A stretch of DNA of 64,000 bases from Lunularia cruciata (taxonomy: Eukaryota; Streptophyta; Marchantiopsida; Lunulariales; Lunulariaceae): assembly GCA_948567375.1 (NCBI GenBank), contig OX419756.1:2671001-2735000 (forward strand). The letters are read 5' to 3'. The notes under the pieces were generated by a model. That model worked only from the letters and a program-made list of their open reading frames with translations, was not told the DNA's origin and ran no database searches. Within the stretch, counting starts at the first letter, position 1. Each line of letters opens with the position of its first letter. Shown piece by piece: positions 1-64,000 of the stretch. The position numbers and the translations under genes were made by a program.

Positions 1-509
1 ACCACATCGACTGCAATGACACTCGGGATTACGCACGCTTCTTCTATACCTTTGTTGATAGTTCCAGGGATACCGATCGAGTTGTGGGAGTGGTTAGCTT
101 CTCAGGCGGGTTGCATTTTGGGGTTATTTGAGACTAGTTTTCCATGTCCATGTCTATTCCATAGGCTATCTCGCGCACTCCATGATGAGGCTAGACAGGC
201 TTTTCGCCTACCACTGGATTGTTTGGCACGTGATCCCTTGGATGAGTTAGCGTGGTTCCTATTCCTCCTACTCCCTCAATGGTGTCTTCATTATGCTAGA
301 GGGAGACGCGCAAGGCATAGAGAGGTGGCGGCTAGATTTCATCGATTCCGAGCGGGGATTGGGCAATGCTTCAGGAGGAGTATGTTAAGGCTACACGATT
401 TAGGAGACAGACATTGCCACAGGATACCATAGATTCCACTCGATTATGATGATGTAGGACATTGGGTCAAGCAGGAGAGTTTAGTAGAGCAGCATGAGCG
501 CTACACCCT
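1..509 (+). pseudogene. Decayed 5' part of the LINE polyprotein, upstream of the RT
   Basis: One frame (16 to about 355) reads a segment with a leucine-rich FLFLLLP stretch and a following arginine-rich part. The reading then continues better in the frame of the downstream RT (from about 357, starting DWAMLQEEY). That frame has TGA stops near 444-449 and at 495-497 before the RT opens. The segment precedes the RT in related plant and protist elements as I remember them. I infer one ancestral polyprotein with a frameshift near 355 and three nonsense changes. Its function is unknown. Confidence 0.55.
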
Positions 510-2789
510 TTGTCTATAGCGAGTCCTATTGATGAGACCATCACTTCCCTACGCTCATTGCATCCTACAGCAATAGAGGGACTATCACTAGAGGTCTTAG
601 ATTATCAGCCTGAGCAGCCTTTATGTCTTGATAGGTCGCTATTTGCACAAGCATTGTGCACTGCCCCTCGCCTTTCCTCAGGAGGCTTGTCAGGGATGGT
701 TTATGAGCACCTTAGAGATTGCTTCCAGGCAGATGATCCTTCTAGTGGTTTTACCAAGTTGTTTCAGGTGGCTGCAGTAGTAGCGAGAGGAGACATTCCT
801 ATGTCTGTTAGTCGGGTCTTAGGTGCTAGTCAACTTCTTGTGATTGAGAAGGACACGGGAGGCATTAGACCGATTGCTATTGGAGAGATCTTTTTGCGTT
901 TGGTCAGTCGTACCATTGTCCTTCAGCATCGTTCTCACTTTCGACAGCACCTTAGTCCACATCAGTTTGGAGTAGCTACACTTGGAGGATGTGAGGCTAT
1001 ATCTTTAGGCATTAGAGCACTCCTAGATATCCATCCGGAGTGGGTCGTCCTACAAGTGGATGTTGAGAACGCTTTTAATAGCATCTCACGTGCATCCATC
1101 TTTAGAGAGCTTAGGGAGGCTGGTGGATCCTTGGCGAGTCTCATTCCTTTTGTGCGGTCTTTTTATGGCTCTCCTACTTCCCTTTACTACCAGCATGGTG
1201 GTTCACAGGAGGGAGTCACCGTCTTGGAGTCAACTGTTGGTACACGTCAGGGAGATCCTTTGGGGTGGCCCTTATTTGCCATGGCTCACTTTAGAGCTCT
1301 CCTATCTACTACTTTGGCCATGCCAGGTTGTGTATTTCCCTCCTTGGCAGATGATACACACATTGTAGGCCCTGTAGATCAGATTAGGCAAGCCTTTGAC
1401 TACTTGACTACCGAGCTACATCTAGTAGGCTTGAGAGTCAAGGTGTCAAAGTGTAGGGCATGGTCCCCTTTAGGTATCCCTCCCCACCTTGAGCTTCCAG
1501 AGGGGTGTATCACATCCACAGATGGACTTTGTGTTCTTGGAGTGCCAGTAGGATCGGAGGATTTCGTCACACGCTTCTTGGATGCTGCCCTTGCAGAGGA
1601 TGTTCTCCATGTGGATGACCTTCCATTACTAGGAGATCCGCAGGTGGTATTTGGTATACTCTCTTCTAGTATTGCTCGTCGACCATCCTATCTCATTCGT
1701 ACAGTTCCCCCCTCATTGTCTTTCCTATCACGTTTGAGAGCATTTGATAGGAGGATTATGGGAGTCTTTGGTGATATTATTGGACCAGAGACTTTTGAGT
1801 GTGTGACAGTGGATTTGGCACGTAGACAGATGGCTCTACCAATCTCATGTGGTGGGGTTGGCTTGCTTTCTATAGAGGAGATGGCACCTATAGCATTTTT
1901 GGGTAGTTGTGCTCTCTCCGCACCCCTACTTGCCTCTTGTTTTGTGGTTGCTGATAGGCCGGTTTTGGAGACTTATGTGACAGAGGTGGAAGGAGGATCA
2001 TTTTCTCTCCAGGTGTTATTGCGGCAGACGAGAGATAGTCTATCCCTACAAGCACGAGAGGGTTTTCCATCATTTGCTTCACTATCATCAGATTGGACTA
2101 GAGGTCTACAGTCTTCCTTGATGGAGCGACAGTGTGAGCATACGTTACATTCTCTCTTAGTTGACTCGTCTATTCCTCAGGCTACTAGAGCACGTCTACG
2201 CTCTTGCTCCGGCAAGGGTGCAGGCTTGTGGATCCTAGCTCAACCATGCATTAGGGCTTTCCAACTCGCACCGGCTACTTTCTCTACAGCGATGAGGTTT
2301 CACCTAGGTTTGGTCCACCCATCTGCATCTTCACTACTCATTTGTGAGTGTGGTTCTACACTAGATGCAGCGGCGGTCCACATGACACGGTGTCCTTTTG
2401 GAGGACAGAGGATAGCTACACATGATGCCTTTAGAGACATAGTGTTTGTTGTGGCACGAGAGAGTGGATACTTAGCTTGGAGGGAGCGTTTGTATGCGTT
2501 GCAGACGACACGTGTCAGGGCAAACTTATACTTGGTCCGAGATGATCAGGTGACAATAGCGGATGTTGTGGTCACGGACCCTACGCGGGATACAGTATCG
2601 GAGGGAGTGATTACCCATCCCCTTGGATGGGCGGCGGGTGCTGCAGCAGGTCACAAGGTCTCCAAGTATAGGGGCATGCAGCGAGGTCACCTCTTTGTTC
2701 CTCTAGCCTTGGAGTTATATGGAGCTATGGACACGACATTTGACACATTTGTCAGGGAGTGCGCGAGAGCTTATCATGTTAAGCGTTAG
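510..2789 (+). CDS. LINE reverse transcriptase with C-terminal Cys/His motif
   Basis: A 759-codon open frame carries the non-LTR RT landmarks in order: VDVENAFN (motif A, about residue 185), GTRQGDPLG (motif B, about residue 243) and LADD (motif C, residues 279-282, holding the catalytic Asp pair). After a long thumb and connector region comes a C-terminal cluster, CECG then HMTRC (about residues 610-630), which is usually a nucleic-acid-binding Zn motif. The first codon here is TTG and is only the edge of the open frame. The ancestral protein starts further upstream in the decayed part. The product would copy element RNA at the nicked target. The frame is intact despite upstream damage, so the element may be young, but it cannot be autonomous as read here. 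Confidence 0.85.
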   Translation: MSIASPIDETITSLRSLHPTAIEGLSLEVLDYQPEQPLCLDRSLFAQALCTAPRLSSGGLSGMVYEHLRDCFQADDPSSGFTKLFQVAAVVARGDIPMSVSRVLGASQLLVIEKDTGGIRPIAIGEIFLRLVSRTIVLQHRSHFRQHLSPHQFGVATLGGCEAISLGIRALLDIHPEWVVLQVDVENAFNSISRASIFRELREAGGSLASLIPFVRSFYGSPTSLYYQHGGSQEGVTVLESTVGTRQGDPLGWPLFAMAHFRALLSTTLAMPGCVFPSLADDTHIVGPVDQIRQAFDYLTTELHLVGLRVKVSKCRAWSPLGIPPHLELPEGCITSTDGLCVLGVPVGSEDFVTRFLDAALAEDVLHVDDLPLLGDPQVVFGILSSSIARRPSYLIRTVPPSLSFLSRLRAFDRRIMGVFGDIIGPETFECVTVDLARRQMALPISCGGVGLLSIEEMAPIAFLGSCALSAPLLASCFVVADRPVLETYVTEVEGGSFSLQVLLRQTRDSLSLQAREGFPSFASLSSDWTRGLQSSLMERQCEHTLHSLLVDSSIPQATRARLRSCSGKGAGLWILAQPCIRAFQLAPATFSTAMRFHLGLVHPSASSLLICECGSTLDAAAVHMTRCPFGGQRIATHDAFRDIVFVVARESGYLAWRERLYALQTTRVRANLYLVRDDQVTIADVVVTDPTRDTVSEGVITHPLGWAAGAAAGHKVSKYRGMQRGHLFVPLALELYGAMDTTFDTFVRECARAYHVKR

Positions 2790-3259
2790 GGGGTACCACT
2801 CTCACTCTCATACTTTATAGCTTACTTTAGATAGCGTGTGTCCATTGCTCTACAGAGGGCAGTGGCTGGTGCAATCCATAGGAGAGCAATCACATTAAGT
2901 GATGTTTCTTCGGATGCTCCAGTTGTGTGTAGACCATACGACTTGCATAGCTCGGATATCTTAGGTGTGGTAGGGCAGATTTCTCATACAGACTCTATTG
3001 GGGCTTAGCCCCATGTTACCTTTTTTGTCTCTCCCTTGTATGGCTTGATGGGGTCTTCCCATTCTTCATTTTTCCTACGCCGTCGCTTTTATCCTATATT
3101 TTTATAATTGCTTGTCTTTATATTTTTATAATTGTTTGTCTTTATGTATTGGAGCTTAGCTCCATTTTTTAAAATTTTTTTTCTCCCTTGTACGACTTGA
3201 TGGGTCTTTCCATCCTTCGTGTTTTTTACACGGTCTCCCTTTCTTCTTTATATCTGACA

Positions 3260-3945
3260 GCTAAGTTTATCAAGAGGACACTTGGAGACCGGGCATACAC
3301 GGAGCACCGCCGGCTAAACGGCTTCAAGCGACCCCGAGAAAACTACGGTTGTGTAGCACGATGCCAGATCAACATCTATGATCCGAAATCCACTACCAAC
3401 GCCCCCGTACGACCTCTCTTTTTCCCCTAACAAGCATTGACGGAATTCAAGGAGTCCTTGTAGCCTACGGCGCTATCGACTCTTTTTCGTGCCATTCAGG
3501 CTAGTTCATAAGCTAGGAAACAGGCTCAACTTGCAGAGGAGCAATAGTAACATGGCTTACTCGGGAACAGCAAGTTTCAATCAGAGAACCGTGGAGCTGC
3601 CACCGCTAAGACGCTCTGAAAGAGCAGAACGTAGGGCTGCCTTTACCATCATTCGCTATGCCGGGGTAAAGCTGAGAACAGAATGCATAAATATATGTTT
3701 TTGCTTTTTGGTTTCTCATGCACCCCCGGAAAAGCTGATGCTTTACGCGGACGGAAACCAACTAAAACCCAGCCCAAAACCTTTAAGGGGCTTTAACTAA
3801 GGGAGTCAAAAGCAAAAAACCCTTGTAAAGCCAAAGAAGTTTCCTTCGGACCCTCTGCCTGTCCCAAATCACATCCGGCCCTACTCGATGAAAACTCGTA
3901 GTAGGTGGTGATAGGATTTAAACCTGTAACTTTTAGGTTACCTAT
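3260..3945. other. Candidate organelle-derived (mitochondrial) insert
   Basis: This block is more GC-rich than its AT-rich surroundings. It holds no plant repeat seen elsewhere in the window and ends in a sequence resembling the 3' half of an organellar initiator tRNA. Short open frames here (3188-3430 and 3489-3800) have no recognisable domain. I infer a nuclear mitochondrial (or plastid) fragment captured between LINE tail segments. The limits are approximate and only a homology search can settle the source. Confidence 0.45.
3902..3941 (-). pseudogene. 3' half of an organellar tRNA-fMet-like sequence
   Basis: Read on the minus strand, the order is: end of an anticodon stem (TAACCT), a variable part, ACAGG, TTTAAAT, CCTAT, and an acceptor-like ATCACCACCTA. 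This matches the 3' half of plant organellar tRNA-fMet with mostly transition differences (for example TTTAAAT where TTCAAAT is usual). The 5' half is missing, so it is a fragment and not a working tRNA. Confidence 0.45.
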
Positions 3946-4170
3946 TTTGTCTCTCCCTTGTACGGCTTGATGGGGTCTTCCCATCTTTCGGTTTTCCTAT
4001 GCAGTCGCCTATTTCTCACTTTCAGGCAGACACGCGTCCAAATCTGTACAGGCTAAATGTCGATTAGACTCTTCCATAAGGAGCTTCAATGTGCAACGTA
4101 GGATGGGAAGGGCAAAAAAGAAGTTGTGCCTTACAGAAACAGGTTGTTGGTGCAAGCCCGTTTTGCATCG

Positions 4171-4220
4171 ACCTTGTATGAAATGCATCTTTTTGCACCT
4201 ACCTTGTATGAAATGCATCT
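4171..4220 (+). repeat. Exact 20-bp direct repeat, 30-bp period
   Basis: ACCTTGTATGAAATGCATCT occurs at 4171-4190 and again at 4201-4220 with a 10-bp spacer. It marks the left edge of the old gypsy remnant that follows. Confidence 0.9.
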
Positions 4221-4239
4221 ATATAGATCACATTATTCT

Positions 4240-4870
4240 TTCTCATGTATGGAAAATACTCTTTCATATTTTTAGGTTTGATAAACATTTGCCCAATAGC
4301 TACAAAAGTTGACATTGTCAAACACTTTGGTTTCTTGAATCCAACAAAGCGTGAAGTACGCCAAGCACAAATTGCATATAGCCCAAAATTTATATATATA
4401 TATGGAGTTCACCACTGGGATCAAGTGTGGCTGTCCACAACCAATTTCATGTTAGTTTGCCCTTGTAAGCTCAAACTTTATTTTATTATGTCTTTTTCCA
4501 TTATCCGTCAAATCAATACAATGGCTTATCACCTCAAGCTACCACCACATTAAGATCCATCCAATGTTCCATGTTTCCTTGCTATGTACATATGCACCCC
4601 AATTGCCCCGCTTTCCTTCCATACAAGAAGTTAAAACTTGTCCAACACTCATTGATGGTAAGGACTAATATGAAGTCAAACGTAGTCCCCAAATGCATTT
4701 GTGATACCCTCCTTTAGTGTGTGGAACATCTCATACATTAGAATAGGTACTCATTGTATGAGGTGACGTGTGCACGTGTAGCTAACTTGACAAATGCCCT
4801 GATTTTAGTGCAATCTTTTGAGCAACAACTTTATAATGAGGATGTTACTTCTTAAAAGGGAGAGGTTGGT
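4240..4870 (+). mobile_element. Old Ty3/gypsy remnant: integrase C-terminal part
   Basis: On the + strand, fragments in shifting frames read as an integrase C-terminal region: HHWDQVWLSTTN (the GD.VWLS-type segment), FSIIRQINTMAYHLKLPPH and then a stop where related elements continue towards a chromodomain. A purine-rich run (AAAAGGGAGAGG, about 4854-4865) could be its polypurine tract. Many stops and indels show age. It is a different family and orientation from the G elements. Confidence 0.5.
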
Positions 4871-5310
4871 AATAATATTAGCTAGTCATATTATCTAGAG
4901 GTGGAAATTGGCTTGGTAATATCTTGTGAGATATTATATTTGATAGTCTAAGTAGATAAGTTAAAGGTGTCACCAAAAGAGTACTTCTATTAGTAGAGAA
5001 AAGACAAAAACACCCAAAAAAATTTAGATCCAATTTCAAAGTCCTAAACAAATGAATTAGGCTTCAAAAAAGAATGATTCACCCTTCCAAGAGAAAAGGT
5101 GGTGCCTTCTCTCCTCCTTGTTTGTATCATCAAAAGCTTTGCAATGGTACCTCATCCATGCTACTTTGAGCTTCCTACTAGAAGATTCTCCAAAGATTTC
5201 CTCTAGTCATACTTGTTTGACCAACTCAATAGGACAAGGATTTACATGTCACCAATCCATGCAGCTGATTTAAGCATGGAGATTTTTGACATATCACAAA
5301 TCCATGTATG
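4871..5310 (+). other. Possible LTR remainder of the old gypsy element
   Basis: This stretch follows a polypurine-like run and has no coding signal, as expected for a 3' LTR. No second LTR copy is present for comparison and no clean TG...CA ends are visible, so the assignment is tentative. Confidence 0.3.
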
Positions 5311-5449
5311 TAGCTTCCTTTGAGTAGATTCTCTTTATTATGATAAAGACAATGTGCTCCTTTGGGGCATTAGAGTTTTGAAGGATAAAGCCTTGTGTTT
5401 CTCTTGTGTTTCTCTTGGGTTTCTTCTATCCTTAAAAAATTACACTAAT

Positions 5450-6310
5450 GGACTTTATATTCATAACGTTGTAGGTGGTAATGTTGGATGTCATGATGTG
5501 CAAATATACCATCAACTTTTTATTCCTCATGATCATTGACAAGGATGGGAAGAAGAGGAGGATGGACACAAGTGGGGAAGGAAAATGGATTAGAAAAAAG
5601 TGTTTTAACTTGTAAACATGGGAGACAAGATGATATGCATATGACTAAGAAGTGCAAGTTGGTAGGCAATAGGAGAAATGATCTAAGTAATATCAAATGG
5701 ACCTATCCAATTATGAGCAAGTTTATGAACTTGGGTATCAAGAAGAAGAGGAAGGTTATATGAAGAAAGCATAACCTTATTGCCTAGTTGAAAGGTGAGA
5801 TTGCGACAATGGTTATGAGGAAAAAAACTTGCCAATTTTTAGCAACTACAAGATGGGACTTGGCTTAGTGTAGGGATTTAGATAACATGGACAAGAAAAT
5901 GGAAGTATGAAGAATGTGAGATGGTGGGGGAGAAAGAACAATTGGTGAAAATTAAGGAAGAAGAGAGAGAACTTGGTGCTTGCCTACGCAAAATTATTAT
6001 AGAGGAACTTGACAAAGACAAGACAAGTATCCCAATTGGTGTGGTAAAGGTTGACAAAGGCACAAAGCGTATCTTCCAATGTGCAATTGGCATGTTTGGT
6101 TTGCCCATTAGTTTGAGGATGATAGGCCACAAACAAAGCAAGTTTTGTGCCAAGTAGCTCGAAGAGCGCTTGAAAAAACTTACCAATGAATCCAAGATCA
6201 TGGTCGGAGATGAGATTCCTTGGCATACAACGGTGATTGAAGATAGTGTCAAAATAAATCTTGGCAAGTGCTGGAGCATCCATAGTATCTATGATGGGTG
6301 TCAAGTGATC
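5450..6310 (-). mobile_element. Old G-family chromovirus fragment (integrase, chromodomain end)
   Basis: The minus strand is collinear with the integrase to chromodomain part of the G elements. The + strand text CTCATGATCATTGA (about 5526) matches the chromodomain-proximal region at about 22055 and 35690. The 6304-5984 minus frame reads an integrase core containing MDAPALAKIYFD, AYHPQTNGQT and HHTNWD-like text (YHTNWD). Indels and stops are frequent. No LTR was recognised at either side. It is more diverged than G1-G3. Confidence 0.65.
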
Positions 6311-7690
6311 TAATTGCTAAGTTTTTCAACAAACACCACAATGCCATTATGGCTTTGACTTATCTTGATGCAATAGAATCAAGACTTATATGTTCCCATG
6401 GCATGCTATAAGCTTCAGCTAAAAATTCAACTAAAATATGAACAAATTACAACACATAAATATAAACCAAAAGAATATTTTTTCTATAACTTTACTACAA
6501 ATTACATAAATAAAGATTATTATTGAAGATGAATTGAAAATAAACATTAGATGAAAGCGATAAAAATAATGTAACATTAAGAAATTGAGAAGACTTAACT
6601 ATATAGAAATAAGAAGTGAACATGAAATTTAGTATCATTCTCATAGATTAAACTTAAAGATGAATAAATCAGCTATTCATTTTAAATAATATTATCCTCT
6701 ATTATAGTAGTATGGTGATACCTGATGTGTCATGTATATCTATCATCTTAATAATACTCAGATTTATATCCCAACTCCTCAGCATCAATATTTTCCACAC
6801 TTGTCATGATAACTAACATCAAGAAGATGATAATCACATAGGGAATAGAGAGAATGAGTCATCATTTTAGGGAATAAAAGAGAACATATTATAAGCATGT
6901 GATCAAACTATAGGCTTATCATCATTACAATTGTCTTCAAATCATCCAAGTCAAAATAGAGATTCCAAATATAATAACATCTATTGTCTATTCCTAATTA
7001 ATAGATATTTTCTTATCCACATTCCTAGAATTGTAAGTAATGTATTCAATGATTTTCTCCAAGGATTAAACATATTGTTAGAAATATTCCAACCCTGCAT
7101 GATATCATACCCAAAAACTCAATGAGAAATATTCATTTAAAAAGAGAAAAATACAAGAAGAAATAAAAGAACTCTTTATAAACAAATCAACATAATTCTC
7201 ACATATTGAAATATTTTCAAATGAAAAATCTATTTTGTAAATGAGAAAACATCAAAAATATTTTTAAAATATTCTCAAATGTAAAATGATGACTATTTAG
7301 ATAATACCTTTGCTTTAGTGAAAGTGATGAAGAAATCATCATAAATTTAAAGAGAAAACTGAAAATTAAACTTTAAATATCATGAATCAAGAATAAAAGA
7401 ATAAATTGTAAAATAATAAAAATTCTAACTAGAGTAAAAACACTTTGGGAGATTTTATGGAACGAAACTAAAGGAATAAAGAAATAATTTCTCAAGGGAA
7501 GAATAACACAAATTTATAACTTTAGATGTAGAAAAGGACATGTTACTCTAAGAATATATAAAATAACAGAGAACAAAGATGCATAAAATAATTAACCAAA
7601 AAAATATTTTTATTAGTTTAAATATCATAAAATATATTGTTACTTGGAAATACAAATAATTACAATATATGAAAGACAAATATTTGATAC
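6311..7690. other. AT-rich intergenic DNA, nothing recognised
   Basis: This stretch is strongly AT-rich with only short chance reading frames. No RNA gene, element end or conserved motif was found. Confidence 0.6.
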
Positions 7691-8535
7691 TTTTAGATAT
7701 AGGTAAATATTGCATCTACTCTGAAATAGATAAAAATAGAAGTAAAAGGAAGAAATTAAGCAAGATCTTTAGTGTAAACTTTGCTATTAGTAGATCAAGA
7801 AATGCAAGCTATTTCTTAACTGTATTATTAATTATGAGTACTTATTAGAAGATTCATTGTGTGTCAATTATTAGATCTATATTGTTGGGAGTCTATTTAA
7901 GCTGGGCTGTTATAGTAGTTATATCTTAGTGTTGATTGCTTGCACTAGATATGGCAATTGGATACACCAGTTCTCTTTTGGTACAACTGCTTTTAAGTCT
8001 ACCTATAGGTGAACTTCATCTCTAACTTTCATTTTGTGGATTGAAGACCTTCTTATGCTTCTACTCTACTTGTAGATGAAAGACCTTCCCTGCACTTTCT
8101 GCTAAGATAGAGGCAATTTGCACAATTTAAGGTGATTTTGAGGCACTGGATTTCAATTTATGCCTTAGTTATTGCATGTTTTAATTCTCTTTTCCTTGAT
8201 CCAATCTTATGATGGTAAAATCACGCATAGTTATACAGTAAAGTCAATTAATGCCTTAAGTGTGTTTCAATTAAGCAATTCTTGCCATCATATTGCATGT
8301 TTTAATTGTTATTTCTCTTGATCCAATCTTATGATGGTAACTTTGACTATAATTGTATAGTTATTGAACATAGCACTTTAGATATGTTTTTGGTAGACGT
8401 TTTGTATCTTAGTAGAAAAGTAGAAAAATTTCCTCTAGTAGAAAAGTGTACAAAGGTCTTCCATCTACAAAATAAAAACAAGAAGTTAGACCATTGAGAG
8501 TAGTGGGTAATACCAAGATTGAGAATAAATTCATC
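7690..8535 (+). repeat. Direct repeat R1, left of gene copy A
   Basis: This block is collinear with 18707-19765. Shared anchors include AGATATAGGTAAATATTGCA, GTACTTATTAGAAGATTCA and CAATCTTATGATGGTAA. Inside it, TTGATCCAATCTTATGATGG itself occurs twice (about 8198 and 8317). It has no coding potential. Because R1 and R2 flank copy A in the same orientation, they may be remnants of one dispersed element or mark an old rearrangement. Confidence 0.75.
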
Positions 8536-8550
8536 TCACCGTGTTCTGTG

Positions 8551-11182
8551 ACCTCTATCACATGTATAATTTAGACTACGCTTCCAGAATCAGACTTTGT
8601 GCAGACCTACACAACAATAGCAATAGTGTCCAGCTTGCCGCCCACGGTTTTTCTTATCATCAAAGATTCCTGTTCGACGTAGTTAGAGCTTCAGCAACGT
8701 TGTATTCTATTCTTGCAACTGGATATTCAGTCCCTGTTATTTGTCTTCCAAAAGTGGCCCTTTAAAGATTCCTTTCCAACGCGGTTAGAGGTACGGTAAC
8801 GGAACGCCGTATTCTCTTCTTGCAACTGAATCTCCAGTCCTTGGCCTTTGTCTTCCCAAGTGGCCTTGTATTGATGTGTCATCCTGCCCATCATGGATGA
8901 CGTCAATCATGAAAAATGCAAACTATCCGTGCTCGCGTAAAAGGAAAAGCATGAGATGTATGGATAATCATCCAAATCCCGTCAAAACAGGACTATTAGT
9001 TCTTGAACAATCTTTTCTTTTACGTGTAATAATCTATTCAAGGATTATCTTATACCGCGCAATATAACTTATTGGTGAAATCTCGGTTCATTTGGCTGGT
9101 CTGTTTGCTTCACCAAATACTTACTTTTGTTTTCTTAGCTATGTATTATGCACCATATGTGGATTTCACTTTCTTAAGCGTAGAACATATTATCAGAGAT
9201 GTGTAAGTACGTTGGCTTCTTCGGATATGCCTCCACTGGAGTTAATGGCTTTTAATTGTGGTTGATCTTCGTTCATTTCGTGCAATTTAGAACAAATTAA
9301 CAAGGACCGGCTTAGACGCTCCCGGGCTTGAGCGAATGTGTAAAGGCTGAAAATCTCGTACATGTTCGTGAGGCAAAAGTTTCTGTTTTTCTTCCTAGTC
9401 CTTTATTCATTATCAATCAAATTTGTGAGTATTGATATAATACTATTTGGGGATCCTCTATGGAATATCTTTCCGAGACATACATTCTGTATTCCAGGAA
9501 TATATTGAGTATTATGAATATGAATAGATATAGAATTAATTTTTTCTTAATAAAATCTGTAAGATGTGAAATATAAATATGGGGAGACACATGTTTATGT
9601 TGTCAAGCATAATAGTTAAAATATAAATATATAGAAATATATTTATCTTTGTTTTCTAATAATAAACTGATATATGTTAGTATTCATCTATCACGTGTGT
9701 TCAGGAATACGTAATTCGTTTTTTTCTTTTTCTTTTTCTTTTTCATTTGGTATCCGTTCTGTTCTTCCGATAGTGCAAGATCAATTTCCAGTAATTAGGC
9801 TCTGAAGAATCTTTCCACTCGGCAGGATATTTACCAGAAGAACATGAGTAAAGTGCGTCTAATTATGCAATATTTGGAAATGGATGATGCATGTGGTAAG
9901 ATGACATAAACAACTTTCTTTCAACTGACGAAACCATAGACTGTGTTATTTCTAACTCAATATAAATAATCTCAATGTTCTTTTTACTGTAATATATCTG
10001 AAAATTATTCATAAATTATATCATTATTTACATTTTCAAATGATATCATTATTTATATTTTCGCTACGTTTATAACTGGTAATCTACAAGGTAAAGAAAA
10101 GTCCTTCACGAGGAGTGCCGGGAAAACTCTGGTCGCGACAGCTGACAAGATGATGGGGAACTACATTACTTCTATTAGTTATTCGACAGGAGGCAGACGC
10201 AAGTCCACATGTTTCGTAGGTGTAGTGTTGACTCGCGGGGTGTCATCGCAACACTCAGAGAGGAAGACAATCTGGCCCCATCCGGAAGGCGAGGAGCAGT
10301 TCTGTCTCGACCACAAGTAGCAAACTGTATGCCACCGCTCGTCCGGAGTATTCTGACCAAGCGAGATACCCTAGTTGCGTTCTCGTTCCATAAGCAACTC
10401 TGTCTGATTATCTTCAGATTAATCATTTAGAGTTTGTATAGTTCAGATTTCGTAGATTTAAAATGTCTGTAGAGGAAGTCGAGGAGTCCTTAAGCTAGCT
10501 CCTGGATAGTCACTCCGTTCGATTAGTGGTATGGTGGACATTTGTGGGCGTCATCCGGTTGTATCAGTTTGAAATGAGAGAATACCAAGTTTCTCCAGGG
10601 ATATTGGTGTGAGCTCACTACGTGATTCTCCAGAGAACTGAGCCTGATATCGGGGAACATGACGACCAGAGAAGCTTTAAAGGTGGTAATTCTCTCTTCT
10701 GCATTTGACTCTGTCAGATATTAAGGGTCTTGGTCGCAGTTAATCAGGAGAAAATGGAATCAAATTACCATTTGAGTCTACGGCTTTTACGGTGTCATTA
10801 TCACGATCTCATCGGGATCGATTGACTGCTCTGGAATGTTCTCTGACTCGATAAGCATATCTGGTTATCGCTTAGCTCTAGGTTATCAGGTGAGCATGCT
10901 ACCATCGACGTTGATTCTCTTGTAATAGACTAGTCGTCGTGAGCATGCCACCCCCAGGTTAAACAATGATGTTGTCAGTTTGAAATTGTTAAGGACAATC
11001 TTTTAAGTTAGAGCAGTCACTTTTGTATGTTTAGAATAAATGGTTTCAGAAGCCTTGCCCAGGTTATATGCCCTTATATAATCATTTGCCTCAATATGGC
11101 AATCTGCGAGCAAGGAGTTTGTATTCATTCGGATTGTTTAATTTGATTCCGGGATCATCTAACCTTTTAGAATGATGTTCAG
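8551..11182 (+). other. Upstream region of gene copy A; exon 1 not settled
   Basis: About 2.6 kb is shared with 53800-56466. The hydrolase exon begins at a splice acceptor, so at least one exon should lie here. The best candidate is the segment near 10190-10430, whose counterpart in copy B (55454) opens with ATG. In copy A that ATG position reads GAG, and indels shift the frame, so either copy A lost its start or the segment is not coding. The rest is AT-rich, with no other gene seen. Confidence 0.5.
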
Positions 11183-11932
11183 GTGAACGACATGGTATAC
11201 GAACTATACCGTCCTGATAATGAGACCAAATGTGAAATTTTGTTTTTCCATGGACTTCAATTTGGAGATAGCGACGATTCTGAGATCTATTTATCAACTT
11301 GGAAGTCTGGAAATTTATCATCACGGGAAATTTGGCCTAAGAAATGGTTACCTGAGCGATTCCCATGGGCGAGAATTCTAGCTATAAGATATGATTCTCA
11401 TGTCATAACCTCAGCATATAGAGGTAGATTTGATCTTCATATTATTTCGGAAAGTCTGGCCCAAGATCTAGTTCATGCAGGGGTGGGGAAGTCGACTGCT
11501 TGCCCAGTGATATTTGCCGGGCACAGTTTTGGTGGACTTGTGATGAAACAATTATGTTTCTATGTCGATTATAAAAAAACTACTTCAGTATCTCAACAAG
11601 AAAAAGCACAGATGAAATGTTTGTTAGAGAGCATCAAAGGATTATTTTTCTATGGAACTCCTCATCATGGGATGTCACCACAATATGTTATACCCGTGCA
11701 AAATCCTAGTCCTTTAATGGAGTTGGTAAAAGTACTCAGCGCCGGAGCTGCAAGACTACATGAACACCTGGAGAACTTACAAGAGCGCTACAAATGGAAG
11801 GTTGGTGGAGTTGGAGAGATCAAGGAAACATGCTTGGCATGCGGAACGCGAAGACCGTTGTGGTTGCAGATCATGCTGGCAGGAGCTAATCTATGTAGCT
11901 GTGGTTTGACAGCAGTATGGCATGACAACTAC
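11183..11932 (+). pseudogene. Copy A exon: alpha/beta-hydrolase N-terminal part
   Basis: The exon follows acceptor GATGTTCAG and ends before donor GTACGT. It reads 250 codons. FFHG (residues 21-24) is the oxyanion-loop strand, GHSFGG (113-118) is the nucleophile elbow with Ser115, and GTPHHG (158-163) is the usual strand-and-loop of SERAC1-like hydrolases. The first codon here is GTG (Val), so it is not a translation start. The donor in copy B is the stronger GTAAGT. The C-terminal part of the exon is unusually Cys-rich (CLACG, CSCG), which is not typical of the family. Substrate unknown; SERAC1 relatives act on lipids. Confidence 0.8.
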
Positions 11933-12275
11933 GTACGTATCCTGTTATCCCCATCGGACTCCTCAGACGTCTCATAACACCTTTGTGATGCCAACAACTC
12001 AAATCTCACTTAATGTCGTCGCAAGCTGTAGTGAATTCAGAAATCAATGTGAATGGTCTTATGTCCACACAGAGCTCCGTACGGTACTTGGAACAAACGC
12101 AGAACAAACGCAGATCCTGACCAAGATATAGTAATGGACAAACTTTCTACAATTGAGATCATCTCGTGATTATCAATTTCCTCTCAACTTGGATGAGCTC
12201 CAATGGTCCAAATCTTACTCCATGAGTAAGATCAGGTCAATTTTACCAATTAAAGAGATATGCTAAAAGTCATAG

Positions 12276-12449
12276 GCCCTGCCATTTCTCGATGTCTATG
12301 TACAGAGTGATTTCAAAGGTATCCTTGTGGAGGAAGGATCGGCACGGCATGGTCAATTCACAATGGTGAATGCGGATCACATCTCATTGTGCCAACCTGA
12401 AACCCGGAAATCAAACTCTTACACACGTTTGGTAAACTTTGTTGAGCAG
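12276..12449 (+). pseudogene. Copy A exon: hydrolase C-terminal part with catalytic His
   Basis: The frame reads LPFLDVYVQ and VEEGSARHG, then ADHISLCQPE, which supplies the family's catalytic His, and ends FVEQ at donor GTATGT. Acceptors at CATAG (12275) or TACAG (12305) are both phase 0, so the exon start is uncertain. Compared with copy B it lacks one codon (3-bp deletion after the ARHG segment). It joins in frame to the NB-ARC exon. Confidence 0.7.
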
Positions 12450-12631
12450 GTATGTTTCAAGTTCGTTGCTGCACAGATTCTCTAACCCATATCTTGTCTG
12501 TCAGCATATATTTCTCTTCAAGTTGGCTTGATATGCTAGAAAATATTTTGAAGAAGTCTTCGCACATATTTTACTTTCATCATGTATAACAACTAGTTTA
12601 ATCAACCTATGTCCATTGTGCAATGTTTCAG

Positions 12632-13297
12632 GTTACTGGAATGGTGCAAGAACCCCGAAACTGGCCCCATTCTACAAGAAGCCTGAACACATATGCACCA
12701 CTTCCGGACCTAGAGGCAAGCGTTCGGGAAGCGTTGGAAGAGGAAGATGTAGTTTTGTTGTATGGCAATCCCGGAAGTGGTAAATCCACTCTAGCCAGAT
12801 ACATAAGACATTACTACTCACATAGTCCTTATGAACTGCGAGGCAGGAACAAAATTGCCGCTGGATCTAGCCGGGATGATCCGCTTTCTGAACCCAGGAA
12901 GTGCATCATCGTTTTCTTGGAATGTGGGTCCGGGGCGGATGTGGGATCCAAGCTGTCAGAACTTTTCCATAGCCTTGGTTCAGTGGCAAGTTCTAGGTCA
13001 GACTACAGTTCAGATAAAATTGTTCGCATCACACAAGAAATACGATCTGTACTCAAAATGCAAGAAACTTTGATAATCCTGGATGACGTATGGGAACAGC
13101 ATTTCATCAAAGCTTTCGTTGCTGACCTTGCGTTTGATTTACATCATCAAGTGAAATTTCTAATCACCTCCAGAATTTCCACCATATGGAATTCTTCAGT
13201 TCGCATAGAAATTCCACCAGTCAGCTTGGAGAACGCAGAACGTATCCTGGCTGCGCATGCAGGCTTTCCCCATCTCGAACTGCCCTCGGATTTGAAG
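12632..13297 (+). pseudogene. Copy A exon: NB-ARC nucleotide-binding part
   Basis: The exon runs from acceptor TGTTTCAG to donor GTTTGC, 222 codons. GNPGSGKST at 12764-12790 is the P-loop that binds ATP phosphate. LIILDDVW at 13070-13093 is the kinase-2 (Walker B) motif. KFLITSRIS at about 13154 is RNBS-B. The spacing matches plant NB-ARC and not TIR-type extras. The exon itself has no lesion and is nearly identical to 57921-58586 in copy B, more so than the hydrolase exon is. Confidence 0.85.
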
Positions 13298-13544
13298 GTT
13301 TGCGTTGCCATAACCTGCTAGTTTCATGATTTATTGCCACGGCCAAATTGTCCAACTTCTCTCTCTGTACTTACTATTGTAGTTATTTCATTTGATGATA
13401 TAACTTGTAACTTGATGGAGTTGCTGCGTAGCCGCAGATATGATATGAGGAATTATTTCTCGTATCAAGCAAAGATTATCAAATTGGATTATTGCTTGAC
13501 ACATATGTTTGCTGATTGCATCTAGTGGTACAAAACACTTGCAG

Positions 13545-14468
13545 GTTACTGTTGATCGTTTGGTAAAACGAACAGAGTGTAATCCATTGGCTCTGGCGAC
13601 GGTAGGATCGAGAATATGCAAGAGCAAGAACGAGGATCCCAAGGAGTGGATTCAGGTGACAAAGGATTACTCCAGCACCATCATTGGCCTCGGCGAAGGC
13701 GCAGATTCACATTTCACACCAGTATTTGATTCTCCGTATGAAAGAAATATTGGAGAAACATTGTTGTTGACATATAGACACTTGTCACAGGGTGCTAGAT
13801 GTCTGCTCATTTTGATCGCGAACTGTGATGGGAAAAGCATTCCCCGGCATGTTGTGCGCAAGCTGCACGCAAGAATTCAACTCCGAGAAGCAGAAAATCT
13901 GGTGATATTTAACAATCACGTCAAACAATTGACAGAAGATGGTACTATGCTGCAAGTCAACGCCGCTTCCACAATGTTGTTTGATCCGACACTTGCTCTC
14001 AGTTCCTCGCAGCCATACGCGGGCAGTTGCCATAACTATGAAACCCTGGGGTTTCATGATTTACAACGGAAGTTTGTCAACAACCACAATGAAACGAGGA
14101 ATAATGTCATGAAGGTGATGGATTCCTTACTGGGTACCTGTCGCGATGGAACATCCTCGGTACAAATCACGGTAGATGAACACCGCGGCGCACTCAAGGA
14201 GGTCCTTGCACTTTGCATTCTTTATTTAAAAAAGCCGTATGCACAGAGAGCCGCCGAATACCTGGGAATACTTGATCCAGATTTCAATCTTTTCAAGGAA
14301 CTACGGGTTGTACTAGAACCCCTTGTTACCCTGTTGTGTGAGCAACTCTTAGAGGACGAAGGGCGAAATCACGAAAACTCAGAGAGTGAGGAAGAGAGCA
14401 ACCAATCGTCAAAGAGAGAGTACGAGGTCGGAGCGGACTTGGACAAATCGGTTTGTTGTGCGAAGCAG
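13545..14468 (+). pseudogene. Copy A exon: NB-ARC ARC subdomains and linker
   Basis: It begins after acceptor CTTGCAG and ends at donor GTAAGG, 308 codons. CNPLALATVG (13578 on) takes the place of the GLPLA motif. LLLTYRHLSQGARC is the winged-helix start. LGFHDL (FHD at 14052-14060) stands for the MHD motif, with Phe in place of Met but the His-Asp pair kept. The end is an acidic, Ser-rich linker (SESEEESNQSS). The frame stays open about 110 bp into the following intron, which is retained reading only. Confidence 0.85.
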
Positions 14469-15081
14469 GTAAGGGAAGAATATTTCCTCCAGGATATATC
14501 AGTTCAAGTTGACGAGGAAGTGGAAACATGCGCGGAAAAATGTAGTGACATTGGCTCATTTCACCTAGTAAATGCATGAAACCAAATATTCGAACCTTAT
14601 CTATAAACATAAAAGGTAACTACGAGTTCTCTGAACATGAAAATTTTAGTAATTTTCATATTTGGGTAAGAATCGAGTCTACGGCTGTTTTATGTTATTT
14701 TTGTCTACGCCCATTGGAGAGATATTAAGCCGTACATCTCTTACCTGCTCTTGTGGAATTCCTCATGAACTCCTTGCAATACATTGCTATTAACCTAATC
14801 TACATAATTTCGCAAATGAACAACCACGGACGGGCGTCACTGACTATTTCATTTCATGACGTGTAATTCTTTCTGCTAGAGATCTTGTTTTAGTGATTGA
14901 CTTTAGTGGACATGTAGGATATGCATACAGTTGAAATGGTGCAACCTTTTACGGCGTAATTTTGCAACTCTCACTTTGAGTTTTTGAATTTGACTATAAT
15001 GAGAAACTAGAATCATCACAAATTGATCTTGTGTAGTTTTGCTCCTAGTGAGAAGAAGTGAACGCATTCCCCCTTGCGCAG
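14469..15081 (+). other. Intron of copy A before the ARM exon
   Basis: 613 bp, donor GTAAGG, acceptor TTGCGCAG. Collinear with 59759-60364 in copy B. No gene or RNA was seen inside. Confidence 0.7.
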
Positions 15082-17403
15082 TTAATGATCAAGATTGTTT
15101 GCAACGTGAACTCCATGATGATAGTCTTGTAACTTTGCTTGTCCTCTTTCAAGTTTGGGCCCGCTATTGCCACCGTATTACGCAACCTTAGCTACTCAAA
15201 GCTAAAGTCAACACTGGAGGGTCACATTCCCAGGACGATACAGAATTTGGTCAGTTCGTCGCACGGAGATATAAACCAATCACCGCCAATCCAGGCACTT
15301 CACTTGTATTGTCTTTCTCAGCTAGCGTTCCTCTCCGCTCCTCGACAAGAGATTCAAGGATTCCCCGGTGCCATTAAGGCAGTGGTGAATTCCTACTGGC
15401 CTGATCATGCGGATTGTTTTGTGCTCTCCATTTACAAACTAAACACTTTGACTGGTTTGGCCGTGGACGCTGTAGCTGGGAAGAAAATAGGAGAAGTCAG
15501 TGGCGCCATTCCGAAGATGCTGTCATTGATCCACAAGGCAAGCGGCGATATCGCTTCACAGGAGGCATTGATGCGACTTCTGCGGAATTTGACATGGAAG
15601 CATGAGTCAAATGGAAAGCAGATTGTGGAACAGCATGGCGCTGTTGAAGGATTGGTGAAGCTCTTGGATGGTGAGAAGAGCTCCAAGTTCCTTGAACATT
15701 TGGCAGATACGCTAGGGAATGTGGCAGTCGGAACCGAAGGAAACAAGAAAATAGGAGAAGTGAGTGGGGCCATCCGGAAGCTGCTGTCATTGATCCACAA
15801 GGAAAGCGGCGATATTGCTTCACAGGAGCCATTGATGAGAGCTTTGAGGAATTTGACATCGATGCATGAGTCAAATAGAAAGCAGATTGTGGAACAGCAT
15901 GGCGCTGTTGAAGGATTGGTGAAGCTCTTGGATGGTGAGAAGAGCTCCAAGTTCCTTCAACATTTGGCATATACTCTAGGGAATGTGGCAGTCGGAACCG
16001 AAGGAAACAAGAAAATAGGAGAAGTGAGTGGGGCCATCCCGAAGCTGCTGTCATTGATCCACAAGGAAAGCGGGGATATTGCTTCACAGGAGGCATTGAT
16101 GGGAGTTCTGCAGATTTTGACAGGAGGAAATGAGTCGAATAGAAAGCAGATTGTGGAACAGCATGGCGCTGTTGAAGGATTGGTGAAGCTCTTGGATGGT
16201 GAGAAGAGCTCCAAGTTCCTTGAACATTTGGCATATACACTAGGGGATGTGGCAATCGGAACCGAAGGAGACAAGAAAATAGGAGAAGTGAGTGGGGCCA
16301 TCCGGAAGCTGCTGTCATTAATCCACAAGGAAAGCGGGGATATTGCGTCACAGAAGGCATTGATGAGAGCTTTGAGGAATTTGACATCGATGCATGAGTC
16401 AAATAGAAAGCAGATTGTGGAACAGCATGGCGCTGTTGAAGGATTGGTGAAGCTCTTGGATGGTGAGAAGAGCTCCAAGTTCCTTGAACATTTGGCATAT
16501 ACTCTAGTGAATGTGGCAAGCGGAACCGAAGGAAAGAAGAAAATAGGAGAAGTGAGTGGGGCCATCCCGAAGCTGCTGTCATTAATTCTCAAAGACGATG
16601 GTAGTCCAGGATTACTACAGGCACTAATGAGTACCTTACAGCAATTAGCCTTGTTGGAGGCTAATCGGATGCAGATCATGGAGTATACTGGCAGTCTCGA
16701 GGGATTAGTGAAACTTATTGATGTTGGTAAGAGTTATGGGTACCTGAACGAGGTTTGTGAGACAATATATTTCCTGGCTATTGAAAGTGAAGGTGGGATG
16801 AGTATAGGGAATGTTCCTGGAGCTATTTCCAAGATGGTATCACTCGTCTTGCAAGATGATGGGGTTATCCCATATAACGTTCAAGAGACATTAGTGTTAG
16901 CCTTGCAACGTTTAATGGTGATCAAGGGTAACCGAAGGCAGATTCTAGAAAATCGGGGAACAATAGAGGGATTGTTGCAACTCGTGGATCGTTGGAAGAG
17001 CTCTCGGTACCTTGAAGGGGTGGCATCCATATTGGCTACAGTGGCAATCGACGCGGAAGGTACCCAGTACGCAGGAGTAGTTTCTAGAGCGATATCCAAG
17101 CTCGTAATCTCTGTCTTACAAGATAACGACAGTGGTGTATTTGAAGCGAAGTTGGTAGAATCTTTACTTGTTCGTTGCTTAATCTAGCTGGGCACACTTA
17201 AAGAGCTTGAAAGGCTTCTCAATAAGCATGAAGCTCATTGTGAAATTTTAAAGACTAAGAAAAGTCCAACCATATACGAGAGGTGCTCCGTGCGTTACAT
17301 GTTTGGCAACGAGCTTGATGATATGAAACCTTTTTGTTTAACATGGGGGGCCACAAGTAAGAACGGAAAAAACTGCCAAGTCACTTTTCAAAACACGGTC
17401 CTG
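15082..17403 (+). pseudogene. Copy A exon: armadillo-type repeat domain with stop codons
   Basis: After a unique N-terminal part (SSFKFGP... LSAPRQEI), about five units of 264 bp (88 residues) follow. Each begins near KIGEVSGAIPK and holds HGAVEGLVKLLDGEKSSKFL, i.e. two ARM-like helical repeats. Three diverged units come next. A one-base deletion near 15106 puts TAA in frame at 15130-15132, and one extra base near 15139 restores the frame. TAG at 17185-17187 is followed by 72 open codons (LGTLKELERLLNKHEAHC onward) up to a good donor, CTG/GTAAGT at 17403/17404. This suggests a recent nonsense change (CAG to TAG is likely) rather than the natural end. Confidence 0.8.
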
Positions 17404-18706
17404 GTAAGTCATACTCTGAATTTTGAAGCTTTGTCGGGGCCCTTGTTATGAAATATTGAATGAGGGAATGAACGTGGGGACAGTAGATCTGGGGTCAATG
17501 AAGAAAAAGGGAACTTGCATTTGGAATCCTCCTATCGACCGACGGGTCAATGAGTCCGTTTTACGAATTCTGACAATATTCTCTTAAAAAATTTAAAATA
17601 CGTATATTTTATATTTATATACTATTTGAACTAAATAGGATCACATGTAACTAATATATTGACACCATTAGAATTACAAAATTTGTGTATTAAAATCATG
17701 TATTTGGAATTGAAAACATATTGCACAATGATCGTATACCCGGAATAGAAAACATATTGGTTTGTCCACTACGATATAGATCTGGAACTGAATGTATATA
17801 GCAGAGCAGATTATTTGAAGTGTGAATGACTTAACAAGATAAAAAATATTCCCGTGGTAAGAATTGGAATGGGTGGCATCTATGTCTTCACTATGTAATA
17901 CATGCTCCATTAGCCGAAGAACTATTTGACTGATTCTTTTAATTGATATAAAATATAAAATCAGAAATTATTAGCATTTACTATATGAAAATTCCAAAGT
18001 CGTTAATATTTAATTCAGGTGCCTAAACAAATAAGCAAAAGTAAACTGAGAGTCATAAATGAATCAAGGAATTTTATATAACTCTAGCATCTAACTAAAG
18101 ATCTATGAATCATATACTCAATATTGCAATCCTCGCAAAATTATCAACAGAGTACTCCATCGGAGATTTCCGGAACCAGAAAACATGCAGTCCTCTCTTC
18201 TTCGATATCGATGGCTTTCTTTCCAAAGGTATATAGATGGACCCGAAGAGGCTATCATAGAAAGAGAATACAATACAAGAAAGAGACGAGGTGATCGACA
18301 TTTGATGCCAATAGTGCAACTGAATCAGAAGTGTTGATCAGGCTAATAGAACAAGGAATTCGTACTTAAAATACTGGAGCGGTTTTGAAGGCTCTATCAA
18401 TCTTGCAAAACTTGTAAAAGTCATGACATGATTTCAACGCAAACGCAATGCCTGTCAAGCTTGGCAGAAGACATCCTGAACCTACCGTAGTTCAACACGG
18501 CCGGCCTCACCTGGCCATGGCTAGTTAAGCTAAATTTATATGGGATTCCAAACTTCCTGAGTGATTTTCTCGGCTCTGCAATCCAGGAAGAATGAAACTT
18601 CGTCGATCCTAGACGAAAGGGTGCTAATCTCAGGTTCGGTAACGAGCATAGCTACATCTTATATTGTAAAGAAGTACAATCTATGAAAGAAAACTATATG
18701 ATAGTT
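17404..18706. other. Downstream of copy A, no gene recognised
   Basis: It starts with the donor GTAAGT of the last recognised exon, but no matching downstream exon was found. The rest is AT-rich with short chance frames. The true 3' end of the receptor gene is not identified in either copy. Confidence 0.5.
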
Positions 18707-19765
18707 TAAGATATAGGTAAATATTGCATCTACTCTAGAAATAGACAAAAGTAAAACTAAAAAAAAGAAATAAAGTAAAAGAAAGTAATTAAGCAAGAAC
18801 TTTAGTGTATTAGTAGATTGAGAATGCAAGCTAGTTCTTAACTATTATACTAATTGTGAGTACTTATTAGAAGATTCATTGTGGGTCAATTATAAGATCT
18901 ATATTATTTGAAGTATATTTAAGCTAGACTGTTATAGTAGTTATATCTTTGTGTTGATTGCTTGCACTAGATATGGCAACTAGATACTCCAGTGCCTTTT
19001 GGTACAACTGCCATAAGTCTACTTACAGGAAAACTTCATCTCTAACTTCCATTTTGTGGATTGAAGACCTCCTTTTACTATGTACAAGATGCTTCTACTT
19101 TGTAAATGAAAGACCTTCCCTGTACCTTCTATTAAGATAGAAGCAATTTGCTCAATTTAAGCTGATTTTGAGGAATTGGATTCCAATTAATACCTTAATC
19201 AATTCACTATGATGGATGCTTCTACTTTGTAAATGGAAGACCTTCATCCACTTTTCTACAACGAAAAAGGAAATTTGTATACTTTAAGGTAAAATTACCT
19301 TAAAGTATGCAAATTTACTTTTTCTTAGTAGAAAAGTGGATGAGTGTCTTCCATTTCAATTAATGCTTTAATCAATTCATGTCTTAATTATGGTATGTTT
19401 TAATTTATTTTTTCCCTGATCCAATCTTATGATGGTAAATTTGACCATAGTTATATTGTAACTTCAATTAATGCCTTAAGTATGGTGTGTTTCAATTATT
19501 AAAAGCTTGCCTTAATTAGCATGTTCCAATTGTTGTTTTTTCTTGATCCAATCTTATGATGGTAACTTTGACTATAATTTTATAGTAATTGAACATAGAA
19601 TTTTGGATATGTTCCTAATAGACTTTTTGTATCTTAGTAGAAAAATGGACAAATTTCCTCTAGTAGAGTGGTGTACAAAGGTCTTCCGCTTACAAAATAA
19701 AAACAAGAAGTTAGACTATGCGAGTATTGGGTAATAACAATATTGAGAACATATTCATCTCAAGG
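18707..19765 (+). repeat. Direct repeat R2, right of gene copy A
   Basis: This is the second copy of R1 in the same orientation, with about 200 bp of extra sequence that includes a long inverted repeat (19233-19354). Divergence is moderate, with many small indels. No protein domain was seen. Confidence 0.75.
19233..19354. repeat. Foldback inverted repeat, about 60-bp arms
   Basis: The left arm begins ATGGAAGACC and ends CTTTAAGGTAA. After two bases the right arm begins TTACCTTAAAG and ends GTGTCTTCCAT. The arms are nearly complementary over about 60 bp with a few mismatches. The structure lies inside R2 and is absent from R1, so it arose or inserted there. Confidence 0.8.
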
Positions 19766-20229
19766 TTGCATATCAGAATCAGATTTGTTGCAGGGTAGGC
19801 ACTAACCTATGTAATGGGCATTGAAGGTGCACAACAATACTCCCTAGAATTTAATCTCAAAATTTGAAATTAGATATAGTTTTGTTATGAGAGAAATATC
19901 AAGCTCACAATTCCCAACCTCTAAATCTAGAATTAGACATTCTGCTCTGAAGCAAGAAACATCAAACTTTCAATTCTTGAGCTCTCCAAATGCTACTCAT
20001 AGGCTTTTGTTACTTAATGAAATCTCCAACATTCACTAGATTTCCATGTCTAAAGAATGTCAACATCATTATTGACATTGAGACACTTTAATATCCACAT
20101 TTTTGGAATACCAAAATATGAAGATTGCAAGATCACCAAATGAAAAGCAAGTACCAAGGAGATTTTACATTTTCAAGTCAATAATAGAGAAGTTATACAC
20201 ATGGAGCGGATACAACACAATCCAAATGT
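19766..20229. other. Unassigned DNA between R2 and the G5 LTR
   Basis: No coding signal or repeat to other parts of the window was seen. It may include the outer part of the old G5 LTR, whose TG end could not be placed. Confidence 0.4.
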
Positions 20230-20695
20230 CATAATATTTGCTAAGAGCTAAAGTAAGAAGAATTAGATTCTCTTGCAAGTTTACATCTTAAGTAGATTTC
20301 ATATTTATAGGGAACTTACAAGGCTCTTGAGAAGCTTTCTAGAATCTGCCTTCTGAAAGTGCAAGCTAAGCTAACCAGGAAGCTTCTTGAGAAGTTTTCT
20401 TCTAGAAATTGTCTACTTGGTGTGCAAGCTAATCTAGTCCAGAAGCTTCCCAAGAAGCTTCTTTCTAGAAACCATCTACTTGGTATGCAAGCTAAGCTTA
20501 ACTAGAAAGCTTCCCAAGAAGCATTCTCTTAGAAGTTGCCACTTGACATATATATTACCTAACACTTGGTAAGTACCAAGAAGCTTCCTAAATAATTCTA
20601 GAATAATTTTATAATTCTTGGCTAATTTGGCTAATTTGTTACATTATTAGTCTTGACTAACTCGTCTATAAACTCCATATTGTTGTAAATTCTCA
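20230..20695 (-). repeat. 3' LTR of G5, old and diverged
   Basis: The right side matches the G-family LTR end (CTCCATATTGTTGTA against CTCCATATTGTTACA), followed by the same internal sequence (CTCTAGTTGGTGATGTCC). It has TATTTATAGG (TATA on the minus strand, about 20310) and several GAAGCTTC-type motifs, but is more diverged than the LTRs of G1-G3. The outer limit is approximate. Confidence 0.6.
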
Positions 20696-21425
20696 CACCT
20701 CTAGTTGGTGATGTCCTTGTTACCATGGAAGCTTCAAATTTCTAGATGGTCTTTTTTTCATTATGGAGTTGAGAAAGAGGCCTTAGGTGACATTATGAAG
20801 CGGATACACTTTCCAAAGGACTTTGTACTCAATATGTTGTTGTGACCATTGATGGGGATGAGGAGAAGAGGGGGTTGGACACAAGTAGGAAAGGAAGATG
20901 AATTAGAAACAAAGGATTTCAATTTGGAAAAATGAAAGACATGGTATATTTATATATGACTAGGCAAGGTAAGAAGATTAGAATGTATGATTTGGGTGAC
21001 ATTAAATGGACCTATCCAATTAGGAGCAAGTTTACAAAATTAGGTATCAAGTGGAAGGGGTAAGTTACTAGATGAAAGTATGACCTTATCATTGAGTTGA
21101 AAGGTGAGATCACAATGATGTTGATTGCATATCACTTTTGACAATTTTGAGCAACAAGCAGATGAGAGTTGACTTGTTGTAAAGAGTCGGATATTGTGGT
21201 CAAGAAGGTGGAAGTATGAGAAATGTGTAGAAGGAGCAAGAAGAGAATTTGGAACAAGTGGGTCTTAGCCAAAATTAAGGAAGCAAGGAAAGAATTTGTG
21301 CTTGCATACTTGGAGTTGTTGTAGGCAAATTCAACAGCCGTAATGCATGCATCCTTGTTAGTATGGTGAATATTGACAAAGACACAAAGCTTATCTTCCA
21401 AGGTGCAATTTGCACATTTGGTTTG
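20696..21425 (-). mobile_element. G5 chromovirus, left part (chromodomain and integrase end)
   Basis: Minus-strand internal sequence is collinear with the chromodomain-to-integrase part of G2 and G3, with many stops. It is cut at 21425 by G2. It resumes at 52230: GTTTG is found at 21421-21425 and again at 52230-52234, and the two sides join into the text found uninterrupted in G2 and G3 (about 22650 and 36285). G5 is therefore the oldest host of the nest. Confidence 0.85.
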
Positions 21426-21848
21426 TGTAAAAGACCAAAATCGAGGAGAGAAATAGGAGAATGGAAACTCACATTGGGACACTTGAATGAGGGAAAACTC
21501 CGAATGCCTAGCATGAGCTTCGGCTTCGGTATTTATAGGTAACATACAAGACCCTTGAAGTTTCTCAAGAAGCTTCCTTGAGCCGCTTTCTTGGAGTGCA
21601 AGTCAAGTTAACCAAGAAGCTTCTCAAGAAGCTTCCTTTTAGAAGCCGCCTACTTGGCATGCAAGCTAAGCTAGTTAGAAGCTTCTAGAAGCTTCCTTCT
21701 AGAAGCTACCTGCTTAGGGCGCAAGTTAACTAGTTGGGAAGCTTCTCAAGAAGCTTCTTAGATGCTTCTAGAATATTCTAGGCTATTTTGTCTTATTATC
21801 TACTTTGTAAGCCTGACTAACTTCGTTGCTAAACTCTATATTGTTACA
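21426..21848 (-). repeat. G2 3' LTR with heat-shock-element array
   Basis: It ends TGTAAAAG ... TGTTACA on the + strand. TATTTATA at 21530-21537 is the TATA box of the minus-strand promoter. Upstream in transcription sense lie GAAgcTTCtaGAAgcTTC at 21678-21695 and TTCtaGAAtaTTC at 21766-21778, both perfect heat shock elements, plus several GAAGCTTC pairs. Confidence 0.85.
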
Positions 21849-23240
21849 TATTCCCCCGCCGCTAGTTGGTGACGTCCTCGTTGCCAGTGAAGCTTCAAAT
21901 TCCTTGATGGCCGTTTGTGCATTTTGGAGGTGGGAAAGAGGTTCCCATGTGGCATCATGAAGGGGGTACCCTTTCCAAAGGACCTTGTACTTCGTATGTT
22001 GACGATGGCCTCATTGAATATGGCAACGTGCAAGGATACCATCAACTTTGTACTCCTCATGATCATTGATAGGGACAGGAAGAGGGGGAGGTTGGACTTG
22101 ACAGGAAAAGGAAGAGGGGTTAGGAACATAGGGTTTCAACTTGGAAACATGAAAGACAAGATGGATACGCATGTGACAAGGCAAGGCAAGCCGATAAGCA
22201 ATAGGAGAGACAATGTGGGTGATATCAAAGAGTCCTATCCAATTAGGGGTAAGTTTACGAACTTGGGTATCAAGTGGGAGAGGGAGGTTACTAGAGGATA
22301 GAATGACTTTATCACCAACTTCAAAGGTGAGATCATGACGATGGTGGTCCGCATATTGTTTTTGGCAATTCTAAGCAACAAGGAGGTGAGACTTGGCTTG
22401 TTGGAGAGATTGGGATATAGTGGAAGTAGAGAATGTGGAAGTATGAGGAACTTGAGAGGGAGGGGGAGCAAGGAGAGAATCTGGAACAAGCGGATCTTGG
22501 CCAAAATTGAGAAAGAAGGGGGAAAATCTAGTGCTTGCATATTTGGAATTGTTGTAGGCAAATTCTGCTGCTGCAAGACATTCATCCTAGTTGGTATGGT
22601 GGACATTGACAAAGGCCCGCAACATATCCTCTAATGTACGATTTGCACGTTCGGTTTGTCCATCAGTTTGAGGATGATAGGCCGTGGACAAAGCAAGCTT
22701 GGTGCCAAGTATTTGGAAGAGTGCTTGCCAAAACTTCCCGATAAATCAAGGATCACGGTCAAAGATAAGTACACGTGGTATCCCATGATGCTTGAAGACA
22801 TTGTCGAAGTGGATTTGCGCTAAGGTTGGAGCATCCACGGTATCATAGGTTGGTGCCAAGTGGATTTGCTTACTAAGCTTATCCACAAACACCACGATTG
22901 CGGTGTGTCCTTGCTTTGTCTTTAGCAAGGATGTAATGAGATCCAAGCTCACATGCTTCCAGTGAGCTGATGGAATGGCGAGTGGTTGAAGGAGTCCACT
23001 CGGCTTCTGGTTGCTGGCCTTGTTCCGTTGGCAACTCTCACATGATTGGACAAAGTCTCAAACATCTCGTGTCATGTTGGGCCACCACCATTGGCGTTGG
23101 AGGGTGCCCAAGGTCTTGTCGACTTCCATGTGACCAGCTATTGGTAAATCATGGGCTTCTTGAAGGCGTACAAGTCGAAGATCACCTTTGGCTGGAACAT
23201 AGATCTGGTCTACATGGAATAAGAGGCCTTCCTTGAAGGA
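21849..23240 (-). pseudogene. G2 integrase and chromodomain
   Basis: The minus strand reads the integrase Zn-binding start (HDLPIAGHMEVDKT, WWWPNMTRDV), then the catalytic core (LDLITSL near 22940, then VLIFDRDP) and a C-terminal chromodomain near 21890-22080. TGA at about 22743 interrupts FDRDP-FIGKF where G1 has CGA (Arg). Another stop lies near 23055 after TRDV. Frameshifts occur further on. The enzyme would insert element DNA, and the chromodomain would guide it to marked histones. Confidence 0.75.
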
Positions 23241-24920
23241 GAAGGTGTTGTACTCCTTGTCGTGTGCTGTCAGACGACCGTGTACCATTTGGAAGAATGG
23301 ATCTTGTTGTAGAGCTGATTGAAACTCATTATGGACCTTAGGGTCAATGGACACCGTTGTAATTGCCGCCGTTATGAGAGGAAGATCCTTCAAATCATGT
23401 TGTTGTGATAGAGCATCGGGGATGACATGGAACCGACTTGGTTTGTACTCAAGTTTGATGTCAAACAATTGGAGTTGCTCTTCCCATCGATGATGCCGAC
23501 TCTTCATGTGCTCCAAGTGTAAGGTTTGCAACAATGGCTTGTGATAAGTTCGCATGATCACTTGTTTCCCCAAGAGATAATGCCTCCATACCTTGGTGGC
23601 ATATACCATTTTGAGTTGTTCTTGATCTCGAGTAGAGTAATTTCTTTCAGCTGTATTTAGTCGGCAAGACACAAAGGCAATAGGATGTGGTCCATCTGGA
23701 AATTCTTGTTGCAACACAGCTCCAATTACAAAGTTAGAAGCATCAAAATCTACCACACAAGGTAGTTGAGGATCATATGGTTGAAGAATAGGTCTTGAAG
23801 ACACCATATGCTTTAACTTTTGGAATGCTTCTTCATGCTTGGTGGTCCACTGGAAGCTCAAGTTCTTTCCCAAGAGGTCAGTCAATGGTGCAGCCACGTG
23901 AGCATAATAGTGGATGAACCGTCAGTAAAAACTGGCCAATCCATTGAATTCTCGTACTTCTGTAGCATCCTTTGGGGTAGGCCAATCAGTAATGGCCTTG
24001 ATCTTCTCTTCTTCCATCTTGATCCCTTCTGATGAGATCTTATGACCCAAGAAGGTAACCTCCTTCTGCCAAAAAGCACACTTTGACTTCTTGCAGTAAA
24101 ATTTCCATTGTCGTAGTCGTCTGAGGACTTCTTGCACATGATTCACATGTTCTGCCTCTGTCTTGCTATAGATTAAGATATCATCTAAGAACACCACTAC
24201 GGACCAATCCAATAGTCCCTCCAACACCCGATGCATCTGATCCATGAAGACTGCTGGAGCATTAGTGAGTCCGAAAGGTAGAACTCTCCACTCAAAATGT
24301 CCATACCTTGTGCGAAAGGCAGTCTTTTGCACATCCTCTCCTTCAATAGGAATTTGCCAATAGCCGCTACAAAGATCCAGCTTGGAAAAGTAGCGTGCTC
24401 CACTTAATTGATGAAGCAGGTCATTGATCCAAGGCAAGGGATATGCATTCTTCACGGTTTGCTTATTGAGTCCACGATAATCAATACAAAAGTGAAGTCT
24501 TCCATCCTTCTTTGGAACAAATAGTATTGGTGCTCCCCAAGGAGAGGTACTATGTAGCATGAAATCCTTGTCCAACAACTCTGGAAGTGTTGTTTGCAAC
24601 TCCTCCAACTCCTTTGGTGAGAGCCGATAGATTGGTCTACTCACTAGAGTACTCCCTGGCAATAACTTAATCTTGAAGGGCATACCTCGATCAGAGGGTA
24701 ATCCCTTTGGCAGATCATCTAGAAACACATCTGCAAATTCCTGAACTATCCAATCAACCATTGCTTTATGTGGCACTTGGCCCTCCTCAGATTGCTCTTG
24801 TGCAATCAGCTTGATCCACACCGTGAATACAGACTTATCTTCCTCCAAAGCTTGCTCTATGGCTGCTTCATTAACAAACTTCCCTTCTAGGGATTCGTCT
24901 CTCTTCCAAGCTTGCTCCAT
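23058..24920 (-). pseudogene. G2 reverse transcriptase and RNase H, one internal stop
   Basis: One frame covers RT and RNase [19 protein letters not shown] opens the [20 protein letters not shown] and [10 protein letters not shown] (catalytic Asp pair) follow, and [10 protein letters not shown] lies in the thumb. The RNase H part has VVDFDASNFVIGAVL and later FDIKLEYKPSRFHVIPDALS. The only stop in between is TGA at about 23919 (ASFY-stop-RFIHYYA), where G1 reads CGA. The frame runs on into the integrase Zn region. Confidence 0.85.
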
Positions 24921-25144
24921 GGTTGCCTTCTTGGCAAACTTCCCATCTTGGGACTCATCTCCCTTCTAGATTTGCTCTGCGGCTACCTTCTCGACAAACT
25001 TCCCACCTTGGGACTGACTATTCTTAGGTGTCTTACTCAGAGTTGCCAGACAACCTAATCGGAAATTCTTTCCTTAATATTGTACTTGAATTTGGCATCG
25101 GGTCCAATCAAATTGAACCTTATGACGTTCAAGCCAAGGTAGAT
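24921..25144 (-). pseudogene. G2 protease-RT linker, cut by G3
   Basis: The linker contains short repeated peptide units ([16 protein letters not shown]) also seen in G1 and G3. It ends at TAGAT (25140-25144), which pairs with TAGAC at 44641-44645 across the G3 insertion. A stop lies near 24966. Confidence 0.7.
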
Positions 25145-25210
25145 TGTAAAAGACCAAAACCGAGGAGAGAAATAGGAGAATGGAAACTCACATTGGGACA
25201 CTTGAATGAG

Positions 25211-25876
25211 TGTCGTGCGTATATACATCGCTACACAACATACATCACTATCAACATCATACACTATAGAAGCACAACTCACACATAAGTCATACATAGA
25301 CTCTAAAGTGCCACAATTAATCAGATTGCTTAACATTCTCAACTCAACTCAACTCAGATCAGTACTTGATCTGTCACTCTATAAATTGCCAACAACTGGA
25401 CACTGATTACAGTCAAGCCACACCCACTCACGCATAGAGAATCCAGGTGACGCTCGCCGGCCTCTGTCCACCATAGCCAGGAACTCGAAGGCTCAACATC
25501 AGAGAAGTGAGTTCTCTGGAGCTCACTTCAAAACTATACCCCCTAGACTTGAGCTAGCTCTGAAACCCTAACGGTCCCACTGACGGCACACTTGACGGTG
25601 CAAATGGTGCAAAGTGACGGTGGGCCCCACCGTGAAGTCAGTACCCCAAACACAAAATCTAACCGTCGGAAAGTAGTCTCTGAGAAACTACTAGAATAAT
25701 TCTAACTACTATCACTGGAACTCCAATGTCCAAGCATCTAGATGAAAAACTACAAATGGCATGATAGCTGTCGTGCGTATATACATCGCTACACAACATA
25801 CATCACTGTCAACATCATACACTATAGAAGCACAACTCACACATAAGTGATACATAGACTCTAAAGTGCCACAATT
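25211..25876 (-). repeat. M1 3' LTR region with a duplicated 108-bp terminal block
   Basis: A core (about 25319-25768) matches the right LTR (34677-35112). It is bracketed by two nearly identical 108-bp blocks, 25211-25318 and 25769-25876, each running from TGTCGTGCG to GTGCCACAATT. CCCCCCT at 25877-25885 is the polypurine tract read on the minus strand. The right LTR lacks this block on both sides. Confidence 0.75.
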
Positions 25877-26024
25877 GCCCCCCTAGCTGGCGGTTAGGTC
25901 CCTCTAACTCCAGATAGCCATCTACTCTAAGTATATGGTATACCCTCTAATGGGCAAAGATCAAGAGGCCGGGTGCTATGGAGCCCCATCGTTAGTCGCC
26001 TGTCTGCAATCTATACCATATAAA

Positions 26025-26306
26025 GAATGAACTAGCTATAGGTCAAGTACATCTAGGACATAACCACTATCCTTGAGGAACCACCATGAGGGGAGGAGTC
26101 ATACATGCCATATGCCATCCTCTCGAACAGCTATCACACACTAACATAGTAGCAGCTCCACCAGAAGAGCCACATAACATACACCTCAAGCCTGCACGTA
26201 CAAGTGCCAAGCTTGGGTCCATAGTACCATCAATGTTTGGAAGGTGGCATGGCGCACAATTGCGCACATGATCCTTCCAAACAACACCATCACGTCCTTC
26301 TAACAC
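26025..26306 (-). pseudogene. M1 PHD finger downstream of the integrase
   Basis: The minus-strand frame reads CMLC, then CDSC, GWHMAC and TPPL, a TAG at 26064-26066, and then WLCPRC: a complete C4HC3 PHD zinc finger, broken only by the stop. The last pair sits after the conserved Trp. PHD fingers read histone H3 tails. Its place after the integrase, where chromoviruses have a chromodomain, suggests a targeting module. The TAG fits CAG (Gln) to TAG. Confidence 0.8.
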
Positions 26307-26479
26307 AAGGACTCAAGATGGCAAAACCTCATGCACTCTCAAGATAGTGCAGCTTGTAGAAACATCAAGTGTTGTTGGTGCTGTTTGCTGTAGATATACA
26401 TAGTCGCCTGGATGAAATTGACAGATCGAGGGTCTATAACCTCCTCCTCAAATGGTAGCATAGCGTAAAGTATCTCTAT

Positions 26480-27344
26480 GCTGAGCAATCGCCAAGTTCT
26501 CAAAGGCCATTGGGATCACTCTCCAAAAGATCTCTGCCCGTTGAGAACATGCACTCATCCATACATCGAGGTCATCCAAGTCCAAAACTACAGTAGCATC
26601 TCGACGAATGGCTGCAAGTAAATCTGGATCTCGTCTATAGAGTAGAAAGTATGGAGAGAAGGATGCTAAGGAGGCTTGCCGGCTGAACCGCTAGCCCATG
26701 GCCAACCAAGGTAATTGGAGATCCCAATCTCCCAAGTGGCCTCTTTGCAAACTATACTTTTGCAATCCTCTCTTCACCGTCTGAACCACTCTCTTTGCTA
26801 AGCCATCTGCCTTAGGGTGATCTCGGGATGTAGTACGATGATCAATCAAAGCCTTGTCACACAAGACCTAAAACTCCCCCAAGAACTCTATACCCTGATC
26901 AGTCAAAACCTCAGCTGGTGCACCAAAATGACTAAGAACTCGATCCAGCAACGCATAAGCTATCCCTTCACTAGACTTGTCAGGAAGTGCCACCAACTCA
27001 ATCTACTTGGAGAAGTGCTCCACCATCACCAAAATGTACCGATGATGTCTCACAGTCAGCGGTAAAGGTCCGGTGAAGTCCAAACTCCAATGGTAACCCA
27101 ATCCCATGATAAGTAATGGGTGTAACTGTGGCATAAGAGCATTGAATGATGCTCTAACTCGGTCACAAACCACACATCTGGCAATAAACTGCTATACCTC
27201 GGTTTGCATACCGCGCCACCAATAATGACTTTGGAGTAAGCTATATGTACGCTTTACTCCAAAATGTCCTAGCTCCTCATGAGCATGACGGACCAACTGT
27301 GGTCTCTGTGATGGAAGTGGTACTACTCGCACTCTACCATCCTC
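26480..27344 (-). pseudogene. M1 integrase
   Basis: Read on the minus strand: HAHEELGHFG, a SHYWW segment and RCVVC make the HHCC zinc domain. SLDFTGPLP and LTDQG hold the two core Asp residues, and DHPKADGLAKRVVQT ends the core in place of the usual PQ.NG.AER. TAG codons follow EV (about 27196) and EF (about 26868) at positions that are usually Gln. The frame is otherwise long. Confidence 0.75.
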
Positions 27345-28019
27345 TCATACACGCAAAAGGTGTCTACCCTCCAATCTGAACCGTCTGGCTCGCTGAAGAA
27401 CATGGTCTCTCTCCTTGGCCCCAACTGTGCCACCCACAACACAAGTGCAAAGATAGCCCATCACTAAGACATCATCATGAATGTCTCGCTGAACTGTACC
27501 AATATCTTCACTCTTTGGATCTATGACCTCAATAACTCCTCCTGTATGCGCTAAGAGAGATACCACCAAAGCCTCTGCAAATATACACAGAAAGGCCGAT
27601 GCATGCCAACTTGGCACCATCTCCTCATCTGTCTCACCATGCCAACGTGCTCCGGTCTGATCATATTGGCTGGGACATGGGTTTCTACTCAACCCATCTG
27701 CATCACGGTTCACCACTCCAAGTCTGTGAACAACCGTGAAATCATACTCCTGTAAAATCAGAGCCCATCGTGCAAGCTTCCCTGAAAGCTTGTCGGACTC
27801 CATCAACCACTTCAATGGCTGATGATCATTGATGAGAGTGAAAGGGTTACCAAATAGGTAACATCGGAAATGTGCTACTACCCAAACTGCTACCAAGCAC
27901 TCTCTCTCATATGAACTATACTTCACCTCCGCTGAATTGTTGGAGCGACTAGCATAGGCCACCACAAACTCCTTCCCCTCATCATCATGCTGGGTGAGCA
28001 CCGCTCCAAGCCCCAACAT
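27345..28019 (-). pseudogene. M1 RNase H
   Basis: The frame reads GLGAVLTQHDDEGKEFVVAY, YSSYERECLVAVW, HQPLKWLM and FTVVHRLGVVNRDADGLSR. These are the RNase H strand, the catalytic Glu helix and the C-terminal DADGLSR box of Ty3/gypsy RNase H. The run is uninterrupted for 224 codons and then leads into the integrase linker with RRFRLEGRHLLRV. Confidence 0.85.
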
Positions 28020-28046
28020 ACTCCAATCATTGTGAACCTAAAATGG

Positions 28047-28930
28047 TCATCCTCTGACCGGTCTCCTCAAAATAGGAGCAGATGTCAACCTCTCCTTGAG
28101 CTCTACAAAAGCTCTCTCCTGCTCATCTCCCCAACACCACTCTTGTGTAAGCTTGGTCAGCTTTGTCAAGGCCTTGGCAATGGCACTAAATCCTCTAACA
28201 TAGCGGCGATAGAAGTTTGCCAACCCAAGGAATGCTCGCACTCTGCTTACATCCGTAGGCCGAGGAATACATGCAATAGCCTCCACCTTGGTCTGTTGAA
28301 CACCAAGTCCTCCGGGGTAGATAGTGTGACCCAAATACTAAACCTGCTTGTGGAAGAACCTACACTTCCCAAGATGTAATTTGAGTCCATGAGATCTCAA
28401 CCTCTCAAACACCTCCAACAATTGTCTCTCATGCTCCTCCACAGTAGTGCTATAAACCAGAATGTCATCAATATAGCACCAAGCAAAATCCAATCCAGCT
28501 AGGATCCTATCCATGACCCTCTAGAACTCAGCAGGAGCGTTCTTCAACCCAAATGGTAAGAACCTCCACTGATATAACACATCTTTGCCGTGAGGATCAA
28601 TAGCCCAAAATGTTATCTTGGACTTATCCTCCTCCCTGATTGGCAAATGATGATATCCCGCTCAAAGATCCAAAGTATTGAAGACCTTTGCATGCCCAAT
28701 CGCATCAAAAATCTCCTCCGGTGTACGCATGGCATACCAATCAGCCCTGGTCTGTCAGTTGATAAGACGGTAATCTCCACACATCCGCCTATCGGTATAG
28801 TTGCCATGCATATCCTTCTTGGCTGGCATCATTGTTGCTGATGCATACTCTCCATGTGAAATCTCCACCAAACCAGCCTCAAAAGGTCACTACTCCGGCT
28901 CTGAATCAATGTCCTCTCCATATCACTATA
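28047..28930 (-). pseudogene. M1 reverse transcriptase with four stop codons
   Basis: The minus strand reads MCGDYRLIN, TPEEIFDAIGHAKVF, ITFWAIDPHGKD, WRFLPFGLKNAPAEF, WCYIDDILVYS (catalytic Asp pair) and YLGHTIYPGGLGVQQ, then AFLGLANFYRRYVRGFSAI. Stops interrupt LIN-QTRAD, LDL-AGYHHL, AEF-RVMD and QV-YLGH. The middle two fit CGA to TGA (Arg) and CAG to TAG (Gln). The catalytic core is otherwise well kept. Confidence 0.85.
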
Positions 28931-29155
28931 TCAATAAGGACGTCGGAAAATAGGTGTGTCGCTAGTCAGCTCAATCCATATACCAGGTCCCTTTAGAGCA
29001 CCCAAATCCTTCATACTGAAGGCAAAACAACTCGTGTGACTCCTCAAGAACCTCCAAACCCTCCGTCTTTCCTCTCCAGTAAGCTTGGGTCCAAGATCTG
29101 GCTCCCAAGTATCCTCTGTAATTGTAGTAGGAGTGGAAGATGTACTGACTGACTG

Positions 29156-29500
29156 CTACACTGGGCCCTTGGGAGCAATAGTGTCATGCTCTCGACCACT
29201 AGAGATCCCAACCTCTATGCAAAAAACTCCCTCCACTTTGGCTGCAAGCTCCACACGTCCTCTAGCTACATCCCATGTGGACCAATGGTGTAATCCAAGT
29301 AGCCCACACTCACTTGGATGGACTCCAAGTAGACCACTCTCCCTAGTATCTACTGGATATGTCCCAAGAATACCATGTCCACTCAGTCCATCGCCCCCAG
29401 CATGTGCCTGAATCGTCTCGATAGGCACAAGGCTCACAAGTGTCCGAGTGGTGATGCCTATCAAGCACATCCTATGGTGCTCTGCTAAGCCAAGGCTCAC
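29156..29500 (-). pseudogene. M1 linker after the methyltransferase, unrecognised
   Basis: This is in the same frame as the methyltransferase and separated from it by a stop near 29501. It is Gly/His-rich with repeated LLG.H and SECGLLGLH-like text. No domain is recognised. It lies between the methyltransferase and the RT, so it is probably part of one polyprotein. Confidence 0.45.
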
Positions 29501-29503
29501 AAT

Positions 29504-30724
29504 CTAGGTCAAATAGTTCAGGTCCATAGCCTGACCTAACACCTGATGCCTGGATGCCTCTGACACTGCTGGAATAGCGGTAATACCGGTGTGAAAACCC
29601 ATCGCCCGCTCTCTCTCATCAGCGTTGGGCTCCACAAATTGCTGTAATTGTGAGTTCCAAACAAGTCCAGGTCCTCCTTCTTGAAAAGCATGAGAGCCTG
29701 GGAAACTCATGAGTGTGGGAAATGCAGCTCTAGGCTATCCAACTAGGTTCACCACTGCCATAGGTGACCTATCAGCCACTACCAATGTCTGAGACTGACG
29801 CCCAACATCCAAGATATCATCAACAAGAATGTGGTCTAGTCGCTGAATTCCATCATAAGAACGCTGTAGAACCTCTTTGGGTAAGAGGTTCGTCCACCAA
29901 AGACGAAGACGATGAGCCCGTGATCCCACTCTGGCTGCATCTAACATTACAGCAGGTCCCATCCAAGAATGGACCTGATGTGTACTCGCCACCACTCTAG
30001 TGCGAGAATCACCCATCAAAGGAACGTTCTTCAAAAGGTAAGCTGGAGAAACAGACTGATGAACCTGGAGATGTCATAGTATCCGTAACATCTCCCAAAA
30101 CACACCAGAACGAGGATCCTAAAGACCCAAACCGCGGCCCGCACGTATATGTCCCTGACATGGCCATCCAGAAATCACCAAGTGAATAGGCCCATGTCTC
30201 TCTAGGTCATGCGCCCCCAGTAAGGAAATGTCTCCTGGTAGGGCCTTCTGGTAACCTCTGACTGCTGACATCGGTAATAACTTTGGATACCAATAGGCCA
30301 AGTGTGCCACATGATGTAGAGAGACTCGCCTAACAATCTCATCTCTCTCTACATACAAGTACCTCTGTACTCGAATACCCGCCTGTAACACCGCAGCTAG
30401 TCCGGTGCTGATCCCACCAAACAACTCCAATAGGCATATCCCCTCTATTGGATACTGCCAAGCAATGAGTGTGGTATCCAGAGGTGTCAAAGCAATTGCC
30501 TCTGGAGGCTCATCCTCACACTCATCCCATGATGATACAAAGGCTCCACTCCAAGCCTGCTGCACCAACTGATATGCATGTTGCTGCAATGCCTCCTCTG
30601 AACTCCACAATGGAACATCCAAGATGGAACAATCCCACTCGTACTCCATAGTCGAGTGATCTCCGAGTATCCTCTGCATGGGCGTTCCACTCCAACAAGT
30701 CACCAGGCCAAGTAACTGCACCAC
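29504..30724 (-). pseudogene. M1 cytosine-5 DNA methyltransferase domain
   Basis: One frame, broken by stops near 30118, 30055 and 29732, carries C5-MTase motifs in order. LLELFGGISTGLAA (about 30433-30392) is motif I (SAM binding). VERDE is the motif II acidic strand. GWPCQG (about 30169-30152) is motif IV with the catalytic Cys at 30158-30160. KNVP (about 30032) stands for motif VI ENV, so the catalytic Glu is now Lys. AHRLRLWWTNL covers motif VIII. RERAMGFHTGIT and LGQAMDLN are motifs IX-X. The expected role was methylation of cytosine in DNA, perhaps of element copies. The Glu-to-Lys change and the stops make this copy inactive. Confidence 0.88.
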
Positions 30725-31487
30725 TGAAAGCTAAAACTGATGTTGCCATGGTCCCAGACTGTAGTGAGCCAAGACTACCACTACTGAAGCGTACTGGTAG
30801 GTGACATACCCGTCCCTCACCAAACTGCCAACCAGGTCTATAAGAGGTTGTCTCCTCCCAATAGTCAATGCTGAAACCCATAGGGTATAACACTGCTCCC
30901 CCAACTAGCACATCATATGACTCAGCTATTGTCGCAATAGCCTGAGCTCTCACCACCGAGCTATCAGTCGGATGACCAGGCTGAACCTGGACAACAAGCT
31001 CTCCACGTGTGATGTATTGTGTCGAACCACCACATAGAGATGTTTGGATCTGAAATGGACACCTCTCCACATCGGTCTTCCGTAACTCTAGACCAACAAC
31101 TACAGCCTTCCCCAACATAAGGGGCTGCGCACCAGAGTCTAACAAGACTCTCTGTGGTGTATAGACCTTCCCTGAAGGTCCCACCAAACAAAAAATCCCC
31201 CTCTGGTTATCCAAGAGGACAACACCAGGTGTAAACCGCGCTCTCTCAAAGGCCGGTCTAGCTGGCAACTCCTCCAATCTAGCCGTTGTTGCCTGCCATA
31301 AACCATTGGTCGTTGAACGGATCCCATGCTCCTCAACCAAGTCAGCTCCACTACCAACCACCTCTGCTCTAGTAGTAGGAACTGCACCATCCCTACTCTC
31401 ACACAACGCGGCAGCCAACCGGAATACTGGGGCTGGGTCAACTCCCAATGTAAACATGTCACTGGCTAAAAACAAAGGATGCCGCAT
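30725..31487 (-). pseudogene. M1 aspartic protease
   Basis: The frame reads VYTPQRVLLDSGAQPLMLGK, with the catalytic Asp in LDSGA (about 31142). Later come the flap and second-lobe strands (ESYDVLVGGAVLYPMGFSID). It shares the gag frame (33038 onward), interrupted by TAG at 31488-31490. The frame stays open to 30522, but the homologous reading shifts by one frame near 30720 into the methyltransferase, so an indel or a programmed shift lies there. Confidence 0.75.
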
Positions 31488-31490
31488 AAT

Positions 31491-33038
31491 CTACTGAGTC
31501 GCCCCCAACATCATGCTAGACTCAGTCTGTGTAGTAGCAGGTGGCTGACTAGCAGGTACTCCATCAGGTACTCCATCACCACCTACCATACCTGCATTAG
31601 GACGTCTAGGAACCATGGATGTTGTCTGCAATGCCTCAGATAGCGTGAAAGACCGGGGAAGTCTGACTTGTCTTCCAACCTCTCCTCTCTGTGGGTCCAA
31701 CTCCACTGATGCTCCTCTAGGCTCTAGAGCACGTACTGCACTCCTAGTCACTGCTGTAGATGCATCCACCTGTGCTGCTCCGCACATGAAGTCCAAAGCA
31801 TCTCTATCACCAGCATATGAGGTGGAAGCCTCAGCGCCCGAATCTGATCTCCTTTGAGCAATAGCCATACTAGCCAATCTTTGCTCCAATTGCTCAATCC
31901 GAGTAGCTATAGCTGTGTCAGAAGTAAGGGCAGGTACTGCACCCCTACTAGGTGTAGATCCTCTACCACCACCTCTACCACCTCATCCTCCATGAATTGG
32001 AGATCCTCTACTACCTGCCATAGTAGCCCTACCACTCCGTAACTCCCGATGTAGGTCAAAACACCGGTCACTAGTGTGACCAAATCTATGGCACTGCTCA
32101 CACTTCCTCTGTGCTGGCTGTGATGCACCAGAGGTATCAAGTCCGCTGCCTTGAGTACACTCTCTCCTATGGTGAGGTCCACCACAAGTCCAACAAGCAA
32201 CACCACCACTCATTGGCTGCTGCTGACTCAAAAATGAGGGTAAGGGTCTAACTCCACTAGGTCCTCCACTCGCTCCATAGGATCTGGGCAGTCTACCCTG
32301 TCCTCGAAAATGAACTCGGCGTGGTGCACTCTGCTGTACTCTAGAAGAAGTCACAGCCATGGATGAGGTCTCCCTACCAAATCTAGATGTCACCACTCTC
32401 TTCTCCACCATGTTGAGCTCAATACGCTTAGCCAAACCAAAGACTACTGCCAAAGTGGGCAAAGTAGCCTGCAACAACGTAGCATCACAAACTCTACGTC
32501 GCAACTCCCTGTCCAATATCCCATACCAAAATTGGACTGCTTGGGCCTCAATAACTCCTTGAATGAAACTGATCAGCCGCCTCATGCGAGTGTATGCCTC
32601 ACGTAGGCTCTCTCCAGCCCTCCGCTGAAACTCCTGCAAGCTCCTCAACTTGTCAGTCCGCACTCCTTGGTAGTTCTGCCTCAAACATAGGAAGAACTCC
32701 ACCATGGGGTTAAACCTCGATACCACACCACCTCTTGCAGCGGTACCTCCACTCGTAGTAGCACTATTTCCAGCTAGTGCACCTCCACTAGCTCCACCAA
32801 CACTACTCGAGCTAGAACTCGTAGGTACAGCCGATCTACTCCAGGCCACCGAACTTGAAGTGATGGAGACATAGTGTGGAGACCAATATTGTCTCCATAA
32901 CTCAATCTCCTCCAAATGAGCTCTCTTGAACTCATGGTAGTCATCCATTGGCGGACCCTCCAAGTGCTGAAACAACCTCTTCCATGCCATGAAGGGTGTG
33001 AACAAAGTCGGGTTCCGCATCTGCTGCAGATCACACAA
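31491..33038 (-). pseudogene. M1 gag with two zinc knuckles
   Basis: The gag helical part has FMAWKRLFQHLEGPP and SLQEFQRRAGESLREAYTRM. CWTCGGPHHRREC and CEQCHRFGHTSDRC are two CCHC RNA-binding knuckles (about 32200-32060). TGA at 31983-31985 interrupts a Gly-rich tail where Arg (CGA) is likely. The same frame continues to 31491. Ser- and Gly-rich low-complexity linkers lie at about 32850-32720. The coding start may lie upstream of 33038 in another frame. Confidence 0.8.
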
Positions 33039-34676
33039 CTGTCGAACTCCTAGATGAAGTCATCCAACTCAATGGTACCCACTGTACCAGAGTAACGCCT
33101 AGGGCCTTTGGAGGCCCCATAAATCTTGTCCATGTCCCACAACAACGGTGCGGACACACCAAGTGCACTCTCAACAAAATCAGCTCCTGTGTTGAACTCC
33201 AACTCAGAGTCGATCTCCTCCCTCACTGAGACCTAAGATACAGGCTGATACCGAGCACCACTCCGAGTAAACCCACTGCATACTACAGGGCTAACTCCTC
33301 TGGAATCTCCAAAGAACTCCGTCGTGACCAAGTAACCACAACAACAAACCCAAACCACCAACTGCAACTGCAAGTGCCCCACCAAGTGCCAACACCACCA
33401 CGTGCCAACACCAACTAAGCACCACCCACTAATGTAACTCTAACCGAGATAACTACACTAGGGGAAGGGCAACCTGTAACCTGCCATCATAACACGCACT
33501 CTCACAATCTGCAGGTCATCACTTCCTGCCTCACCGGAGAGAAACAAAGGTAGTCTGATTGGTCATCACTCCAGCCTCACAATCGAGAGCACACCAGAGC
33601 ACCAATGCTCAAAAGTCAGGGCACCTCACACAAACGTGGTGCACAAACAGGAAGTAGAGAATGGAGGGGATCTAATCACAAGAAATCTAAACAAAAACCC
33701 TCCATCTCATAACACAACACGGGATTGACTCTACCACCATTTGGCATTTGACATAAGACTAGTTCGTATCTAAGTCCTAAGCTACCAGGATCACCAAGAA
33801 TGGAATCAAATTGCCTCTCCTAGCCAAAGCTACATGTGTATAGATAACAGTGGCACAGTCACTAAGACAACAAGTGAGGGTGGACCAATTGGCTAGGGCA
33901 CCAGTCTAGGAACAAGAGATCTAAGGATCAAACCCTGTTGTGCACAATCTAGCAGGAAAGGCAGATTTTGCCAACCAATGACCAAGATCTACTCTAAACT
34001 AGCTAGCCTCATGCCAGCAAGCTGGCTTGCTGGCCCTTTGTAGCCTCTCATAGCCCACAGCCCTATGCCTCAAAGCCTTGAAACGCCAAAATTCAGCCAA
34101 ATGAGGCCTTTCTTGTTGCCACTTTGAACCTCCTCCAAAATTGGCAAAACTTCTCCAAATCTACAAAAGTCCTCCAAACTAGCAAAAGTCCTCCAAATCT
34201 GGCCAAACAGCAAAAACTCCTCCAGTTCTAGCCAAAATCTGACGTAAATCTGATGTAAAATCTGACATAAACCCTAAAGATGGCTGCACGCCAAATCCCC
34301 GACTAACTTTCCACTTGAGCCAAATTGACAAAACAGGTTTTTCCAAATCACAATTTCATGAGAAAAGCTTCCCAACTCCACCTTAAATTTGACTTTTTGA
34401 GCCCAACTCGGAGCAAATTGGTCCTACTTTCACCTCCTGAGCTCAAAATCACAACACTGCTCAAAAATTGCTCCTTCTTTGCTCAAAATTTGGCCAGCAT
34501 TTCCGCACACCGTCCGCCTAATTGCCAAATCTGCATCACTTGAACAAGCTTCTGCACACTAGGGAAACACAGAACTTGAATCGAGCTACCACGATCCACC
34601 GAGCTTGGAGATACCACCAACACTTAACGTTCCTGCACCCGATTTCCCCTTGACTTCACTTCTTTGATGTAATCAG
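33039..34676 (-). other. M1 5' leader
   Basis: A short decayed coding stretch (about 33230-33055, reading EEIDSELEF and SGTVGTIELDDF on the minus strand) may be the gag N-terminus in a shifted frame. The rest to the right LTR has no coding signal. No primer-binding site complementary to initiator Met tRNA was recognised next to the LTR at 34676. Confidence 0.45.
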
Positions 34677-35112
34677 ATTGCTTAACATTCTCAACTCAAC
34701 TCAGATCAATACTTGATCTGTCACTCTATAAACTGCCAATAACTGGGCACTGATTACAGTCAAGCCACACCCCCTCATGCATAGAGAATCCAGGTGATGC
34801 TCGCCGGCCTCTGTCCACCATAGCTAGGAACTCGAAGGCTCAACATCAGAGAAGTGAGCTCTCTAGAGCTCACTTCGAAACTATACCTCCTAGACTCAAG
34901 CTAGCTCTGAAACCCTAAGAGTCCCGCTGACGGCACACTCGATGGTGCAAACAGTGCAAAGTGACGGTGGGCCCCACCATGAAGTCAGTACCCCGAACAC
35001 AAAATCTAACCGTCGAAAAGTAGTCTCTGAGAAACTGCTAGAATAACTCTAACTACTATCATTGGAACTCCAGTGTCCGAGCATCTAGATGTGGAACTAC
35101 AAATGGCGTGAC
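34677..35112 (-). repeat. M1 5' LTR
   Basis: This is collinear with about 25319-25768. Anchors are AATCAGATTGCTTAACATTC, GCTCGCCGGCCTCTGTCCAC and CGGTGGGCCCCACC. It ends GGCGTGAC directly before the ATGAG duplication, so its outer end lacks the 108-bp block seen at the other LTR and does not have a canonical TG/CA end. Confidence 0.75.
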
Positions 35113-35477
35113 ATGAGGGAAAACTCCAAATGCCTAGCATGAGCTTTGGCTTTGGTATTTATAGGTAGAATACAAGGCCCTTGAGAAGCTTCTCAAGAAG
35201 CTTCCTCAAGCCGCTTTCTTAGAGTGCAAGCCAAGTTAACTAGGAAGCTTCTCAAGAAGCTTCCTTCTAGAAGCCACCTACTTGGCGTGCAAGCTAAGCT
35301 AGTTGGAAGCTTCTAGAAGCTTCCTTCTAGAAGCTACTTACTTAAGGTGCAAGCTAAGCTAACCGTGAAGCTTCCCAAGAAGCTTCCTAGATACTTCCAG
35401 AATATTCTAGGCTAATTTGTCTTATGTGCTACTTCGTGAGCCTGACTGACCTCGTCGCTAAACTCCATATTGTTGCA
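35113..35477 (-). repeat. G3 3' LTR, inner part (outer 66 bp at 25145-25210)
   Basis: Completes the LTR split by M1. Perfect HSEs lie at 35306-35323 (four units) and 35395-35407 (three units). It ends TGTTGCA where the other copies have TGTTACA. The polypurine tract is at 35478-35490. Confidence 0.85.
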
Positions 35478-37254
35478 TATTCCCCCGCCGCTAGTTGGTG
35501 ACGTCCTCGTTGCCAGTGAAGCTTCAAATTCCTGGATGGCCGTCTGTGCATTGTGGAGGTGAGAAAGAGGTTCCCAGGTGGCCTCATGAAGAGGATACCC
35601 TTTCCAAAGGACCTTGTACTCTATATGTTGGCGACGGCCTCGTTGAATGTGGCGACGCACAAGGATATGATCAACTTCGTACTCCTCATGATCATTGATA
35701 GGGATAGGAAGAGGGGGAGGTTGGACTCGAGAGGAAAAGGAAGAGGGGTTAGGAACAAATGGTTTCAACTTGGAAACATGAAAGATAGGATGGATACGCA
35801 TGTGACAAGGCAAGGCAAGACAATAAGCAACAGGAAAGACAATTTGGGTGATATCAAAGGGTCTTATCCAATTAGGGGCAAGTTTACAAACTTGGGTATC
35901 AAGTGGGAGAGGGAGGTTACTAGAGGATAACATGACTTTATCACCGACTTTGAAGGTAAGATTGTGACGATGGTGGTCCGCATATTTTTTTTGGTGATTT
36001 TGAGCAACAAGGAGGTGAGACTTGGGTTGTTGGAGAGATTGGGATATAATGGTCAAGAATGTAGAAGTATGAGGAACCGGAGATGGAGGGGGAGCAAGAA
36101 GAGAATCTGGAACAAGCGGATCTTGGCCAAAATTGAGAAAGAAAGGAGAGAATCCGGTGCTTGCCTATTTGGAATTGTTGTAGGCAAATTCGGCAACGGC
36201 AAGACATTCATCCCAATTGGTATGGTGGACATTGAAAAAGGCACGCAACATATCCTCCAATGTACGATTTGCACGTTCGGTTTGTCCATCAGTTTGAGGA
36301 TGATAGGCCGTGGACAAAACAAGCTTGGTGCTAAGTATCTGAAAGAGTGCTTGCCAAAACTTCCCGGTAAAGTGAGGATCATGGTCGGAGATGAGTACGC
36401 GTGGCATTCCATGATGCTTGAAGATATTGTCAAAGTAGATTTGTGCTAAGGTTGGAGCATCCACGGTATCATAGGTTGGTGCCAAGTGGATTTGCTTACT
36501 AAGCTTATCCACAAACACCACGATGGCGGTATGTCCTTCTTTTGTCTTTGGCAAGGATGTGATGAGATCCAAGCTCACATGCTCCCAACGAGCTGATGGA
36601 ACGGCAAGCGGTTGAAGGAGTCCACCCGGCTTCTGGTTGCTGGCCTTGTTATGTTGGCAACTCTCACACGATCAGACAAATTCTTGAACATCCCGTGTCA
36701 TGTTGGGCCACCACCATTGACGTTGGAGGGTACCCAAGGTCTTTTCCACACCCATGTGACCAGCTATGGGTAAATCATGGGCTTCTTGAAGGCGCACAAG
36801 TTGAAGATCACCTTTGGCTGGAACATAGATCCGGTCCGCATGGAATAGAAGGCCTTCCTTGAAGGAGAAGGTGTTGTACTCCTTGTCACCTGTTGTTAGC
36901 CGACCATGTACCATTTGTAAGAAGGGATCTTGCTGTAGAGCTAACCAAAACTCGTTATGAATCTTGGGATCAATTGACACCATCGTAATTGCTGCCGTGA
37001 TGAGAGGAAGAGACTTCAAATCAGGTCGTCGTGATAGAGCATCAGGGATGGCATGGAACCGACCTGGTTTGTACTCAAGTTTGATGTTGAACAATTGGAG
37101 TTGCCCTTCCTATCGATGATGTCGACTCTTCATGTGCTCTAGGTGTAAGGTCTGCAACAATGGCTTGTGATCAATTCACATGATCACTTGTTTTCCCAAG
37201 AGATAATGCCTCCATACCTTGGTGGCATATACCATTGCAAGTTGTTCCCGATCT
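35478..37254 (-). pseudogene. G3 integrase-chromodomain and end of RNase H
   Basis: The minus strand reads RNase H end (FNIKLEYKPGRFHAIPDALS, 37094 on), the integrase Zn region (HMGVEKTLGTLQRQWWWPNM), the core (LDLITSLPKTKEGH, VLISDHDPHF, AYHPQTDGQTE with the DDE residues) and a chromodomain (EEYEVDHILVRR ... EYKVLWKGYPLHEATWEP, 35690-35540). A frameshift lies near 36165-36056 and a stop near 37174 (TGA where G2 has CGA). It is the best-kept chromodomain of the minus-strand copies. Confidence 0.8.
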
Positions 37255-39241
37255 CAAGTAGAGTAATTTCTTTCAGCTGTATTTAGTCGGCGAGACACAA
37301 AGGCAATAGGATGTAGTCCATCTAGAAATTCATGTTGCAACATAGCTTCAATTGCAAAGTTAGAAGCATCAAAATCAACCATGCAAGGTAGTTGAGGATC
37401 ATATGATTGAAGAATGGGTGTTGAAGACACCATATGCTTTAACATCTGGAATGCTTCTTCATGCTTGGTGGTCCTGTGAGCCGGCCTGTCTCTCACTCAG
37501 GATAAACCTCTAATAGCTACTATGGTAGCACACCATGGACTAAGAAGGCAAGGAACCCAAACTCCATCATACTCCTCCAAGGCTAACACTCCAAGACTCA
37601 AGACATTGCTCACTAGAGAACTCAATGAGAGAGAGATAGTTGCAAATGAAAGGATGATGAGTACCTCCTCACCCCTTGTTTATATACTTGTGAAATAGTT
37701 ACGTACCAAAGTTACTAATTACCATAGTAACTCAAGTTACTAGACTAAAAGTCAAGTAAAGTCAAAAAGTAGAAAGGAATATCCATTCACATGGGCATAT
37801 TCCCCTAAGCATGTGGTCTTATCTTGACCCAACCACAAAGTCAAGGATTCCTTCACATGGGCTATCCTTGGACTAAAGAAGAATCCAAAACAAAAAGGCT
37901 TGCGGGCCCAAGAGTTCTCAACTCTTTCCTCAAAGCCAAACACCTAGGAATAATACCAAGTCAACACACTAAAATCCAAAATAGTGGTGCTCATCTTTTC
38001 TACTTCCTCTAAAGTAAGGTCCCATCTATCTTAGCTATGACTAACTTTAGCTAACCATGACTGATATAGAACCATCCTTTATCTCTATATAAATAATATC
38101 TCTTAAGTACTTGTAATATCAAGCTAAATATCACAATACCACACACATGCACAAATGGGTGTTACAGTTCACTGGAAGCTCGAGTTCTTTCCCAAGAGGT
38201 CAGTCAATGGTGCAGCCACGTGAGCATAGTAATGGATGAACCGTCGGTAGAAATTGACCAATCCATTGAATGCTCATACTTCGGTAGCATCCTTCGGGGT
38301 AGGCCAATCAATAATGGCCTTGATCTTCTTTTCTTCCATCTTGATCCCCTCTGATGAGATCTTATGACCCAAGAAGGTAACCTCCTTTTGCCAAAAGCAC
38401 ACTTTGACTTCTTGCAGTAAAATTTCCACTGTCGTAATTGTCTTAGGACTTCTCGCACATGATTCCTGTGTTCTGCCTCTGTCCTACTATAGATTAAGAT
38501 ATCATCTAAGAACACTACCACAAACTGATCCAATAGTCCCTCCAACACTCGATGCATCTGATCCATGAAGACTGCTGGAGCATTAGTGAGTCCAAAAGGT
38601 AGAACTCTCCACTCAAAATGTCCATACCTTGTGCGAAAGGTAGTCTTTTGCACGTCCTTTCCTTCAATAGGAATTTTCCAATAACCGCTACAAAGATCTA
38701 GCTTGGAAAAGTAGCATGCTCCACTTAATTGATCAAGCAGGTCATCAATCCGAGGCAAGGAATATGCATTCTTCACGGTTTGCTTATTGAACCCATGGTA
38801 ATCAATACAGAAACGAAGTCCTCCATCCTTCTTTGGAACAAATAGTACCAGTGCTCCCCACGGAGAGGTACTATGTTGTATGAAATCCTTCTCCAACAAC
38901 TCTTTAAGTGTTGTTTGCAACTCCTCCAACTCCTTTGGTGAGAGCCGATAGATTGGTCTACTCACTAGAGTACTCCCTGGCAATAACTTGATCTTGAAGG
39001 GCATACCTTGATCAGAGGGTAATCCCTTTGGCAGATCATCTGGAAACACATCTGCAAATTCCTGAACTATCCGATCAATCATTGCTTGATGCGGCACTTG
39101 GCCCTCCTCAGATTGTTCTTGTGCAATTGGCTTGATCCACACCGCAAATACAGACTTATCTTCCTCCAAAGCTTGCTCTATGGCTGCTTCATTAACAAAC
39201 TTCCCTTCTTGGGACTCATCTCTCTTCCAAGCTTGCTCCAT
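37255..39241 (-). pseudogene. G3 reverse transcriptase and RNase H, split by a solo LTR
   Basis: RT runs 39241-38204: [44 protein letters not shown]. The start of RNase H follows on both sides of the solo LTR (37475-38166), with HEEAFQMLKHMVSS and MVDFDASNFAIEAML to its left. A one-base change in a run (CAAAAGCAC near 38395) shifts the frame at FGKRRLP, where G2 reads [12 protein letters not shown]. Confidence 0.8.
37475..38166. repeat. Solo LTR, 692 bp, inside G3
   Basis: It begins TGTGAGCC and ends GGTGTTACA. The flanks GTCC (37471-37474) and GTTC (38167-38170) match the interrupted text GGTCCACTGGAAG of G2, so the TSD is 4-5 bp with one transition. No internal genes; TATATAAATAATATC near 38089 could be its TATA region. 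Unrelated to the G and M1 LTRs. Confidence 0.8.
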
Positions 39242-39286
39242 GGTTGCCTCTTTGGCAAACTTCCCATCTTGGGACTCATTTCCCTT

Positions 39287-39771
39287 CTAGATTTGCTCTA
39301 TGGCTACCTTCTCAACAAACTTCTCATCTTGGGACTGACTATTCTTAGGTGTCTTACTCAGAGGTGCCAGACAACCTAATCGGAAATTCCTACCTTGGTG
39401 TTGTACTTGAATTTGACGTTGGGTCCAATCGAATTGAACCTTATGACGTTCAACCCAAGGTAGACCCAGAATGATATCATAGTGTAGAGGTGCCACTACA
39501 AACCTCATACACTCCAAATACTCCTTCCCAATCTTGAAGGTAACAAGATGTGAGGTGCGGAATGCAGAACCCATTTACCATCCGCCATCATCAAACTACT
39601 TCCAATCACTGGCTTGATAGAAATACCCAATTCCTTTGCTACTTGCATAGATATGCAATTTTCTGAACTTCTAGAATCAACCAAAATCCTACAACCCCGA
39701 TTAGATATTGTACCTTGCAAGTGAAGCAAACTTGCATAGGTCGAGCCTTCAATCCCATTGGAACTAATCAA
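39287..39771 (-). pseudogene. G3 aspartic protease
   Basis: Reads GCRILVDSRSSENCISMQVAKELG, with VDSR where the family has VDSG(A/S), then LECMRFVVAPLHYDIILGLPWVERH. A one-base lesion near 39573 splits the frame. It is followed by the EQAWKRDES linker that leads to the RT. Confidence 0.75.
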
Positions 39772-39787
39772 GCTCCCAATAGCCGGC

Positions 39788-40456
39788 TCAAAATCTCTTA
39801 CTAGGATTCTTCATTTCCCTAATCATTCTGTTCCACAAACTCAATATGGGCAACTTGTCGAGGTCACCCATTCCTAAGTGGACATTCAGCAATGCGATGT
39901 CCAACTTGGTGACAATAAAAGCAACTTCCATTTTGTCGTAATCTTTCTCTTTCTGCTGTGCCAAGTGGTCTTCGTTGGATGACATCAATCTCCATTAGTA
40001 CCGGTTCTTCCACTCGTGGTACTGGTAGGTTTTGTGTAGGTCAAGGTCGAGACCAAGTTTTCGCAACTAAGGAATCAAAATGCTCAGCCAATTGCATGGC
40101 TTCTTCTACATTCTGTGGCTCTCTCATGGTCACCTCCAATCTAGTTTGTGACTTCAATCCTCGCACAAATCAATCCAAAACTTCACCTTCTTGGATATCT
40201 AGAATTTGCATAATGATATTCTGAAATTGTGTGATGTAGCTTCTCACTGAGCCAATCTGCCTCAACTCCGCCAATTTATCTTGTGCAGCTCGGGTGGCAT
40301 TTATAGTCTGAAATCAACCAAGTATTGCATCCTTGAATTCTGCCCATGTCAAAATCGGTATAACAATTTGTCGTTCAGCTCTTTCTACTCGGAATTGCCA
40401 CCAAAGTTTTGCCACGCCATTCAACTGGCTAGAAGCCAAGAGAATTTGTTTCCGCT
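39788..40456 (-). pseudogene. G3 gag, C-terminal part
   Basis: Minus-strand gag with CFYCHQVGHRIAECP (one CCHC knuckle, about 39930-39885) and an upstream helical part (REPQNVEEAMQLAEHFDSL). It is cut at 40456 by the 3.2-kb insert; the N-terminal part is at 43698-43943. Confidence 0.7.
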
Positions 40457-41029
40457 GTCATCGGGAAAATAGCCCATGTGTACCCTTGAGGCTTTTGGTG
40501 TGATACTTTCTTTTCCTCTTCTAGTTGTTGTAAGGAACATGGATTTATGTCAATATGTCTCAGGTGTAGTTTTATGCTACCTTGCTGCGGGAGATATTTC
40601 CTATATTATTGTGCAGCCGGGAAAAGTTATGGTGTTATTAGCTCAAGGAGTCTTTTAATGTGGCTTGAGCCAAGAAATAATGTTGGGTTACACTAGCTCA
40701 GGTTCTGTTTTACGTTATTGGAATGAAGGAGTGTTTGCCTTAGAAGAGGAGCAAAAAGGAGTCTTTGAGTTGGAAATACTTGGGAGACTTTAGAGGAGTA
40801 GTGACAATGAAAGGTTTGGGGGAAAAACAGCAGAAAAAAGTTAGAAGAGTGAAGGAACTCAGCTCGGAAGGAGAGGATTTTTGAGGGAAAAGGTTCTGGA
40901 CATAGGGCTGCAGTGGAAGATTTTCGGGAGATATACTTGGCTGTGCAGGGCTTTGAGGGAGGGACAGGAAGGAAAAGGAGAGAAAGGACTGCTGGGAAAA
41001 AGGAGAATTATTGAAGGGCTAGGGCTTGA

Positions 41030-41345
41030 CCAGGAGAGAGAGAGTTTTTTTGAAAGTGCTTGCTGTGCAGAAATTTCGAGAGAAAGGCCTGCTGGGAGAA
41101 AGGAGAATTATCGAAGGGCTAGGGCTTGGCCAGGGGAGAGAGAGTTTTTTCGAAAGTGCTTGCTGTGCAGAAATTTGGAGAGAAAGGCCTGCTGGGAGAA
41201 AGGAGAATTATCAAAGGGCTAGGGCTTGGCCAGGGAGAGAGAGAGTTTTTTTGAAAGTGCTTGTTGTGCAGAAATTTGGAGAGAAAGGCCTGCTGGGAGA
41301 AAGGAGAATTATCAAAGGGCTAGGGCTTGGCCAGGAGAGAGGAGA
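41030..41345 (+). repeat. Tandem repeat, about 101-bp period, three copies
   Basis: GAAAGTGCTTGYTGTGCAGAAATTT recurs at about 41051, 41152 and 41253, followed each time by AAAGGCCTGCTGGGA. Open frames here are by-products of the stop-poor GA-rich sequence. Confidence 0.8.
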
Positions 41346-42660
41346 GAAAATTTTTGAAATGTGAGAGGGCAGGGTTGTGCTTGGACTAGGAGAGGAATTT
41401 TTGAAATGTGAGGGGAGTCTTGCAGGGCTGTGCTTGGACCAGGATAGGAATTTTTGAAATGTGAAAGGAGTCTTGAAGGGCTGAAGGCTTTTGGAGATGC
41501 CTTAGTGTTGTGTTTTGGATGAGGAGAGAAATTTTCAAAATGTGAGGGGAGTCTTGAAGGGCTGAAGGCTTTTGGAGATGCCTTATGGCTATGTTTTGGA
41601 CCAGGAGAGGAATTTTTGAAATGTGAGGGGAGTCTTGCAGGGCTGTGCTTGGACCAGGATAGGAATTTTCAAAATGTGAAAGGAGTCTTGAAGGGCTGAA
41701 GGCTTTTGAAGATGCCTTAGGGCTGTGTTTTGGACCAGGAGAGAAATTTTTGAAATGTGAGGGGAGTCTTGAAGGGCTGAAGGCTTTTGGAGATGCCTTA
41801 GGGCTGTGTTTTGGACCAAGAGAGAAATTTTTGAAATGTGAGGGGAGTCTTGCAGGGCTGTGCTTGGACCAGGAGAGAAATTTTTGAAATGTGAGAGGGC
41901 AGGGCTGTGCTTGGACGAGGAGAGGAATTTTTCGAAATGTGAGAGTGCAAGGCTGTGCTTGGACCAGGAGAGGAATTTTTGAAATGTGAGGGGAGTCTTG
42001 CAGGGCTGTGCTTGGACCAGGATAGGAATTTTCAAAATGTGAAAGGAGTCTTGAAGGGCTGAAGGCTTTTGGAGATGCCTTAGGGCTGTGTTTTGAACCA
42101 GGAGAGAAATTTTCGAAATGTGAGGGGAGTCTTGAAGGGCTGAAGGCTTTTGGAGATGCCTTAGGGCTGTGTTTTGGACCAGGAGAGGAATTTTCAAAAT
42201 GTGAGGGGAGTCTTGCAGGGCTGAAGGCTTTTGGAGATGCCTTAGGGCTGTGTTTTGGACCAGGAGAGAAATTTTTGAAATGTGAGGGGAGTCTTGCAGG
42301 GCTGAAGGATTTTGGAGATGCCTTAGGGCTATGCTTGGACCAGGAGAGGAATTTTCAAAATGTGAGGGGAGTCTTGCAGGGCTGTGCTTGGACCAAGAGA
42401 TGCTATTTTGAAATCTGAGTGAGTGTCTTGAAGGCTGAAGGGTTTTTGGAGATGCCTTAGGCTGTGCTTGGACCAGGAGATGCTATTTCGAAATCTGAGT
42501 GAGTGTCTTGAAGGCTGAAGGATTTTGGAGATGCCTTAGGCTGTGCTTGGACCAGGAGAGGAAATTTCAAAATCTGAGTGAGTGTCTTAAAGGCTGAAGG
42601 ATTTTGGAGATGTCTTAGGGCTGTGCTTGGACCAAGAGATGCAATTTCAAAATTTGAGCA
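41346..42660 (+). repeat. GA-rich complex tandem array
   Basis: Units combine three modules in varying order: GGACCAGGAGAGGAATTTTT, GAAATGTGAGGGGAGTCTTG and GGCTGAAGGCTTTTGGAGAT. Periods vary from about 55 to 110 bp. Right-hand units are more diverged. No protein is implied. Confidence 0.85.
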
Positions 42661-43697
42661 GTGCTTGAAAGTGCAAGGGAGAAAAAGTGTTTTCTCTCAA
42701 AGGAATGAACAATGTGCAGGAGAGGAAGTGCTTGGACAAAAGAGAAATTTTTGCAAGTCTGAAGGGGTTTGGGCAGCAGTTGAAGAGAACAAAATTTTGT
42801 AGGGAAGCAAGAGGACAGGAGATTCAAACAGTAGAGAATTTTTGCAGGTCTGAAGGGGATTTGCTGCAAAAGTTGCCGAAGGATATCTCCCGAAGTCAAG
42901 AAGAAGAGGAGGAGAATTTGGAAGTGGATCAGTTCATCTGGAGCAAGGGCAAGAAAATATTGAAGTTGGTTGGCCTATCTGAATGGAGTGAATCTGATCT
43001 GCAAAACAAGGCATAGGAGATTGAAGAGGTTTGGAGGGTGAGTTGCCTTGTCTGTTGTCGGACAGAGTATATGTGAAGTGCCGAGCTGAGTTGATGAGCA
43101 GTTGCAACCTTAGGGGCAGGCATTGCCTTGACTAGAACTATTTGACTTATCCAACCTTGTGAACTTTGTTGTTGAAATTCTTGTGAATGATGAGTCTTGG
43201 AAGCGGATTTGTGTTATGAATTGTGACTAGAGTTGAGGAAAACTCCATTCTAGGAGCTCTTAGTCTGGTCCAGGTGAAAAGCATAATTAAACGATCTGAG
43301 TACCTAGGTTTATGTTCAGTTAGATCACTCAGTTGTCGTTTATTTTATTTTATCAAAGGGCCACCTGACCTAGGTCTATGAACTGCTAGATCCCGAACCA
43401 TAGCTTGAACCTAACGAGAAAATAGGATATGAGACCAAGCAGAGGTAGAAACCATAACACCAGACTCGCATGACAAGATTGGTTTTGCGAAAGTCAAGGA
43501 TAAAACAAAACCTTCAGGGTGAGCCAACCTCAAGGAAACTAAAACAACAAGTTCATATAGAGACAAATTCCCGACAATCCAGGAGTAGGTAAGGAATGTC
43601 AGTCTATGGGAAAATCCAAAAGAAAGACAGTAAGGAAAAATAAGCACAAGCAGCCATGTGCTCGGTGCACTCTCAAGACCAAACGTTCCCCACGACA

Positions 43698-44214
43698 CCA
43701 CTTGTCTTGAAGATTGGTGGCTTCAAAGTAACGTTTACAATCAAACACAAAATTCTCCACTGTGCCTGGAAGATTCTTGCCTTCAAACACCTTGGGTTTC
43801 GGAAATCAAATGCGATCTTCTCCATCTCAAACTGGCGCTCTGTCTATCTGTTCTCGTCGTTGCTGGTCTTGTTCATCCAACAATCGAGTAAGATGCTTGA
43901 TTTGTTGTTGCATTGCAAGGATAACATCCGGTATTGCCACCATTGCTACTACTCTATTCCACTATCCTCAATTTATCTAGTTGATTAACACATAGATACA
44001 ACACATCCACCGTTCTCCATAAGTTACAAAGAGAAGTATCAAGGGTTCCTCTGACACGGTGATCATATGTAGAAAATCCTGCCCAAAGCGTGAGGTGATG
44101 AATTGTGTGAAACGATGCTTTGGTAATATTTGGACATGAAAGTCCCAATGGTTTGGCGGAAGTGGATTTGGTGGTCCATAAATTCCATCCATCCCATTCC
44201 TGCTCTGATACCAA
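43698..44214 (-). pseudogene. G3 gag N-terminus and 5' leader with primer-binding site
   Basis: The gag ATG is at 43943-43941. It reads a coiled Gln-rich start, then VFEGKNLPGTVENFVFDCKR before the insert. A TGA interrupts DRI-FPKPKVFEG and is shared by G1, G2 and G3. The primer-binding site GCTCTGATACCAA (44202-44214) complements the initiator Met tRNA 3' end, next to the LTR. Confidence 0.8.
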
Positions 44215-44640
44215 TGTAAAAGACCAAAACCGAGGAGAGAAATAGGAGAATGGAAACTCACATTGGGAGACTTGAATGAGGGAAAACTCCAAATGCCTAG
44301 CATGAGCTTCGGCTTTGGTATTTATAGGTAGCATACAAGGCCCTTGAGAAGCTTCTCAAGAAGCTTCCTCAAGCCGCTTTCTTAGAGTGCAAGCCAAGTT
44401 AACTAGGAAGCTTCTCAAGAAGCTTCCTTCTAGAAGCTGCCTACTTGGCGTGCAAGCTAAGCTAGTTGGAAGCTTCTAGAAGCTTCCTTCTAGAAGCTAC
44501 TTACTTAAGGTGCAAGCTAAGCTAACCAGGAAGCTTCCCAAGAAGCTTCCTAGATACTTCCGGAATATTCTAGGCTAATTTGTCTTATGTGCTACTTTGT
44601 GAGCCTGATTGACCTTGTTGCTAAACTCCATATTGTTACA
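44215..44640 (-). repeat. G3 5' LTR with heat-shock-element array
   Basis: 426 bp, TGTAAAAG ... TGTTACA. TATTTATA at 44319-44326 is the minus-strand TATA box. Perfect HSEs lie at 44469-44486 (GAAgcTTCtaGAAgcTTC) and 44558-44570 (TTCcgGAAtaTTC), with further GAAGCTTC pairs between. It abuts TAGAC of the TSD. Confidence 0.9.
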
Positions 44641-44952
44641 TAGACCCAGAATGATATCATAGTGTAGAGGTGCCACTACAAACCTCATACACTCCAAATA
44701 CTCATTCCCAATCTTGAAGGTAACAAGATGCGAGGTGCGAAATGCAGAACCCTTTCTACCATCCGCCATCATCAAACTACTCCCAATCATTGGCTTGATA
44801 GGAATACCCAATTCTTTTGCTACTTGCATAGACATACAATTCTCTAAAATTCCAGAATCAACCAAAATTCTACAACCTCGATTAGATATCATACCTTGCA
44901 AGTGAAGCAGACTTGCATAGGTCGAGCCTTCAATCCCATTGGAACTAATCAA
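44641..44952 (-). pseudogene. G2 protease, resumed right of G3
   Basis: Reads GCRILVDSGILENCMSMQVAKEL with catalytic VDSG, then LECMRFVVAPLHYDIILGL, cut at the G3 insertion. It pairs with 24921-25144. Confidence 0.8.
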
Positions 44953-44984
44953 GCTCCCAGTAGGCGGCTCGAAATCTCCTACTG

Positions 44985-45878
44985 GGATTCTTTGTTTCCC
45001 TAATCATTCTGTTCCACAAACTCCATCTGGGCAACTTGTCGAGGTCGCCCATTCCTAAGTGGACATTCAGCAATGCGATGTCCAACTTGGCGACAATAAA
45101 AGCAACCTCCATTTTGTCGTAATCTTTCTCTATCTGCTGTGCCAAGTGGTCTTTTTTGGATAACATCAATCTCCATTGGTACTAGTTCTTTCACACGTGG
45201 TACTGGTAGGCTTTGTGTAGGTCGAGGTCGAGACCAAGCTGTCACAACCAAAGAATCAAAATGCTCAGCCAATTGCATGGCTTCTTCTATGTTTTGTGGC
45301 TCCCGCATGGTCACCTCCAATTTGGCTCGTGACTTCAATCCTCACACAAATCGATCCAAAACTTCACCTTCTTGGATATCTGGAATTTGCATGATGATGT
45401 TCTGAACTTGTATGATGTAGCTTCTCACTAAGCCAATCTGCCTCAACTCCGCCAATTTATCTCGTGCAGCTCAGGTGGCATTTATAGTTTGAAATCAGCC
45501 AATTATTGCATCCTTGAATTCTGCCCATGTCAAAATTGGTGTAACAATTTGTCGTTTAGCTCTTTCTTCTCGGAATTGCCACCAAAGTTTTGCCACACCA
45601 TTCAATTGGCTAGAAGCCAAGATAATTTGTTTCCGCTCGTCTTGAAGATTGGTGGTTTCAAAGTAACATTTGCAGTCAAACACAAAACTCTTCACTGTTC
45701 CTGGAAGATTCTTGCCTTCAAACACCTTGGGTTTTAGAAATCAAATTTGATCTTCTCCATCTCGAACTGGCGCTCTATCTATCTGTTCTCGTCGTTGCTG
45801 GTCTTGTTCATCCAACAATCGAGTAAGATGCTCGATTTGTTGTTGCATTGCAAGGATAACATCCAATATTGCCGCCAT
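44985..45878 (-). pseudogene. G2 gag
   Basis: The ATG is at 45878-45876. VFEGKNLPGTV, LDRF(V)RGL-type text and REPQNIEEAMQLAEHFDSL are the gag helical region; GGCFYCRQVGHRIAECP is the CCHC knuckle (about 45110-45060). The frame ends FVEQND-TAG near 45000. The protease follows in the -1 frame. Several stops interrupt the N-terminal half. Confidence 0.75.
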
Positions 45879-45971
45879 CGCTACTACTTTATTCCACTAC
45901 TCTCAATTTATCTAATTGATTAACACATAGATACAACACGTCCACCATTCCCCATAAGTTACAACTGGAAG

Positions 45972-46396
45972 TGTAACAATATGGATTTTAGCGACGAAGT
46001 TAGTCGGGCTCATGAAGTGGCACATAAGACAAATTAGTCTAGAATATTCCGGAAGTATCTAGGAAGCTTCTTGGGAAGCTTCCCGGTTAACTTAGTTTGC
46101 ACCTTAAGTAAGTAGCTTCTAGAAGGAAGCTTCTAGAAGCTCCAACTAGCTTAGCTTGCACGCCAAGTAGACGGCTTCTAGAAGGAAGCTTCTTGAGAAG
46201 CTTCCTAGTTAACTTGGCTTGCACTCTAAGAAAGCGGCTTGAGGAAGCTTCTTGAGAAGCTTCTCAAGGGCCTTGTATGCTACCTATAAATACCAAAGCC
46301 AAAGCTCATGCTAGGCATTCGGAGTTTTCTTTCATTCAAGTGTTCCAATGTGAGTTTCCATTCTCCTATTTCTCTCCTCGGATTTGGTCTTTTACA
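45972..46396 (+). promoter_or_regulatory. G1 5' LTR promoter: heat-shock elements and TATA box
   Basis: TATAAATA at 46285-46292 is the TATA box. Upstream, GAAtaTTCcgGAA at 46042-46054 and GAAgcTTCtaGAA at 46126-46138 are perfect three-unit heat shock elements (nGAAnnTTCnnGAAn). GAAGCTTC pairs recur at about 46063, 46075, 46185, 46198, 46244 and 46256. Transcription should start about 30 bp after the TATA box. Heat activation is inferred by analogy with the ONSEN copia element of Arabidopsis. Confidence 0.75.
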
Positions 46397-46667
46397 TTGG
46401 TATTAGAGCAGGAATGGGATGGATGGAATTTATGGACCACCAAATCCACTTCCACTAAACCATTGGGACTTTCATGTCCAGATATTACCAAAGCATCATT
46501 TCACACAATTCATCACCTCACGCTTTGGGCAGGATTTTCTACATATGATCACCGTGTCAGAGGAACCCTTGATACTTCCAATTGTAACTTATGGAGAACG
46601 GTGGACGTGTTGTATCTATGTGTTAATCATCTAGATAAATTGAGTGTAGTGGAATAGAATAGTAGCG

Positions 46668-47573
46668 ATGGCGGCAATACCGGATGTTATCGTTGCAATG
46701 CAACAACCAATCGAGCATCTTACTCGATTGTTGGATGAACAAGACCAGCAACGACAAGAACAGATAGACACAATGCCAATTCGAGATGGAGAAGATCACA
46801 TTTGATTTCCGAAACCCAAGGTGTTTGAAGGCAAGAATCTTCCAGGCACAGTGGGGAATTTTGTGTTTGATTGCAAACATTGCTTTGAAGCCACCAATCT
46901 TCAAGACGAGCGGAAACAAATTCTCTTGGCTTCTAGCCAATTGGATGGTGTGGCAAAACTTTGGTGGCGATTTCAAGTAGAAAGAGCTGAACGACAAATT
47001 GTTCTACCAATTTTGACATGGGCAGAATTCAAAGATGCAATACTTGGTCAATTTCAAACGATAAATGCCACCCGAGCCGCACGAGATAAATTGGTGGAGT
47101 TGAGGCAGATTGGCTTAGTGAGAAGCTACATCACACAATTTCAGAACATCATCATGCAAATTCCAGATATCCAAGAAGGTGAAGATCTAGATCGATTTGT
47201 GCGAGGATTGAAGTCACGAACCAAATTGGAGGTGACCATGCGGGAGCCACAAAACGTAGAAGAAGCTATGCAATTGGCTGAGCATTTTGATTCCTTGTTT
47301 GCGACAAATTGGTCTTGACCTCGACCTGCACAAAGCTTACCAGTACACTACGCACGAGTGGAAGAACCGGTACCAATGGAGATTGATGCTATCCAACAAA
47401 GACCACTTGGCACAGCAGATAGAGAAAGATTACGACAAAATGGAGGTTGCTTTTATTGTTGCCAAATTGGACATTGCATTGCTGAATGTCCACTTAGGAA
47501 TGGGCGACCTCGACAAGTTGCCCAGATGGAGTTTGTGGAAAAGAATGATCAGGGAAATGAAGAATCCCAGTAG
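46668..47573 (+). pseudogene. G1 gag
   Basis: The ATG at 46668 opens a Gln-rich coil (DEQDQQRQEQ), then VFEGKNLPGTVGNFVFDC, LDGVAKLWWRFQ and a CCHC knuckle (CFYCCQIGHCIAEC, about 47440-47490). TGA near 46801 is shared with G2 and G3. TGA at 47316-47318 (NWS-stop-PRP) is CGA in G2 and G3. The frame closes at TAG 47571-47573. The nucleocapsid part binds element RNA. Confidence 0.8.
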
Positions 47574-47574
47574 G

Positions 47575-47995
47575 AGATTTCAAGCCGCCTACTGGGAGCT
47601 TGATTAGTTCCTATGGGATTAAAGGCTCAACCTATGCAAGTTTGCTTCACTTGCAAGGTACAATATCTAATCGGGGTTGTAGGATTTTGGTTGATTCTGG
47701 AAATTTAGAAAATTGCATGTCTATGCAAGTAGCAAAGGAATTGGGTATTTCTATCAAGCCAATGATTGGAAGTAGTTTGATGATGGCGGATGGTAGAAAA
47801 GGTTCTGCATTCCGCACCTTGCATCCTGTTACCTTCAAGATTGGGAAGGAGTATTTGGAGTGTATGAGGTTTGTAGTGGCACCTCTACACTATGATATCA
47901 TTCTGGTCTACCTTGGCTTGAACGTCATAAGGTTCAATTTGATTGGACCCGACGTCAAATTCAAGTACAACACCAAGGTATTAATTTCCGATTAG
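47575..47995 (+). pseudogene. G1 aspartic protease
   Basis: Frame -1 relative to gag. Reads GCRILVDSGNLENCMSMQVAKELG, with the catalytic Asp in VDSG, then ECMRFVVAPLHYDIIL. One base is missing near 47905 (CTGGTCTACC where G3 has CTGGGTCTACC), which throws the end of the protease out of frame with the RT. Confidence 0.8.
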
Positions 47996-48129
47996 GTTGT
48001 CTGGCACCTCTGAGTAAGACACCTAAGAATAGTCAGTCCCAAGATGGAAAGTTTGTTGAGAAGGTAGCCATAGAGCAAATCTGGAAGGGAGATGAGTCCC
48101 AAGATGGGAAGTTTGCCAAAGAGGCAACC

Positions 48130-49500
48130 ATGGAGCAAGCTTGGAAGAGAGATGAGTCCCTAGAAGGGAAGTTTGTTAATGAAGCAGCCATAGAGCAAGC
48201 TTTGGAGGAAGATAAGTCTATATTCGCGGTGTGGATCAAGCCGATTGCACAAGAACAATCAGAGGAGGGCCAAGTGCCGCATCAAGCAACGGTTGATCGG
48301 ATAGTTCAAGAGTTTGCAAATGTGTTTCTGGATGATCTGCCAAAGGGATTACCCTCTGATCGAGGTATGCCCTTCAAGATCAAGTTATTGCCAGGGAGTA
48401 CTCTAGTGAGTAGACCAATCTATCGGCTCTCACCAACGGAGTTGGAGGAGTTGCAAACAACACTTACAGAGTTGTTGGAGAAGGATTTCATACGACATAG
48501 TACCTCTCCGTGGGGAGCACCGGTACTATTTGTTCCAAAGAAGGATGGAGGACTTTGTTTCTATATTGATTACCGTGGGCTCAATAAGCAAACCGTGAAG
48601 AATGCATATCCCTTGCCTCGGATCGATGACCTGCTTGATCAATTAAGTGGAGCACACTACTTTTCCAAGCTAGATCTTCGTAGCGTCTATTGGCAAATTC
48701 CTATTGAAGGAGAGGACGTGCAAAAGACTGCCTTTCACACAAGGTATAGACATTTTGAGTGGAGAGTTCTACCTTTCGGACTCACTAATGCTCCAGCAGT
48801 CTTCATGGATCAGAGGCATCGGGTGTTGGAGGGACTAATGGATCAGTCCGTGGTAGTGTTCTTAGATGATATCTTAATCTATAGTAGGACAGAGGTAGAA
48901 CACGAAAATCATGTGCGAGAAGTCCTAAGACGACTACGACAATGGAAATTTTACTGCAAGAAGTCAAAGTGTGCTTTTTGGCAGAAGGAGGTTACCTTCT
49001 TGGGTCATAAGATCTCATCAGAGAGGATCAAGATGGAAGAAGAGAAGATCAAGGCCATTACTGATTGGCCTACCCCAAAGGATGCTACCAAAGTACAAGA
49101 ATTCAATGGATTGGCCATTTTTTACCGACGGTTCATCCACTATTATGCTCATGTGGTTGCACCATTGACTGACCTCTTGGGAAAGAACTTGAGCTTCCAA
49201 TGGACCACCAAGCATGAAGAAGCATTCTAGAAGTTAAAGCATATGGTGTCTTCAAGACCCATTCTTCAACCATATGATCCTCAACTACCTTGTGTGGTTG
49301 ATTTTGATGCTTCTAACTTTGCAATTGGAGCTGTGTTGCAACAAGAATTTCCAGATGGACTACATCTTATTGCCTTGTCTCACCGACTAAATACAGTTGA
49401 AAGAAATTACTCTGCTCAAGATCGGGAACAACTTGCAATGATATATGCCACCAAGGAGGTATGGAGGCATTATCTCTTGGGGAAACAAGTGATCATGTGA
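48130..49500 (+). pseudogene. G1 reverse transcriptase and RNase H
   Basis: RT motifs: [32 protein letters not shown] (first catalytic Asp, with RSVYWQI where RSGYWQI is usual), [23 protein letters not shown] (Asp pair) and FLGHKIS. RNase H: VVDFDASNFAIGAVLQQEF and YATKEVWRHYLLG. A TAG near 49228 (AF-stop-KLKHM) is CAG or CAA in G3 and G2; TGA at 49498-49500 (VIM-stop-TNHKPL) is CGA in G2. Confidence 0.85.
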
Positions 49501-49503
49501 ACT

Positions 49504-51144
49504 AATCACAAGCCATTGTTGCAGAGCTTACACCTAGAGCACATGAAGAGTTGACATCATCGATGGGAAGAGCAACTCCAATTGTTCGACATCAAACTTG
49601 AGTACAAACCAGGTCGGTTCCATGTCATCCCTGATGCTCTATCACGACGACCTGATTTGAAGTCTCTTCTTCTCATTGCGGCAGCAATTACGACGGTGTC
49701 AATTGATCCCAAGATTCATAACGAGTTTCGGTTAGCTCTACAGCAAGATCCCTTCTTCCAAATGGTACATGGTCGACTAACAACAAGTGACAAGGAGTAC
49801 AACACCTTCTCCTTCAAGGAAGGCCTTCTATTCCATGCGGACCGGATCTATGTTCCAGCCAAAGGTGATCTTCAACTTGTGCGCCTTCAAGAAGCCCATG
49901 ATTTACCCATCGCTGGTCACATGGGTGTAGACAAGACCTTGGGTACCCTCCAACGTCAATGGTGGTGGCCCAACATGACACGGGATGTTCAAGAATTTGT
50001 CCAATCGTGTGAGAGCTACCAACGTAACAAGGCCAGCAACCAGAAGCCGGGTGGACTCCTTCAACCGCTTGCCGTCCCATCAGCTCGTTGGGAGCATGTG
50101 AGCTTGGATCTCATCACATCCTTGCCAAGGACAAAACAAGGACACATCGCAATCATGGTGTTTGTGGATAAGCTTAGTAAGCAAATCCACTTGGCACCAA
50201 CCTGTGATACCGTGGATGCTCCAACCCTAGCACAAATCTACTTTGACAATGTCTTCAAGCATCATGGGATGCCATGTGTACTCATCTCTGACCGTGATCC
50301 TCGATTTATCGAGAAGTTTTGGCAAGCACTCCTCCAGATACTCGGCACCAAGCTTGCTTTGTCCACGGCCTATCATCCTCAAACTGATGGACAAACCGAA
50401 TGCGCAAATCGTACATTGGACGATATGTTGCGGACCTTTGTCAATGTCCACCATACCAATTGGGACGAATGTCTTGCAGCTGCAAAATTTGCCTACAACA
50501 ATTCCAAACAGGCAAGCACCGGATTTTCTCCCTTCTTTCTCAATTTTGGCCAAGATCCGCTTGTTCCAAATTCTCTTCTTGCTCCCCCTCCATCTCAAGT
50601 TCCTCATACTTCCACATTCTTGACCATTATATCCCAATTGCTCCAACAAGCCAAGTCTCACCTCCTTGTTGCTCAGAATCACCAAAAAAAATATGCGGAC
50701 CACCATCGTCATGATCTCACCTTTGAAGTTGGTGATAAAGTCATGCTATCCTCCAGTAACCTCCCTCTCCCACTTGATCCCCAAGTTCGTAAACTTGCCC
50801 CTAACTGGATAGGACCCTTTGATATCACCCAAATTGTCTCTCCTATTGCTTATCGACTTGCCTTACCTTGTCACATGCGTATCCATCTTGTCTTTCATGT
50901 TTCCAAGTTGAAACCCTTTGTTCCTAACCCCTCTTCCTTTTCCTCTCGAGTCCAACCTCCTCCTCTTCCTGTCCCTATCAATGATCATGAGGAGTACAAA
51001 GTTGATCGTATCCTTGCGCGTCGCCATATCCAACAAGGCCGGCACCAACATACGGAGTACAAGGTCCTTTGGAAAGGGTATCCCCTTCATGATGCCACCT
51101 GGGAACCTCTTTCTCACCTCCAAAATGCACAGACGGCCATCTAG
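49504..51144 (+). pseudogene. G1 integrase with C-terminal chromodomain
   Basis: After a TGA near 49552 (CGA in G3) the frame is open for 520 codons. AHDLPIAGHMGVDKT with CESYQRNK is the zinc domain; LDLITSLPRTKQGH, VLISDRDPRF and AYHPQTDGQTE give the D, D and E of the core. YADHHRHDLTFEVGDKVML is the GPY/F-type C-terminus with NWIGPFDITQI. The chromodomain spans about 50988-51120 (EEYKVDRILARR ... KVLWKGYPLHDATWEP). TAG at 51142-51144 is CAG in G3, so the native protein is slightly longer. Confidence 0.88.
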
Positions 51145-51198
51145 GAATTCGAAGCTTCATTGGCGACGATGACATCACCAACTAGCGGTAGGGGAATA

Positions 51199-51624
51199 TG
51201 TAACAATATGGAGTTTAGCTACGAAGTTAGTCGGGCTCATGAAGTGGCACATAAGACAAATTAGTCTAGAATATTCTGGAAGTATCTAGGAAGCTTCTTG
51301 GGAAGCTTCCCGGTTAGCTTAGCTTGCACCTTAAGTAAGTAGCTTCTAAAAGGAAGCTTTTAGAAGCTTCCAACTAGCTTAGCTTGCACGCCAAGTAGGC
51401 GGCTTCTAGAAGGAAGCTTCTTGAGAAGCTTCCTAGTTAACTTGGCTTGCACTCTAAGAAAGCGGCTTGAGGAAGCTTCTTGAGAAGCTTCTCAAGGGCC
51501 TTGTATGCTACCTATAAATACCAAAGCCAAAGCTCATGCTAGGCAATCGGAGTTTTCTCTCATTCAAGTGTCCCAATGTGAGTTTTCATTCTCCTATTTC
51601 TCTCCTCGGATTCGGTCTTTTACA
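51199..51624 (+). repeat. G1 3' LTR
   Basis: TGTAACAATATGG ... CTTTTACA, 426 bp. It carries the perfect HSE GAAtaTTCtgGAA at 51269-51281 and further GAAGCTTC pairs. It is very similar to the left LTR with a handful of differences. Confidence 0.9.
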
Positions 51625-51807
51625 GGAAGTATCAAGGGTTCTTCTGACACGGTGATCATATGTAGAAAATCCTGCCCAAAGCGCGAGGTGATGAATTGTG
51701 TGAAATGATGCTTTGGTAGTATCTGGACATGAAAGTCCCAATGGTTTGGCGGAAGTGGATTTGGTGGTCCATAAATTCCATCCATCCCATTCCTGCTCTG
51801 ATACCAA
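51625..51807 (-). other. G2 5' leader with primer-binding site
   Basis: The rest of the G2 leader right of G1. GCTCTGATACCAA at 51795-51807 is the primer-binding site for initiator Met tRNA. It is nearly identical to the G3 leader at 44035-44214. Confidence 0.8.
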
Positions 51808-52229
51808 TGTAAAAGATCAAAACTGAGGAGAGAAATAAGAGAATGGAAACTCACATTGGGACACTTGAATGAGAGAAAACTCCAAATGCCTAGCATGAGC
51901 TTTCACTTTGGTATTTATAGGTAACATACAAGACCCTTGAAGTTTCTCAAGAAGCTTCCTTGAGCCGCTTTCTTGGAGTGCAAGTCAAGTTAACCAGGAA
52001 GCTTCTCAAGAAGCTTCCTTTTAGAAGCCGTCTACTTGGAGTGCAAGCTAAGCTAGTTAGAAGCTTCTAGAAGCTTCCTTCTAGAAGCTACCTGCTTAGG
52101 GTGCAAGTTAACTAGTTGGGAAGCTTCTCAAAAGCTTCGTAGATGCTTCTAGAATATTCTAGGCTATTTTGTCTTATTATCTACTTCGTAAGCCCGACTA
52201 ACGTTGTTGCTAAACTCCATATTGTTACA
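51808..52229 (-). repeat. G2 5' LTR with heat-shock-element array
   Basis: TATTTATA at 51912-51919 is the TATA box on the minus strand. GAAgcTTCtaGAAgcTTC at 52060-52077 and TTCtaGAAtaTTC at 52147-52159 are perfect HSEs. It ends TGTTACA before TSD GTTTG at 52230-52234. Confidence 0.9.
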
Positions 52230-52980
52230 GTTTGCCCATCAATTTGAGGACAATAGGTCATGGACAAAGCAAGCTTGGTGCCAAGTAGCTTGAAGAGTGC
52301 TTGCCAAAATTTACAAGTGAATCAAAGATCACAATTGGAGATGAGTAAACAAGGTATCCCATGATGCTTGAAGACATTTTCAAAGTAGATCTAGACCAAT
52401 GTTGGAGCATCCACTATATCAAAGGTTGATGCCGAATAGATTTACTTATTAGGCTTATCAACAAACACCACAATTGTTGTATGACCTTGCTTTGTCTTTG
52501 GCAAAGATGTGATTAGATCTAAGTTCATATGTTCCCATGAAGTAGATGGGATGGGAAGTAGTTGAAGGAATCCACTTGGCTTTTGGATATTGGCCTTGTT
52601 GCATTGGTAATTCTCACAAGAATAGACAAACTCTTGAATCTCTTGTGCCATGTTGGGCCACCACCATTGGTGTTCTAGGGTACCCAATGTCTTGTCCACA
52701 CCTATGTGACCAATGATTGGTAAGTTATGGGCTTCTTGAAGGCACATAAGTTGTAGATCCCTCTTGGTTGGAACCAAGGTTTGGTTCTCACAAAATAGAA
52801 GGTCTTCTTGAAGGAGAATATGTTATATTATTTGTCATGTACTACAAGTCAATTTTGTACTATTTGAAAGAAGGGATCTTGTTGTAAAGTGATCCTAAAC
52901 ACAATTTGGACTTTTCAATCAATTGATATTTTTATTATTACCACGATGATGAGAGGTGCAAAAGAGTCTTCAAATTAGGT
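52230..52980 (-). mobile_element. G5 chromovirus, right part (integrase and RNase H end)
   Basis: The minus strand reads MCLQEAHNLPIIGHIGVDKTLG, WWWPNMAQEIQEF and LDLITSLPKTKQGH, matching the integrase of G2 but more diverged. Similarity stops near 52980 inside the RNase H spacer, so G5 is truncated or deleted there and its 5' LTR is missing. Confidence 0.8.
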
Positions 52981-53334
52981 CATTGGAGCCATATGATTGG
53001 ACAATGTGATAAAGGTCCTCTATAGAATTATCTGATAAATGAGGGAGAAAGCACTCTGCATGGTGTGCATTTCTCCCATACTTCCTCATCCATGAAGACC
53101 CATGTTCTTGTATTTCACAAAATTTATCACTCCACAAATACCTAATGAACTTGATGTGATCAATCAACAACAAACTATACCATTGTTGCAGTGAAAATCT
53201 AGAAAAATTGAAGTCCACTGGTCCTCTACTCTTTACAAGAGTGAGGATTGCCGCTCTAAACACCCTAGGCATCAAAGTCGTGAGTCTTATCTACACATGT
53301 ATAACTTGCATGCCACTTATCTATCACATGGGCG
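52981..53334. other. Unassigned DNA between G5 and the LINE fragment
   Basis: A minus-strand open frame (53275-52970, 101 codons) overlaps the G5 end and has no recognisable domain. No repeat to other parts of the window was found. It may be a chance frame. Confidence 0.35.
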
Positions 53335-53790
53335 GTGAGCAGAGTGGGAGCAAGCAAGGTCTACAAGTATAAGGGTATGCAGCGGGGTCACATCTTTGTT
53401 CCTCTAGCCTTGAACTTATATGGGACAATGGATGCGGCACTTGACACCTTTGTCATGGAGTGTGTGAGGGCACATCATTTGAGACATCTAGAAGTATCAT
53501 TATCACTCTTGTATTTTACCATATATACCGGCCGGTGCGTCCATTGCTCTACTTAGAGCACTGGCTGGTACAATCCATAGAAAAACAATCACACTAGATG
53601 ATGCTTCTTCGTATGCTCCCGTTATTTGTAGACCATACTACTTGCATAACTTATATAACTTAGATATCTTTGGTCACACTGGGCATGTTCTCCTAAGGTT
53701 ACTATTGGGACTTAGCCCCATTTTACACCGTTGTCTTTTCCTTGGTCGGCTTGATGGGTTTTCCCATCCCTCTTGCTTTCACACTAAGTC
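53335..53790 (+). mobile_element. 5'-truncated LINE copy just upstream of gene copy B
   Basis: This is collinear with the last codons and tail of the LINE at 2650-3070. The frame reads KYKGMQRGHIFVPLALNLYGTMDAALDTFVMECVRAHH. Downstream, TCCATTGCTCTAC, GGCTGGT(A/G)CAATCCATAG and GCTTGATGGG tail text match. Divergence and small indels show it is older than the intact copy. It ends where homology to the copy A flank begins. Confidence 0.88.
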
Positions 53791-55453
53791 TTGTTTTCTC
53801 ACATTTATCACCTGTATAACTTAGACTAGGTTTCCAGAATCAGACTCTTCGCAAACCTACGGAGTAGTAGCAATAGTGTCCAGCTAGCGGCCTACCGTTT
53901 TCCTTATCATCAAAGATTCCTGTTCAACGTAGTTAGAGCTCCAGCCACATAGTACTCTCTTCTTGCAACTGGATATTCAATCCTTGTTATTTGTCTTCCA
54001 ACGTGGCCTATCCAAAATTCCTTTTCAACGCGGTTAGAGATACGGTAAGGGAACGCCGTATTCTCTTCTTGCAATTTAATATCCAGTCCCTTGCATTTGT
54101 CTTCTAAAGTGGTCTTGTATTGATGGGTCAATCCTGTCCATGATGGATGATATCAATTATGATAAATGCAAACTATCCGTACTTGCGGAAAAGGAAAAGC
54201 ATGAAATTTATAGATAGTCATCCAAATTTCATCAAAAGAGGACTAGTGATTCTTGAACGATCTTTTTCTTTTACATGTAACAATCAATTCAAGGATTTAT
54301 CTTATTCTAGGCAATATAACTTATTGGTGAAATTTTGGTTCATTGGCTGGTCTGTTTGCTTCACCAAATACTTACTGGTGTTTTCCTAGCTATCCATTAT
54401 GCACCTTATGTGGATTTAACTTTCTTAAGCGTAGAACACATCGGATTTAACTTTCTTAAGCGTAGAACACGTCATAAGAGATGTGTAAGGAGGTCAGCTA
54501 TTTCGGATATGCATCCTACTGGAGTCAACGGCTTTTAATTGTGGTTGATCCTCGTGCAATTTTGAACAAATTCACAAGGCGGACAAGGACCGACTTAGAT
54601 GCCCCCGGGCTTCAGCGAATGTGTAAAGGCTGAATATATCGTTCGTGAGGCAAAAGTTTCTGTTTTTCTTGCTAGTCCTTTCATTCATTTATCAATCAAA
54701 TTTGTGAGTATTATATTTGTGATAGTACTATTTGTTGAGCCTCTATGGAATATCCCTTCCGAGACATACATTCGGTATACCAGGAATATATTGAGTATTA
54801 TGAATATGAAAATAAATATACAGAAATATATATAATTTCGTAAAAGCAAATATAATTTGTAAAATGTGAAATATAAATATGAAAAAATATTTTATCATGT
54901 ATAAAATTTTAAGTCTAATTATATAGAAATTTAATTAATTTTCATATTTTTAGAATAAACTGATATATAATGCTATATATTGTATTCATTTATATCTCGT
55001 ATGTCCAGGAATAAACAATTCATTTTTAAACTTTTTATCATTTAGTGTCAGTTCAGTTCTACAGATTGTGCAAGATCAATTTCCAGTAATTAGGCTCTGA
55101 AGAATCTTTCCACTCGCCAGAATACTTACCCGAAGAACATAATAGCGTGCGTTTAATTATGCAGTGTTTGGAAATGGATTATGTATGTGGTAAGATGACA
55201 TAAAAAGTTTCCATTTCAACCGAAGAAACCATAGACTGTGTTATGTCTAACTCAATATAAAAATCTCACTGGTGTTTTTATTAATATATCTAAAAATTAT
55301 TCATTAATCATATTATTTGTATATTTTCACTAGGTTTATAACTGCTAATCTACAAGGTAAAGAAAAGTACTTCACGAGTGCTGGGAAACCTCTGGTCGCG
55401 AAAATCTAACAAGATGGTGGGGGACTAAAGTACCTCTATTAGTTATCCGACAG

Positions 55454-55693
55454 ATGGCAGAAGCAAGTTCACACGTTCACAAAGTTGTAGGTGCAGGTGT
55501 TGACTCGCGGGGTGTCATCGCAACACTCAGAGCGGAAGACAATCTGGCCCCATTCGGAAGGCGAGGAGGAGCAGTTTCCGTCTCGACCGCAAGTAGCATA
55601 AGTCGCAAACTGTATGACACCGCTCGTCCGAGGGATTCTGACCAAGCAAGATATCCTAGTAGCGTTCTTGTTCCATCAAGCTACTCTGTCTGA
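55454..55693 (+). other. Possible first exon of gene copy B
   Basis: ATG at 55454 opens MAEASSHVHKVVGAG and then SRGVIATLRAEDNLAPFG, 79 codons to TGA. The stretch is conserved in copy A (10190-10430), but there the ATG is lost and indels are not multiples of three. A donor inside could join it to the acceptor at 56466. The lack of frame conservation argues against coding, unless copy A is dead, which other lesions suggest. Confidence 0.3.
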
Positions 55694-56466
55694 GTATCTT
55701 CAGAATTCGTTCAGAGTTAGTATAGTTTAGATTTCGTACATTAAAAATGTCTGTAGAGGAAGTTGAGGAGTCCTTAAGCTAGCTCCTGGATAGTCACTCC
55801 GTTCGATTAGTGGTATGGTGGACATTTGTAGGCGTCATCCGGTGGTACCAGTTTCAAAATGTGAGGATACCAAGTTTCTCCAGGGATATTGGTGTGAGCT
55901 CACTGCGTGATTCTCTATAGAACTGAGCCTGATATCGGGGAGCATGACGACCAGAGAAGATTTTAAGGTGGTAATTCTCTCTTCTGCATTTGACTCTGTA
56001 AGATATTAAGGGTCTTGGTCGCAATTAATCAGGAGAAAATGCAATCAAATTATCATTTGAGTCTACGGCTTTTACGGTGTCTTTATCCCGATCTCATCGA
56101 GATCGATTTACTGCTCTGGAATGTTCTCTGACTCGATAAGCATATCTGGTTATCGCTTAGCTCTAGGTTATCAGGTGAGCATGCTACCATCGACGTTGAT
56201 TCTCTTGTAATAGACCAGTCGTCGTGAACATGCCACCGCCAGGTTCAACAATGATATTGTCAGTTTGAAACTGTTAAGGACAATCTTTTAAGTTAGAGCA
56301 GTTACTTGTGTATGTTTAGAATGAATGGCTTCAGGAGCCTTGCCCTGGCTAAAGGCCCTTATATGATCATTTGCCTCAATATGGCAATCTGCGAGCAATG
56401 AGTTTGTATTCATTTGGATGTTTAATTTGATACGGGGATCATCTAACCTTTTAGTATGATGTTCAG

Positions 56467-57219
56467 GTGAACGACATGGTATACGAACTATACAGTCCTG
56501 GTAATGAGAAGACGAAATGTGAAATTTTGTTTTTCCATGGACTTCGATTTGGAGATAGTCTAGAATCTGAGATCTATTTATCAACTTGGAAGTCGGGAAA
56601 TTTGTCATCACAGGAAATTTGGCCCATGACATGGCTACCTGAGCGATTCCCATGGGCGAGGATTCTAGCTATAAGATATGACTCGTCTGTCATAACCACA
56701 GCAGATAGAGGTAGATTTGATCTTCATAATACTACGGAATGTCTGGCCCGAGATCTAGTTCATGCAGGGGTGGGGAAGTCGACTGCTTGCCCAGTGATAT
56801 TTGTCGGGCACAGTTTTGGTGGACTTGTGATGAAACAATTATGTTTCTATGTCGATTATAAAGAAACTAGTTCAGTGTCTCAACAAGAAAAAGCACAGAT
56901 GAAATGTTTGTTAGAGAGCATCAAAGGATTATTTTTCTATGGAACTCCTCATCGTGGGATGTCATCACGATATGATATACCCATGAAAAATCCTAGTCCT
57001 TTAATGGAGTTCGTAAAAGTACTCAGCGCCGAAGCTGCAAGACTACATCAACACCTGGAGAACTTACAAAGGCGCTACGAATGGGAGATTGGTGGAGTTG
57101 GAGAGACCAAGGAAACATGCTTGGCATGCGGAAAGCGAAGACCGTTGTGGTTGCAGATCATGCTGGCAGGAGCTAATCTATGTAGCTGTGGTTTCCAAGC
57201 AGTAAGGCATGACAACTAC
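56467..57219 (+). CDS. Copy B exon: alpha/beta-hydrolase N-terminal part
   Basis: The exon begins after acceptor GATGTTCAG and ends at a consensus donor (GTAAGT, 57220). 251 codons. FFHG, GHSFGG (nucleophile Ser) and GTPHRG are present. The protein opens VNDMVYELYSPG, the usual edge of the SERAC1-like fold, so little is missing upstream. The end is Cys-rich (CLACG, CSCG) as in copy A. Confidence 0.82.
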
Positions 57220-60200
57220 GTAAGTATCCTGTTATCCCCATCGAACTCCTCAGATGCCTCATAACACCTTTGTGATGCCAACAACTCAAATCTAACTTAA
57301 TGTCGTTCCAAGCTGTAGTGTATTCACAAATCAATGTGAATGGTCTTATGTCCACAGAGAGCTCCGTACGGTACTTGGAACAATGTGTATCAAACGCAGA
57401 TCCTGACCAAGAGATAGTAATGGACAAACTTTCTACAATTGAGATCATCTCGTGATTATCAATTTCCTCTCAACTTGGGTGAGCTCCGAGCGTCCAAACC
57501 TTACTCCATGAGCAAGATCAGGTTAATTTTTCCAATCTAAGAGATATGCTAAAAGCCATAGGCCCTGCCATTTCTCGATGTCTATGTACAGAGTGATTTC
57601 AAAGGTATCGTTGTGGAGGAAGGATCGGCACGGTATGGTGATCAATTCACAATGGTGGATGCGGATCACATCTCATTGTGCCAACCTGAAACCCGGAAAT
57701 CCAACTCTTACACACGTTTGATAAAGTTTGTCGAGCAGGTATGTTTAAAGTTCGTTGCTGCACAGGTTCTCTAACCTATATCTTGTCGGTCGGAATATAT
57801 TTCTCTTCAAGTTGGCTTGATATGCTAGAAAATATTTTGAAGAAGTCTTCGCACATATTTTACTTTCATCATGTATCACAACTAGTTTAATCAACCTATG
57901 TCCATTGTGCAATGTTTCAGGTTACTGGAATGGTGCAAGAACCCCGAAACTGGCCCCATTCTACAAGAGGCCTGAACACATATGCACCACTTCCGGACCT
58001 AGAGGCAAGCATTCGGGGAGCGTTGGAAGAGAAAGATGTAGTTTTGTTGTATGGCAATCCCGGAAGTGGTAAATCCACTCTGGCCAGATACATAAGAGAT
58101 TACTACTCACATAGTCCTTATGAACTGCGAGGCAGGAACAAAATTGCCACTGGATCTAGCCGGGATGATCCGCTTTCTGAACCCAGGAAGTGCATCATCG
58201 TTTTCTTGGAATGTGGGTCCGGGGCGGATGTGGGATCCAAGCTGTCAGAACTTTTCCATAGCCTTGGTTCGGTGGCAAGTTCTAGGTCAGACTACAGTTC
58301 AGATAAAATTGTTCGCATCACACAAGAAATACGATCTGTACTCAAAATGCAAGAAACTTTGATAATCCTGGATGACGTATGGGAACAGCATTTCATTAAA
58401 GCTTTCGTTGCTGACCTTGCGTTTGATTTACATCATCAAGTGAAATTTCTAATCACCTCCAGAATTTCCACCATATGGAATTCTTCAGTTCGCATAGAAA
58501 TTCCACCAGTCAGCTTGGAGAACGCAGAACGGATCCTGGCTGCGCATGCAGGATTTCCCCATCTCGAACTGCCCTCGGATTTGAAGGTTTGCGTTGCCAT
58601 AACCTGCTAGTTTCATGTTTTATTGCCACGGCCAAATTGTCCAACTTCTCTCTCTGTACTTACTATTGTAGTTATTTCATTTGATGATATAACTTGTAAC
58701 TTGATGGAGTTGCTGCGTAGCCGCAGATATGATATGAGAAATTATTTCTCGTATCAAGCAAAAATTATCCAAATTGGATTATTGCTTGACACATATGTTT
58801 GCTGATTGCATCTAGTGGTACAAAACACTTGCAGGTTACTGTTGATCGTTTGATAAAACGAACAGAGTGTAATCCATTGGCTCTGGCGACGGTAGGATCG
58901 AGAATATGCAAGAGCAAGAACGAGGATCCCAAGGAGTGGATTCAGGTGACAAAGGATTACTCCAGCACCATCATTGGCCTCGGCGAAGGCGCAGATTCAC
59001 ATCTCACACCAGTATTTGATTCTCCGTATGAAAGAAATATTGGAGAAACATTGTTGTTGACATACAGACACTTGTCACAGGGTGCTAGATGTCTGCTTAT
59101 TTTGATCGCGAACTGTGATGGGAAAAGCATTCCCCGGCATGTTGTGCGCAAGCTGCACGCAAGAATTCAACTCCGAGAAGCAGAAAATCTGGTGATATTT
59201 AACAATCACGTAAAAAAATTGACAGAAGATGGTACTATGCTGCAAGTCAACGCCGCTTCCACTATGTTGTTTGATCCGACACTTGCTCTCAGTTCCTCGC
59301 AGCCATACGCGGGCAGTTGCCATAACTATGAAACCTTGGGGTTTCATGATTTACAACGGAAGTTTGTCAACAACCACAATGAAACGAGGAATAATGTCAT
59401 GAAGGTGATGGATTCCTTACTGGGTCCCTGCCGCGGTGGAGCATCCTCTGTACAAATCACGCTAGATGAACACCGCGGCGCCTTCAAGGAGATCCTTGCA
59501 CTTTGCATTCTTTATTTAAGGAAGCCGTATGCACAGAGAGCCGCCGAATACCTGGGAATACGTGATCCAGATTTCAATCTTTTCAAGGAACTACGGGTTG
59601 TACTAGCACCCCTTGTTACCCTGTTGTGTGAGGAACTGTCAGAGGACGAAGGGCGAAATCACGAAAACTCAGAGAGTGAGGACGAGAGCAACCAATCGTC
59701 AAAGAGAGAGTACGAGGTCGAAGCGGACTTGGACAAATCGGTTGGTTGTGCGAAGCAGGTAATGGAAGAATATTTCCTAGAGGGTATATCAGTTCGAGTT
59801 GACGAGGAAGTGGAAACATGCGCGAAAAATGTAGTGACAGTGGCGCATTTCACCTAGTAAATGCATGAAACCAAATATTCGAACCTTAGTTACAAACATA
59901 AAAGGTAACTACGAATTCTCTGAACATGAAAATTTTAATAGTTTTCTTATTTGGCTAAGAATCGAGTCTACTGCTATTTTATGTTATTTTTACGCCCATT
60001 GGGGAGATACTAAACCGTACATCTCTTACCTGCTCTTGTGGAATTCCTCATGAACTCTTTGCAATAAATTGCTATTAACCTAATCTACATAATTTTGCAA
60101 ATAAACAACCATGGGACGGGTGTCACTGACTATTTCATTTCATGACGTGTAATTCTTTCTGTTAGAGATCTTGTTTTAGTGAATGACTTTAGTGGACATG

Positions 60201-63200
60201 TAGGATATGCATAGAGTTGAAGTGGTGCAACCTTTCACTAGGTAATTTTTCAACTCACTTTGAGTTTTTGAACTTGACTATAATTGAGACTATAATCATC
60301 ACAAATTGATCTTGTGTAGTTTTGCTCCTAATGAGAAGGAGTGAACGCATTCCCCCTTGCGCAGGTAATGATCAAGATCGTTTGCAACGGTGAACTCCAT
60401 GATGATAGTCTTGTAACTTTGCTGTCTTCTTTCAAGTTTGGGCCCGCCATTGCCACCGTATTACGCAATCTTTACTACTCAAAGCTAGAGTCAACACTGG
60501 AAGGTCACATTCCAAGGACGATACAGAATTTGGTCAGTTCGTCGCGCGGAGATATAAACCAACCACCGCCAATCCAGGCACTTCACTTGTTTTATCTTGA
60601 TCGGCTAGCGTGGCTCTCCGCTCCTCGACAAGAGATTCAAGCATTCCCCGGTGCCATTGAGGCAGTGGTGAATTCCTACTGGCCTGATCATGAGGATTGT
60701 TTTGTGCTCTCTGTGTACAAAATAAGCACCTTGTATGCTTTGAGCGTTGACGCTGTAGGTCAGAAGAAAATGGGAGAAATCAGTGGGGCCATTCCGAAGC
60801 TGCTATCATGGATCCAGAAGGAAAGCGGGGATATTGCTTCACCGTCCGTACACTTTGTATTGATAGGAGTTCTGCACAATTTGACAGTGATACATGAGTC
60901 GAATAGAAAGCAGATTGTGGAACACCATGGCGCTGTTGAAGGATTGGTGAAGCTCTTGGATAGTGAAAAGAGCGTCGCGTTCTTTGTACTGTTGGCATCT
61001 ACGCTACGAAATGTGGCATCCCAAATCGAAGGAGCCCAGCAGATAGGAGAAGTCAGTGGGGTCATTCCGAAGCTGCTGTCATTGATCCACAAGGAAAGCG
61101 GGGATATTGCTTCACCCTTCTTGCAGTTGGCATTGATAGGAGTTCTGCACAATTTGACAGTGATACATAAGTCGAAGCAGATTATGGAACACCATGGCGC
61201 TGTTGAAGGATTGGTGAAGCTCTTGGATGGTGAGAGGAGCTCCGAGTTCCTTCAACATTTGGCATATACACTAGCGAATGTGGCATTGGGAATCGGAGGA
61301 GCGCAGAAAATACAAGTCAGTGGAGCCATTCCGAAGCTGCTGTCATTGATCCACAAGGAAAGCGGGGATATTGCTTCACAGGAGGCATTCATGCGAGTTC
61401 TGTCTAATTTGACAGGGGCACATGACTCAAATACAAAGCAGATTGTGGAACAGCATGGTGCTGTTGAACGATTGGTGAAGCTCTTGGATGGTGAGAAGAG
61501 CTCCAAGTTCCTTCAACAATTGGCAATTACACTAGGGAATGTTGCAATGGAAATCGAAGGAGCGCAGAAAATACAAGTCAGTGGGGCCATTCCCAAGCTG
61601 CTGTCAATGATCCACAAGAAAAGCGGGGATATTGCTTCACAGGAGGATTTCATGCGAGTTTTGCACCATTTGACAGTGATGCATGAGTCGAATAGAAAGC
61701 AGCTTGTTGAACACCATGGCGCTGTTGAAGGATTGGTGAAGCTCTTGGATGGTGAGAAGAGCTCCAAGTTCCTTCAACATTTGGCATATACACTAGCGAA
61801 TGTGGCATTGGGAATCGAAGGAGCGCAGAAAATACAATTCAGTGGGGCCATTCTGAAGCTGCTGTCATTGATCCACAAGGAAAGCGGGGATATTGCTTCA
61901 CAGGAGGCATTCATGCGAGTACTGCACAATTTGACAGTGATACATGAGTCGAATAGAAAGCAGATTGTTGAACACCATGGCGCTGTTGAAGGATTGGTGA
62001 AGCTCTTGGATGGTGAGAAGAGCTTCAAGTTCCTTCAACATTTGGCAGATACACTAGCGAATGTCGCATTGGGAATCGAAGGAGCGCAGAAAATCCAAGT
62101 CAGTGGGGCCATTCCGAAGCTGCTGTCATTGATCCACAAGGAAAGCGGGGATATTGCTTCACAGGAGGCATTCATGGGACTTCTGAACAATTTGACCGTG
62201 ATACATGAGTCGAATAGAAAGCAGATTGTGGAACAGCATGAAGCTGTTGAAGGATTGGTGAAGCTCTTGGATGGTGAGAAGAGCTCCACGTTCCTTCAAC
62301 ATTTGGCATATACACTAGGGACTCTGGCAATGGGAATCGAAGGAGCGCAGAAAATACAAGTCAGTGGGGCCATTCCGAAGCTGCTGTCATTGATTCACAA
62401 GGAAAGCGGGGATATTGCTTCACAGGAGGCATTCATGCGAGTTCTGCACAATTTGACAGTGATACATGAGTCGAATAGAAAGCAGATTGTGGAACAGAAT
62501 GGAGCTGTTGAAGGATTGGTGAAGCTCTTGGATGGTGAGAAGAGCTCCACGTTCCTTCAACATTTGGCATATACACTAGGGACTCTGGCAATGGGAATCA
62601 AAGGAGCGCAAAAAATACAAGTCAGTGGGGCCATTCCGAAGCTGTTGTCATTGATCCACAAGGAAAGCGGGGATATTGCTTCACATGAGGCATTCATGCG
62701 AGTTCTGCACAATTTGACAGTGATACATGAGTCGAATAGAAAGCAGATTGTGGAACAGCATGGCGCTGTTGAAGGATTGGTGAAGCTCTTGGATGGTGAG
62801 AAGAGCTCCACGTTCCTTCAACATTTGGCATATACACTAGGGAATGTGGCAATGGGAGTCGAAGGAGCGCAAAAAATACAAGTCAGTGGGGCCATTCCGA
62901 AGCTGGTATCATTGATCCACAAGGAAAGCGGAGATATTGCTTCACAGGAGGCATTTATGCGAGTTCTGCAAAATTTGACAGGGGCACATGAGTCGAATAG
63001 AAAGCAGATTGTGGAACAGCATGGCGCTGTTGAAGGATTGGTGAAGCTCTTGGATGGTGAGAAGAGCTCCACGTTCCTTCAACATTTGGCATATACACTA
63101 GGGCATGTGACAATGGGAATCGAAGGAGCGCAGAAAATACAAGTCAGTGGGGCCATTCCGAAGCTGCTGTCATTGATCCACAAGGAAAGCGGAGATATTG

Positions 63201-64000
63201 CTTCACAGGAGGCATTCATGGGAGTTGTCAACAATTTGACAGGGATAGATGAGTCGAATAGAAAGCAGATTGTGGAACAGCATGGAGCTGTTGAAGGACT
63301 GGTGAAGCTCTTGGATGGTGAGAAGAGCTCCACGTTCCTTCAACATTTGGCATATACACTAGGGAATGTGGCAATGGGAATCGAAGGAGCGCAGAAAATA
63401 CAAGTCAGTGGGGCCATTCCGAAGCTGCTGTCATTGATCCACAAGGTAAGCGGGGATATTGCTTCACAGGAGGCCTTCTTGCGAGTTCTGCACAATTTGA
63501 CAGTGATACTTGGGTCGAATAGAAAGCAGATTGTGAAACAGCATGGCGAATAGAAAGCAGATTGTGGAAGAACATGGCGCTGTTGAAGGATTGGTGAAGC
63601 TCTTGGAAGGTGAGAAGAACCGCACGTTCCTTCAATATTTGGCATATACACTAGGGAATGTGGCAATGGGAATCGAAGGAGCGCAGAAAATACAAGTCAG
63701 TCGGGCCATTCCGAAGCTGCTGTCATTGATCCACAAGGAAAGCGGGGATATTGCTTCACAGGAGGCATTCATGGAGTTGTCAACAATTTGACAGGGATAG
63801 ATGAGTCGAATAGAGAGCAGATTGTGGAACAGCATGGAGCTGTTGAAGGATTGGTGAAGCTCTTGGATGGTGAGAAGAGCCCCACGTTCCTTCGATATTT
63901 GGCATATACACTAGGGAATGTGGCAATGGGGAATCGAAGGAGCGCAGAAAATACAAGTCAGTGGGGCCATTCCGAAGCTGCTGTCATTGATCCACAAGGT
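56467..64000 (+). CDS. Receptor gene copy B: hydrolase - NB-ARC - expanded ARM repeats, 3' end outside
   Basis: Exons 56467-57219, 57562 (or 57592)-57738, 57921-58586, 58835-59758 and 60365 onward join in phase 0. The predicted cytosolic protein has a hydrolase (Ser in GHSFGG, His in ADHISL), an ATP-dependent NB-ARC switch (GNPGSGKST, LIILDDVW, NPLAL, FHD) and a long superhelix of ARM-type repeats. By analogy with plant NLRs the repeats would sense or hold, NB-ARC switch, and the hydrolase execute. The copy lacks the frame lesions of copy A, but a 31-bp duplication at 63517-63578 creates TAG at 63551-63553. As read here it would end after about nine perfect units. Confidence 0.82.
57562..57738 (+). 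CDS. Copy B exon: hydrolase C-terminal part with catalytic His
   Basis: LPFLDVYVQ, VVEEGSARYGDQF, ADHISLCQPE and FVEQ, then donor GTATGT. The His in ADHIS is the expected third member of the catalytic triad. The alternative acceptor at 57591 would shorten the exon by ten codons. Confidence 0.75.
57921..58586 (+). CDS. Copy B exon: NB-ARC nucleotide-binding part
   Basis: 222 codons between TGTTTCAG and GTTTGC. P-loop GNPGSGKST at 58053-58079, kinase-2 LIILDDVW near 58359, RNBS-B KFLITSRIS near 58443. Differs from copy A by only a few residues. Confidence 0.88.
58835..59758 (+). CDS. Copy B exon: ARC subdomains and acidic linker
   Basis: 308 codons between CTTGCAG and GTAATG. CNPLALATVG replaces GLPLA; FHD at 59342-59350 replaces MHD. 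The linker is SESEDESNQSS-rich. The donor GTAATG is weaker than GTAAGG in copy A. Confidence 0.85.
60365..63553 (+). CDS. Copy B exon: ARM repeat domain up to the first stop
   Basis: Opens VMIKIVCNGELHDDSLVTLL in frame with the previous exon. Two older units (about 60760-61300, with SPSVHF- and SPFLQL-type insertions) are followed by perfect 261-bp (87-residue) units starting KIQVSGAIPKLLS near 61307, 61568, 61829, 62090, 62351, 62612, 62873, 63134 and 63395. Each unit holds two helical ARM-like repeats (SGAIPKLLSLIH and HGAVEGLVKLLDGEK). High identity between units implies recent expansion or conversion. TAG at 63551-63553 comes from the 31-bp duplication. Confidence 0.88.
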   Translation, partial: VMIKIVCNGELHDDSLVTLLSSFKFGPAIATVLRNLYYSKLESTLEGHIPRTIQNLVSSSRGDINQPPPIQALHLFYLDRLAWLSAPRQEIQAFPGAIEAVVNSYWPDHEDCFVLSVYKISTLYALSVDAVGQKKMGEISGAIPKLLSWIQKESGDIASPSVHFVLIGVLHNLTVIHESNRKQIVEHHGAVEGLVKLLDSEKSVAFFVLLASTLRNVASQIEGAQQIGEVSGVIPKLLSLIHKESGDIASPFLQLALIGVLHNLTVIHKSKQIMEHHGAVEGLVKLLDGERSSEFLQHLAYTLANVALGIGGAQKIQVSGAIPKLLSLIHKESGDIASQEAFMRVLSNLTGAHDSNTKQIVEQHGAVERLVKLLDGEKSSKFLQQLAITLGNVAMEIEGAQKIQVSGAIPKLLSMIHKKSGDIASQEDFMRVLHHLTVMHESNRKQLVEHHGAVEGLVKLLDGEKSSKFLQHLAYTLANVALGIEGAQKIQFSGAILKLLSLIHKESGDIASQEAFMRVLHNLTVIHESNRKQIVEHHGAVEGLVKLLDGEKSFKFLQHLADTLANVALGIEGAQKIQVSGAIPKLLSLIHKESGDIASQEAFMGLLNNLTVIHESNRKQIVEQHEAVEGLVKLLDGEKSSTFLQHLAYTLGTLAMGIEGAQKIQVSGAIPKLLSLIHKESGDIASQEAFMRVLHNLTVIHESNRKQIVEQNGAVEGLVKLLDGEKSSTFLQHLAYTLGTLAMGIKGAQKIQVSGAIPKLLSLIHKESGDIASHEAFMRVLHNLTVIHESNRKQIVEQHGAVEGLVKLLDGEKSSTFLQHLAYTLGNVAMGVEGAQKIQVSGAIPKLVSLIHKESGDIASQEAFMRVLQNLTGAHESNRKQIVEQHGAVEGLVKLLDGEKSSTFLQHLAYTLGHVTMGIEGAQKIQVSGAIPKLLSLIHKESGDIASQEAFMGVVNNLTGIDESNRKQIVEQHGAVEGLVKLLDGEKSSTFLQHLAYTLGNVAMGIEGAQKIQVSGAIPKLLSLIHKVSGDIASQEAFLRVLHNLTVILGSNRKQIVKQHGE
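63517..63578 (+). repeat. 31-bp tandem duplication inside the ARM array
   Basis: GAATAGAAAGCAGATTGTG and then 12 more bases to CATGGC occur at 63517-63547 and 63548-63578 with three mismatches. Length 31 shifts the frame by one and exposes TAG. Confidence 0.92.
63554..64000 (+). pseudogene. Copy B ARM array after the stop, frameshifted
   Basis: Two more units (KIQVS starts at 63687 and 63948) continue. One base is missing near 63774 (CATGGAG for CATGGGAG), which restores the original frame, and one is added near 63928 (ATGGGGAAT for ATGGGAAT), which breaks it again. The array runs off the window. Confidence 0.8.

What the first reader, a model, noticed from the sequence alone, without database searches (positions are those of the whole stretch)
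25211..35112. LTR retrotransposon that carries both a cytosine-5 DNA methyltransferase and a PHD finger
Seen: between protease and RT the minus strand has C5-MTase motifs in order (LELFGG, GWPCQG with catalytic Cys, NVP, RERAMGF, LGQAMDLN), and after the integrase a full C4HC3 PHD finger. Known: methyltransferase capture by retrotransposons was, to my knowledge, reported in a charophyte alga and in dinoflagellates; chromodomains after integrase are common, PHD fingers rare. Inference: a land-plant Ty3/gypsy lineage that both writes DNA methylation and reads histone marks.
Basis: partly seen in the sequence, partly recalled or inferred. Interest (0 to 1): 0.92.

Follow-up and report, generated by a model that had tools for sequence, protein, structure and literature searches.

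The report
Methyltransferase-carrying retrotransposon family in liverworts
The window holds a decayed copy of a very abundant plant jumping gene whose relatives carry a DNA-methylating enzyme and a histone-reading domain in fixed places, which makes it a good natural case for asking why a mobile element would mark DNA itself.

Summary
Window 25211-35113 (minus strand) is a Ty3/gypsy element with a DNMT3-type cytosine methyltransferase (MTase) between protease and RT and a PHD finger after the integrase. This copy is broken, but the family is large: an exact MTase catalytic 17-mer occurs 1,295 times in the 566-Mb genome, and 95 of 95 scored copies match an open MTase at 96-100%. The host is probably a Marchantiopsida liverwort (inference).

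Beyond the finding: (1) one stop, TAG CAG YCA (leaky-stop context), separates gag-PR-MTase from RT-RH-IN-PHD in 29 of 29 copies read. (2) The ends are split direct repeats A1...B1-A2-B2 with TG/CA termini and a 4-bp target duplication in 6 of 7 copies. (3) The MTase is under purifying selection. (4) Relatives occur in liverworts, Sphagnum, Klebsormidium, Closterium and chlorophytes; in one chlorophyte-type group the MTase lies between RNase H and integrase, and some relatives lack it.

A DNMT3-Gypsy element with DIRS-like repeats was published for Klebsormidium in 2018 (PMC5890265), so this is a new variant of a known kind. The searches listed in the Full report section found no paper on the PHD, the leaky stop or the chlorophyte form. 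Enzyme and reader functions are inferred.

The parts
25211..35113 (-). whole element (one decayed copy), TG...CA ends, target duplication CTCA at 25207-25210 and 35114-35117
34670..35113 (-). A1, the only repeat at the 5' end of the element
   Evidence: 92.3% identical to A2
31490..33180 (-). gag region with two CCHC zinc knuckles (about 32160-32040)
   Evidence: frames; Pfam Retrotrans_gag only 0.029
30900..31220 (-). aspartic protease region (LLDSGAQP)
   Evidence: motif seen; no Pfam hit
29456..30484 (-). DNMT3-type C5 methyltransferase, broken in this copy (stops, ENV read as KNV); catalytic GWPCQG near 30150-30172
   Evidence: family evidence
29150..29158 (-). TAG (29158-29156) followed by CAG TCA: leaky-type stop between gag-PR-MTase and RT-RH-IN-PHD
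   Evidence: 29 of 29 copies TAG CAG YCA
28290..29000 (-). reverse transcriptase, with stops
27345..28150 (-). RNase H
   Evidence: PF17917 1.1e-30
26330..27330 (-). integrase with H2C2 finger, DDE core and C-terminal part, with stops
   Evidence: rve only 0.11 in the window piece, 1.2e-12 in open copies
26046..26183 (-). PHD finger at the C-terminus of ORF2, with one stop inside in this copy
   Evidence: PF00628 8e-8; 2.2e-10 in L018
25877..25886 (-). G-rich, polypurine-like stretch directly before B1
25769..25876 (-). B1
   Evidence: 98.1% identical to B2
25767..25768 (-). GC spacer between B1 and A2; the joint is the palindrome GACAGCTGTC in most copies, mutated in the window
25319..25766 (-). 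A2
25211..25318 (-). B2, the 3' end of the element

Best explanation
A Ty3/gypsy retrotransposon family that carries its own DNMT3 methyltransferase and a histone-tail reader. SHOWN: fixed order gag-PR-MTase / TAG CAG YCA / RT-RH-IN-PHD; an MTase with a DNMT3 fold and conserved catalytic residues under purifying selection; split direct repeats with TG/CA ends and 4-bp target duplications. INFERRED: most ribosomes stop at the leaky UAG and make Gag-PR-MTase, so the MTase is made at Gag level and is packed in the particle; a few read through and make RT-RH-IN-PHD. In the particle the MTase methylates the new cDNA. The PHD at the tail of the integrase docks the integration complex on H3 tails unmodified at K4, that is, on silent chromatin. 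The new copy then arrives already marked, where it does little harm, and host maintenance methylation (CG, CHG) keeps it silent. For the ends: reverse transcription would give ordinary repeats B-GC-A; joining of the cDNA ends (A2|B2) and integrase cutting at the CA-GC-TG palindrome of the 5' repeat gives A1...B1-A2-B2.
Against: No activity, readthrough, packaging or histone binding was tested. CG/CHG methylation may be wholly the host's. A symmetric 2-LTR circle should give both A...BAB and ABA...B insertions, but none of the second form was found among 989 exact 5' ends, so the cut must be one-sided for an unknown reason. 402 of 769 exact B1 ends run into exact GCTGTC; the rest were not resolved. 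Some relatives lack the MTase and the Closterium proteins lack the PHD, so neither is indispensable everywhere. PHD selection rests on few variants. No clear tRNA primer site was recognised after A1.
Confidence: 0.5

Rival explanations
1. The MTase acts on host DNA or on RNA rather than on the element's cDNA, so the element changes its surroundings or its own RNA.
For: C5-MTase folds include RNA enzymes; in PMC5890265 (discussion read) a LINE-borne DNMT failed to methylate DNA in yeast and RNA was proposed as a target. The MTase would be made in excess with Gag.
Against: Sequence and fold are nearest DNMT3, far from the RNA enzyme DNMT2. Gag-linked MTase should be near the cDNA.
Confidence: 0.25
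2. The MTase and PHD are structural or regulatory leftovers without enzymatic or reader role (for instance a Gag scaffold part).
For: Some relatives lack the MTase; P0163 has lost the catalytic motif; about half of the element MTases read E instead of P in motif IV (48 of 104).
Against: Cys and Glu kept in 100 of 104; purifying selection.
Confidence: 0.1
3. Split repeats arise by a DIRS/PAT-like route: the ends of the cDNA are aligned on the internal B1-A2 copy and closed there, with no free 2-LTR circle.
For: Same A1...B1-A2-B2 layout in 6 of 8 fetched copies and the window; 40 of 40 scored matches to B1-A2-B2 are full length (best-scoring places only). It would fit the single orientation of insertions. 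The Klebsormidium element is described with DIRS-like repeats.
Against: TG/CA ends with 4-bp duplications in 6 of 7 copies, rve integrase and no tyrosine recombinase among Pfam hits. G-rich stretch exactly before B1, where an ordinary LTR would begin; one-base variation at A2|B2, as end-joining would give.
Confidence: 0.4
4. Separate chance insertions of host genes into one element.
For: None beyond the single broken copy in the window.
Against: 1,295 exact copies of the MTase motif, 95 of 95 scored copies alike, the same combination in other lineages.
Confidence: 0.01

Closest known systems
KnitGypsy-Dnmt3 of Klebsormidium nitens (de Mendoza et al. 2018, PMC5890265; sections 9 and 11 and passages read)
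   Same: Gypsy pol, intronless DNMT3 inside the element, purifying selection, repeats described as DIRS-like. K. nitens proteins P0134 (PR-MT-RT-RH-IN) and P0142 (RT-RH-IN-PHD) were among the hits here.
   Different: Here a stop separates the MTase from RT, a PHD is shown, copy number is over a thousand, the host is probably a liverwort, and the MTase has a second position in chlorophyte-type relatives. The paper's main text does not contain 'PHD'; its supplement was not read.
Symbiodinium DIRS-Dnmt3 and LINE-Dnmt elements (same paper)
   Same: Retrotransposon with its own DNMT.
   Different: Other retrotransposon classes; the paper describes them as independent acquisitions.
Chromoviruses (Ty3/gypsy with a chromodomain after the integrase; recalled)
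   Same: A chromatin reader at the C-terminal end of the integrase.
   Different: PHD finger instead of a chromodomain; no chromodomain among the Pfam hits.
DIRS/PAT elements with split direct repeats (recalled)
   Same: Repeat layout A1...B1-A2-B2.
   Different: DDE integrase, TG/CA ends and target duplications; no tyrosine recombinase among the Pfam hits.

Membership tests
Ty3/gypsy (Metaviridae) | order PR-RT-RNase H-integrase | tested here: met
Ty3/gypsy (Metaviridae) | TG...CA ends and short target duplication | tested here: met
   6 of 7 copies with 4-bp duplication
Ty3/gypsy (Metaviridae) | two identical LTRs, one at each end | tested here: not met
   split direct repeats; the element works like a Ty3/gypsy but its ends differ
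Ty3/gypsy (Metaviridae) | tRNA primer site after the 5' repeat | tested here: inconclusive
   read by eye only; no clear TGG start recognised
KnitGypsy-Dnmt3 lineage | Gypsy pol with a DNMT3 in the polyprotein | tested here: met
   here the MTase is upstream of a stop
KnitGypsy-Dnmt3 lineage | DIRS-like repeats | tested here: met
   compared with the figure legend only
KnitGypsy-Dnmt3 lineage | common descent with the K. nitens element | tested here: inconclusive
   P0134 falls in the same pol and MTase trees, on a long branch; no outgroup of cellular DNMTs
DNMT3 methyltransferases | fold and catalytic motifs | tested here: met
   (family; the window copy itself is broken)
DNMT3 methyltransferases | de novo methylation of DNA | not testable with these tools
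   needs an enzyme assay
DIRS/PAT | tyrosine recombinase | tested here: not met
   not among Pfam hits of five ORF1/ORF2 proteins at E <= 0.01; rve found instead
Chromovirus | chromodomain after integrase | tested here: not met
   not among Pfam hits of the two ORF2 proteins scanned at E <= 0.01

The most novel reading that the evidence does not exclude
An ancient green-plant clade of integrase-type retrotransposons that methylate their own cDNA in the particle with a DNMT3 made at Gag level (leaky UAG), aim it at unmodified H3 tails with a PHD on the integrase, and integrate through a joined-end intermediate cut at an internal palindrome, so that ordinary LTRs become split direct repeats.
Probability: 0.3. 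Interest if true: 0.9.

Novelty: new variant of a known kind. Interest (0 to 1): 0.74.

Why it matters
Methylation usually silences transposons, so a successful element with its own methyltransferase is a paradox. Here it comes as a very abundant family, with relatives in the laboratory liverwort Marchantia, an MTase and a histone reader in fixed places, a possible dosage switch (the leaky stop), and relatives that moved or lost the enzyme. This makes the question of what the enzyme is for testable by comparison and by simple biochemistry. The ends also suggest an integrase route unlike that of standard LTR elements.

Tried and rejected
Chance insertion of host genes: rejected. An ordinary LTR pair at 25211-25768 and 34558-35112: rejected, the last 108 bases are not shared by the 5' end. 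Random cutting of a 2-LTR circle: not supported, no ABA...B insertion was found; the five exact cases with GACAGC before A1 are internal-B-GC-A-internal joints, i.e. tandems. The first selection test was misleading for the integrase part (shared variants 1.04 of neutral), because deamination at CG/CHG recurs; it was repeated without those sites (integrase part shared 1 N to 3 S, P 0.20; PHD single variants 11 N or stop to 8 S, P 0.03, no shared ones). Viral contigs gave one partial MTase-region match, then none. Genome contigs gave 6 loci; L056 and L057 show PR-RT-RH-IN-PHD without MTase, and no split repeats were seen in L056-L060, whose contigs are short. Node support for the group with MTase between RNase H and IN is low (0.254 in the pol tree; 0.197 in the MTase tree), though no MTase-first row falls inside it. 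The MTase was not placed in a tree with cellular DNMTs. Of 86 exact 5' ends on the first 40.4 Mb of C1, 43 had the exact MTase motif within 12 kb on the same strand, 35 of these at 4.4-5.4 kb; the other 43 (mutated, truncated or without MTase) were not resolved. Genome counts for RT, PHD and the AATT joint did not complete.
Full report
1. Observation. The minus strand of 25211-35113 reads gag, protease, C5-MTase, RT, RNase H, integrase, PHD. The copy lies between pieces of another Ty3/gypsy family. It is broken: stops in the MTase, RT, integrase and PHD, and the MTase ENV is read as KNV. Its A repeats are 92.3% identical, against 97.3-99.1% in five of six fetched copies and 88.2% in the sixth, so it is older than most of those.

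2. The family. The window is part of a 565.8-Mb genome in 74 contigs. PF00145 hits 123 scored places, a few of them host methyltransferase exons. The open MTase of L018 finds 95 of 95 scored places at 96-100% identity, itself included (15,408 first-look candidates, so a lower bound). Exact patterns: 1,295 MTase motif IV, 989 5' ends, 475 3' ends with the commoner joint; each reversed control gave 0. A host DRM reading frame is nearest to Riccia sorocarpa (74% over 78%), and the element's proteins are near those of Calypogeia, Marchantia and Riccia, so the host is probably a Marchantiopsida liverwort (inference).

3. Coding plan. Of eight long-ORF copies fetched, four (L014, L015, L018, L021) show ORF1 and ORF2 in one frame with a single stop between them. 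ORF2 of L018 and L015 is 1,037 aa with RT, RNase H, H2C2, rve and PHD. The stop and its context were read in 29 copies (20 picked along the list of 95, the eight long copies, the window): TAG CAG CCA in 28, TAG CAG TCA in the window. This fits the UAG CAR YYA leaky-stop context of tobamoviruses (recalled; the paper sought was not held). A review (PMC5009743, passages) states that gag-pol of a gammaretrovirus is made by UAG readthrough. In L018 ORF2 has no Met in its first 47 residues. ORF2-type proteins of other genomes often begin with a Met upstream of the same region, so they may be started differently. In K. nitens P0134 (a partial gene model) MTase and RT are in one frame.

5. The PHD. 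In 18 of 20 sampled copies a PHD lies at the expected distance; two 201-base stretches showed none (it may be displaced). Of the 18, three carry a stop and one has lost a Cys. The nearest solved PHDs by sequence are CHD4, KMT2D, KMT2C, PHF12, KDM5B and DPF fingers, and by fold DPF2/3, BAZ2B, ATXR5, UHRF1, BHC80, BAZ2A (model good only over the finger). Many of these bind the unmodified H3 tail (some entry titles say so; otherwise recalled). Binding of H3K4me0 here is inferred.

6. Ends. Six of eight fetched copies and the window have A1...B1-A2-B2; L011/12 has B1, B2 and a 77-base piece of A; L021/22 none. All 40 scored genome matches to B1-A2-B2 are full length, the window included, but only the best 40 of 8,808 candidates were scored. 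Ends are TGTCACG...CGACA with a 4-bp duplication in 6 of 7 copies, not in L015. The B1-A2 joint is CGACA-GC-TGTC, a perfect palindrome GACAGCTGTC. A G-rich stretch precedes B1. The A2|B2 joint is ATT in 23 and AATT in 7 of 30 copies, chosen for likeness to the window; in five of the seven, B1 begins CGATT, so the extra A is not copied from B1. Reading: the RT-made repeat is B-GC-A, its ends are joined, and integrase cuts at the palindrome. Against a symmetric circle: no ABA...B insertion. 402 of 769 exact B1 ends run into exact GCTGTC; the rest may be mutated, as in about a third of the copies, or may end there.

7. Host response. Transitions at CG and CHG sites are about 4 to 16 times as frequent as at CHH sites, the mark of long-term CG/CHG methylation. 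Whether the element or the host wrote it cannot be told.

8. Relatives. MTase search: 77 proteins; ORF2 search: 679, of which 120 were listed. Of 186 proteins held, 129 have the PHD and 119 the MTase by profiles built here. The MTase lies before RT in liverwort-type, Klebsormidium and Closterium proteins, and between RNase H and IN in 51 proteins with the full order RT-RH-MT-IN-PHD, among them Astrephomene P0163; Tetrabaena P0165 is also of this type. P0135, P0137, L056 and L057 have the PHD without MTase. In the pol tree (119 rows) no MTase-first row falls among the RT-RH-MT rows, and the four MTase-less rows lie inside that group; the MTase tree (104 rows) shows the same split. Node support is low (0.254, 0.197) and the outgroup is distant. 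One capture, one shift of place and later loss is the simplest reading, not a proven one. The PHD is missing in the Closterium proteins listed.

9. Literature. The Klebsormidium element: PMC5890265, abstract, sections 9 and 11 and passages. A 2025 survey (PMC12344493, passages) gives streptophytes and dinoflagellates as the reported cases of DNMT3 in retrotransposons. Searches on PHD, split repeats, readthrough, Marchantia and Chlamydomonas (listings, plus passages of PMC12730594, PMC12633428, PMC8616336) gave no paper on this combination. Most subscription papers are not held, so this does not prove absence.

Noticed in passing
window 20379-20735, 21569-21896, 35185-35525, 44348-44549, 46063-46263, 51151-52127: Repeats of another Ty3/gypsy family carry dense GAAGCTTC palindromes, like heat-shock elements: 51 in the window against 1.29 expected by chance, in clusters with a period near 60 bases.
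   Followed up: partly
MTase alignment: About half of the element MTases read Glu instead of Pro before the catalytic Cys (GWECQ, 48 of 104), mostly in the group with MTase between RNase H and integrase; unusual for C5-MTases (recalled).
   Followed up: partly
L102-L106 (five places in the genome): Tandem joints internal-B-GC-A-internal of the element; they may come from recombination between repeats or from circles.
   Followed up: partly
L056, L057, L058 (contigs in bacterial MAGs): PR-RT-RH-IN-PHD elements of this lineage without MTase sit in contigs binned as bacteria, presumably algal contamination.
   Followed up: partly
window 34655-34680 and the same place in fetched copies: The end of A1 and the next bases form CTGAT-TAC-ATCAG where a primer site is expected (slightly changed in the window); no tRNA match was recognised by eye, so priming is unexplained.
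   Followed up: no
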